Below the pieces are notes generated by a model. It was not told the DNA's origin and did not search any database. It worked only from the letters and a program-made list of their open reading frames with translations. This document shows, in pieces, positions 1 through 43,132 of a stretch of 43,132 bases of DNA. Position 1 is the first letter of the stretch. The number at the start of each line of letters is the position of its first letter. The stretch comes from an uncultured bacterium (GTDB lineage: Bacteria; Cyanobacteriota; Vampirovibrionia; Gastranaerophilales; Gastranaerophilaceae): positions 1-43,132 of the forward strand of contig CACZSH010000097.1 of NCBI GenBank assembly GCA_902783785.1, in the 5' to 3' direction. Both the position numbers and the translations under genes were made by a program.

Positions 1-58
1 AAAAACGGCTGAAATATGAATAGCAAATTACAGATTTAACCCCACGGAGAAATTAGAA

Positions 59-1852
59 ATGGACATAGAAAAATTACGAAATATAGCGATAATAGCACAC
101 GTCGACCACGGAAAAACTTCAATGGTAGATTGTATGTTAAAACAAAGCGGAGTATTTAGAGAAAATCAACAAGTACAAGCCTGTGTATTGGATTCAAACG
201 ACCTTGAAAGAGAAAGAGGTATAACCATTCTTTCAAAAAACATTTCTGTTGATTATAAAGGTTATCACATAAATGTTGTTGATACACCGGGCCACGCAGA
301 CTTTGGCGGTGAAGTTGAACGTGTATTAGGTATGGTTGACGGAGCATTATTAATCGTTGATGCAGCAGAAGGTCCTATGCCTCAAACAAGATTTGTTCTT
401 TCAAAAGCTTTAGAATTAGGCTTAAGAATTATAGTTGTAATAAATAAAATTGACAAACCTGCAGCAGAACCTGATTTAGCATTAGATAAAGTTTTTGATT
501 TATTTACAGAATTAACTGATAATGATGATTTAATAGATTTTCCTGTAATATATGCAAGTTCGTTGCAAGGTTTTGCAAAAAAAGAATTAGAAGATGAAAG
601 CGATAATATAGCCCCATTAATGGATTGCATTATCGAAAATATTAAGCATCCGGAAGGCGATGCTGATGCAAATCTTCAATTCCATGTAACAACACTTGAT
701 TATAATGATTACGTAGGAAGAATTGCAATCGGAAGAATTAAAAACGGACATTTAAAATCACAAGAAACACTGTCATTGATAAAAGCAGACGGTTCTATTC
801 AAAGATGCAAAATCACAAAATTATTTGGTTTCCACGATTTAGGACGTGTAGAAATAGAAGAAGCATCTGCAGGTGATATTGTAGGTATAGCAGGATTTAG
901 CGATGTTCAAATTGGTGAAACTATTTCATCGCTTGAAAATCCTGAAGCATTACCTTTAATACACATTGACGAACCAACATTACAAATGAATTTTTCAGTA
1001 AATGACAGTCCGTATGCCGGTCAAGAAGGCAAATTTGTAACTTCAAGACAATTAAGAAAAAGACTATATGATGAATTAGAAAAAAATGTAAGTTTGAGAG
1101 TTGAAGATACAGATAATACTGATAGATTTATCGTATCTGGCAGAGGAGAATTACATTTAAGTATTCTTATTGAAACAATGAGAAGAGAAGGTTTTGAATT
1201 TCAAGTTTCTAAACCTGAAGTAATCTACAAAACCATAAACGGCGAACAAATGGAACCATATGAAAACCTTTTCCTTGATGTACCTGATGAATGCACAGGA
1301 ACATGTATTGAAAGATTAGCCGGAAGAAAAGCTAAAATGATTGATATGCAATCAACAGGAACTCGTTCAAAGTTAGAATTTGTAATTCCTGCAAGAGGTT
1401 TAATCGGATTTAAAGGTGAATTTATAAGATTAACAAGAGGTGAAGGTATAATGTATCATACTTTTAACAAGTATGATGTCCTTGCCGGAGATATTCCAAA
1501 ACAAAGAATGGGTTCGTTAATAGCATTTGAACAAGGCGAAGCAGTACCTTACGCTTTAGCTCAATTCGAAGACAGAGGAACATTCTTTATCACCCCTAAA
1601 ACTAAGGTTTATAAAGGCATGATAGTTGGAGAAGGTAATAGAGCTCAGGATGTAGCTGTTAATGTTTGCAAAACTAAAAAATTAACAAATATGAGAACAT
1701 CTACTGCTGACGTTATGGTAACTTTAAAAGCTCCAAAAATTCTTTCACTTGAAGAAGCAATTGATTATATTGCTGATGATGAATTATGCGAAATCACACC
1801 TGAAAGTGTCAGAATGAGAAAAGCTGATTTAACAAGAACAAGATTTAATTAG
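59..1852 (+). CDS. typA: TypA/BipA ribosome-associated GTPase
   Basis: Translational GTPase of the TypA/BipA family, which binds the 70S ribosome at the EF-G site and helps ribosome assembly and stress adaptation. The G domain is intact: G1 AHVDHGKT at residues 13-20, G2 RGIT at 53-56, G3 DTPGH at 75-79 and G4 NKID at 129-132. The EF-G-like domains and the BipA C-terminal domain follow, including the conserved stretch [11 protein letters not shown]. Length 597 residues is normal for the family. The ATG is preceded by GGAGAAA. The next gene starts 7 bases after the stop, so the two are probably cotranscribed. Several stretches resemble cyanobacterial TypA as I remember it. The identification is secure. 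Confidence 0.97.
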
Positions 1853-1859
1853 GATAAAA

Positions 1860-2807
1860 ATGGCAAAAACAGTCAGAGTATGTCATTATAAAAAATTAAA
1901 GATAAAACTCAACGGTGATGTCTATCCTTGCTGCACGTCTTATCCTCATACAAAATTAGGTAATATTTTTGATAAAGATATTTATGACAAAATTGAAAAT
2001 ACTGATGTAATCTGCGAATGTCCAATGTTTAAATCCGTAAAACGAACAGCTGATGATAAAATTGATTTAGATTATATCCACTATGAAACATCTAATATTT
2101 GTCAAGCCTCATGTGTTTGTTGTCCGCAACGTAAAGATAAAATGCCGAATGAAGAAATACATTTGGCAAAAATCAGAGAACTAATCGAGCATTACAAACC
2201 AAAAAATATCATTGCTATTGGAGGAGAAATATTAGTTCAGGAAAAAGCATTTAATGATTTATTCGAATTGAAACAACAATATCCTGAAATGAAAATTTCA
2301 ACTATAACAAATTTGTGTGTAGGCAAAGAAAGACTAAAAAGAGCAGAAGAAATTTTTGACAAAATGACTGTTTCAATGTTAGGGTTTTCAGAACTTACGT
2401 ATAAAAATGAAATGGGGTTGGATTTTAATAAAACCATTGATAATTTTAACGAACTTTATAACAATAAAAAAGTAAAATTATCTCCAAAATATCTTGCAAT
2501 GCCAACTAATTTATTTGAAATAATCCCCTTTTTCAAATGGGCTATTAATTTAGAAATTGAAAAGATTTATTTGCATTGTATTCATGAATTTGAGCAAGTT
2601 GCAAATTTAAAAAATCCATATTGGGTAAAGACTTTTGCAAAAGTTGAAAAACAATTAAAAACTATTTTTGAAAGTAATAAAGAAATGCTAATCGCTAAAA
2701 ATAAGCATTTTATTTCAATTCACAGAATTTTAGCCAACAGAACAAACATAACTCAACAATATCTTGATAGTTTAAATCTAAGCAATATTGTGAAAATAAC
2801 TGTGTAG
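1860..2807 (+). CDS. Radical SAM protein with an N-terminal SPASM-like cysteine segment
   Basis: Probable radical S-adenosylmethionine enzyme of 315 residues, substrate unknown. The [4Fe-4S]/SAM motif is CX3CX2C at Cys81, Cys85 and Cys88 (CQASCVCC, with an extra Cys87), preceded by the usual HYETSN strand. The first 55 residues carry NGDVYPCC followed by LGNIF, which is the signature of a SPASM/twitch auxiliary-cluster segment, plus Cys8, Cys52 and Cys54. In most SPASM proteins this segment follows the radical SAM core, whereas here it comes first. The C-terminal 200 residues have no motif I recognise. The gene sits 7 bases behind typA and 53 bases before the DUF1015 gene. Family assignment is fairly sure; the reaction is unknown. 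Confidence 0.8.
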   Translation: MAKTVRVCHYKKLKIKLNGDVYPCCTSYPHTKLGNIFDKDIYDKIENTDVICECPMFKSVKRTADDKIDLDYIHYETSNICQASCVCCPQRKDKMPNEEIHLAKIRELIEHYKPKNIIAIGGEILVQEKAFNDLFELKQQYPEMKISTITNLCVGKERLKRAEEIFDKMTVSMLGFSELTYKNEMGLDFNKTIDNFNELYNNKKVKLSPKYLAMPTNLFEIIPFFKWAINLEIEKIYLHCIHEFEQVANLKNPYWVKTFAKVEKQLKTIFESNKEMLIAKNKHFISIHRILANRTNITQQYLDSLNLSNIVKITV

Positions 2808-2860
2808 AATTTGCGTTTTGTATTTTGATATGCAATAATAAAAAAAATTGGGAGGGATTT

Positions 2861-4162
2861 ATGAGTATTGAAGTAAAACCATTAGACGCTATAGTATATA
2901 ATCAAGAAAAGGTAAATATGACTGATGTTATTGCACCACCTTATGATGTAATATCAGATGATTACAGAGATGAATTAGAAAAAAGAAGTGCATATAACAT
3001 TGTAAAATTAATTTTAGCAAATAACAATACAAACTTGAATGATGAAAATAACAGATATAATAAAGCTTATGAAAATTACAAGAAATGGTTAGATGAAGGT
3101 GTTTTAGTAAAAACAGAAAAGCCTTGTATATTATATGTTATACAAAATTATGAAAAAAACGGTAAAAAAATAACAAGAAAAGGCTTTATAGCAAGAAACA
3201 GAATAGAAGATTTTGCTAATAAAAATATTCTTCCTCACGAATATACAATGGGAGGCCCAAAAGAAGACAGGTTAAATTTAACAAAAAAATGTAAAGCAAA
3301 CTTTTCACAAGTATTTTTAGTATATTCAGATCCTGAAAAACAAATTGAAAATGCAATAGATTACACACAAAAACCATTTATAGATGTAACTGATGATTTA
3401 GGTGTTCAAAACATTGTATACAAAATTGATGATGAAAAAACAATAAAATTAATAGAAAAAGTTTTGAGCGATAAAACTTGTCTTATTGCTGACGGACACC
3501 ACAGATACGAAACAGCGATGAATTATAGAAATTATATTAACTCTTCTGATAATAACGATTCAACAAAATATGTTATGAGTTATTTTACAAATATGGAAGA
3601 TGACTTACTAATATTTCCGACTCATAGAATTTTAACAAAATGGGTAGAACCGTATGTATTATTAGAAAAAGTAAAAAAATACTTTGATGTTGAAGATTAT
3701 ACTTTTGACGGAACAAACAAAGATGAAGTAAAAGCCAAATTCTTACAAGCGATAGAAGATTCATCAAAAAAACAAATTTCAATGGGCTTGTATATGAAAA
3801 ATGTTAATAAATTCTATCTATTAAAATTGAGAGAAAATGTAGATGAAATTTTAAATGAATACAAAGTACCCGAAGTTTTAAAAACATTAGACTTAATCGT
3901 ATTACATAAGGTAATAATTTCAAAAGAATTGGAATATACACAAGAAGAACAAATGGCACAAGATGGAATTTTGTATATCAAACAAGAATCAGAAGCCTTT
4001 GATATGATCGATTTAGGAAAGGCAGAAGCTTCATTTATAATGGCATATCCTAAAATTCAAGATATAAAAAGAATATCGGAAGCAGGAGAAAGAATGCCAC
4101 AAAAATCGACTTATTTCTATCCAAAATTATTATCAGGAATAGTAATAAATCCTCTTGATTAG
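2861..4162 (+). CDS. DUF1015 family protein
   Basis: A 433-residue protein matching the DUF1015 family (PF06245), whose biochemical role I do not know. Visible family signatures are DVIAPPYDVIS at residues 22-32, PHE...DRL in the first third, NFSQVFLVY, and ADGHHRYETA with Asp211, His213 and His214. FPTHR lies further on. The start is the ATG at 2861 because GGGAGGG lies 4-10 bases upstream; a TTG at 2825 would add 12 residues with no homologous look and would place that ribosome site inside the gene. It ends 15 bases before a strong bidirectional terminator, so it is the last gene of the typA transcript. The histidine-rich motif suggests an enzyme, but no reaction should be assumed. Confidence 0.88.
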   Translation: MSIEVKPLDAIVYNQEKVNMTDVIAPPYDVISDDYRDELEKRSAYNIVKLILANNNTNLNDENNRYNKAYENYKKWLDEGVLVKTEKPCILYVIQNYEKNGKKITRKGFIARNRIEDFANKNILPHEYTMGGPKEDRLNLTKKCKANFSQVFLVYSDPEKQIENAIDYTQKPFIDVTDDLGVQNIVYKIDDEKTIKLIEKVLSDKTCLIADGHHRYETAMNYRNYINSSDNNDSTKYVMSYFTNMEDDLLIFPTHRILTKWVEPYVLLEKVKKYFDVEDYTFDGTNKDEVKAKFLQAIEDSSKKQISMGLYMKNVNKFYLLKLRENVDEILNEYKVPEVLKTLDLIVLHKVIISKELEYTQEEQMAQDGILYIKQESEAFDMIDLGKAEASFIMAYPKIQDIKRISEAGERMPQKSTYFYPKLLSGIVINPLD

Positions 4163-4177
4163 GAAAAAATTTAAACT

Positions 4178-4209
4178 AAAAAGGGCGGAGCTAAAGCTCC
4201 GCCCTTTTT
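4178..4209. terminator. Bidirectional intrinsic terminator
   Basis: A perfect 15-bp stem (GGGCGGAGCT core) with a two-base AA loop, flanked by five A on the left and five T on the right. It lies between the convergent DUF1015 and HD-GYP-like genes, so it can end transcripts from both strands. Confidence 0.93.
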
Positions 4210-4242
4210 AGCATGTATTACGATTTGCGATTTTAAATTATA

Positions 4243-5616
4243 CTAACAACCCATCAATTTGCATAAAGCCGCAACGACATCAGGGTCCCATTTAATACCG
4301 ACTTCGGATTTGATAATATCAAGAGCTTTAGCCTTATCCATAGCCTCTCTGAATGGTCTATCGGAAGTTAGAGCAGAAAATGCATCTGCAACTGCAATAA
4401 TTCTTGAGCCAAAAGGAATAGACATACCTTTTAAACCTTCAGGTTCACCTTGTCCGTTCCATCGTTCTTTATGATAGTGAATGTACGGTACAACTTCTGA
4501 TAAGAAATTAATATTCATAAGTAAATTTACACCAACATTTGGTGAATTTTGTAATTTTTCCCATTCTTCTTTGGATAATTTACCATTTCTACTGAATAAT
4601 TCTGCCGGCAATGTAATTTTACCAATATTTTGAAGCAATCCTGCATAATAAATCAAATCGCTTGTTTTTTCATTTAAACCAATTTGTTTACACAAAGCTT
4701 TTGACAAATCTGCAGTATTTTGAGAGTGATCAACTTTATATTGACCTTTAATATCAACAGCTCTAGCAAGTTGAGTAACAAATATTTGTTGTTCATCACC
4801 CAAATCGCCAATTAAAGCAGTTAATTCGGCTCTCATATGTTGCAATTCGCTAGCTTCTGCATTTTCATCTGCTAATAAATCTTGAGATTCTTCCAATATT
4901 TTTTGCAAAGACATAGATGTTGCAAATAATCTTGCTATTGATTGAACCAAATCTAAATATTCATTCTTAAACGCTTCATCTTTATAACTTTGAATGACTA
5001 TAACACCAACTTTATAAGCATTATTATTCATTGGAATAGCAGTATATAATTTAACTTTATCTTCATTCAATTCTTTTATAGGCTTAAATAAAAGATTTTT
5101 ATCTAAATTTTTAGCTTCAATAATAACTCTTTCGTTATAAGCTTTTTGAACTATAGAATCTTCCTCTAAATTATAACCAATATTATATTTATAAGCATCA
5201 TCTTCAAAATTAACAGATGAACCTACAAGAACCAAATCTTTATCTTCAACATTTAAACCCATGGCAAACTCTTGAGATAAATAGACATGACAAGCATCTA
5301 CATCTAACATTTGAGAAATTGTTTTAGCAATAGAATTATAAATAATATAATCTTCTTCAGAGTTAAACCCTAAAACGCAAAGTGTTCTATCCAAAGAATA
5401 AATATCAACAAGTTCTCTAAGCTGTTTTTTTAAATTAGCAACCTTGTCACGAGAACCAGTTGCAATTTTTTTAGCTAAATCATCAGATATAAGATGTTCA
5501 GATATAAAATCCCCTAAATTAAGAGCAAAAATTTCTTCTAATGGATCTGAATCCATAAGTTCAAAACTTCTACCAAATAAAGATGCTCCGCCATTTGCTG
5601 CTTCTTTTTCTTCCAT
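4243..5616 (-). CDS. GAF domain protein with degenerate HD-GYP domain
   Basis: A 457-residue cytoplasmic protein. Residues about 75-240 look like a GAF sensor domain, a short coiled linker follows, and residues about 285-457 are an HD-GYP domain of the type that hydrolyses cyclic di-GMP. The fold signature is clear (KERWNGQGEPEGL, SRIIAVADAFSALTSDRP), but metal ligands are missing. The HD dyad is Gln329-Asn330. The HP histidine is Ser358. The HH pair is His382-Lys383, and GYP reads GEP at 390-392. His297 and Asp411 remain. The enzyme is therefore probably inactive and may serve as a binding or signalling protein. CGAGGA precedes the ATG. A near-consensus sigma-28 promoter lies upstream, so it should be expressed with late flagellar genes. 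Confidence 0.85.
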   Translation of the reverse strand: MEEKEAANGGASLFGRSFELMDSDPLEEIFALNLGDFISEHLISDDLAKKIATGSRDKVANLKKQLRELVDIYSLDRTLCVLGFNSEEDYIIYNSIAKTISQMLDVDACHVYLSQEFAMGLNVEDKDLVLVGSSVNFEDDAYKYNIGYNLEEDSIVQKAYNERVIIEAKNLDKNLLFKPIKELNEDKVKLYTAIPMNNNAYKVGVIVIQSYKDEAFKNEYLDLVQSIARLFATSMSLQKILEESQDLLADENAEASELQHMRAELTALIGDLGDEQQIFVTQLARAVDIKGQYKVDHSQNTADLSKALCKQIGLNEKTSDLIYYAGLLQNIGKITLPAELFSRNGKLSKEEWEKLQNSPNVGVNLLMNINFLSEVVPYIHYHKERWNGQGEPEGLKGMSIPFGSRIIAVADAFSALTSDRPFREAMDKAKALDIIKSEVGIKWDPDVVAALCKLMGC

Positions 5617-5653
5617 ATAATTTTCCTCGTATTTTTATTATTATACATGCTAT

Positions 5654-5680
5654 ATATCGGCATAAAAATTATAAACTTTG
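5654..5680 (-). promoter_or_regulatory. Sigma-28 (FliA-type) promoter of the HD-GYP-like gene
   Basis: On the minus strand the sequence reads CAAAGTTT, 11 bases, GCCGATAT. The E. coli flagellar consensus is TAAAGTTT, 11 bases, GCCGATAA, so only the first and last bases differ. It lies 38 bases upstream of the ATG at 5616 and downstream of the terminator of the sigma gene, so the HD-GYP-like gene has its own flagellar-type promoter. Confidence 0.85.
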
Positions 5681-5749
5681 ATAAAATTTACAAATTTCAC
5701 AAAAAACATCAAAAATCTCATTCATTTGGAGGAGAAATATAAAACTTAT

Positions 5750-5783
5750 ACAAAAAAAGTTCTCATAAGAGAACTTTTTTTGT
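5750..5783. terminator. Intrinsic terminator of the sigma factor gene
   Basis: A perfect 15-bp stem (ACAAAAAAAGTTCTC arm) with a four-base ATAA loop. The A7 and T7 tracts are part of the stem on either side. It lies 22 bases downstream of the sigma factor stop codon on the minus strand and separates that gene from the promoter of the HD-GYP-like gene. Confidence 0.88.
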
Positions 5784-5804
5784 ATATAATCAGTAACATA
5801 AAAT

Positions 5805-6626
5805 TTAAACAATTGACTTTCTATATCTATCCACACGAGTTTCTGAAAGAATATTTTTCAATTTCATAATAGCTTGCGCATGAAGTTGTGAAACACGAGA
5901 TTCAGATACATCAATTGTGGCACCGATTTCTTTTAATGTCATATTTTCATGATAGTAAAGAACCATAATCATTCGTTCACGTTCAGGCAAACGTCTTAAA
6001 GCTCGCTCAAGCTCTTTCTTAACATCTTTTTCTTCCATTTCTTCATGAGGAGTTAAAGAACGAGTATCTTCTAATGTATCAATAATTTCCATACTATCAT
6101 CGGAAGTTCCCCTCTTGTCATATATAGAACCAACTGTTGTATCTTCAGATAGAATTTGATCAACTTTTTCTTTTTCAATACCTAATAATTCACCGACTTC
6201 TGAACTTGTTGCAGCACGTCCAAATTTTTGACGTAATTCTTCTTGTGCTTGTTTTACGTCTTTAATTTTCTTTCTTGCGCTTCTAGGTAAAAAGTCTTGT
6301 GAACGAATCTTATCGATAATATTACCTCTGATACGCATTAGAGCATATGTTTCAAATCTTGCACCTTTATCAGGGGTAAATTTTTCTACTGCATCAATTA
6401 AACCTTCTACACCATAACTTGAGATATCTTCTTCAGAAAATGTAACAGGCAACGAAACTTTTACACGATTTACAACGTATTTTGTAAGATAAATATATTG
6501 CACAATAAGAGTATCTCTGATTTTCTTGTTAGATTTATCTTCAAAATATTGATACCAAAGCTTTTCTAACTCTTCGTCAGGCAATTTTTTTATATTATTA
6601 TAACTATTGTAAATTCCCTCTGTCAT
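5805..6626 (-). CDS. fliA: FliA/WhiG-family RNA polymerase sigma factor (sigma-28)
   Basis: A 273-residue sigma-70 family protein lacking region 1. Region 2 covers roughly residues 35-105 (LIVQYIYLTKYVV, EEDISSYGVEGLIDAVEKF, FETYALMRIRGNIID). Region 3 is about 120-170 and the region 4 helix-turn-helix about 205-260 (MTLKEIGATIDVSESRVSQLHAQA). The DYLPRSxRKK-type stretch (QDFLPRSARKK) after region 2 is typical of FliA/WhiG/SigD. Such factors read TAAA/GCCGATAA promoters. Three such promoters exist in this window, one directly downstream, which supports a flagellar role. A GGGATAAAGGG ribosome site abuts the ATG. A TATAAT lies about 30 bases upstream. No anti-sigma gene adjoins it; the FlgM candidate is at 26560. 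Confidence 0.93.
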   Translation of the reverse strand: MTEGIYNSYNNIKKLPDEELEKLWYQYFEDKSNKKIRDTLIVQYIYLTKYVVNRVKVSLPVTFSEEDISSYGVEGLIDAVEKFTPDKGARFETYALMRIRGNIIDKIRSQDFLPRSARKKIKDVKQAQEELRQKFGRAATSSEVGELLGIEKEKVDQILSEDTTVGSIYDKRGTSDDSMEIIDTLEDTRSLTPHEEMEEKDVKKELERALRRLPERERMIMVLYYHENMTLKEIGATIDVSESRVSQLHAQAIMKLKNILSETRVDRYRKSIV

Positions 6627-6655
6627 CCCTTTATCCCAAATTTGGTAGAAAGTAT

Positions 6656-6661
6656 ATTATA
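6656..6661 (-). promoter_or_regulatory. Likely -10 element of the sigma factor gene
   Basis: A perfect TATAAT on the minus strand, 29 bases before the sigma factor ATG. I see no good -35 hexamer at 16-18 bases, so this is a weak call in AT-rich DNA. Confidence 0.35.
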
Positions 6662-6717
6662 ATACTATTTTATTTAAAATAATAGAAACTTCATCATTTA
6701 TTTGTATGATTTAGAAC

Positions 6718-6746
6718 ATAAAAAAATAAGGCTTCCCTGCCTATTG
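6718..6746 (-). terminator. Intrinsic terminator downstream of the 103-residue gene
   Basis: On the minus strand AATAGGC and GCCTTATT form a stem with one bulge around an AGGGAA loop, followed by a run of seven T. It lies about 50 bases after the stop of the 6794-7105 gene and before the sigma factor promoter region. Confidence 0.7.
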
Positions 6747-6776
6747 TTTAGCGTCCATGCATAATCGCAATAGTCG
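6718..6776 (-). ncRNA. Possible small structured RNA or structured 3' UTR
   Basis: The stretch between the 103-residue gene and the sigma factor is visibly less AT-rich than its surroundings. On the minus strand CTATT/AATAG and GCG/CGC arms can form a hairpin with a five-base bulge and a loop holding the palindrome ATGCAT. This is followed at once by a terminator hairpin with a T tract. A TATAAT at 6782-6787 would give a start near 6776 and an RNA of about 58 bases, but no -35 is visible. The strand of the T tract decides the orientation. It could simply be the 3' UTR of the upstream gene. Confidence 0.25.
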
Positions 6777-6793
6777 AACGTATTATACACAAA

Positions 6794-7105
6794 TTACTGT
6801 ATCAGAGAGTAATCAAAACCTTCTATTTCTACACCTATTGGAGGTCCAAAATTATTGCCCAATAGCGTCAGTAAATTTTCACAAATAGTATTATCTTTTT
6901 CTTCCGATTTTTCAGATTTCGTTAATGGTTTTGTCATATTATTGATATTCTGCTCAAACAATTCATTAATATCATCAAAAACTTTTTCGAATGTATCAAT
7001 TTGTTCTGATTGAGTTTTTGCATTATTACTTAGTAGTTGTTCAAGAGTCTTATTATTAACCGATGGATTTATAAACAAATCCATAGCGCAGTCTATTTCG
7101 GGCAT
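6794..7105 (-). CDS. Small hypothetical protein
   Basis: An open frame of 103 residues that I do not recognise. The protein is acidic and rich in Asn, Glu and Lys. It has no signal peptide, no membrane segment and two Cys. The middle (TFEKVFDDINELFEQ) should be helical. The ribosome site is poor: GAGG lies 14 bases before the ATG, and an internal ATG seven codons on is no better placed. It stands alone between the divergent sugar operon and the sigma factor, with its own terminator. It is probably a real gene, because it is open, correctly spaced and terminated, but it has no assignable function. Confidence 0.55.
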   Translation of the reverse strand: MPEIDCAMDLFINPSVNNKTLEQLLSNNAKTQSEQIDTFEKVFDDINELFEQNINNMTKPLTKSEKSEEKDNTICENLLTLLGNNFGPPIGVEIEGFDYSLIQ

Positions 7106-7230
7106 AGTATATTAAAAAACCTCATTGCTATTTACAGTTACATGTTTATCAAGATTATAATATTTTCACATCATACAAATAATGTAGATTTTAAAACTTG
7201 ATAAAAAAGTAATATTTAAGTAGAATTAAA

Positions 7231-7236
7231 TATAAT
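7231..7236 (+). promoter_or_regulatory. Likely -10 element of the nucleotide-sugar operon
   Basis: A perfect TATAAT 16 bases before the rfbC ATG and just ahead of the AAAGGGAAG ribosome site. Placement this close to the start would give a very short leader. No convincing -35 is seen. Confidence 0.3.
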
Positions 7237-7252
7237 AAAGGGAAGTTATAAA

Positions 7253-7792
7253 ATGCCATTTGAATTTGAAAAACAATCTATTAAAGACATAATTTTGATA
7301 ACTCCAAAAGTTTTTGGAGATAATCGCGGATTTTTTATGGAAACATATAAGAAGTCTGATTTTGAACAAAACGGAATATTTGGAGAATTTAACCAAGATA
7401 ATCACTCAAAATCTGCAAAAGGAGTTTTAAGAGGTCTGCATTATCAAGAAGAACCTCATGCTCAAGCAAAAATAGTAAGATGTATTAAAGGCAGGATTTA
7501 TGATGTTGCAGTAGATATTAGAAAAAATTCTGATACTTTTGGGAAATATGTAAAAGTAGATTTATCAGAAGATAACAAAAAAATGTTATATATTCCAAAA
7601 GGTTTTGCACACGGTTTTGTTTCTTTAACAGATGAAGTTGAAATAGCATATAAAACTCAAGGAGAATATTGTCCACAAGCAGATAGAGGTGTTATGTGGA
7701 ATGATAAAGATATAAATATAGATTGGGAAATAGATTTTGAACCAATATTGTCTGAAAAAGATAAAAAGCATCCAAATTTAAGTGAAATATAA
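7253..7792 (+). CDS. rfbC: dTDP-4-dehydrorhamnose 3,5-epimerase
   Basis: Third step of dTDP-L-rhamnose synthesis: epimerises dTDP-4-keto-6-deoxyglucose at C3 and C5. The RmlC cupin signatures are present: RGFFMETY at residues 25-32, GVLRGLHYQ at 57-65 with catalytic His63, VAVDIR at 85-90, YIPKGFAHGF at 113-122, and the active-site tyrosine segment AYKTQGEY at 132-139. Length 179 is typical. The ATG follows AAAGGGAAG. It is the first gene of an eight-gene operon; rfbB starts 16 bases after its stop. Confidence 0.96.
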   Translation: MPFEFEKQSIKDIILITPKVFGDNRGFFMETYKKSDFEQNGIFGEFNQDNHSKSAKGVLRGLHYQEEPHAQAKIVRCIKGRIYDVAVDIRKNSDTFGKYVKVDLSEDNKKMLYIPKGFAHGFVSLTDEVEIAYKTQGEYCPQADRGVMWNDKDINIDWEIDFEPILSEKDKKHPNLSEI

Positions 7793-7808
7793 TAAGGAGT
7801 AAGATTTG

Positions 7809-8795
7809 ATGAGATTATTAGTAACAGGCGGCGCAGGATTTATCGGAAGTTGTTTTGTAAGACATATATTAAATACATACAAGGATTATAAAGTTGTAAA
7901 CCTTGACGCATTAACATATTGCGGAAATTTAGAAAATTTAAATGATGTTAAAGACAATCCTAATTACACTTTTATACATGGAAATATTTGTGATAAAGAT
8001 TTAGTAAGAGATATAATTAAAGATGTTGATTGCGTAGTTAACTTTGCTGCAGAATCACATGTTGATAATTCTATAAAACACCCTGAAATATTTGTAGAAA
8101 CAAATGTTCAAGGAACTCTAAATTTACTTCAGGCATGTAAAGAAATCGGTATCGAAAAATATTTACAGGTAGGAACAGATGAAGTTTATGGTTCTCTTGG
8201 AAAAACAGGTTATTTCTATGAAACAACGCCTATTCAACCAAATTCTCCTTATTCAGCATCAAAAGCAAGCGCCGACTTACTTGTAAGAGCATACTATGAA
8301 ACGTATAAACTTCCTGTATTAAATACAAGATGCTCAAATAATTATGGACCTTATCAATATCCTGAAAAATTAATCCCATTCTTTATTTCTCAATTATTAA
8401 AAGGAGAAAAAGTTCCCGTATACGGAGACGGATTAAATGTAAGAGATTGGTTATACGTATACGATCACTGTAAAGCAATTGATGTAGTATTACACAAAGG
8501 TAGAATTGGTGAAGTTTATAATATTGGAGGACATAACGAAAAAACAAACATGGAAATAACAAGATTAATTCTTGATGCAATGGGGAAAGATGAATCTTCA
8601 ATTAAATATGTAGAAGATAGATTAGGACACGATAGACGTTATGCAATTGCAAATGACAAAATCCAATCTGAATTAGGCTGGGAACCATCTGTAACATTTG
8701 AAGAAGGCATAAAATTAACCATAGATTGGTACTTAAACAATCAAGATTGGATAAAATCAATAGAAAATAAGAAAAAGAAAGCGAGTCTCATTTAA
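7809..8795 (+). CDS. rfbB: dTDP-glucose 4,6-dehydratase
   Basis: Second step of dTDP-L-rhamnose synthesis, an NAD-dependent extended short-chain dehydrogenase. GGAGFIG at residues 7-13 binds NAD. Thr123-Asp124-Glu125 (TDEVYGS) are the dehydration residues, and Tyr148/Lys152 (YSASK) the YxxxK pair. Length 328 residues. I chose ATG 7809 over the TTG one codon upstream because TAAGGAG lies eight bases before it. The stop overlaps the rfbD start by one base (TAATG), which implies translational coupling. Confidence 0.97.
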   Translation: MRLLVTGGAGFIGSCFVRHILNTYKDYKVVNLDALTYCGNLENLNDVKDNPNYTFIHGNICDKDLVRDIIKDVDCVVNFAAESHVDNSIKHPEIFVETNVQGTLNLLQACKEIGIEKYLQVGTDEVYGSLGKTGYFYETTPIQPNSPYSASKASADLLVRAYYETYKLPVLNTRCSNNYGPYQYPEKLIPFFISQLLKGEKVPVYGDGLNVRDWLYVYDHCKAIDVVLHKGRIGEVYNIGGHNEKTNMEITRLILDAMGKDESSIKYVEDRLGHDRRYAIANDKIQSELGWEPSVTFEEGIKLTIDWYLNNQDWIKSIENKKKKASLI

Positions 8796-9619
8796 TGAAG
8801 ATATTAGTAACCGGTGCAAAAGGAATGCTTGGGCAAGATTTATGTCCTGTTTTGGAAGATGAAAACTATGAAGTTATTGAAACTTCTATTGAAAATCTTG
8901 ATATAACAGATATAAATCAGGTAAAAAATACTCTCTCAGAAGAAAAACCCGACATAGTTATTCATTGCGCAGGATATACAAATGTTGATTTAGCGGAAAC
9001 AGAAAAAGAACTTGCTACAAAAATTAATGTAACAGGAACAGAAAACATTGCAAAATGTTGTGCTAATAATGATATCACATTAGTTTATATATCGACAGAT
9101 TACGTTTTTGACGGAACAAAAAAAGAACCTTATACACCAGAAGATATTCCAAATCCTTTAAATCATTACGGACAAACAAAACTTGAAGGAGAGCTTGCTG
9201 TACAAGAATATTGCAAAAAATATTATATAGTTAGAACAAGCTGGTTATACGGACATCATGGCAAAAATTTTGTTGAAACTATGATAGCTCTTGCAGGTAA
9301 GCCTAAAGTAAAAGTTGTAGATGATCAAGTCGGCTGCCCAACTTGGACAATGGATTTAAGCGAAGGGATATTAGATTTAATTCAAGAAAACTTAGATTAC
9401 GGAATATATCATATTTGCGGAAGCGGTTATACAACATGGTACGAATTTGCAAAAGAAATATACAAAAATCTAAAATTAAATGTAAACCTTAAACCGTGCA
9501 AAACAGAGAATTTTCCTCGTCATGCAAAAAGACCTCAATTTTCTGCAATATGCAATGGGATTTACAGAAATTGGAAGATTGCATTAAAAGATTATTTAAA
9601 ATTACGTGAAGAACTTTAA
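8795..9619 (+). CDS. rfbD: dTDP-4-dehydrorhamnose reductase
   Basis: Last step of dTDP-L-rhamnose synthesis: NAD(P)H reduction of dTDP-4-keto-rhamnose. It has the Rossmann motif TGAKGMLG at residues 6-13, STDYVFDG at 100-107 and the YxxxK pair Tyr125/Lys129 (YGQTK), then the family segment SWLYG. Length 274, slightly short but complete. Translation is coupled to rfbB by a one-base stop/start overlap. The next gene, a membrane protein, is 30 bases downstream without a good ribosome site. Confidence 0.95.
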   Translation: MKILVTGAKGMLGQDLCPVLEDENYEVIETSIENLDITDINQVKNTLSEEKPDIVIHCAGYTNVDLAETEKELATKINVTGTENIAKCCANNDITLVYISTDYVFDGTKKEPYTPEDIPNPLNHYGQTKLEGELAVQEYCKKYYIVRTSWLYGHHGKNFVETMIALAGKPKVKVVDDQVGCPTWTMDLSEGILDLIQENLDYGIYHICGSGYTTWYEFAKEIYKNLKLNVNLKPCKTENFPRHAKRPQFSAICNGIYRNWKIALKDYLKLREEL

Positions 9620-9649
9620 TTTTTTTCATATTTGTAGTAAAATTTACCT

Positions 9650-10006
9650 ATGTTTTTCGGAAAATATAAAACTCATTACAGTTTGAACTTTTTTGCTATT
9701 TGCGGATGGATAAATCTAATCGGTTTTACAACATCAGTTTTTGGGCAATTTCTGATGGAATTATTTGAAAAGAATGAATCTTTAGATGTAATAATTCCTT
9801 CAATATTAAGTATTAATTGGTTTTTTGTTTTTTATGCAATTATAACTTTTGGTATTTTTATGTTGGAAAATTTTTACGAAGTGAGAATTAATAATGCTAA
9901 GTTTTTAAATAATCCTATAATAGATATAGCACGAATTATAGGAACAATATTAGGAATAACACCTTTTATCTTTTTATTTATTGCATTTTTATTTCTAAAA
10001 TTCTAA
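9650..10006 (+). CDS. Small integral membrane protein within the rhamnose operon
   Basis: A 118-residue protein with three likely membrane helices, about residues 12-35, 50-72 and 90-117, ending at the last helix. I recognise no domain. The N-terminus is positively charged (GKYKTHYS), so it probably stays in the cytoplasm. No clear Shine-Dalgarno precedes the ATG. It sits between rfbD and rfbA in the same direction (30 and 14 base gaps), so it is cotranscribed with sugar-nucleotide genes. A role in polysaccharide export or glycolipid handling is possible but not shown. Confidence 0.72.
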
Positions 10007-10020
10007 TAAAGGAGTCATTT

Positions 10021-10899
10021 ATGAAAGGAATAATATTAGCTGGAGGAGCCGGAACAAGATTGTACCCAAGTACAATGGTTGTATCAAAACAGCTTTTGCC
10101 AATATACGATAAACCAATGATTTATCATCCGATTTCTGTACTAATGTTAGCCGGAATAAGAGATATTTTAATAATTTCAACTCCAAAAGATTTACCTAAT
10201 TTTGAAAAGTTATTAGGAGATGGGTCTCAATTTGGATTAAGATTTAAATACAAAGAACAACCAAGTCCTGACGGATTAGCACAAGCTTTTATTTTAGGAG
10301 AAGAATTCATAGGAGATGACAATGTAGCCTTAATATTAGGTGATAATATTTTCTATGGACAAAGATTTTCAGGAACATTAAAATACGTAGTAAAACAAAT
10401 ACAAATAATTGGAGGAGCAACTGTATTTGCATATCATGTAAAAGATCCTCAAAGATTTGGTGTAGCAGAATTTGACGACACAGGAAAAGTTTTAACGTTG
10501 GAAGAAAAGCCTCAAAATCCAAAATCAAATTATGCAGTAACAGGTTTATATTTCTATGACAATAAAGTTGTAGAATATGCGAAAAATCTTAAACCTTCTG
10601 CAAGGGGCGAATTAGAAATAACCGATTTAAATAAAGTTTATTTGGAACAAGGCAAATTAAACTGCGAAGTTTTATCAAGAGGTTTTGCTTGGTTAGATAC
10701 AGGAACTCACGCATCACTACTTCAAGCAGGGCAATACATTCAAACAATTGAAGAAAATCAAGGAATAAAAATTGCTTGCCTTGAAGAAATTGCGTACAGA
10801 ATGAAATTTGTATCAAAAGAACATTTAAGACAACAAGTTGAACAATACAAAAATAATGAATATTATGATTATATAAAAAGATTAATCAACGAAAACTAA
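10021..10899 (+). CDS. rfbA: Glucose-1-phosphate thymidylyltransferase
   Basis: First step of dTDP-L-rhamnose synthesis: dTTP plus glucose-1-phosphate gives dTDP-glucose. Signatures are GGAGTRLYP at residues 8-16, [12 protein letters not shown] at 22-33, the thymine-side loop [12 protein letters not shown] at 79-90, and LGDNIFYG with the metal-binding Asp. Length 292 is typical of the short form. AAAGGAG precedes the ATG. A second, diverged copy closes the operon at 13179; this one has the canonical loops and is the expected RfbA of the pathway. Confidence 0.96.
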
Positions 10900-10909
10900 A
10901 GGTTTTTAA

Positions 10910-11854
10910 ATGAAAAAAATATTAGTAACAGGAGGAGCAGGTTTTATAGGAAGTCATTTATGCGAAAAATTGCTAAATGGTGGAAACTATGTAATTTGTC
11001 TTGATAATTTTTTTACTGGTAAAAAAGACAATATAAAACATTTGATAAGTAATAAAAATTTTGAACTAGTAGAACACGATATAGTAAAAGACTACTTCAC
11101 AGAAGTAAATCAAATATATAATTTAGCATGCCCGGCAAGCCCTGTTGCATACCAATACAATCCGATAAATACAATAAAAACTTGTGTTCTTGGAACGTTG
11201 AACATGCTTGAACTCGCAAAGAAAAATGATGCAAGAATACTACAATCTTCAACAAGTGAAATCTACGGTAATCCAATAATGCATCCGCAAAAGGAAGAAT
11301 ATTGGGGAAATGTAAATCCTATTGGAATAAGAAGCTGTTATGACGAAGGAAAACGCTGTGCAGAAACCTTAATGATGGACTTTCACAGACAGAACAAAGT
11401 TGATATTAGAATAATAAGAATATTTAATACATACGGTCCGAATATGGATATAAATGACGGAAGAGTTGTATCAAATTTTATAGTTCAAGCCTTACAAGAT
11501 AAAGATATCACAATATACGGAGACGGTTCTCAAACTCGATCATTTTGCTATGTTTCAGATTTAATAGACGGAATAATAAAAATGATGAATAACGAATTTG
11601 ATTTTATAGGACCTGTAAACTTAGGAAACCCTAGTGAAAGAACAATACTTGACTTTGCTAAGTTAATAATAGAATTAACAAATTCAAAATCTAAAATAGT
11701 ATACAAAAATTTGCCTCAAGATGATCCAATAAAAAGAAAACCTGACATTTCTCTTGCAAAAGAAAAATTAAAATGGGAACCAAAAGTTGATATAAAAGAC
11801 GGTTTAGCCAAAACTATTGAATACTTTGATAAAAAGTTAAAGGAGAATAACTAG
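10910..11854 (+). CDS. uxs: UDP-glucuronate decarboxylase (UDP-xylose synthase)
   Basis: Extended short-chain dehydrogenase that decarboxylates UDP-glucuronate to UDP-xylose. GGAGFIG at residues 8-14 binds NAD. The family signature NLACPASP at 71-78 is followed by STSEIYG at 114-120 and [11 protein letters not shown] at 139-149, with Tyr144/Lys148 the catalytic pair. FNTYGP and [10 protein letters not shown] complete the match. Length 314 is typical of bacterial and plant cytosolic UXS. Its substrate is made by the next gene, ugd, whose GTG start overlaps this stop by one base, so the two form a UDP-xylose module. Confidence 0.92.
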
Positions 11855-13179
11855 TGAAAGTTTGTGTAATAGGAACAGGATATGTTGGTTTAGTTGTTGG
11901 AACTTGTTTGGCAGAAATGGGCAACGATGTTATTTGCGTTGATAATAATATTGAAAAATTAAAACAATTAAAACAAGGTATAATACCTATTTATGAACCA
12001 GGCTTAGAAGAACTTATCAAAGAAAATGTGTCCGAAAATAGACTAAACTTTTCTAACAATATAAAAGAAGCTATCGAAAAATCATTAATTTGTTACATTG
12101 CGGTTGGAACTCCTCAGAAAGAAGATGGCTCAGCAGATTTACAATATGTATACCAAGTTGCAGAAGATATTGGAAATTATATAAATAATTATAAAGTAAT
12201 TGTAGATAAATCAACCGTACCAATAGGAACAGCAGAAAAAATAACAAACATTATAAAAACAAAAACAAAATACAAATTTGACGTAATATCAAATCCTGAA
12301 TTTTTAAAACAAGGTTCAGCTGTAGAAGATTTTCTAAAACCAGATAGAATAATAATTGGTTCAAGTTCTGACAAAGCTACAGAAATAATGAAAGAGTTAT
12401 ATGCACCATTTTTAAGAACAGGAAATCCAATAATATTAATGGATGTAAAATCTGCAGAAATGACAAAATATGCTTCAAATTCTTTTTTAGCGATGAAAGT
12501 ATCGTTTGCAAATGAAATCGCAAATATTTGCGAAAAAGTCGGTGCAGATGCAGATATGGTAAGAAAGGGTATGAGTGCAGACAAGAGAATTGGCTCACAA
12601 TTTTTATTTGCAGGGCTTGGATACGGGGGCAGTTGTTTTCCAAAAGATGTAAAAGCATTAATAAAAACTGCACAAGACAATCAATGTGATTATGATATTT
12701 TAAATGCCACAGATAAAGTGAACAAAAATCAAAGACAATTGTTCATAAATAAAATAGTAAAAAAATACGGAAAAGACTTAAAAGAAAAGACTTTTGCAAT
12801 TTGGGGTTTATCTTTTAAACCAAAGACTAACGATATGAGAGAAGCTCCATCAATTACAATAATAAACGAATTACTAAAAATGGGAGCAAAAATTCAATGC
12901 TATGATCCAAAAGCTATTGAAACAGCAAAAGAAATTTTTAAAGATTCAATCATATACGCACAAAACTCCTATGAGGCACTAAAAGATGCTGATGCAATGT
13001 TGCTTTTGACAGAATGGAATGAATTTAGAAGACCTGATTTTGAAAAAATAAAAATGTTATTAAAAACACCAGTAATATTTGACGGAAGAAATCAATATAA
13101 TACAAAACATCTTATTGAACTCGGATTTGAATATTTTTCAATAGGGAAAAAAGCTACTAAAAAGGAGACTAACTACTAA
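11854..13179 (+). CDS. ugd: UDP-glucose 6-dehydrogenase
   Basis: Oxidises UDP-glucose to UDP-glucuronate with two NAD. It has GTGYVG at residues 7-12, EFLKQGSAVEDFLKPDR at about 149-165, Lys205 in MTKYASN, and the catalytic Cys261 in GGSCFPKDV. A C-terminal UDP-binding domain follows (IWGLSFKPKTNDMREAPS). Length 441 is normal. The start is a GTG behind AAAGGAG and overlaps the uxs stop; the stop in turn overlaps the next ATG (TAATG). It feeds the UDP-glucuronate decarboxylase upstream. Confidence 0.95.
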   Translation: MKVCVIGTGYVGLVVGTCLAEMGNDVICVDNNIEKLKQLKQGIIPIYEPGLEELIKENVSENRLNFSNNIKEAIEKSLICYIAVGTPQKEDGSADLQYVYQVAEDIGNYINNYKVIVDKSTVPIGTAEKITNIIKTKTKYKFDVISNPEFLKQGSAVEDFLKPDRIIIGSSSDKATEIMKELYAPFLRTGNPIILMDVKSAEMTKYASNSFLAMKVSFANEIANICEKVGADADMVRKGMSADKRIGSQFLFAGLGYGGSCFPKDVKALIKTAQDNQCDYDILNATDKVNKNQRQLFINKIVKKYGKDLKEKTFAIWGLSFKPKTNDMREAPSITIINELLKMGAKIQCYDPKAIETAKEIFKDSIIYAQNSYEALKDADAMLLLTEWNEFRRPDFEKIKMLLKTPVIFDGRNQYNTKHLIELGFEYFSIGKKATKKETNY

Positions 13180-14051
13180 TGAAAGGAATAATACTTGCCG
13201 GCGGCGCAGGAACAAGACTTTTTCCAGCATCATTGCCAATATCAAAAATATTATTAACAATTTATAATAAACCTATGATTTACTATCCTCTTTCAACATT
13301 TTTAAGAGCCGGTATAAAAGATATTCTTATTATTACAAATGAAGCCGATTACGAAAATTTTAGAAAATTATTAGGCGATGGCTCACAAATAGGTATAAAT
13401 ATAAAATATCGTATTCAATATGTTCAAAAAGGAATAGCTGATGCATTTTTAATAGGAGAAGACTTTATAGAAAAAGATTCTGTTGCCTTAATCCTTGGAG
13501 ATAACATCTTTTACGGAAAAAATTTCGGAAATATTATGAAAAAAGCAATATTAAAAAATGAAGGAGCAACAGTATTTGGATATAAAGTACCTGATCCTGA
13601 GCGTTTTGGAGTTATAGATTTTGATAAAAATAAAAAGGTACTTTCTTTGGAAGAAAAACCTACAAATCCAAAATCTAATTACGCAGTAACCGGTTTATAT
13701 TTTTATGATAACAACGTTTGCAAATATACCCAATCTTTAAAGCCTTCTCTGAGGGGAGAATTAGAAATAACAGATTTAAATAAAATTTATTTAGAAAAAG
13801 GTAAATTAAATGTAGAAATTTTGGATAAAAGTTTTAAATGGTTTGATACAGGAACTCATGAATCAATGCTTGAAGCTTCAAATTATGTAAATAAAATGGA
13901 GAAAAATGGCGTAACCATAGGTTGTATAGAAGAAATAGCTTATAAAGAATCTTTTATTTCTGCAAAAAATTTATGGAAAAACCTTGAAAAATTCGGCGAC
14001 AAAAACGAATATTACAATAATATAAAAAAGCTTTTAGTTTCTAATAAATAG
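13179..14051 (+). CDS. Second RmlA-like sugar nucleotidyltransferase, diverged
   Basis: A 290-residue paralogue of the rfbA product with the same fold and overall order: GGAGTRLFP at residues 8-16, LGDNIFYG, and [11 protein letters not shown]. The loops that are nearly invariant in RmlA have changed. Gln24, Pro27 and Asp30 of [12 protein letters not shown] are Ile, Thr and Asn. PSPD at 81-84 is YVQK, and Gln88 is Asp. Arg13, Lys23, Gln80 and Gly85 remain, so a nucleotide site like that of RmlA may persist. It could be a redundant thymidylyltransferase or accept another sugar phosphate or nucleotide. It is translationally coupled to ugd (AAAGGAG, TAATG) and is the last gene of the operon. Confidence 0.82.
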   Translation: MKGIILAGGAGTRLFPASLPISKILLTIYNKPMIYYPLSTFLRAGIKDILIITNEADYENFRKLLGDGSQIGINIKYRIQYVQKGIADAFLIGEDFIEKDSVALILGDNIFYGKNFGNIMKKAILKNEGATVFGYKVPDPERFGVIDFDKNKKVLSLEEKPTNPKSNYAVTGLYFYDNNVCKYTQSLKPSLRGELEITDLNKIYLEKGKLNVEILDKSFKWFDTGTHESMLEASNYVNKMEKNGVTIGCIEEIAYKESFISAKNLWKNLEKFGDKNEYYNNIKKLLVSNK

Positions 14052-14054
14052 GCT

Positions 14055-14086
14055 ATACACATGTTACTGTTTTGTAACATGTGTAT
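14055..14086 (+). terminator. Inverted repeat after the sugar operon, possible terminator
   Basis: A perfect 13-bp inverted repeat (ATACACATGTTAC and its complement) with a six-base TGTTTT loop, three bases after the stop of the last operon gene. There is no proper T tract (TTTAT only), so it is either an imperfect terminator, an mRNA-stabilising 3' hairpin, or a dyad operator for the gene at 14228. Confidence 0.55.
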
Positions 14087-14227
14087 TTATAAAAAGCAAT
14101 TTTAATACAAAAAAACACTTATATAAGGCATAAAGTGTGTGATGTATGCTGCAAAAAAGCTAGTGTCATTTACGCTGTGTATCTATGTGTGAATTTGGTA
14201 GATAAAATTAAATAAAGGAGTAAATTT

Positions 14228-14557
14228 ATGTTTGTAGGATTTCAAGATTACACTGTAAAAAAAGATTATTATCCTCGAGAAATTGGTGAATCAATACCAC
14301 CACGAAAACCTCAACCGGAATGCCGAGAATACAGACCGAGAGAAATTGGTGAAGATCCTAGAACAATACCTACAAGAGAACAACAACAAAAAAACTTTGA
14401 TAGAGCAGCCACATATCATACCAGTCCTTCACGACCAACGTATGAACACAGGCCCCGTGAAATAGGAGAAGATCCTAGAGAAGTAAAAAATCCTGATGCT
14501 CCAAAACAAGCATCCGAAATGACAGAACAAGAAAGAAGAATTGATTTATTTGCATAA
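14228..14557 (+). CDS. PREIGE-repeat hypothetical protein
   Basis: A 109-residue, very hydrophilic and probably disordered protein. The hexapeptide PREIGE occurs three times (residues 16-21, 37-42, 76-81), the last two inside the longer RPREIGEDPR. The repeats use different codons, so they are kept at protein level. There is no signal peptide or membrane segment. AAAGGAG lies seven bases before the ATG, so it is well translated. It stands alone, with its own downstream terminator and about 140 bases of leader upstream. The spaced identical motifs suggest multivalent binding to one partner; no family is recognised. Confidence 0.78.
   Translation: MFVGFQDYTVKKDYYPREIGESIPPRKPQPECREYRPREIGEDPRTIPTREQQQKNFDRAATYHTSPSRPTYEHRPREIGEDPREVKNPDAPKQASEMTEQERRIDLFA
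14273..14479 (+). repeat. Three spaced PREIGE-coding repeats
   Basis: Copies at 14273-14290, 14333-14362 and 14450-14479 encode PREIGE, RPREIGEDPR and RPREIGEDPR. They differ at synonymous positions, for example AAATTGGTGAA against AAATAGGAGAA. Confidence 0.85.
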
Positions 14558-14570
14558 AAAATTTACAATA

Positions 14571-14605
14571 AAAAAATACCGAAAATAATATTTTCGGTAT
14601 TTTTT
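14571..14605 (+). terminator. Intrinsic terminator after the PREIGE gene
   Basis: A 15-bp perfect stem (ATACCGAAAA core) with a five-base TAATA loop and a run of T on the right. Fourteen bases separate it from the stop codon. The A tract on the left makes it potentially bidirectional. Confidence 0.9.
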
Positions 14606-14718
14606 TTATGAAAATCAACCAATTAAACTATGAAAAAATAACCTAAAAAATATAAAATATATAAATAGATTTGATTTTTGAATAAAAAATATTAAAAAAT
14701 AATTGACAGGAAGATATT

Positions 14719-15636
14719 ATGAGATTAAAAAATTTAATAACAAAAAGTTTAATAATCCTATTTGCACTAAGTTCAGTGTCATTTGCTAGTAATATTACAT
14801 TACAAGGTGCAATACAAAAATATAAATCAGGAAATTATACAGGTTGTATTCAAGATTTAGAAACATATACCAGAAATGAACAATCAAATGCACTTGCGTA
14901 CTATTATCTTGCAATTGCAAATGTACAAGCAGGAAGAAAACAAAATGCTATACAAGCTTACGATAGAGTTTTGGCACTAAAACCAAATGCAACTCTTCTA
15001 GATTACGCAACAAAAGGAAAAGTTTGTCTTGAAGAACCGCAATTTTGCTATAAAAGTAATGTAATGAAAGAAGAAGATACAGAACTTGATAAATTTATAA
15101 AAGATAAAAATCAATTTGTATATAAAGATGCTCAAAAAGAAGAAACAAAGAAAAATTTAGATTCTTTAAAAAATCGTATAAATTCAGACGAAGAAATAAA
15201 TCGTACAGAATTTGAAGAATATGAGAGAAGCAGCAATAAAGAAAATAAAAACTTAAAACAAGCAAAAATGCCGACTAACGATGAAGTTGTAGCTGCAATA
15301 AAAATACTAAATCAAGCAGGATTAGGAAGTCTTGTAACACAACAACCTGCGCAACAATCTGTAGCTCAACAACCACAGCAAACAGAACAACAAAGACAAA
15401 TGCTTCAAGCAATGGCGGCAATACAACAAAATCCTTATGGAAATATTTCAGCAATGTTTGGAGGTAACAATAATAACAATAACAGTTCTAATCAACTTAT
15501 GAATATGTTACCATTAATTATGGCACAAGGTGGTCAAAACGGACAAAATTCTATGAGTCCTGAAGTTATTCAAGCAATGATGATGAATGCAATGATGCCT
15601 GATTTAAATTTTAGTTCAAATAGTGACAACCGATAA
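14719..15636 (+). CDS. Exported TPR protein with Gln/Asn-rich C-terminus
   Basis: A 305-residue protein with a Sec signal peptide (KK, hydrophobic core, SFA cleavage region, about residues 1-23). Residues about 28-95 look like two tetratricopeptide repeats (YYYLAIANVQAGRKQNAIQAYDRVLALKPN). A charged helical middle follows, then a low-complexity tail rich in Gln, Asn and Met. It should act in the periplasm or at the outer membrane, as a binding scaffold. AGGAAG lies five bases before the ATG. It precedes fliW by 50 bases in the same direction, so it may share control with the flagellar regulators, but no function can be stated. Confidence 0.8.
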   Translation: MRLKNLITKSLIILFALSSVSFASNITLQGAIQKYKSGNYTGCIQDLETYTRNEQSNALAYYYLAIANVQAGRKQNAIQAYDRVLALKPNATLLDYATKGKVCLEEPQFCYKSNVMKEEDTELDKFIKDKNQFVYKDAQKEETKKNLDSLKNRINSDEEINRTEFEEYERSSNKENKNLKQAKMPTNDEVVAAIKILNQAGLGSLVTQQPAQQSVAQQPQQTEQQRQMLQAMAAIQQNPYGNISAMFGGNNNNNNSSNQLMNMLPLIMAQGGQNGQNSMSPEVIQAMMMNAMMPDLNFSSNSDNR

Positions 15637-15686
15637 AAAAATATATATAATAAATAAATTACACAATAAAGGGAAATAGGAAGGTT

Positions 15687-16112
15687 ATGAAATTTAAAAC
15701 AACGAGATTTGGAGAAATTGATATTGACGAAGAATTAATATTCAATTTTGAATTACCAATTTTAGGCTATGAAGATAAAAGATACGTAATGATTGATGTT
15801 ACAGAAAATCCAATATTTAAATGGTTACAAGCCGTAGATACTCCTGAAGTATCTTTTCCAATAACAAATCCTGTCATTTTTGGACATGATTATGTATTTG
15901 AATTACCAACACAAGCGCAAGATGTTCTCGATATAAAAACCGCAGAAGAAGTACTTGCTTTTAATATAGCATGCATTCCTGACAAAGCTCCAAAAGATTC
16001 TACAATAAATCTTCTTGCACCACTAATCTTTAACACAAAAAATCATAAAGCTGGTCAAGTAATTCTTACTGATAGCGGATTTAGTACAAGAGAAAAATTA
16101 TTTAAAAATTAA
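15687..16112 (+). CDS. fliW: Flagellar assembly factor FliW
   Basis: A 141-residue FliW. In other bacteria FliW binds and inactivates CsrA, and flagellin competes for FliW, so that flagellin translation follows filament assembly. Family features are TRFGEIDIDEELIFNFELP at the N-terminus, FKWLQAVDTPEVSFPI in the centre and NLLAPLIFNTKNHKAGQVIL near the end. AGGAAGG precedes the ATG. csrA follows 30 bases downstream, the usual partner arrangement. No flagellin gene is in the window. Confidence 0.94.
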   Translation: MKFKTTRFGEIDIDEELIFNFELPILGYEDKRYVMIDVTENPIFKWLQAVDTPEVSFPITNPVIFGHDYVFELPTQAQDVLDIKTAEEVLAFNIACIPDKAPKDSTINLLAPLIFNTKNHKAGQVILTDSGFSTREKLFKN

Positions 16113-16142
16113 TTGTAGAATACAAACGATTGAGAGAAAGAT

Positions 16143-16424
16143 ATGCTAATTTTATCAAGAAAAAACGGACAAAAAATTATAATAAACGATAATATCGAAA
16201 TAACTATTGTGGAATCAAAAAACGATAATTGTAAAATTGCAATTGATGCACCACGAGATGTAAAAGTTTATAGAGAAGAAGTTTACAAACAAATAAAAAG
16301 CTCTAACCAAATGAGTACGGATTCATTAACTGATTTAAGTCAATTAGCAGACTTAATGCCAAAAACTAATGACAATAATGAACAAAAAAAGAAAACAATA
16401 ATATTCAAAAAGAAACCTGAATGA
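16143..16424 (+). CDS. csrA: Carbon storage regulator CsrA
   Basis: RNA-binding translational repressor that recognises GGA in hairpin loops. Residues 1-55 match CsrA (MLILSRKNGQKIIINDNIEI, then APRDVKVYREEVY). The protein is 93 residues, with about 35 extra residues after the core, ending in a basic stretch (KKKTIIFKKKPE). An extended C-terminus is part of the FliW contact in Bacillus-type CsrA, but this tail is longer than those I know. GAGAGAAAG precedes the ATG. The stop overlaps the next start by four bases (ATGA). Confidence 0.94.
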   Translation: MLILSRKNGQKIIINDNIEITIVESKNDNCKIAIDAPRDVKVYREEVYKQIKSSNQMSTDSLTDLSQLADLMPKTNDNNEQKKKTIIFKKKPE

Positions 16425-17011
16425 TAATAAATTATGAAACAGCAAAAAAAGATTTGCTTGATTTAAATTTTAAAAATTGCGAAAAATATTTTCAAAACAA
16501 TAATTATCAACTGGAGTTCGGATATTGTGAACTTTTAAAAGGTAATTTAGATAATGCAAAAAGAATTTTCGCACCTATTTCAAACTATAACCCTCGTGCA
16601 CATTGGGCATTAAGAATGATACAATTTATAGAAGGTTATGTTACTTTTTTACCATCGTATTTTGAAATAAGAAATTTTTTAGAGATTGATATTTATTTAT
16701 TATTAAAGGCAAAAAAACTTAATTGGGTAGAAAATATTATAAACGGTGATGATTTATTTTTCAGTGTAAACAGTGAAAGCTATAAATTTATAGCAAGAGT
16801 TCTAATGTATAATAATTATGCCGAAGTAGCAAAAATATATCTTGATAAAGGTATCGAAAACTCCTATGGAGATCCTGAGATTCACATTATTTTGGCAGAT
16901 TATTATTTATCAAAAAATGATAAAGAAAAAGCTATAAAATCTTTAACCAACTGTCTTAGAATTTTACCGGAATATTACCCTGCAAAGAAAAAATTAAAGG
17001 AATTAAACTAA
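16421..17011 (+). CDS. TPR-like protein coupled to csrA
   Basis: A 196-residue helical protein with tetratricopeptide-like repeats, clearest at about residues 150-190 (EIHIILADYYLSKNDKEKAIKSLTNCLRILPEYYPAKKKL) and weaker near residues 10-60. There is no signal peptide, so it is cytoplasmic. Its ATG overlaps the csrA stop by four bases, so translation is coupled and the protein probably belongs to the FliW-CsrA module, perhaps as an adaptor. It ends one base from the stop of the convergent purA gene, with no terminator between them. Confidence 0.8.
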   Translation: MIINYETAKKDLLDLNFKNCEKYFQNNNYQLEFGYCELLKGNLDNAKRIFAPISNYNPRAHWALRMIQFIEGYVTFLPSYFEIRNFLEIDIYLLLKAKKLNWVENIINGDDLFFSVNSESYKFIARVLMYNNYAEVAKIYLDKGIENSYGDPEIHIILADYYLSKNDKEKAIKSLTNCLRILPEYYPAKKKLKELN

Positions 17012-17012
17012 T

Positions 17013-18287
17013 CTACATAAATATAGTTTGATTTCTATCAGGACCAACACTAACAAAACTGACCGGAATATTCAACAATTCTGAAATACGATTAATATAC
17101 TTTTTAGCATTTTCAGGTAAATCTTCATACTTTTTGATATCAGAAGTTTTAGCCAACCATCCGTCACAAGTTTCATATACAGGTTCCAAATATTTATGAA
17201 TAAAAGTGTTGGTAGGATAATCTTTATAAATTTCACCATTTCTGGTATCTAAATAAGCAATAGCAATTTTAATTTTTTCAAAATTATCAAAAACATCCAA
17301 TTTAGTAAGTGCTATTTGAGTAATACCGCCAACGAGAGCTGTATATTTTGCACAAACTGCATCAAACCACCCTGTTCTTCTTTTTCTACCTGTTGTAGTA
17401 CCAAATTCATTACCAATTTGTTGAATTTTTTCTCCATCTTCATCAAACAATTCTGTAACAAAAGGGCCTTCTCCGACTCTGGTTACATAAGCTTTATAAA
17501 CACCTATAACATTTTTTATTTGAGATACGGCAAAACCGCTTCCGCAAGCAGCATAGCCTGGTACAGCATTAGAACTTGTAACATAAGGATATGTTCCCCA
17601 ATCAACATCAAGCATCACACCTTGGGCACCCTCAAAAAGGATTTTTTTATTTTTAAATTCTATTATTAAATTTTGCCAATCAAAACAAACATATGGTTCT
17701 AAAATTTTTCTGTATCTATCACAAACATCAAGTATTTCTTCTTTTGAATATGTTTTTGAATCATAAACATTCTTAAGAATACTATTTTTTAAAGGTAAAA
17801 TATCATCTAGGCGATGAGATAATGTTTCAAAATCAAATAAATCCTGAACTTTCAAAGCAGTTCTTGCTATTTTATCACTATATGTAGGGCCTATACCTTT
17901 TTTTGTAGTCCCAATTTTAGAAGTTTTTAAAGATTTTTCACTTAAACCATCAATATCAATATGATAAGGCATTGTTAAAGTAGCAAGAGGACTTATTTTT
18001 AAATTTGATAAATTAACATCTTGAGCTCTCAGATCTTTTATCTCTTGTTCAAACAATTCAGGATAAATGACTACACCATTACCCAAAAAGCAAATTTTAT
18101 TATCATACAAAATACCTGAAGGAACCAAATGAAACTTATATGTTTTATCATTATAAACAACGGTATGTCCTGCATTACAACCACCGTGAAATCTAACTAT
18201 AAAATCAACATCCTCAGCTAAAATGTCAATTATTTTAGCCTTTCCTTCATCACCCCATTGAGCACCTATAACAACCGTATTTCCCAT
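17013..18287 (-). CDS. purA: Adenylosuccinate synthetase
   Basis: Joins IMP and aspartate with GTP in AMP synthesis. Family signatures are QWGDEGKAK at residues 10-18 with catalytic Asp13, GGCNAGHT with the catalytic His near residue 40, KGIGPTYSDK, GAQGVMLDVD, TTTGRKRRTGWFDA and SVGPDRNQT at the C-terminus. Length 424 is typical. The P-loop has Ala where GDEGKGK has Gly. It is the last gene of an eight-gene minus-strand operon starting at queC, one base after the etfA stop. Confidence 0.97.
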   Translation of the reverse strand: MGNTVVIGAQWGDEGKAKIIDILAEDVDFIVRFHGGCNAGHTVVYNDKTYKFHLVPSGILYDNKICFLGNGVVIYPELFEQEIKDLRAQDVNLSNLKISPLATLTMPYHIDIDGLSEKSLKTSKIGTTKKGIGPTYSDKIARTALKVQDLFDFETLSHRLDDILPLKNSILKNVYDSKTYSKEEILDVCDRYRKILEPYVCFDWQNLIIEFKNKKILFEGAQGVMLDVDWGTYPYVTSSNAVPGYAACGSGFAVSQIKNVIGVYKAYVTRVGEGPFVTELFDEDGEKIQQIGNEFGTTTGRKRRTGWFDAVCAKYTALVGGITQIALTKLDVFDNFEKIKIAIAYLDTRNGEIYKDYPTNTFIHKYLEPVYETCDGWLAKTSDIKKYEDLPENAKKYINRISELLNIPVSFVSVGPDRNQTIFM

Positions 18288-18288
18288 C

Positions 18289-19290
18289 TTAGCCTCTATT
18301 TTTCAATTCTGTAATCAATTCAGGAATAATTAAATTCAAATCTCCAACTATTCCGACATCAGCAATATCAAAAATTGGAGCTTTTTCATCACTGTTAATT
18401 GCAATAATTTTTTTAGACCCGCACATTCCAACTTGATGTTGAATAGCTCCAGAAATACCGACTGCAATATACAATTTTGGACATACTGTTTTGCCTGTTT
18501 GACCAACTTGCATAGAAGAATCAGCAAGTCCCATATCGACAGCCCCCCTTGTAGCACCAACAACACCGTTCAGCAATCCTGCCAATTCTTTTAATTGACT
18601 AAAACCTTTTTCATTTTTTACACCCTTACCGCCTGCTACTATAACATCTGCATCACTAAGGGTTACACCAGCTTCCTGTATATTTTGTATAAATTCAACA
18701 ATCTTTGTTCTTGAATTTAAGCAATCTGGTCCAACACATTTTTCAATAAATTCGGTATCCTTTACCTGAATATTTTCAACTTGTAAAACTTTCGGTCTTA
18801 CAGTAGCCATTTGAGGATAATTTTTACACAAAATTGTTGCCATTAAATTTCCGCCAAAAGTCGGACGAGTTGCAGCAAGCTGCCCTTTTTCATTAATATC
18901 CAATTTCGTACAATCTGCGGTTAAACCTGTATTTAAAGCTGCAGCTACTACAGGAGCTAAATCTCTTCCTTGTGTAGTTGCGCCAAACAGCATTATTGCC
19001 GGTTTAATTTCACTTACTAAATTAATTATGGTTTTTGAATAAACATCTGTGGAATATTCTTTAAATTTTTCATTTTTTATAACATAAACTCTATCAAAAC
19101 CGCTATTTTTAAGATTTTCTTTTATATTATCTATATTTGTACCATCAGTTAGTAATACAGCAGAAATAACTTCATTATCAAGTTTTGCAGAAAGCTTTTG
19201 AGCCTCAGATGCTAATTCTGCAACAACACCTACTACTTCTGAATTTCTCGATAATTGAGCATATATTAAAATTCCACGGTTTTCAGACAT
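18289..19290 (-). CDS. etfA: Electron transfer flavoprotein alpha subunit
   Basis: FAD-carrying subunit of an electron transfer flavoprotein. The C-terminal FAD domain is canonical: GATRGAVDMG, QVGQTGKTV, LYIAVGISGAIQH and ADVGIVGDL. The N-terminal half is the nucleotide-binding-like domain (ATTQGRDLAPVVAA, LTADCTKLDI). Length 333. Its start overlaps etfB by eight bases. No acyl-CoA dehydrogenase or ferredoxin-like partner adjoins it; instead an NfnA-like flavoprotein and a small Cys protein are upstream in the operon, which hints at electron flow between NAD(P)H and these flavins. Confidence 0.95.
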   Translation of the reverse strand: MSENRGILIYAQLSRNSEVVGVVAELASEAQKLSAKLDNEVISAVLLTDGTNIDNIKENLKNSGFDRVYVIKNEKFKEYSTDVYSKTIINLVSEIKPAIMLFGATTQGRDLAPVVAAALNTGLTADCTKLDINEKGQLAATRPTFGGNLMATILCKNYPQMATVRPKVLQVENIQVKDTEFIEKCVGPDCLNSRTKIVEFIQNIQEAGVTLSDADVIVAGGKGVKNEKGFSQLKELAGLLNGVVGATRGAVDMGLADSSMQVGQTGKTVCPKLYIAVGISGAIQHQVGMCGSKKIIAINSDEKAPIFDIADVGIVGDLNLIIPELITELKNRG

Positions 19291-20062
19291 TAATATTCTC
19301 CATAATTATTTTTACAGCATCCTTTGAAGATTCAGCCTTTATTTTTTCACCGCCTTGTTTTTGTTCAGGCCTAAAAGCTTTGCTAACGTAAGTAGGCGAG
19401 CCTTTTATCCCCACACTATCCGGTAATAGTCCTATATCTTCCATTGAATAATATGGAACTTTTGCTTCTTGTGCATATTTAAAACCGTTAATTAATGGTC
19501 TTGACAAGTTGTAATCAGGTTTTATCATTGATAATACACAAGGTAAATCAGATTCAATAATTTCTATACCATCTTCAACTTCTTTTTTTACAGTTATTTT
19601 ATTATCAGAAACACTTAAAATTTCTTTTACATAAGTTATTTGAGAATAACCTAATTTTTGAGCTATCATAGCAGGGGTTTGAGCTGTATCACCATCAATT
19701 GCAAATTGCCCGCATATAATTAAATCAACATCACTAATTTTACTTTTAATAGCGCCAGCTAAGGTAGTAGAAGTCGCTATTGTATCTGCACCTGCAAATT
19801 TTCTGTCACTTATAACAAAACCACTATCAACACCAAGTGATAAAGATGCTCTAATAACATTTTCTGCTTGAGGAGGGCCCATAGTTATTGAAACAATCTC
19901 CACATCAGTATTTTCTTTTTTTAGTCTTAAAGCAGCTTCCAAACCATACGTATCAAATGGATTAATAATACTTTCCAAGCCTTCTCTTTGAATGGTATTA
20001 TTTTCTGTCCATTTAATATCTGCAGTATCTGGTACTTGTTTAATACATAAAACTATTTTCAT
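19283..20062 (-). CDS. etfB: Electron transfer flavoprotein beta subunit
   Basis: Partner of EtfA, 259 residues. It reads CIKQVPDT, SIINPFDTYGLEAALRLK, SITMGPPQA, FAGADTIATS and CGQFAIDGDTAQTP, the set I associate with anaerobe-type EtfB that can bind FAD rather than AMP and take part in flavin-based electron bifurcation. That functional class is an inference from motif resemblance. Its ATG overlaps by one base the stop of a 58-residue Cys protein gene (TAATG). No separate ribosome site is needed. Confidence 0.95.
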   Translation of the reverse strand: MKIVLCIKQVPDTADIKWTENNTIQREGLESIINPFDTYGLEAALRLKKENTDVEIVSITMGPPQAENVIRASLSLGVDSGFVISDRKFAGADTIATSTTLAGAIKSKISDVDLIICGQFAIDGDTAQTPAMIAQKLGYSQITYVKEILSVSDNKITVKKEVEDGIEIIESDLPCVLSMIKPDYNLSRPLINGFKYAQEAKVPYYSMEDIGLLPDSVGIKGSPTYVSKAFRPEQKQGGEKIKAESSKDAVKIIMENINV

Positions 20063-20238
20063 TATTTTCTAGCCTGCTTTGCTTGAACATCCATTGCTGC
20101 ATCATGAGCAAGCATATATACAGAACATATTTTAAATTTTTTTAAATACCAAGCACAACTGTCTTGCATGCATATCTTATCCATATCAGTACCTGCTGAT
20201 AAAAGAGGACAAAACGGTATATCTTTTTGTACTGCCAT
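20062..20238 (-). CDS. 58-residue four-cysteine protein between NfnA-like and EtfB
   Basis: A short gene coding 58 residues: ATG at 20238 behind AGGAAG and stop overlapping the etfB ATG by one base. Cysteines are at 10, 23, 28 and 38 in the arrangement C-X12-C-X4-C-X9-C, with CAWYL around the third. Four spaced cysteines in so small a protein suggest a zinc or iron-sulphur site. It has no signal peptide or membrane segment. It lies nine bases after the NfnA-like gene, so all are translated from one message. It may be a small electron-transfer or structural subunit of an Etf complex. I do not recognise the family with certainty. Confidence 0.82.
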   Translation of the reverse strand: MAVQKDIPFCPLLSAGTDMDKICMQDSCAWYLKKFKICSVYMLAHDAAMDVQAKQARK

Positions 20239-20247
20239 ACTAACTTC

Positions 20248-21081
20248 CTATCCTTGTTTTAACAAATTACAACTTTCATCTCTTTTACGTTCTTGATCTT
20301 TATATATTCTGGTTCTATTGATAACTTCATCAAAATCGATTTTGTGAGCATCAAAATCAGGCCCATCTACACAAGCAAATTTAACTTCTCCACCAACAGT
20401 TAATCTACAAGCGCCACACATGCCTGTACCATCAACCATTATTGGGTTCATACTAGCTTCTGTATAAATACCTTTATCCCTTGTTAATTCAGCAACAGCT
20501 TTCATCATAGGCATTGGACCTACCGCTATAGAATAATCTACTTTTTCATTTTCCATTATTCTTGATAAAACTTGAGTAACAAAGCCTTTTTCCCCTAATG
20601 AGCCGTCATCTGTTGTTATAAATAATTCACTACAAGCATCTTTCATTTTATCTGCCCAAAAGATTAAATCTTTATTTCTCGCACCCATTATCATATATAC
20701 TTTATTTCCTGCATCCTTAAAAGCTTTTGAAATCAAATAACATGGTGCTGCGCCATATCCACCTGCAAGACAAACAACTGTCCCATATTTTTTAATATCT
20801 GTAGGTTTACCTAATGGACCAACTATATCCAACAATTCATCACCCACATTTAATTGTGCAAGCTTTTTCGTTGTATAACCTACTGCCATAAATACTAAAG
20901 TTAAAATACCATTTTCTTTATCAACATCAGCAATCGTTAAAGGTACCCTTTCACCATCTTCTTCAACTCTAAAAATAATAAATTGTCCGGCTTTTGCATT
21001 TCTTACTACATAAGGTGCTTCTATTTGAATTTCATATTGATTTGGACATATTTCTGTTTTTGAAATTATTTTATATGACAT
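20248..21081 (-). CDS. NfnA/SudB-like FAD- and NAD-binding flavoprotein
   Basis: A 277-residue member of the ferredoxin-NADP reductase group, closest to the small subunit of NADH-dependent ferredoxin:NADP oxidoreductase (NfnA) and of sulfide dehydrogenase (SudB). FAD site RVPLTIAD at about 45-52, NAD site CLAGGYGAAP at 104-113, and a C-terminal [2Fe-2S] motif DGTGMCGACR with Cys222, Cys225 and Cys237, Asp217 being the likely fourth ligand as in Thermotoga NfnA. The usual large partner NfnB/GltD-like is absent here; the next genes are the 58-residue Cys protein and etfBA. Its ATG is weakly marked (GAGGAAAATAATT upstream). Confidence 0.9.
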   Translation of the reverse strand: MSYKIISKTEICPNQYEIQIEAPYVVRNAKAGQFIIFRVEEDGERVPLTIADVDKENGILTLVFMAVGYTTKKLAQLNVGDELLDIVGPLGKPTDIKKYGTVVCLAGGYGAAPCYLISKAFKDAGNKVYMIMGARNKDLIFWADKMKDACSELFITTDDGSLGEKGFVTQVLSRIMENEKVDYSIAVGPMPMMKAVAELTRDKGIYTEASMNPIMVDGTGMCGACRLTVGGEVKFACVDGPDFDAHKIDFDEVINRTRIYKDQERKRDESCNLLKQG

Positions 21082-21113
21082 AATTATTTTCCTCTATTTA
21101 TATATATTTTTAA

Positions 21114-21800
21114 CTATTCTTGAACAATCCTTGCAGGAAAACTATTTCTTAAAAGTTCATTTAAAAGAGTTTCTGCTTTAGAACGTTCTGTAAAAGAACC
21201 AACTTGCAACGTATAACTTCCATTTGAAGATTTTATAAAAGACGAAACACCAACTTCTGAATCTTGTAATATAGATTGAGCAACCCTTGCTTGTTCAACC
21301 GTAGAATATTTACCTACAACAACTTTAAATGTTGAATTATATGTCGGTGTAGCTGGTTTAGCTTCTACTTTTTGAGATTGTTTATCATCTAATTTTGTAG
21401 CTTTTGGTTCCTGTTTTTGAATAGCATAAGGTATAACGACTTTTTCATCTAATTCCGGAACTAAAGTATCTTCAGACATACGCTCTTTTAAGGTTTCCTG
21501 TTCAACTTTTTTATCAACTGCTTTTTTTACAATTCCTTGATCTTCTTGTTGAATAAATTTTAGCCTATCATCAATAAATCTCTTTACACCTAAACCTGTT
21601 TCTTTTGGTTCAACTTCTTCCTCATCGCCTATTGAAACATCAACTTCAGGTGATAAATGTCTGGCTACAGCAGTAAAAAACAAAAGCATAACCAAAAATG
21701 CAGTTATAAATAGTAAAAAGAAATTTTGAAAATTATTTCTTTTATCTTTTTTATATTTACTGTAATTCATATACCCCGGAGTGCGCATATTATTACTCAT
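21114..21800 (-). CDS. SPOR domain membrane protein
   Basis: A 228-residue bitopic inner-membrane protein: short basic cytoplasmic N-terminus, one membrane helix at about residues 26-46 (FFLLFITAFLVMLLFF), a charged periplasmic linker, and a C-terminal SPOR domain at about 150-228 (FKVVVGKYSTVEQARVAQSIL ... YTLQVGSFTERSKAETLL). SPOR domains bind denuded peptidoglycan glycan strands at the division septum. I start at the ATG 21800, five bases after AGAGG, and not at the in-frame GTG two codons upstream. The start overlaps the DUF366 stop by eight bases. Confidence 0.9.
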   Translation of the reverse strand: MSNNMRTPGYMNYSKYKKDKRNNFQNFFLLFITAFLVMLLFFTAVARHLSPEVDVSIGDEEEVEPKETGLGVKRFIDDRLKFIQQEDQGIVKKAVDKKVEQETLKERMSEDTLVPELDEKVVIPYAIQKQEPKATKLDDKQSQKVEAKPATPTYNSTFKVVVGKYSTVEQARVAQSILQDSEVGVSSFIKSSNGSYTLQVGSFTERSKAETLLNELLRNSFPARIVQE

Positions 21801-22353
21801 ATACACCTCTTACTTTTGTTCCGGCTAAATAAATATCGTCCAATTCTTCAGAATATCTTTCCATAACTTTTTTAGCAAATTCGTCAATATCAGATATATT
21901 CAAATCAGTACCCAAACCTGCAGCATTAACTGGAGCACCAGTTGAATCTATATTCAAGCCTGTGTGAATTAATATTGAAGTTACTGATTTTGTACAAATA
22001 GAAACTGATAATTTTTTATCGTCTACGAATAAATCATCACCGCTTCTTCTTACAATAATACCCATATCTTCTAAAACCTCTTTAATTGTTGTCATCAAAA
22101 GTCTTTGTCTTAAAACACCTTCTGTAATATCAACATTAAATTGTTCTGTTATAAAGCTCAACATATATTTGCTATAAATTGGTTCATTATTTATAACATC
22201 TTCAATATCAACCATTTCTGTAAGTTTAACTTCACATTCACCTTTAAAAGCCACTATTGCATCGCCCATCATTTTATAATTTTTATAAATCCAATGTGGA
22301 GCTAATTGTGAACCGATATATTTTACATCTTCTTCTATTAACTTAGTTTTCAT
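21793..22353 (-). CDS. DUF366 family protein
   Basis: A 186-residue protein that I match from memory to DUF366 (PF04017): N-terminal IEEDVKYIGSQLAPHWIY and GDAIVAFKGECEV, then SVSICTKSVTSILIHTGLNID and APVNAAGLG. The function is not known to me. It follows queC by 32 bases on the same strand, so a link to 7-deazaguanine metabolism is plausible but is an inference from context. I start at the ATG 22353; the GTG three codons earlier has no better ribosome site. It overlaps the SPOR gene. Confidence 0.82.
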   Translation of the reverse strand: MKTKLIEEDVKYIGSQLAPHWIYKNYKMMGDAIVAFKGECEVKLTEMVDIEDVINNEPIYSKYMLSFITEQFNVDITEGVLRQRLLMTTIKEVLEDMGIIVRRSGDDLFVDDKKLSVSICTKSVTSILIHTGLNIDSTGAPVNAAGLGTDLNISDIDEFAKKVMERYSEELDDIYLAGTKVRGVYE

Positions 22354-22385
22354 TATACACACCCATGCCTTAATAACATTTTAAT

Positions 22386-23027
22386 TTAAAAAAGCTTTTT
22401 AATAAAGTCTTTTGCATTATTTTTTTGCAGAGCTTTAAATAAATACATACACGATTCACATTTACCGCAATGTTTTTTTCCACCAAGGTAACAACTATGT
22501 ATAAGTTCAAGAGGAGCATTTAATTTCATCGCTTCATGAACTGTTTCAATTTTATCCATATTTATCAATGGTCTTAAAATTTTTGGCTGTTTTAATGTAG
22601 AATATTCAAATTCTGCTTCAACCCTTTTTACAAATTCTGAAGTATTATCAGGAAAACTTTTACCTTCTTCTTTATTTGCACCCAAAATTATATAATCATA
22701 TCCGTAACTATCTGCATAACATGCAGCAATATTTAAAAATAACCCATTTCTATTTGGAACCCAAACAGATTTCATATCATAATCTTGCGGAACTTCATCA
22801 CTACTAACAAGAGCTGTATGCGTTATTTCTCTTAAAAAATCTAATTTTATAACTTTATGTTCAACATTATAATATTCACAAATTTTTCTTGAAGCTTCAA
22901 TTTCTCTTTTTTTGGCTTTTTGTCCATAATCAAAAGTTAAAGCTAATTCACAATTATATTTTTCTCTTGTCATTGCAAGACAAGTCAATGCATCTAAACC
23001 GCCTGATAATAGTATTATTGATTTCAT
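22386..23027 (-). CDS. queC: 7-cyano-7-deazaguanine synthase
   Basis: Converts 7-carboxy-7-deazaguanine to preQ0 with ATP and ammonia in queuosine synthesis. The PP-loop reads SGGLDA at residues 8-13, where the family has SGGLDS, then FDYGQKAKKREIEA, WVPNRNGLFLNIAA and the C-terminal zinc site Cys179, Cys187, Cys190, Cys193. Length 213. ATG 23027 is preceded by AGAGGA at a good distance, so the upstream ATG at 23048 is rejected. It heads the queC-purA operon, right after the flgL terminator. Confidence 0.94.
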   Translation of the reverse strand: MKSIILLSGGLDALTCLAMTREKYNCELALTFDYGQKAKKREIEASRKICEYYNVEHKVIKLDFLREITHTALVSSDEVPQDYDMKSVWVPNRNGLFLNIAACYADSYGYDYIILGANKEEGKSFPDNTSEFVKRVEAEFEYSTLKQPKILRPLINMDKIETVHEAMKLNAPLELIHSCYLGGKKHCGKCESCMYLFKALQKNNAKDFIKKLF

Positions 23028-23046
23028 ACAATTCCTCTTTTTGCTC

Positions 23047-23055
23047 ATTGTAGCA
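23047..23055 (-). promoter_or_regulatory. Possible extended -10 promoter of the queC operon
   Basis: TGC-TACAAT on the minus strand matches an extended -10 element and lies between the T tract of the flgL terminator and the queC ribosome site. A start near 23040 gives a 13-base leader. No -35 is evident. Confidence 0.35.
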
Positions 23056-23089
23056 TAAAAAAAAGGTAAAAATCCTATGATTTTTACCT
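23056..23089 (-). terminator. Intrinsic terminator of the flagellar operon
   Basis: On the minus strand an 11-bp perfect stem (GGTAAAAATC arm) with a four-base loop, followed by a run of eight T. It lies about 50 bases after the flgL stop and ends the operon before queC. Confidence 0.92.
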
Positions 23090-23140
23090 ATAAATTTATT
23101 AATGAATGGTAAGTAATTTGTTAAAATTTTGTTAGATGAA

Positions 23141-24304
23141 TTACATATAATTCATAATTGAAATGCCCATCATTTGTGATGATAAAGAATATGACGCTTC
23201 AAGTGCATATTGAGATTGAAGCCATTCTGCAATTAAAGAAGTCAAATCAGCATCTTCCAAAGAAGACTTTAATGATGTTAAATTAGTAATATTATTATCA
23301 TAAGCTTCTCTCAATGTATCAAATCTGTTCAAAGAAATACCAATTTTGGTATCAGATTCTGCAATATGATCTAACCCTTTTTGTATACCATCTATTGCAG
23401 AATACATTGCATCCATATCACTTATTTCAATAGCAGACGATAATTTTGTAAGTGAAGCAATTACACCAACATCTCCTGTCGTATTAACATTTCCTGTCAT
23501 AACTTTTGTTTCCGGATTAAACTCAGCAGAAGTAGTTACTGTACCTTGTCCAAACAAATTTGAACCAATAATACTAATATCTTCTTCTAAATTTTCAGCT
23601 CCAATTACGACTTGTCTTTTATCATTAGAACCGTTATACACAATATTTTTTGAATTTTCTATTTTCCAATCATTTGGTTCAGTATCTCTTGTAGTTGTTG
23701 ACGAATCTGGATTTGTAACAGTAGTTTTCCATACTGGAGCTTCTTCTGTTCCTGTATTAACCATTTTATATGTAGTCAAGTTACCATCTTCATCTTTAAC
23801 AGACTTAGTATAAGAACCGTCTCCATTATCAACAAAAGTTTGTGCAGGAGAGTCTTCTAAAGAATATGGTTTTGTTAATATCGCAGCCCCACTAAATAAA
23901 TATGTACCTGCATAATTAGTGTTTGCAAAATTTGTAAGATTTTGAATAATACCATCAATTTCTTGTTTAAAAGCATTAAGCTCTGTATCAGAGTATGTAC
24001 CATTTGCAGCCATTAAACCAACATCTAATGCTCTTGATGCTTGAACTTTTGCACCTTTTAGCGAATCATTAACAGCTTTTAATTCATACTCCGCATTATT
24101 CATATTTTTAATATAGCCATTATACAAATTTATTTCTCTTTTAGCACTCAATATAGATTTTGCAGCAACTGCATCATCTGTTATTGATGTTATTTTCTTT
24201 TGTGTTGCAAGTTGAGTTGATAATTTATTAAATTTACCTTGTGTACTTGCCATGTACTTTACTAATGAATTTGACATTTGGCTTGATGTTGTTCTTGATA
24301 GCAT
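23141..24304 (-). CDS. flgL: Flagellar hook-filament junction protein FlgL
   Basis: Junction protein HAP3, between FlgK and flagellin. The N-terminal flagellin-like helix is present (MLSRTTSSQMSNSLVKYM ... LSTQLATQKKITSITDDAVAAKSIL) as is the C-terminal one (LTSLIAEWLQSQYALEASYSLSSQMM). Both helices form the D0/D1 core. Between them about residues 140-250 are Thr- and Asp-rich surface domain. Length 387, within range. It is exported by the flagellar type III apparatus without a cleaved signal. It is last in the operon, 51 bases after flgK. Confidence 0.94.
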   Translation of the reverse strand: MLSRTTSSQMSNSLVKYMASTQGKFNKLSTQLATQKKITSITDDAVAAKSILSAKREINLYNGYIKNMNNAEYELKAVNDSLKGAKVQASRALDVGLMAANGTYSDTELNAFKQEIDGIIQNLTNFANTNYAGTYLFSGAAILTKPYSLEDSPAQTFVDNGDGSYTKSVKDEDGNLTTYKMVNTGTEEAPVWKTTVTNPDSSTTTRDTEPNDWKIENSKNIVYNGSNDKRQVVIGAENLEEDISIIGSNLFGQGTVTTSAEFNPETKVMTGNVNTTGDVGVIASLTKLSSAIEISDMDAMYSAIDGIQKGLDHIAESDTKIGISLNRFDTLREAYDNNITNLTSLKSSLEDADLTSLIAEWLQSQYALEASYSLSSQMMGISIMNYM

Positions 24305-24355
24305 AATTATTTCCTTTTATAGTTTGTTTCTGTATACGTTATAGATAATTTTATT

Positions 24356-26020
24356 TTATGCGCCTAAATTTATGAGAACATTCAATATATCACAACAGGC
24401 GTTAAATATTCTGGCGGACGCTTGATATGCCTGCTGATATTTAACCATATCCATCATTTCTTCATTTAAATCAACACCCGTTTCATTTAATAATTGAGTT
24501 TCTATTGACTCAACTTTTGAAGCCTGAGCTTCGTCTTGATTATTTATACTTTCTGCTTGTACACCAATGGCCGAAATACCAGACATCAAAAAAGCTTCAG
24601 GCGATAAATTTTTTAATCTTACATTTTGCGTCGAATTTCTGGTATTAAGAACGACACCCATAGCTTTTCCATTACCAACAAGCGTTCTTTCTGATTCATC
24701 AGTTAAAGTATATTGTATACCTGTTTGTCCATCAATTTCAACAGTATTTGTAAAATCACTTGATGAAGCTGTTACCAACGCTGCTGAAATACCGGAAGTA
24801 TTTGTTCTAAGTTTACTATTAACCGAAATATTACCTGCATTTATCACAGAATGCTCATCACTTGAAACAAATATTTTTTCTAATGGTGAAGCTAATATAG
24901 TATTTCCTTCTGAATCTTTCCCAATACACATTGCAAATTCGGTTGCATTAGGATCAGGAATATATGTACCATCCGGTTGTTCAATCCAACCTTGCGTTTG
25001 AATACCATTAATTACTTCTGCAAATCCGGCTGCCAAATCATCTAACATGTCAACTGAATTTTGAACAGTAAGATTTACCCCGCTTGGGCCACCCATTTTT
25101 AGTATGCCGCCAACACTGCCGCCTTGGATTCTATCATTAATGTCTGTTTGTACTTGTACTCCATATTGGTCTTCTAATCCAATAGTAACTCTAACATCAT
25201 CTGCCGTATTATAATGTGCAGTCATCGTTAGTTTTCCTACAACAGTCGTATGTTTTACCAAATCTAAACCATCAAGAGATACAGATGCAACACCATTTTC
25301 AGAAATAGATGTTTCTATATTTATTTGAGATGCCAATTGAGATAAAATTGCGTCTCTTTGATCATATAAATTATTTCCGGCTGAATTTAATGTACCAGAA
25401 CTTATGATTCGTTTATTAATTACAGCTAAATCTTCAAGTAACGCATTTGCTTTATTAACATTATCTGCAAGTTTAGAAGCTTGCATAGAAGCTTCTGTTC
25501 CATCACCAACTAATGATGTTCTGTAACTGTTTAAATCTCTATATTTTGAATTTAATAATATTGTGAAATTATTTGCTTTTTCAATATAGTCTGTTCTTGC
25601 AGTAACATCTGTCGGATTTTGTTGTAAGTTAGCTGCAGCACTATAAAACTCATCCAGAGAAATAGCTAAAGAATTCGCACCAGTTCCAGACATTTCATCC
25701 AATATTGTTACTATGTGATTTGCTATTTCAGATTCAGTTGAAAAAAAGCTTAAGCCAGATTGTTCTTTTCTTAAGTATGATCTTAAAAATTCATCTGCAT
25801 ATCTTGATATAGACGTTATTTGAACACCGGCATTGTGAGATGCTATACTGTATACATCAGTAGTCTCTGCCCCATCTATACATCTTGTTCCAAGATTAAC
25901 ACGCTTCTTCGAATACCCTTCCGTATTCATATTTGCGACATTATTTTCTACTATTGATATAGCTGTTTGATTTACTTGCAGTGCATTTACTGCCATCGTT
26001 AAAGCTGAATTGATTGACAT
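24356..26020 (-). CDS. flgK: Flagellar hook-associated protein FlgK
   Basis: First junction protein (HAP1) of the hook-filament joint, 554 residues. The N-terminal rod/hook motif is clear (ALTMAVNALQVNQTAISIVENNVANMNTEGYSKKRV) and the C-terminal helix ends MVKYQQAYQASARIFNACCDILNVLINL, with an unusual double Cys. FlgN, its chaperone, is encoded directly upstream. AAAAAGGAG precedes the ATG. Export would be through the flagellar type III system. Confidence 0.95.
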   Translation of the reverse strand: MSINSALTMAVNALQVNQTAISIVENNVANMNTEGYSKKRVNLGTRCIDGAETTDVYSIASHNAGVQITSISRYADEFLRSYLRKEQSGLSFFSTESEIANHIVTILDEMSGTGANSLAISLDEFYSAAANLQQNPTDVTARTDYIEKANNFTILLNSKYRDLNSYRTSLVGDGTEASMQASKLADNVNKANALLEDLAVINKRIISSGTLNSAGNNLYDQRDAILSQLASQINIETSISENGVASVSLDGLDLVKHTTVVGKLTMTAHYNTADDVRVTIGLEDQYGVQVQTDINDRIQGGSVGGILKMGGPSGVNLTVQNSVDMLDDLAAGFAEVINGIQTQGWIEQPDGTYIPDPNATEFAMCIGKDSEGNTILASPLEKIFVSSDEHSVINAGNISVNSKLRTNTSGISAALVTASSSDFTNTVEIDGQTGIQYTLTDESERTLVGNGKAMGVVLNTRNSTQNVRLKNLSPEAFLMSGISAIGVQAESINNQDEAQASKVESIETQLLNETGVDLNEEMMDMVKYQQAYQASARIFNACCDILNVLINLGA

Positions 26021-26032
26021 TTAAACTCCTTT

Positions 26033-26545
26033 TTAAGCGTCTTCACAAATAGAACTAAACCCTGGACCCTCGCTATGGCTGTTCTTTCCATGACAGTCAT
26101 AGACTTGGGATTGCGGCGTACACGCCTGCAATATTATATCTAATATTTTATTAGACACAGTTAGTCCTTGCTGTATTAATTCCACATTTGTTTGTTCTAA
26201 TAACATGATTTTTTTTGAAACTTCATTAATCTTTACTTTAAATTCTTTAAAATATTCAAGTCTCGGACTTAAAATTTCATCGGCATTCTTGATTATTTCA
26301 GATATATTCATATCTTCAACGCCCATTTGCTTTACTATCCTTAATCTTTCATTGTTTAAGTCTATCAACAAATCATTTTGATGCAATATTTCAATATCTA
26401 GTTCATGCAATCTTTCAGAATCCATTTTTATTAGTGCATTTTTCTTTTCTTCATATAAATCAGACATTTTAGCATACTCAATTAATATTTCATTAAATAC
26501 AAGTTCTAATTGACCTAATATTTTTTCATTTATTTCCATATCCAT
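26033..26545 (-). CDS. flgN: FlgN-family flagellar chaperone with odd C-terminal tail
   Basis: A 170-residue, almost wholly helical protein at the FlgN position, directly upstream of flgK and flgL, whose products FlgN chaperones for export. Residues 1-141 form the expected antiparallel helices (LELVFNEILIEYAKMSDLYEEKKNALIKMDSERLHELD). The last 29 residues are unlike the rest: three Cys, Gly, His and Ser rich. They are encoded by a GC-rich palindromic stretch (26040-26132), which suggests that an insertion replaced the original 3' end. The assignment rests on context and helical character more than on motifs. Confidence 0.8.
   Translation of the reverse strand: MDMEINEKILGQLELVFNEILIEYAKMSDLYEEKKNALIKMDSERLHELDIEILHQNDLLIDLNNERLRIVKQMGVEDMNISEIIKNADEILSPRLEYFKEFKVKINEVSKKIMLLEQTNVELIQQGLTVSNKILDIILQACTPQSQVYDCHGKNSHSEGPGFSSICEDA
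26073..26132. repeat. Two adjacent palindromes in a GC-rich patch of flgN
   Basis: Arms 26073-26082 and 26093-26102 (CTATGGCTGT and ACAGTCATAG) pair over ten positions, with one G:U on the plus strand. A second dyad spans 26110-26132 (ATTGCGGC and GCCTGCAAT with one bulged T). I count 39 G or C in the 70 bases 26061-26130, against roughly 30% around it. Confidence 0.7.
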
Positions 26546-26559
26546 TTTAAAACCTCATA

Positions 26560-26841
26560 TTATAGTGTATAATCAGCTATAACACTTCTACCGTATTTTA
26601 ATCCATATTTTATATCTTCAGTTGATAAATCATTTTCACCTACATACTTTGCAAATTCTTTTATTTCTGAAATATTTTTATTTATCAACAGCTCATTTGT
26701 ATCTTTTAAATCAATACCATTAGTTGTTTCATCTACAACAGGCATTGCAGATTGCAATGGCTTTTGAACGGCACTAAACGCTTTTGTCGCATTTAGCATG
26801 CTTATAGGATTTGTTACTCCGCTTGTTATTCCTGATACCAT
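26560..26841 (-). CDS. Probable anti-sigma-28 factor FlgM
   Basis: A 93-residue protein lying between flgJ and flgN. In Bacillus-type flagellar operons flgM sits directly before flgN, flgK and flgL. FlgM is a small, partly disordered protein that binds sigma-28 with C-terminal helices and leaves the cell through the finished hook. Here the first 55 residues are low in structure, and the last 35 (ISEIKEFAKYVGEND, then LSTEDIKYGLKYG) could be two helices. The classic FlgM spacing of a short helix, Gly-rich turn and V-D-x-x-x-I-A is not convincing. GGTAAGG precedes the ATG. Size and position support it; sequence alone does not prove it. Confidence 0.45.
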   Translation of the reverse strand: MVSGITSGVTNPISMLNATKAFSAVQKPLQSAMPVVDETTNGIDLKDTNELLINKNISEIKEFAKYVGENDLSTEDIKYGLKYGRSVIADYTL

Positions 26842-26891
26842 ATTTAAATTTCCTTACCTTACCACTCTTTTTATTTTTTTAGTATTTTTTG

Positions 26892-27209
26892 TTATTGTAT
26901 ATATCTTTCCATTTGATTATAAATTTGTTTAGCAAACCCAAATGAGGTTCTTTCGTTACTTGATAAATTTCTTCCGACTTCTTGAAATACAAATTCTTTA
27001 AATGTATCCTGATATTTTGATTCTTTACCAAATATACCATCTTCTCTATCAACAGTTTTATCCATTAATTTCATCATTTTTGTTATGAACATAGATTCAA
27101 ACTCGTTTGCTACTTTTTTTAATTGTGCTTTTTTATCATTAGAATTTTTAATGTTATTAAAAATTTGTGCATCATTATTGTTTATATAATTTGATTGAAT
27201 ATAACTCAT
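26892..27209 (-). CDS. flgJ: FlgJ rod-binding protein, single-domain form
   Basis: A 105-residue protein equal to the N-terminal rod-binding domain of FlgJ (KKVANEFESMFITKMMKLMDKTV, then FGKESKYQDTFKEFVFQEVGRNLS). It caps the growing rod. The C-terminal muramidase domain found in enteric FlgJ is absent. A separate lytic transglycosylase gene opens the same operon and probably supplies that activity. GGGTAGG lies directly before the ATG. It follows flgI by nine bases. Confidence 0.92.
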   Translation of the reverse strand: MSYIQSNYINNNDAQIFNNIKNSNDKKAQLKKVANEFESMFITKMMKLMDKTVDREDGIFGKESKYQDTFKEFVFQEVGRNLSSNERTSFGFAKQIYNQMERYIQ

Positions 27210-27218
27210 TTTCCTACC

Positions 27219-28322
27219 CTAAATTACAACTAAATCTGCTTGTAAACTTCCTGATTTCTTCAAAGCTTGCAAAATTGATATTAAATCTATAGGAGCAACT
27301 CCAATTGAATTTAATGCTTTTACTAAATCATTTAAGTTACTGTTAGCAGGCATTTCTATTACACTTCCCATTGTTTTTTCTACATTAACTTCTTCATCAG
27401 TAAATCCAACAGTTTCTCCATTACTAAAAGGACTTGGTTGTGAAACATTAGTATCTGTTGAAACTGTTACTGTTATATTTCCATGAGCAACTGCAGCAGG
27501 CATTAATTTTACATCAGAACCTATTACAACTGTTCCTGTTCTCTCATTTACGACAACTTTTGCTCTTTCCATTGTCGGATTAACTTCCAAATTTTCTATT
27601 ATTGATAAAAACCCAACTCTGTTATTTTGAAATCTTGCAGGAATAGTAACTTCTACAGAACTTCCGTCTATAGCTTTTGCAGGTGCAACAAGATTACTGA
27701 TTGTTTGCGCAATTCTTGATACTAAAGTATAATCTGATTTATCAATAGACAAAATAATGGAATTATCATTTCCGATTGTAGTATCAATATCTCTTTCCAT
27801 AATCGCACCACCGGGAACACGACCTGTACTTGTAATAGCAGTTCTTTTTTGTCCGCCACTATTACCTGAAGCATTAACGCCACCTACTGATACAGGACCT
27901 TGTGCTACCGCAACAGCTTCGCCATTTGGAGCTTTCAATATAGTTTGAACTAAAACACCACCTTCTAAACTCTTAGCATCTGCTATTGTTGATACAGTTA
28001 CATCTATTCTGTCACCGTTTTTTGCAAACGGTGGAACTGTTGCTGTTACAATTACTGCCGCTGTTGCACCTTTTTGAATGTAGTTTTCTTGTTCTATAAC
28101 AGTTCCTAAATTCATTAATAACATTTTATTTGTTAACTGAGTTGAACGAGAGTTATCACCTGTTCCAGGTAAACCTACAACAACACCATATCCTACCAAT
28201 TGGTTTTCTCTTACACCTCTTACATGTGTTATATCTACAATTCTTACCGTTGCCGCATATGCTGTCATTGGCATAAATGATGTCATCAATATTACTAGCA
28301 ATAATCCGATTAATTTTTTCAT
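27219..28322 (-). CDS. flgI: Flagellar P-ring protein FlgI
   Basis: Periplasmic P-ring subunit, 367 residues, with a Sec signal peptide (about residues 1-23, ending AYA). Family sequences include RIVDITHVRGVRENQLVGYGVVVGLPGTGD, GATAAVIVTATVPPFAKNGDRIDV and ERTGTVVIGSDVKL. Its presence together with FlgH means the organism has an outer membrane. The leader holds two GGTAAG copies, and AGGG lies a few bases before the ATG. Confidence 0.97.
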   Translation of the reverse strand: MKKLIGLLLVILMTSFMPMTAYAATVRIVDITHVRGVRENQLVGYGVVVGLPGTGDNSRSTQLTNKMLLMNLGTVIEQENYIQKGATAAVIVTATVPPFAKNGDRIDVTVSTIADAKSLEGGVLVQTILKAPNGEAVAVAQGPVSVGGVNASGNSGGQKRTAITSTGRVPGGAIMERDIDTTIGNDNSIILSIDKSDYTLVSRIAQTISNLVAPAKAIDGSSVEVTIPARFQNNRVGFLSIIENLEVNPTMERAKVVVNERTGTVVIGSDVKLMPAAVAHGNITVTVSTDTNVSQPSPFSNGETVGFTDEEVNVEKTMGSVIEMPANSNLNDLVKALNSIGVAPIDLISILQALKKSGSLQADLVVI

Positions 28323-28360
28323 TTTACTTACCCTACTACTTACCTTTTTGTTATCCTTTA

Positions 28361-28975
28361 TTAGAATAAATATCTTATAAATTTGTTTATGATACCTTCG
28401 TTTTGGCTTCTTGATATTGAACCTCTGCCTGACATACCAAATTGTAAATTACTTACTTTATTTGATTCAATTTGACCTTGATCATTAATCCATCTAGGAT
28501 CAACAATACCTGATACTATCAAGTCCATTCTTTCATTACCGTTTACGATTGATTTTTTACCTTGTACGACCAAATTACCATTAGCTTGTATTTGTACTAC
28601 TTGAGCAGTTACAACATTTGTAAATGTCGCACTTCTTGTTGTTGCTGCAGTATTTGTAACAGCATTTGAACCTCCAAAGTTATTTACATCTTTTACAAAT
28701 CCTAAATGTAAAACTTTTCTTATAAATTCCGTAAAGTGATCGACTGTTTCAGAAGTTTTACTTGTTGAAAAATTTACGTTATCAGAACTTGTAATATTTT
28801 CTGAAATAACAATAGATACAGTGTCACCAATTGAAGTAGCTCTTACCCCTGCATATAAAGATTTTGGAGCTGCCGTATAACCTTGTGATGCAGATAGCGT
28901 AAATAAGCTTTCTGCATTAACTACTGTAGCCACTGACAATATTACTATTAAACTTAATATTAATTTCTTTACCAT
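28361..28975 (-). CDS. flgH: Flagellar L-ring protein FlgH without lipobox
   Basis: Outer-membrane L-ring subunit, 204 residues. The family core is present: TSIGDTVSIVISENITSSDN, VVQIQANGNLVVQGKKSI, DLIVSGIVDPRWIN and SGRGSISRSQ. FlgH is normally a lipoprotein whose mature N-terminal Cys is acylated. This protein has an N-terminal signal of about 21 residues ending VNAE but contains no Cys anywhere, so it cannot be lipidated there. GGGTAGGA lies directly before the ATG. It lies between flgA and flgI as usual. Confidence 0.93.
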   Translation of the reverse strand: MVKKLILSLIVILSVATVVNAESLFTLSASQGYTAAPKSLYAGVRATSIGDTVSIVISENITSSDNVNFSTSKTSETVDHFTEFIRKVLHLGFVKDVNNFGGSNAVTNTAATTRSATFTNVVTAQVVQIQANGNLVVQGKKSIVNGNERMDLIVSGIVDPRWINDQGQIESNKVSNLQFGMSGRGSISRSQNEGIINKFIRYLF

Positions 28976-28998
28976 TCCTACCCGCTTATTTCTTCAAA

Positions 28999-29706
28999 TT
29001 ACATTGTTATTAATACTTTATTTGGTCCTATAACTTTACCTCTATATACTTTTTGATATTTTGGACTTTTTAAAGTTATATAATCACCTATATTACCGTC
29101 ACTTTGTGCAGTAGCCGATATTGATATCATTATTCCACTTGATTTAAAAAAAGCTGTTACTTCTTGATTTCTTACCACATCAGGTTTTGATGTTAAAAAT
29201 CTTTTATCTATAACTTCACCTTCTTTAAACATTTTCTTTGCTATAACATCTCTCTTTAATTCACTAGGAGATAAAACATTTGAAATCAAAGTTGAAACTT
29301 CACGTCTTTGTATAAGCGTATTGTAAGGAGTTACTGCTGATTCTCTATTAATTTCAGAACGTGCTACCATAACATTTTTGTATGCTTTAACTTCAACAGG
29401 AACCATAACAACTTTATTTAAAGAACCATTAACATAAATTTCTACTCTTTTTACGTCTCTTGCCATAAATCTGTTTGAATTTGACGTTACTTTATAAGTT
29501 AAACTTCCATCTTTAACATTTAATTCTGAAAAAGGAACTGTTAAAAGCTCTACTTTTAAATCTGCATCTGTATATTCTCTATAAGAATTTACGACTTGTT
29601 TTGAAACTTCATTTTTTAATTGTTGCATAGTAATAACTTGAGCTTGCGCTTTAAGCGAACTCATCAAAAATATCATTATTACTGCTATACTAAAAAATTT
29701 ATTCAT
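28999..29706 (-). CDS. flgA: P-ring assembly chaperone FlgA
   Basis: Periplasmic chaperone for FlgI, 235 residues. It has a Sec signal peptide (about residues 1-22, ending AQAQ), an N-terminal domain with VELLTVPFSELNV, and the C-terminal SAF domain from about residue 110 (VTPYNTLIQRREVSTLI, AKKMFKEGEVIDKRFL, GDYITLKSPKYQKVYRGKVIG). AGGTAGGA lies just before the ATG. It sits between flgG and flgH. Confidence 0.92.
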   Translation of the reverse strand: MNKFFSIAVIMIFLMSSLKAQAQVITMQQLKNEVSKQVVNSYREYTDADLKVELLTVPFSELNVKDGSLTYKVTSNSNRFMARDVKRVEIYVNGSLNKVVMVPVEVKAYKNVMVARSEINRESAVTPYNTLIQRREVSTLISNVLSPSELKRDVIAKKMFKEGEVIDKRFLTSKPDVVRNQEVTAFFKSSGIMISISATAQSDGNIGDYITLKSPKYQKVYRGKVIGPNKVLITM

Positions 29707-29733
29707 TTCCTACCTTAAATCTGTTTATTATCG

Positions 29734-30519
29734 TTATGACAAGTTATTTGTTAATTGTAAAATTTCACTTGAAGTTTTAATTATTTTTGAATTAGATTCA
29801 AAAGCTCTTTCTGCCTTAATTAAACCGATAAGTTCATCAACTATTTGAACATTTGAGCCTTCTAAAAATCCTTGAATGATATAACCCATACCATTTTGTC
29901 CAGGAGTTCCCTGAATAGGGTTACCTGAAGCTTGAGTTTCACTGTATAAATTGTGTCCTATAGATAAAAGACCTGATGGATTTTGGAATTTTACTAATTG
30001 AAGTTGTCCTACTACTGTTTGAGTTGTTTCTCCACCAAGTTTTACAGAAACTGTACCGTCTTGAGTAATTGTAATTTCAGAACAATCTCTCGGAATAGTC
30101 ATTGCAGGTTGCACAAGTAAACCATCATTAGTACAAACTTGACCCATTGCATCAATTTGCAAACAACCATCTCTTGTATAAGCAAGAGAACCATCTTCTT
30201 TCATAACTTGTAAAAAGCCTTCACCTTCAATTTCAACGTCCATATTTCTACCTGTTGAAATTGCAATACCTTGACCGAAAATACGTGTTGTCGCTGCTGT
30301 TTTTACCCCAAGACCAATTTCAACACCGACAGGTTGATATGTACCTTGATTCATCAATGCACCTGGTGTTCTTGCAGCTTGCGATAATAAATCTTGAAAT
30401 TCTACACGAACTTTTTTAAATCCAGTAGTATTTACGTTTGCAACGTTATTAGCAATTACATCTAAGTAATTTTGTTGAGCTATCATACCTGTTGCTGCTG
30501 TTGTTAATGATCTTAGCAT
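29734..30519 (-). CDS. flgG: Flagellar distal rod protein FlgG
   Basis: Distal rod subunit, 261 residues. The rod N-terminal motif reads MLRSLTTAATGMIAQQNYLDVIANNVANVNTTGFKK in total, the middle has GQGIAISTGRNMDVEIEGEGFLQV, and the C-terminus LIGLIKAERAFESNSKIIKTSSEILQ. GGTAAGG lies 12 bases before the ATG. It is exported by the flagellar type III system. It follows flgF by 19 bases. Confidence 0.96.
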   Translation of the reverse strand: MLRSLTTAATGMIAQQNYLDVIANNVANVNTTGFKKVRVEFQDLLSQAARTPGALMNQGTYQPVGVEIGLGVKTAATTRIFGQGIAISTGRNMDVEIEGEGFLQVMKEDGSLAYTRDGCLQIDAMGQVCTNDGLLVQPAMTIPRDCSEITITQDGTVSVKLGGETTQTVVGQLQLVKFQNPSGLLSIGHNLYSETQASGNPIQGTPGQNGMGYIIQGFLEGSNVQIVDELIGLIKAERAFESNSKIIKTSSEILQLTNNLS

Positions 30520-30538
30520 TTTATTTTATTCCTTACCT

Positions 30539-31354
30539 CTATACTTTAATTTTTCCTACTGACAACGCTGCTGATAATAATGAATTATTTGTTTTAACAA
30601 TTTTTGTTAGTGATTCATAATTTCTTGAAGTGTTTATTGTATTCAACATTTCTCTTATAACATTTGCATTTGAAGCTTCTAAATGACCTTGTTGAATTGT
30701 AAATTTTTCAGCAGGAACAGGAGGGTTTGCTTCCATATCTTTCGATACAAATTTTGAACCTCCAATATTAAACATCATATCTTTATCTTGAAAATCATAT
30801 ATCGCAATTCTTTGTTCAATTTGAGTTTTACCATATCTTCCGTTAATTTCAATTTGACCTTTTTCGGTTACAGTAAATTGATTTGCATTATACAAATCCA
30901 ATTCTGAAAGATTTATACTTATTGGTCTGTCATTTTGATCAAGAAGATAACCACCGTCTTTTGTCATTATAAAATTACTTTTATCTAAAGTGAATGAACC
31001 ATTTCTTGTATATGAAACTTCATTTGTTGCAGGATCTTGAACTTTAAAAAATCCATCACCTTCAATAGCCAAATCATATGGATTGTCAGTTCTCATTAAC
31101 GTACCTTGAGAAAAATCGTATGTTAATTTTTGAACAGAACTACCCATTGATAAATCACCTAAATTACGAGTTTCACCGTCTAAAAGAGTTCCTTGATTTT
31201 CATAAACATTTGCATCCATAATATTTTTGAATGTTAAAGCAGTTCTTTTATAACCAGTTGTATTCACGTTTGCCAAATTATTTGCAATATTATCATGCAT
31301 TTCAATTAAAGAAAGCATTCCGTTTGCTGCAGATTCAAGCCCTCTTAATATCAT
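30539..31354 (-). CDS. flgF: Flagellar proximal rod protein FlgF
   Basis: Rod protein of 271 residues related to FlgG. N-terminal LESAANGMLSLIEMHDNIANNLANVNTTGYKR is the rod signature, DLAIEGDGFFKV lies in the middle, and the C-terminal helix is MLNTINTSRNYESLTKIVKTNNSLL. Its start overlaps the transglycosylase stop by four bases (ATGA) with GGAGC upstream, so translation is coupled. It could be another rod subunit (FlgC/FlgB are shorter), but FlgF fits best. Confidence 0.9.
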   Translation of the reverse strand: MILRGLESAANGMLSLIEMHDNIANNLANVNTTGYKRTALTFKNIMDANVYENQGTLLDGETRNLGDLSMGSSVQKLTYDFSQGTLMRTDNPYDLAIEGDGFFKVQDPATNEVSYTRNGSFTLDKSNFIMTKDGGYLLDQNDRPISINLSELDLYNANQFTVTEKGQIEINGRYGKTQIEQRIAIYDFQDKDMMFNIGGSKFVSKDMEANPPVPAEKFTIQQGHLEASNANVIREMLNTINTSRNYESLTKIVKTNNSLLSAALSVGKIKV

Positions 31355-31941
31355 GATTGAGCTCCTTTCAATTTGTCATAACTTTTCATTATGCTTTTTA
31401 CATAATTTTGAGTTTCTGCATAAGGAGGAATACCTTTATATTTTTTTACGGCATTAGGACCGGCATTATATGCAGCAAGCGCTAATTCCTTGTTATTATC
31501 AAATCTGTCTAACAATCCTTTCAAATATTTAGTTCCACCATAAATATTTTGTTCCGCATCAAAAGCATTTGTAACACCAAGACCTTTTGCCGTAGAAGGC
31601 ATCAATTGCATTAAGCCCATAGCTCCGCATTTTGATTTTGCATTTGGATTAAACCCTGATTCTTGACGAACTACGGCTTTTACAAAATCTGCATCTAAGC
31701 CGTTCTTTGCTGAGTACTCTTCAATCAAGCTATCGATTTCCGCTCTTGATGTTGCTGTATTTCCAGAGGATTTTATTTTTGCATTTTTCTCTAATTGGAC
31801 AGTCTTATCAAGTATTTTTTGGAAATCAGGTTGTGCAACAGGTACTTCTGTTTGTGAACGTGATAGCAGCGTTTGAAAGCCACGTTCTATCTCGCTCATT
31901 CTATGCAAGGTTATATCTAATCCTGAGATGGCTCCTGTCAT
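31351..31941 (-). CDS. Flagellar-operon lytic transglycosylase without Sec signal
   Basis: SLT-type lytic transglycosylase of 196 residues. Catalytic Glu94 lies in VVRQESGFNPNA, followed by GAMGLMQLMPSTAKGLGV, IYGGTKYLKGLL and LALAAYNAGPNAVKKY. Residues 1-60 are an unstructured or helical leader with no Sec signal peptide, so if it reaches the periplasm it probably travels by the flagellar export apparatus, as FlgJ does. It is the first gene of the operon and overlaps flgF. It likely opens peptidoglycan for the rod in place of the missing FlgJ muramidase domain. Confidence 0.9.
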   Translation of the reverse strand: MTGAISGLDITLHRMSEIERGFQTLLSRSQTEVPVAQPDFQKILDKTVQLEKNAKIKSSGNTATSRAEIDSLIEEYSAKNGLDADFVKAVVRQESGFNPNAKSKCGAMGLMQLMPSTAKGLGVTNAFDAEQNIYGGTKYLKGLLDRFDNNKELALAAYNAGPNAVKKYKGIPPYAETQNYVKSIMKSYDKLKGAQS

Positions 31942-32010
31942 TTTTGCCCCAACATCTGTTTTTTCTAATTACTTACCACATATAATGTACTATATTTAGT
32001 GTACATGAAC

Positions 32011-32034
32011 ATCAACCCAAAGGTTGATTTTTTT
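32011..32034. promoter_or_regulatory. Hairpin in the flagellar operon leader
   Basis: ATCAACC and GGTTGAT form a seven-base stem with a CAAA loop, followed on the plus strand by seven T. It is terminator-like for plus-strand RNA, yet no plus-strand gene ends here. On the minus strand it would lie at the very 5' end of the flagellar mRNA. Confidence 0.6.
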
Positions 32035-32036
32035 GC

Positions 32037-32066
32037 ACTATAATATACACCTTTGGATTGATTCAA
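32037..32066 (-). promoter_or_regulatory. Likely housekeeping promoter of the flagellar operon
   Basis: On the minus strand TTGAAT, 18 bases, TATAGT (or TATTAT at 15 bases) lies about 100 bases before the transglycosylase ATG. The dyad arms ACCTTTGG (32049-32056) and CCAAAGGT (32017-32024) bracket the -10 region and could be an operator. There is no GCCGATAA element, so this operon does not look sigma-28 dependent. Confidence 0.45.
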
Positions 32067-32138
32067 AATGTGGGGGTTAAACTTTAATTTTATTCTTTAA
32101 TATTTTTATATATTCTGTTCTCTCTCTTCTTTTTAAGA

Positions 32139-32729
32139 CTATATTGTTGTTGTTTTTAATTTTATATTATTAGATATTTCACTATGAATATTGTTTGCTT
32201 TTGATATATATGATGTTAATCTTTCATATCTGTCCTTTGCACCCTTTACAGGAGCTTGCATACTTATTAATTCGTCTACACTTCTGTTTATGTTTCCTAA
32301 TTTTTCTAATGCCATTTTTAAATCATAAATCATTTTCATTTTTTTAGAAATTTTTGACCAGAAGTGCTTTAACATATAATCTCCTATTGTATTCCTCTTT
32401 AAATCTCTCTTTTTAAAAATTAAACTTATAAAAGCAATTAATTTAGAAGCAAAATTCAATCTTGTATATTTAAACATTAATACTTTAAGTTGTCGTTCGA
32501 TTCTCAATTTTTTACGACTTAAAAGATTTATTTTTTCTTCATCGTCTATTAATTTAGCACCTTTAAGTTCGTTTTCGATAATTACAAGATCATCTTCAAG
32601 AATACTAATTTGATACTCAAGTTTAAATGAAGTATCTTCCATATTCAAATAAGCTCTATCCTCTAAAATAGCAGAATCATAATTATCTATTTTATGTGGA
32701 GTTGTAATAAATTTATATCTTTCTTCCAC
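32139..32729 (-). CDS. Hypothetical coiled-coil protein upstream of the flagellar operon
   Basis: A 196-residue protein rich in Lys, Glu and Ile, predicted almost entirely helical, with a likely coiled coil at about residues 35-85 (YQISILEDDLVIIENELKGA). The stretch LIAFISLIF near residue 100 is hydrophobic but short and followed by charges, so it is not a clear membrane helix. The only open start at full length is a GTG with a poor ribosome site; an internal ATG at codon 30 is possible. No family is recognised. It lies between the flagellar operon and a sigma-28 gene on the same strand. Confidence 0.6.
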   Translation of the reverse strand: MEERYKFITTPHKIDNYDSAILEDRAYLNMEDTSFKLEYQISILEDDLVIIENELKGAKLIDDEEKINLLSRKKLRIERQLKVLMFKYTRLNFASKLIAFISLIFKKRDLKRNTIGDYMLKHFWSKISKKMKMIYDLKMALEKLGNINRSVDELISMQAPVKGAKDRYERLTSYISKANNIHSEISNNIKLKTTTI

Positions 32730-32784
32730 TACAAATAATCTCTTTCCCCATGTATTTTACATTTTCAAATTTATCAAATTTTTA

Positions 32785-32813
32785 TAAAAAAAATACCCCC
32801 AATTAGGGGATAT
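32785..32813 (-). terminator. Intrinsic terminator of the sigma-28 orphan gene
   Basis: On the minus strand ATATCCCC and GGGGTAT form a stem (one bulged base) around a TAATT loop, followed by a run of eight T. It lies about 20 bases after the stop of the 32834-33346 gene. Confidence 0.82.
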
Positions 32814-32833
32814 TCTTTTTCTATAAATAAAGC

Positions 32834-33346
32834 CTAAACTTCTTTAAAAAACTTTTCATCTTTATCATCAGTATAACAACCCGCAACAGGCTCACCATTT
32901 TTCAATACTACAAATTGATTTGTTTGATTACGACCATCTGATTCTGAGAAAAACATCTTTTTTATAGGACTATTACCATCAGAAAAGTGTAACTTAACTA
33001 ACTCACAAGGGTTTTCTTTAAGATAAGAACCAAGCGTTTTTATTTCATAACCTTTTTTTAGAGTATATTTATCATTCTTATAATCAAAATAATTATTAAT
33101 CATATCTTGGGTATACCCCTTATTTAATAAAGCCTCAGCCGCTTTATCCTTATTAATACCAGCAGAATCTATTTCATATCTTGGTAAATCAACCATTGTC
33201 ATAGACAAAGTTGGACTAGAACTTTTATTAGTTTCTTCAGAAGATTTTTTATTATTTACTTTATCTACATTATTAGTTTTATTTGAATGGTTTATTTTCG
33301 AATTATGAACTAAACTTTTGAATTTCAATATTGAAGAAAACGCCAT
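32834..33346 (-). CDS. Sigma-28-controlled orphan with shared leader (copy A)
   Basis: A 170-residue protein of no known family. Residues 1-60 form a hydrophilic leader almost the same in pattern as that of the gene at 42392-42931: FSSI-KFK, then NVDK, KSS-ETN-SS, LSMT, D-P-Y-I. The remaining 110 residues (GYTQDMINNYFDYK, then FVVLKNGEPVAGCYTDD) are unrelated to the other copy. There is no Sec signal, lipobox or membrane segment. I use ATG 33346 because GGAG lies six bases before it; the longer frame to 33424 would start upstream of the promoter. A perfect sigma-28 promoter is 26 bases upstream, and it has its own terminator. Confidence 0.82.
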   Translation of the reverse strand: MAFSSILKFKSLVHNSKINHSNKTNNVDKVNNKKSSEETNKSSSPTLSMTMVDLPRYEIDSAGINKDKAAEALLNKGYTQDMINNYFDYKNDKYTLKKGYEIKTLGSYLKENPCELVKLHFSDGNSPIKKMFFSESDGRNQTNQFVVLKNGEPVAGCYTDDKDEKFFKEV

Positions 33347-33372
33347 AAAAACTCCTTTTTGTAACATATAAT

Positions 33373-33399
33373 TTATCGGCAAAAATAAGAAAAACTTTA
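33373..33399 (-). promoter_or_regulatory. Perfect sigma-28 promoter of orphan copy A
   Basis: The minus strand reads TAAAGTTT, 11 bases, GCCGATAA, identical to the E. coli FliA consensus in both boxes and spacing. The expected transcript start is near 33365, some 20 bases before the ATG at 33346. Confidence 0.93.
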
Positions 33400-33456
33400 A
33401 TATTACCGAACAAGCCATACACAAATTTTAACAAAACTTTAAATAAAGTTCTATAT

Positions 33457-34656
33457 TTACTTCATATTTTTAAGAGCATTTATTTCATCTTGATAAGGTG
33501 AAATATTATTCAATTTTTCTATTATTGGAGGTAATTTTTCTATTACGTAATCAATTTCTTCTTCGGTTGTAAATCTACTCAAAGAAAATCTTATCGAGCC
33601 ATGCAAAGCTGTAAACGGAGTACCCATAGCTCTTAAGACATGACTTGGTTCTAAAGAACCTGAAGTACAAGCACTACCTGAACTTGCACAAATTCCTACA
33701 TCTGATAAATGCAGTAAAATCAATTCGCCTTCAATATATTCAAAACCAATATTCGTAGTATTTGGGACTCTATTTGCAATAGAGGTATTTAATTTAGCAT
33801 TACAAATATTTTTAACAATATTTGTTTCTAATTTATCTCTCAATCTTTTTATTTCTGTTGCTTCGTATTTCAAACTTTCTTTTGCAAGTTCTGCAGCTTT
33901 TGCAATACCTACAATGTACGGAACATTTTCAGTTCCTGCTCTTTTACCTCTTTCTTGATGACCTCCAATTATTAAAGGATTTAAAAGAGTTCCTGATTTA
34001 ACATATAAAGCGCCAATACCTTTCGGAGCATGGAATTTATGTCCTGACACACCTAACATATCAATATTTGCAGATTGAACATCAATATCGATTTTTCCTG
34101 CTACTTGAACAGCATCGACAAACAATTTAGTGTCCGGATTTTTTGATTTTACTATTTCTCCGATTTTTTGAATTGGAAAAACAACGCCTGTTTCATTATT
34201 AGCCCACATTGTTGCAACGAGAGCCGTATCTTTACCAACTTTTTCTTGCAATTCTGCTAAATCGAGTTCTCCATTTGAATTCACCCCGATATAATCAACT
34301 TTATACCCTTGTTTTTCATAATATTTAAATACGTTCAAAACACATGGGTGTTCAACTTTTGTTGTTATAATGTGTTTTTTGTTTTTTTCTGTTTCTAAAA
34401 GTCCTCTTATTGCCATATTAGCACTCTCAGAACCACAAGATGTAAATACAATTTCATTGGATGTTTTTGCATTAAAAAACTCTCTCATCGTTTCTCTTGC
34501 ATCTTTTACGGCTTTTGAAGCTTTTTTACTAAAATCATACATACTTGAAGGATTTGCATATTCTTCTTCGAAATATGGCATCATCGCTTCCACAACTCTT
34601 TTATCTACTTTTGTTGTTGCATTATTATCTAAATATATTAATTTCTTATTGTTCAA
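33457..34656 (-). CDS. nifS: Cysteine desulfurase NifS
   Basis: PLP enzyme that takes sulphur from cysteine for Fe-S cluster assembly, 399 residues. IYLDNNATTK at the N-terminus, the PLP lysine Lys207 in SGHKFHAPKG, and the sulphur-carrying Cys330 in SSGSACTSGSLEPSHVLRA are all present. The short Cys loop fits the NifS/IscS class. The start appears to be a TTG inside the end of nifU (11-base overlap), nine bases after GAGG. It works with the NifU scaffold encoded just upstream. Confidence 0.94.
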   Translation of the reverse strand: MNNKKLIYLDNNATTKVDKRVVEAMMPYFEEEYANPSSMYDFSKKASKAVKDARETMREFFNAKTSNEIVFTSCGSESANMAIRGLLETEKNKKHIITTKVEHPCVLNVFKYYEKQGYKVDYIGVNSNGELDLAELQEKVGKDTALVATMWANNETGVVFPIQKIGEIVKSKNPDTKLFVDAVQVAGKIDIDVQSANIDMLGVSGHKFHAPKGIGALYVKSGTLLNPLIIGGHQERGKRAGTENVPYIVGIAKAAELAKESLKYEATEIKRLRDKLETNIVKNICNAKLNTSIANRVPNTTNIGFEYIEGELILLHLSDVGICASSGSACTSGSLEPSHVLRAMGTPFTALHGSIRFSLSRFTTEEEIDYVIEKLPPIIEKLNNISPYQDEINALKNMK

Positions 34657-35491
34657 TGTTTATAACCTCTATTTCATTATCAACTGCATCTTTTAAAGTT
34701 TGTTCAACAAAAGATTTTAACGTTAATACAGAATTTCTGCATTGAGAACATCTGCCATGCAGTTTTACATAAACTTTATTTTCATCAATATCTATAAGTT
34801 CTATATCTCCGCCATCTTTTTGTAATTCGGGTGCAATTTGATTTTCTATAACTTTATTTATTTTTAATATTTTTTGAGCAGAAGAAAGTTTTGGTTTTTC
34901 TGTTTTTTCTTTTAAAGTTTCTTTTAAACATTTATTTATTATTTCTTGAATAGTACCTTTACATCTACCGCAAGCACCGCCGGCTTTAGTGTAATTTGTT
35001 ACATCTTCTACGGTTTTTAAATTATTTACTTTTATAGCTTCAATTATTTGCTGTTCCGTAACATTAAAACAAGTACAAACAATCTTGTTTTCAGAATATG
35101 AATTAACATCTTCGATAGTTAATTCTTCATCAAAATAATTTTTTAAAGCATCTTCAAGAGCTTCATGCCCCATAACAGAGCAATGCATTTTTTCCGGAGG
35201 CAAGCCGCCTAATGCATCTGCTATATCTTTATTTGTCAATTTTCTAACTTCTTCAATAGGTTTTCCAATAATCATTTCAGTCATCATCGAAGAACTTGCG
35301 ACAGCTGAACCGCAGCCAAAAGTTTGGAATTTTGCATCAACAACAACACCATCTTTTATTTTTAAATATATTTTCAATGCATCACCGCAAGCCAGCGAAC
35401 CTGCTTCTCCGATTGCATCCGCATCATCTATTTTCCCGACATTTCTCGGATTTCTGTAATGGTCTAAAACTTCTTCTGTATAATCCCACAT
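34646..35491 (-). CDS. nifU: Three-domain Fe-S scaffold NifU
   Basis: Full-length NifU of 281 residues. The IscU-like domain has Cys35 (SLACGD), Cys60 (FGCGSA) and Cys104 (HCSVMG). The central BFD-type [2Fe-2S] domain has VCTCFNV and GGACGRC. The C-terminal Nfu domain has the CxxC of GRCSQCRNS. All cluster ligands are intact. It is paired with nifS, so this is the NIF-type assembly system used by many anaerobes in place of ISC. No nitrogenase gene is present, so general Fe-S assembly is likely. Confidence 0.95.
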   Translation of the reverse strand: MWDYTEEVLDHYRNPRNVGKIDDADAIGEAGSLACGDALKIYLKIKDGVVVDAKFQTFGCGSAVASSSMMTEMIIGKPIEEVRKLTNKDIADALGGLPPEKMHCSVMGHEALEDALKNYFDEELTIEDVNSYSENKIVCTCFNVTEQQIIEAIKVNNLKTVEDVTNYTKAGGACGRCKGTIQEIINKCLKETLKEKTEKPKLSSAQKILKINKVIENQIAPELQKDGGDIELIDIDENKVYVKLHGRCSQCRNSVLTLKSFVEQTLKDAVDNEIEVINIEQ

Positions 35492-35574
35492 AATTTCACC
35501 TTATCTTTCCTGCTCTTTTATTTTACAGCAAAAAAAATAAAGTTTATACGACAAAAGATTATTAATAAGTTTAA

Positions 35575-36642
35575 CTAACTTTCTTTAACTATTTTTTGAA
35601 GACCTTTAGGTTTGTCGACATCTCTTCCTAAAAGAAGTGCTATTTCTAATGCAAGCATTTGAATTATTACGGCATTAGAAAACATTCTCATTGTTGCATC
35701 TTCGTTATCTATTGTAATATTCAAATTAGGAATAAGATTTTCGTGAGTTTTACCGATTATATAAATCGGAGGATTATAATCTTTTTTTATTTTTTCCAGA
35801 TTCTTCATGGCAGTATAAGAGACACCTGATGCTGATACGTAAATTAGAGAACATTTATTATTTAATACAGCAACATGACCATGCATAAATTCACCTAATA
35901 TATTTGCATTTATATTAAGATAAGAAGTTTCTTTTATCTTTAACGATGCCTCTTTTGCTAATGCGTAAGAAATACCATCTGCAGTTATAACAATATTTTT
36001 ACTCTTTTTCAAAAGTTTTGCTAATTGAACAACTTTTTTTCTATAATCAAATGTTTTTTCTATAACCAATGGCAAAGATCTTAAGGATTCTAATCTTTCA
36101 GTTATATCCATACCTTTCTTTTGCGCATATTTTAAAGTTATTAAATATAAACACAACATTTGAGCCGTAAATGATTTTGTTGCCGCAATGCTTTTTTCTT
36201 CTCCTGCATGACAATCAATTTTGTAATCAGATAATTCCCAAACAGAAGAGTCTTCTTTGTTTGTTATACACATAATAGGCATTTCCATTTGCTTTGCTCT
36301 TTTTGCAGCACGCAAAGTATCACTTGTTTCTCCTGATTGAGTAATAAATATGTACAAAATCCCATTATCTGAAGGAACTTTTGGTTTTAGCAAAAATTCA
36401 CTTGAATAAATTGCTCTTGCTTCTATATCAGCAACTTTTCCAAATAAATCAGCACCGTATCTGGCACAATGATAAGAAGAGCCGCTTGCAACAAGGACAA
36501 CTTTTCTTATTTCTGTTGGAACATCAATTAATATTTCATCATTATCAGTCAAAAAACTTTTTAATATTTTTTGTAATATCAATGGTTGTTGATGAATTTC
36601 TTTTTCCATTGATGTTCGTTTTCTTAAAAGCAAATTATCCAT
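35575..36642 (-). CDS. Stand-alone SIS isomerase-domain protein, GlmS/NagB-II-like
   Basis: A 355-residue protein equal to the sugar-isomerase half of GlmS, without the N-terminal glutaminase domain. It has MEKEIHQQPL at residues 12-21, SGSSYH and TQSGETSDT in the first SIS domain, and KIKETSY and GEFMHGH in the second. The C-terminal VDKPKGLQKIVKES mirrors the GlmS end. Without glutaminase it cannot use glutamine itself; homologues of this shape are ammonia-dependent deaminases or isomerases (NagB-II, AgaS, FrlB types). AGGAT precedes the ATG. It lies 22 bases after gatB and 83 before nifU. Confidence 0.87.
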   Translation of the reverse strand: MDNLLLRKRTSMEKEIHQQPLILQKILKSFLTDNDEILIDVPTEIRKVVLVASGSSYHCARYGADLFGKVADIEARAIYSSEFLLKPKVPSDNGILYIFITQSGETSDTLRAAKRAKQMEMPIMCITNKEDSSVWELSDYKIDCHAGEEKSIAATKSFTAQMLCLYLITLKYAQKKGMDITERLESLRSLPLVIEKTFDYRKKVVQLAKLLKKSKNIVITADGISYALAKEASLKIKETSYLNINANILGEFMHGHVAVLNNKCSLIYVSASGVSYTAMKNLEKIKKDYNPPIYIIGKTHENLIPNLNITIDNEDATMRMFSNAVIIQMLALEIALLLGRDVDKPKGLQKIVKES

Positions 36643-36664
36643 TAAAATATCCTATAATTTCGTA

Positions 36665-38107
36665 TTAACCTAAAAGTTCTTTTAATATTTCATTTACAGA
36701 CTGAGGATTTGCTCTGCCTTTAGTTTCTTTCATAACTTGACCTACAAAGAATCCAAATAATTTATCTTTACCTCCTTTGTAAGCCTCAACTTGAGAAGGA
36801 TTTGCATCAATTATTTTTTGAGCAATTTCTTTTATTGCGCCGGTATCGGAAATTTGACTCAAGCCTTTCTTTTCAACTATTGCAGAAGCCTTTTCTCCAT
36901 CTTTCATCATATCAATAATAATTTGTTTACCAATATTGTTTGAAATAGTAGCTTTTTCAATTAATGAAATTAATTCAACTAAATTTTCAGGAGTTAATTT
37001 TGTATCATTTATAGATATTTTTTCTTCTTTTAAATAAGCCGCAACTTCACCCATTAAGAAGTTTACTGCAATTTTAGGATTACCGCCAAGTTTTAAGACT
37101 TCATCAAAGAACATTGCCAAATCCATTTGTTCAACAATAACAGATGCATCATATTCACTTAATCCTAAACCAATATATCTTTGTCGTTTTTGTTCAGGTA
37201 ATTCAGGCATTGTTTTTCTTACTTCTTCAACCCACTCTCTTGAAATAACAAGAGGCATCAAATCAGGTTCAGGGAAGTATCTATAATCATGTGCATCTTC
37301 CTTACCCCTCATAGAACGGGTAACACCTGCATTATCATCCCATAATCTTGTTTCCTGAACAACTTCTTCCCCATCTTCAACAAGTTCGATTTGTCTGTCT
37401 ATTTCATATTCCAAAGCTCTTTCCAAAGCTTTAAAACTGTTTACATTTTTAATTTCAGCACGTGTTCCGAATTTGTCAGAACCTTTCGGCATAATAGAAA
37501 TATTTGCATCACAACGCATTGAACCTTCTTCAAGGTTTCCGTCGCAAACACCTACATAACGAACAATATTTCTTAATTCTTCCATATAAGCTCTTGCTTC
37601 TTGAGGAGAACGCATATCAGGCTCTGAAACAATTTCTAAAAGAGGTGTGCCAGCTCTGTTCAAATCTACTAAAGAATATGAAGAACCTGCTAAGCCGTCT
37701 GCACCTGCGTGAACTAATTTACCGGCATCTTCTTCTAAGTGAGCTCTTGTTATACCTATTTTTTTACCGTTTACCATTAAATAACCTTTACCACAAATAG
37801 GTTCATCATATTGTGAAATTTGATAACCTTTTGGTAAATCTGCATAAAAATATTGTTTTCTGTCAAATTTACATTTTTCTGCTATTTCACAATTTAGAGC
37901 CAATCCTGTTAAGATACCCATATTAACGACAGCTTTATTTAAAACAGGTAAAACTCCCGGCATACCTAATGTAATAGGACTTATTTGTGTATTTTGCTCA
38001 CAACCGAATTCACATCCATCCGGTGCAAATATTTTAGTTTTTGTTTTTAATTGTGCATGAACTTCCAATCCAATTACAACTTCATATTTTTCTCTTAAAT
38101 CTTCCAT
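36665..38107 (-). CDS. gatB: Asp/Glu-tRNA amidotransferase subunit B
   Basis: Kinase/tRNA-binding subunit of GatCAB, which converts Glu-tRNA-Gln and Asp-tRNA-Asn to the cognate forms. VIGLEVHAQL at the N-terminus, DLNRAGTPLLEIVSEPDMRSPQEA and the HDYRYFPEPDLMPL segment mark the catalytic domain, and residues from about 325 form the helical and Yqey tail domains. Length 480. The ATG at 38107 follows TTGGAG; the alternative TTG four codons upstream lies in that ribosome site. gatA and gatC are not in the window. Confidence 0.97.
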   Translation of the reverse strand: MEDLREKYEVVIGLEVHAQLKTKTKIFAPDGCEFGCEQNTQISPITLGMPGVLPVLNKAVVNMGILTGLALNCEIAEKCKFDRKQYFYADLPKGYQISQYDEPICGKGYLMVNGKKIGITRAHLEEDAGKLVHAGADGLAGSSYSLVDLNRAGTPLLEIVSEPDMRSPQEARAYMEELRNIVRYVGVCDGNLEEGSMRCDANISIMPKGSDKFGTRAEIKNVNSFKALERALEYEIDRQIELVEDGEEVVQETRLWDDNAGVTRSMRGKEDAHDYRYFPEPDLMPLVISREWVEEVRKTMPELPEQKRQRYIGLGLSEYDASVIVEQMDLAMFFDEVLKLGGNPKIAVNFLMGEVAAYLKEEKISINDTKLTPENLVELISLIEKATISNNIGKQIIIDMMKDGEKASAIVEKKGLSQISDTGAIKEIAQKIIDANPSQVEAYKGGKDKLFGFFVGQVMKETKGRANPQSVNEILKELLG

Positions 38108-38148
38108 TTTATTCTCCAATATTTTTTCTTATATTTTATCACAAATAG

Positions 38149-39768
38149 TTATTTTTTATATATGTTTATAACAAAATTATCTTTTTCATCCCTTCTTTCA
38201 TAATAGTCTGAAAGAATTCTTTGCAACTGAATAATAGTATGCATCAACATTAAATCTTTGTAAGCATATTTATAGTACAAATAATCTTTTGAAACTATAT
38301 CCAAAAATTTTTCATAATCATAATCATACTTTTTAGGATAAACTACATATATATGCCCTCCATTTGGGACAAAACCCCTTAATATATTAGTTTTAAAAAT
38401 CATATTTTTAGAATATCTTCTATTCAAAAAATAATCTCTCATAAAATCTTTTTTTTCTTTTTCGCTCATTTTAGAAAAATTTATTTTTCCCTCAAAAACT
38501 TTTTGATTACCTTTTGTGTAATCATCTGATAAATTTTCTATTCTTATTTTTTTATCAATAGCACCTTCAAGTCCGGCAAGATTTATCCAAGTAAGAACAG
38601 CATCATTATCTTTGACAGACATATTAATAATATCGGCAACCTCCAAAACACTAACTCTCTTATTTTTAAATGCAGAATTATCTTGAGATACAAGGTAAAA
38701 TAAATTAATTACTAAAAATGTAGCAATTAAAGATATTGATAAAACATCTTTTTCAATACCCATAGACATAACTATTAAAACAACAGGTAAAACAACTATA
38801 TATTCACCCATAGCAAATGGTACACCAAATGCATATTGAAGAAAAAATCTTATTGAAATATAGATAAAACCTAAAATAAGCAATAAAATATTAAATTTAT
38901 AATTTACACACGATTTTACAATAAAATACAAAACTATTAATAGAGGAATAATGATAAAGGCTAATGTATAGAAATTTATCTCAAAGTAAGTATTGTAAAA
39001 ATAATTTATAAAGTTATTAAGATTTAGTTCAATTAATTTTGGCGTCAAAAAATTCTGAATAAAAGCAAAAATTGAAGCATAATCATAATTAATACCTAAA
39101 TAATAATCACAATATTTTTTTAAATTAAAAATAAAATATACTAAAAAAGGTACCAAAGAACTTAACGCCAATACAGATGATATAAAAATTTTTCTGTTTC
39201 TTTTGCAGATAGCAAATAAAATAATTTCAACAAAAGAAAACAAAATGGTAAATACAGATGTAAAACCCATACCAAAAATGGACAAAACCCATAAAAAATA
39301 ACCTTTATCTGTATCTTTTATTTTCAATAGAGAAACAATATTTAATGTTGCGAACAATCCCAACAACGCATACATTCCAACTTCTTGAGAATAATTTATC
39401 AAAAAACTATTCAATGAAAATAAGAGTAAACACACATAGCCCTGTAGCTTTTCTTGTAAGAAATAAGATGTAAAACAAGTTACAACGCCAAAGGTAACAG
39501 ATAATAACCTTAAATATATTGCATTATTTTCAAAAAAATTATTCAATAATGATGCAAATAATGTGTAAAGTGAAAAAATAGGCTCTGCATGTAATAAACT
39601 TTTCCAAATATTTATATCAAAAGGGTTATATAAATCATTAAAAACAGCAGTTTCACTAATTGTTAATCCGACAGTATTATTCAAATAAAATACTCTTAAT
39701 ATTATTGCTAATAAAAGAATACTTATTACTAAAACTAAATTTGACCCAATACCTAAAACTTTTTTCAT
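38149..39768 (-). CDS. GT-C-type membrane glycosyltransferase paralogue lacking the Asp
   Basis: A 539-residue polytopic membrane protein with about eleven hydrophobic helices and a C-terminal soluble domain (about 375-539). It is a paralogue of its upstream neighbour over its whole length (NSFLINYSQEVGMYALLGLF here, NSFLIYNSQDVKIYSLLVFF there). GT-C enzymes of the ArnT/PMT type use a lipid-linked sugar and an Asp/Glu pair in the first outer loop; where the neighbour has GLWYDE, this one has GLTISE (Ser38, Glu39). The catalytic Asp is therefore lost, and activity is doubtful. It probably handles surface glycans or protein glycosylation. Confidence 0.78.
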   Translation of the reverse strand: MKKVLGIGSNLVLVISILLLAIILRVFYLNNTVGLTISETAVFNDLYNPFDINIWKSLLHAEPIFSLYTLFASLLNNFFENNAIYLRLLSVTFGVVTCFTSYFLQEKLQGYVCLLLFSLNSFLINYSQEVGMYALLGLFATLNIVSLLKIKDTDKGYFLWVLSIFGMGFTSVFTILFSFVEIILFAICKRNRKIFISSVLALSSLVPFLVYFIFNLKKYCDYYLGINYDYASIFAFIQNFLTPKLIELNLNNFINYFYNTYFEINFYTLAFIIIPLLIVLYFIVKSCVNYKFNILLLILGFIYISIRFFLQYAFGVPFAMGEYIVVLPVVLIVMSMGIEKDVLSISLIATFLVINLFYLVSQDNSAFKNKRVSVLEVADIINMSVKDNDAVLTWINLAGLEGAIDKKIRIENLSDDYTKGNQKVFEGKINFSKMSEKEKKDFMRDYFLNRRYSKNMIFKTNILRGFVPNGGHIYVVYPKKYDYDYEKFLDIVSKDYLYYKYAYKDLMLMHTIIQLQRILSDYYERRDEKDNFVINIYKK

Positions 39769-39803
39769 ATTACAGGATTATGATACTACATAAAGTTTTA
39801 TTT

Positions 39804-41408
39804 TCAAATTTTTTGATATTCATATACAACAAAATCCCCTGCATAAAATTTATTTATAAATTTCAAATTTTTATTATTCAATTCTTTAATATACAATAAG
39901 GTTTTTATGGTTAAAAGATTATTAAAAGATATTCCATCATATAATTTGTCATCACTAATTGTTTCAAAAAAAAGTTTTCTATCATATTTATCAAATTGTT
40001 TTTCTACAACTAAAAAAAGTCTTGAATTTTTTTCCATTAAAACGTACATTAAACCATACATTACAAGAATATTTTTAGGATTATTTTCATCTAAAAGATA
40101 TGGTTTTATATAATATTTTTTCTCCTTTGAAGATAATTTATTAATATTTGAGTCATTATTAACAAAAAACTCTGATTTATATGCAAAATCTTGTAAAAGG
40201 CTAACTTTTTTTAATTTTTTCGTCAAATATTTATCTATAACTTCTATATTATTTCTAAAAATAATAACATCTTCTTTTTCTGCATTTTGATTTATAATTT
40301 CAGCAACAGGTTTAAAGCCTAAACGACTAATTTTAAATGCAGCAGATTCATTAAAACACAAATAATAAACATTTATCAAAACAAAACAAGACATTAGTAT
40401 TATGGATTTTTTTTTGAAATCAAAACCTCTTGCTATGACAATTAAAAAGTTAGGTAATATAATTATCAAATATCTCGATAAAATATTTATATCATAAATT
40501 TTAAAAACTAAAAAATAAGTTAGATAAAAAAATACAGCACTCAAAAAGATTATTTTATTGATATTATCTTTTTTTAAAGATTTAATGACAAAAAATATTG
40601 CAACTAAAATTGGTAAAATAATAAATATAAACGAATAAAAATTCAAGTTTTTTATCAAATTATCAACATATCCAACCATATTCGTATCAAGTGATGTTAA
40701 GACAGGAGTAAAAAAGTTTTGAAAAATTATCAAAAAACTTTCGTCATCTGTATAAAACCAATTAGGATTATTTGAATATCGTCCAAAATTCTTTAACACA
40801 ATAAATATAATAGGTATAAAAATTAAAAATATAGGCAAAATAGATAATAAAAATTTTTTGGAGAATTTATAAAACGAAAATAAGATAATTTCAAAAACAA
40901 CATACAAAAATGCTGTTGGATAAGTAAAAATAAGACCTAATGAAGATATTATCCAGAAAATATATCCTTTATTTTTTTCATAAATTCTTATTAAAAAAAT
41001 TAAATTTAATACAACAAAAAAGACTAATAAAGAATATATTTTAACATCTTGCGAATTATAAATTAAAAAACTATTAATAGAAAATAATAACATACACAGC
41101 AAATTTTTCTTTGGATCATTACTAATAAAATAAGCGCCAATACAAGAAAACAAACCGAATAATAAAGATAAAAATCTTAAATTAAAATCAGAGTTTCCAA
41201 AAAGTAACATCCAACAACGAAGTATCATTTGGTATAAAGGAAAATGCATATCATTATTCAATACGTACTTTATAATATCTAAACTTGGCAAACACGCATG
41301 ATTATACATGATAAGCTCGTCATACCATAATCCGGATGGTTTATCCAAAAATAAAATTCTTAAAACAATTGCTACTATTAAAATTATAAAAAAGAACAAA
41401 TTAAACAT
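39804..41408 (-). CDS. GT-C-type membrane glycosyltransferase (ArnT/PMT-like)
   Basis: A 534-residue polytopic protein with about eleven membrane helices and a C-terminal domain from about residue 370. The first outer loop holds LWYDE (Asp30, Glu31), the expected catalytic pair, followed by HFPLYQ, as in dolichyl- or undecaprenyl-phosphate-sugar-dependent transferases. The donor and acceptor are unknown; protein or glycolipid glycosylation are both possible. Its paralogue lies 35 bases downstream in the same operon. The sequence is very rich in Ile, Phe, Leu and Asn. Confidence 0.82.
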   Translation of the reverse strand: MFNLFFFIILIVAIVLRILFLDKPSGLWYDELIMYNHACLPSLDIIKYVLNNDMHFPLYQMILRCWMLLFGNSDFNLRFLSLLFGLFSCIGAYFISNDPKKNLLCMLLFSINSFLIYNSQDVKIYSLLVFFVVLNLIFLIRIYEKNKGYIFWIISSLGLIFTYPTAFLYVVFEIILFSFYKFSKKFLLSILPIFLIFIPIIFIVLKNFGRYSNNPNWFYTDDESFLIIFQNFFTPVLTSLDTNMVGYVDNLIKNLNFYSFIFIILPILVAIFFVIKSLKKDNINKIIFLSAVFFYLTYFLVFKIYDINILSRYLIIILPNFLIVIARGFDFKKKSIILMSCFVLINVYYLCFNESAAFKISRLGFKPVAEIINQNAEKEDVIIFRNNIEVIDKYLTKKLKKVSLLQDFAYKSEFFVNNDSNINKLSSKEKKYYIKPYLLDENNPKNILVMYGLMYVLMEKNSRLFLVVEKQFDKYDRKLFFETISDDKLYDGISFNNLLTIKTLLYIKELNNKNLKFINKFYAGDFVVYEYQKI

Positions 41409-41532
41409 ATCTACGTTGCTTCTATAAAATTTACAAGTTAATCATATGTTAAAAACAACTTTTAAACAAAATTTAGTCATCTAAATAGTTGATTTTTTAA
41501 TAAACATCATTAAATAAAATCATGAAAAATAT

Positions 41533-41538
41533 TATAAT
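41533..41538 (+). promoter_or_regulatory. Likely -10 element of the MGIAASQ gene
   Basis: A perfect TATAAT 25 bases before the ATG with TTAAAT 17 bases upstream as a weak -35. No sigma-28 element is present. Confidence 0.4.
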
Positions 41539-41563
41539 AAAAATGATATAAGGAACGTATTAT

Positions 41564-42370
41564 ATGGGTATAGCGGCATCACAAGCAAGATTTTTACAAT
41601 GTACAGCAAAAAAATCAAATATTGAATATCAAGGTCAACAAATAAATCAAGCACGTACTATTCTTGCTAATAAATCTGCAGCAACATACAATCAAATGCT
41701 ATCTTTGAAAGTTCCAACACCACCGAGCCAAGCAGATTATACCAAAATAAAATATACAGCTACAATTGGTAGCACAAATGTTGTTTTAACTGAAGAAGTA
41801 GCTAATGAAATAAAAGCAAATATCAAAAAATCAGATAACATTGATTCTACTTATAGCGGTACAGCAAGTACTTACAATAAAGGTAAAGACACTGCAAAAA
41901 TAAAAATAGTAGTTGGTGATGAAACTAAAGAATTCTTTTTCGTTTCTCGTACAGATTCTACTGACCTTACATATTTCCCAAATAGTGTCAACACATCTAC
42001 AGGCCGTCTTTCTTCTTTGTGTTTAACGGATTCAGCTTTAACTTTTAAGACAGGGACAACTGATGAAGATAAACAAAACAATGATGCAATATATAAAAAT
42101 AATTCAATAGCTTTCACTATAAAAGAAGAAATTGATCAAGCGGCATATAATGATGCCTACAATCAATACAAATATGATCAATATGTTTACGAAAAAGAAC
42201 TGGAAGATATAAACGCACAATCATCTCTTCTGCACCAACAAGATCAAACTTTAGAATTACAACTAAAACAGCTTGATACTGAACAAAGTGCACTTAAAAC
42301 AGAATTAGAAGCTCTAGATAAAGTCATCGGTGATGATATCGAAAGCGATTATAAGACATTCGGCGGTTAA
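41564..42370 (+). CDS. Coiled-coil orphan with MGIAASQARFL N-terminus
   Basis: A 268-residue protein with three parts: an N-terminal amphipathic helix (about 1-50, MGIAASQARFLQCTAKKSN), a Thr/Ser-rich, probably beta, middle (about 55-165), and a long C-terminal coiled coil (about 180-255, QDQTLELQLKQLDTEQSALK). It ends SDYKTFGG. There is no Sec signal or membrane helix. The N- and C-terminal helices around a beta domain resemble the plan of flagellar axial proteins, though the sequence does not match any. I recall similar N-termini from gut Melainabacteria but cannot check. AAGGA precedes the ATG. Function unknown. Confidence 0.78.
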   Translation: MGIAASQARFLQCTAKKSNIEYQGQQINQARTILANKSAATYNQMLSLKVPTPPSQADYTKIKYTATIGSTNVVLTEEVANEIKANIKKSDNIDSTYSGTASTYNKGKDTAKIKIVVGDETKEFFFVSRTDSTDLTYFPNSVNTSTGRLSSLCLTDSALTFKTGTTDEDKQNNDAIYKNNSIAFTIKEEIDQAAYNDAYNQYKYDQYVYEKELEDINAQSSLLHQQDQTLELQLKQLDTEQSALKTELEALDKVIGDDIESDYKTFGG

Positions 42371-42391
42371 TAATAACTCTTAAAAGAATAA

Positions 42392-42931
42392 TTATCCTAA
42401 ATCTTTTATTTGTTTATCTATATCTGCGATTTTTTTGTCCAAATCTTCAATAGAATCACCATTTATTTTTATAAATGGTAATACGGACATATTTTTAAGA
42501 GTATCTCTTTTCTCTTCTAAAGCCTTTTTTACAAGCTCAAGAGATAACTTCTTTTTGCCAGTATCATTCAGTTCCTGCATTGATTCCAATTTTTGGTTAA
42601 CATCATCAAGTTCTTTCTTGAGGTCATCTTTATTTTTACCACTAATTTTTATACAAGAAGGGAAATTTTTAAATAATGAAATTGATGCTTCTAAAACTTT
42701 TTTCTTTGCTTCCAGTTCAACTCTTTCTTTTGAAACATCACTTGTACGAGAATCAGCTATTGTATAAGATGGCACATCCATCGTCGTCATAGACAATTTC
42801 ATTGCAGAACTACTATTTGTTTCTTTAGAAGACTTACTCTTATCTATTTTATCTACATTTTTTGTTCTATGAATTGATGAATTTGAATTTGTTTTTTTAA
42901 ACTTAGTTATTGAACTAAAAGATGTACTCAT
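42392..42931 (-). CDS. Sigma-28-controlled orphan with shared leader (copy B)
   Basis: A 179-residue protein of no known family. Residues 1-62 match the leader of copy A (33346): FSSI-KFK, NVDK, KSS-ETN-SS, LSMT, D-P-Y-I. The remainder is helical and consists of two tandem repeats of about 45 residues, each with a coiled region, a short hydrophobic strand (CIKISGK, then FIKINGD) and a DDL-KK or EDL-KK helix. There is no Sec signal, membrane helix or Cys apart from one in repeat 1. AAGGGG lies a few bases before the ATG. A sigma-28 promoter lies 40 bases upstream. Confidence 0.82.
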   Translation of the reverse strand: MSTSFSSITKFKKTNSNSSIHRTKNVDKIDKSKSSKETNSSSAMKLSMTTMDVPSYTIADSRTSDVSKERVELEAKKKVLEASISLFKNFPSCIKISGKNKDDLKKELDDVNQKLESMQELNDTGKKKLSLELVKKALEEKRDTLKNMSVLPFIKINGDSIEDLDKKIADIDKQIKDLG

Positions 42932-42971
42932 ATATACCCCTTGTACAAAATGCTAATACACAACATGTTAC

Positions 42972-42998
42972 TTATCGGCAGATTTTCAGTTTTCTTTA
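42972..42998 (-). promoter_or_regulatory. Sigma-28 promoter of orphan copy B
   Basis: The minus strand reads TAAAGAAA, 11 bases, GCCGATAA: the -10 box, the spacing and the TAAAG core of the -35 box all match the E. coli FliA consensus. The ATG is 41 bases downstream. Confidence 0.9.
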
Positions 42999-43058
42999 GA
43001 ATTTCTGACTATATATTAATTTTATTAAGGTTCTTTATCAAAAATTTTCCAAATAAAA

Positions 43059-43079
43059 AAGCCACCTTGTTGGCGGCTT
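43059..43079 (-). terminator. Terminator of a gene entering from the right
   Basis: AAGCCACC and GGCGGCTT pair around a TTGTT loop. The one irregular pair is a G:U wobble in minus-strand RNA but an A:C mismatch in plus-strand RNA, and six A follow on the left (T on the minus strand). Both point to a minus-strand terminator. Confidence 0.78.
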
Positions 43080-43081
43080 GA

Positions 43082-43132
43082 CTAACACACTTTCACACTT
43101 TTCTTTGAATTTAACGAGGATATTAATTTAAT
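43082..43132 (-). CDS. 3' tip of a minus-strand gene, partial
   Basis: Sixteen codons are open from the window edge to a TAG at 43082-43084, and only this one of the three minus frames is open. The stop is three bases before a minus-strand terminator, which is where a real gene would end. The end reads KKSVKVC. Too short to identify. Confidence 0.4.
   Translation of the reverse strand: MKLISSLNSKKSVKVC

Follow-up and report, generated by a model that had tools for sequence, protein, structure and literature searches.

A degenerate HD-GYP protein with a predicted sigma-28 promoter is retained in Gastranaerophilales with and without flagella and is a candidate cyclic-dinucleotide receptor

The window, that is, the whole 43,132-nucleotide stretch of DNA analysed here, is one contig of a 1.78-Mb draft genome that is 97% complete and whose near relatives include many Candidatus Gastranaerophilales drafts from rumen and gut. 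Positions 4243..5616 (-) encode, from an ATG start, a 457-aa protein (hereafter, pseudo-HD-GYP protein) in which Pfam models detect a GAF domain (aa 92-234) and an HD_5 domain (aa 284-447; 134 bits). The protein comprises a conserved helical N-terminal region (aa 24-86), a GAF region (about aa 87-240), a stalk helix (about aa 241-281), and a degenerate HD-GYP domain (about aa 282-455). An AlphaFold2 model of the protein (pLDDT 75.6, pTM 0.74) has the HD_5/HD-GYP fold, with Foldseek matches to 4mcw, 9rbz, and 4r8z; the N-terminal domain modelled alone gives pLDDT 60 and pTM 0.32. The GYP loop (residues 382-397) is modelled at pLDDT <50, and the model therefore cannot be used to judge a binding pose.

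A sigma-28 (FliA/WhiG)-type promoter, CAAAGTTT-N11-GCCGATAT, lies at 5654..5680 (-), 37 bp ahead of the ATG, and matches the consensus TAAAGTTT-N11-GCCGATAA at 14 of 16 positions, a score of an order reached once in 5000 simulated 250-bp regions. Sigma-28 boxes precede 42 of 43 first-round orthologues and, with scores of at least 13/16, 64 of 68 further orthologues, against a background of about 1%. The promoter reported in a preliminary description of this DNA is thus borne out, hardly any orthologue being without it, and we consider it highly probable, from this conservation, that the gene is sigma-28-controlled. Intrinsic terminators lie downstream of the gene (4175..4212 (-)) and between it and the sigma gene upstream (5747..5786 (-)); the gene is therefore predicted to be a single-gene unit and not mere read-through from the sigma gene. 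The latter (5805..6626 (-)) encodes a FliA/WhiG-subfamily sigma factor (TIGR02479, 228.5 bits; cut-off 189.6), the presumed reader of the promoter. Co-transcription of the two genes is unlikely, given the intervening terminator and the absence of synteny: the neighbours of the pseudo-HD-GYP gene differ in almost every genome, adjacency to fliA is peculiar to the window, and no conserved operon partner was found among the orthologue loci compared. In about ten loci (L011, L014, L017, L018, L019, L020, L025, L026, L029, and L048) a convergent gene downstream encodes a compact HD-domain protein of 246-254 aa that retains HD, HH, and GYP; this convergent gene has no sigma-28 box.

The residues that define the HD-GYP active site are replaced at three motifs: the HD dyad position is Gln329-Asn330 (codons 4627..4632 (-)), the HH position is His382-Lys383 (codons 4468..4473 (-)), and the GYP position is Gly390-Glu391-Pro392 (codons 4441..4449 (-)). 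These assignments, like those of Ser358, His297, and Asp411, had been made from the single sequence and prove exact on alignments. A mere alignment shift of the HD residues is excluded: the motif is gap-free, and orthologues bearing HN align in the same register (LLHNIGQI). Alignment of homologues from six families of the order shows that HD loss is general, the aspartate being missing from all 43 first-round and about 70 further orthologues, and thus kept in none of about 110 non-identical sequences. In a set of 71 order members Asn330 is invariant (71/71) and the preceding position is Gln (56), His (8), Arg (5), Ser (1), or Leu (1), so that HD is replaced by QN, HN, RN, SN, or LN within Gastranaerophilales; the HH pair position is mostly HK, QK, or HR (His or Gln followed by Lys or Arg); the GYP tyrosine is kept in one sequence; and His297 and Asp411 are present in 67 and 68 sequences, respectively. 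Ser358, reported at the position of the HP histidine, is indeed present in the window but is atypical, with His in 58 of the 71 relatives; the near relative L049 shares the Ser, which rules out a base error, and on these alignments it is an oddity of the window's lineage. Orthologues of family f8, in a second order of the class, have GS, GT, GN, or GH at the HD position, share the N-terminal motif, and are in most cases preceded by a sigma-28-like box. Since these orthologues combine absence of HD with the same N-terminal motif, HD loss is probably older than the split of the two orders. The true HD-GYPs of the same genomes retain HD, HH, and GYP. We conclude that the pseudo-HD-GYP protein, as judged from its residues, falls outside the catalytic HD-GYP phosphodiesterases.

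DvhD of Desulfovibrio vulgaris (PDB 9rbz, 9rc0; PMC13090378) is a degenerate HD-GYP c-di-GMP receptor in which HD is SQ and HH is MN, and which has no metal, performs no hydrolysis, and binds c-di-GMP with a Kd of about 99 nM (PMC13090378). We mapped its ligand contacts onto 111 sequences of the pseudo-HD-GYP family and 26 active-like HD-GYPs. DvhD R650 corresponds to R420, present in 111/111 family sequences; it is uninformative on receptor function because it is conserved in active-like HD-GYPs too (26/26). DvhD R653 corresponds to R423, likewise 111/111 in the family, with a K/R mix in active enzymes. DvhD E668, a guanine-specificity contact (PMC13090378), corresponds to Glu438 (codon 4303..4305 (-)), and Glu occupies this position in 109 of 110 family sequences vs. 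1 of 26 active-like HD-GYPs. DvhD L577 corresponds to L347 (103/111 family sequences), and the M646 position (416) is Met or Leu in all family sequences. The two DvhD phosphate contacts are replaced: K582 by Trp352 in the window protein, and Y621 by Glu391, a position that elsewhere is variable (Thr, Ala, Val, Lys) and at which a Glu could repel a phosphate. The predicted ligand pocket thus looks half DvhD-like, and caution is called for chiefly by the altered charge at position 391. The two proteins have in common the loss of HD and HH, the fold, the base-specificity Glu, the Arg pair, and a stalk helix before the domain, whereas DvhD alone is membrane-bound, has dCache and PAS domains, belongs to a Lap-like operon, and still has GYP and Lys582, and the pseudo-HD-GYP protein alone has a GAF domain, a new N-terminal region, GEP, Trp, and a predicted single-gene sigma-28 unit, with no dCache-TM-PAS. 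By sequence, then, it has some, but not all, of the features of DvhD.

On the analogy with DvhD, we put the prospect that the pseudo-HD-GYP protein binds a cyclic dinucleotide at about even. The chief rival is a nucleotide-independent protein-binding adaptor, in which the dead domain is a scaffold only and the N-terminal region or the pseudo-HD surface engages a partner, for example the sigma factor, an anti-sigma factor, a GGDEF protein, or an export component; we regard this as possible but doubtful. Mean pairwise identity is 68% for the HD domain, 74% for its pocket half, 67% for the N-terminal motif (aa 24-86), and 41% for the GAF domain. The high identity of the N-terminal motif, far above that of the GAF domain, favours an adaptor, as do the losses of the GYP Tyr and the Lys582 equivalent, and there are precedents: PA2572, an inactive protein with YN-GYP, interacts with a chemoreceptor and influences genes for virulence and for type III secretion (PMC3411652), and the phosphodiesterase RmdB, which displaces the anti-sigma of sigma-WhiG, binds that sigma factor directly (PMC13232838). 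However, the most conserved stretch of the protein is its pseudo-active, pocket half, and Glu438 is nearly invariant though active enzymes do without it; a mere scaffold leaves both unexplained.

A third reading, in line with the preliminary description, is that the protein is an output of the flagellar checkpoint, expressed at hook completion and tuning motility or chemotaxis on c-di-GMP. The reading agrees with the sigma-28 promoter, with the window genome, which is flagellated (flgL, flgK, flgI, fliW, and csrA lie nearby), and with the presence of the gene in two orders of the class, an ancestral flagellum having been inferred from published trees for Gastranaerophilales and Vampirovibrionales (PMC4451040). 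We surveyed 192 genomes of the order, using FlgI and flagellar FlhA (>800 bits) as markers of a flagellum. FlgI is found in 70 genomes, flagellar FlhA in 70, and both in 68, leaving about 120 without them; absence of two markers from a draft is no proof for any one genome, but the pattern holds in many genomes about 99% complete. An orthologue-level pseudo-HD-GYP match (E of 1e-116 or better, vs. about 1e-46 to 1e-53 for paralogues) is present in 188 of the 192 genomes, and a FliA/WhiG sigma above the curated cut-off in 189. The gene is thus not confined to flagellated genomes, being present in about 120 without FlgI and FlhA, and the sigma-28 promoter is kept in 21 of 22 non-flagellated genomes tested. 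We conclude that, on the evidence of these genomes, gene, promoter, and sigma outlive the flagellum. Expression upon flagellar completion and a tie between ligand and motility therefore lack support as a general role, the more so because the neighbourhood is unconserved, with fliA adjacent in the window only, and because in the flagellated genus g14 about 2 kb separate the gene from the start of a second, non-flagellar export cluster. We consider a flagellar-checkpoint role unlikely. Because the "flagellar" switch is kept in relatives that lost flagella, the pseudo-HD-GYP protein probably senses something other than swimming. In the window, genes for FliW (15687-16112 (+)) and CsrA (16143-16424 (+)) adjoin, and a 93-aa gene at 26560-26841 (-), with no Pfam match, occupies the flgM position ahead of flgN, flgK, and flgL.

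All 192 genomes have an FHIPEP export gate protein, and the non-flagellated ones carry only a second, non-flagellar type. Second-type FHIPEPs are 81-90% identical between genera and about 37% identical to the genome's own FlhA; that of the window genome (L160, on contig C103) shares 82-85% identity with its counterparts in two non-flagellated genomes and one further flagellated genome, and 37-38% with the FlhA of the window genome. The gene clusters with FliE-, YscJ/FliF-, and FliH-like genes and with a gene for a 341-aa protein of no assigned family (L160:416-6461, L161:5159-11134, L162:6811-12410, and L164:9079-15189). In 11 genomes checked, FlhB is present in two copies if the genome is flagellated and in one if not, and rod-type domains, though weak, occur in non-flagellated genomes. 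The second apparatus would be either a type III secretion system that is truly non-flagellar or a basal body without a filament. Earlier authors took the leftover genes of MEL.A1 as an incomplete flagellum (PMC3787301); a literature search with most subscription journals outside its reach returned nothing on type III secretion in Gastranaerophilales. In flagellated and non-flagellated genomes alike, sigma-28 boxes precede the pseudo-HD-GYP gene and genes for small Ser/Asn-rich or coiled proteins, and from their composition we guess that these small proteins are exported. A link between the pseudo-HD-GYP protein and the second export system is at present a lead. We tentatively suggest, as a possibility with the probability against it, that the sigma factor outlived the flagellum by controlling an order-wide type III-like export, to which the dead HD-GYP, as a cyclic-dinucleotide receptor, ties the messenger.

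A further reading is that the protein still works as a phosphohydrolase, its site having been rebuilt around other residues or a single metal. PmGH of Persephonella marina (PDB 4mcw; PMC4159591), a GAF/HD-GYP c-di-GMP phosphodiesterase, shares with the pseudo-HD-GYP protein the GAF, stalk, and HD-GYP layout, and R420 and R423 match its guanine contacts R314 and K317, but only PmGH is active and has the full metal site. PmGH loses its activity when alanine replaces either HD residue, H276, H277, D183, K225, or D308 (PMC4159591). In the pseudo-HD-GYP family the counterparts of D222, D183, and D308 are missing entirely or nearly so, and that of K225 is retained by most members. Residual activity would find some support in the remaining His297 and Asp411, in His358 and His382 of most relatives, and in the strong purifying selection on the HD half (omega about 0.007-0.04); yet the bridging Asp is invariably Asn, one His of HH is Lys or Arg in most sequences, the D183 and D308 equivalents are lost, alanine at each such site kills PmGH, and DvhD, with similar losses, is inactive. 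We therefore hold a rebuilt phosphohydrolase to be highly improbable. By analogy with PmGH and DvhD, hydrolysis of c-di-GMP by the pseudo-HD-GYP protein is very unlikely, and the protein is almost certainly non-catalytic. The earlier proposal of a non-catalytic protein under a sigma-28 promoter has the support of orthologues, selection, and promoter conservation. A decaying pseudogene or misassembly, for which nothing speaks beyond the missing residues themselves, is refuted by an ORF intact in about 110 orthologues, an omega far below 1, and the kept promoter, and its probability is negligible. One draft genome, RUG14857, has two versions of the gene (L007 and L049; 83% and 93% identical to that of the window), which would be either a duplicate or a mixed bin, and the draft of L026 has the ORF in two pieces, perhaps through a sequencing error, perhaps because the gene is really broken.

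According to the reading that we prefer, the pseudo-HD-GYP protein is a receptor, soluble and free of metal, that would recognise a cyclic dinucleotide, most probably c-di-GMP, and would be made whenever FliA/WhiG is active; we find the case for and against this proposal evenly balanced. The protein would have no phosphodiesterase activity; its former substrate pocket would still hold a nucleotide, as in DvhD; binding would alter the dimer via the stalk helix, with the GAF domain as a second input; and the conserved N-terminal region would relay the signal to the sigma-28 regulon or its associated second export apparatus. That the protein acts on this sigma-28/export regulon, and not on swimming, is plausible, and we advance it with some reserve. 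The genome has messenger machinery, comprising 9 GGDEF proteins, 3 PilZ proteins, and further HD-GYPs. Against a receptor count the losses of the Y621 and K582 equivalents and the case of Bd1817 of Bdellovibrio (PDB 3tm8), likewise an inactive HD-GYP fold, for which no detectable c-di-GMP binding is reported, as cited in PMC3774798. Bd1817 differs in keeping a di-iron centre and is without the GYP tyrosine. PA2572 of Pseudomonas aeruginosa resembles the pseudo-HD-GYP protein as a non-catalytic regulator with HD Asp replaced by Asn, but has a REC domain in place of GAF, and the accessible text of PMC3411652 describes no sigma-28 link. The actinobacterial WhiG/RsiG/RmdB switch (PMC8325347, PMC13232838) likewise has a FliA/WhiG sigma, with TAAA/GCCGATAA promoters, that is non-flagellar and tied to c-di-GMP proteins, but uses a different protein (EAL/GGDEF). 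Very few catalytically dead HD-GYP proteins have a known function; among them, DvhD is the structurally proven c-di-GMP receptor. The present family is fixed across two orders of gut, rumen, and related bacteria, and its clear residue signature, Glu438 plus the Arg pair in the absence of a metal site, opens receptor function to direct test. The sigma-28 regulon and its FliA/WhiG factor stay after flagella are lost, and the "incomplete flagella" of gut bacteria such as MEL.A1 (PMC3787301) are possibly a separate export machine.

Two genes for small Ser/Lys/Asn-rich proteins preceded by sigma-28 boxes lie in the window, at 32834-33424 (-) (box 33373-33399) and 42392-42931 (-) (box 42972-42998). 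These two proteins and those of L065 and L063 begin with an FSSIxKxK-like motif and are candidate export substrates; one of the boxes of these genes is a perfect 16/16. A repeated family starting MG(I/L/M)AA(S/N)QAR, with no Pfam match, is represented in the window (41564-42370 (+)), at L160:6778-7284, and in L195 and L192, and several copies elsewhere have a sigma-28 box just upstream.
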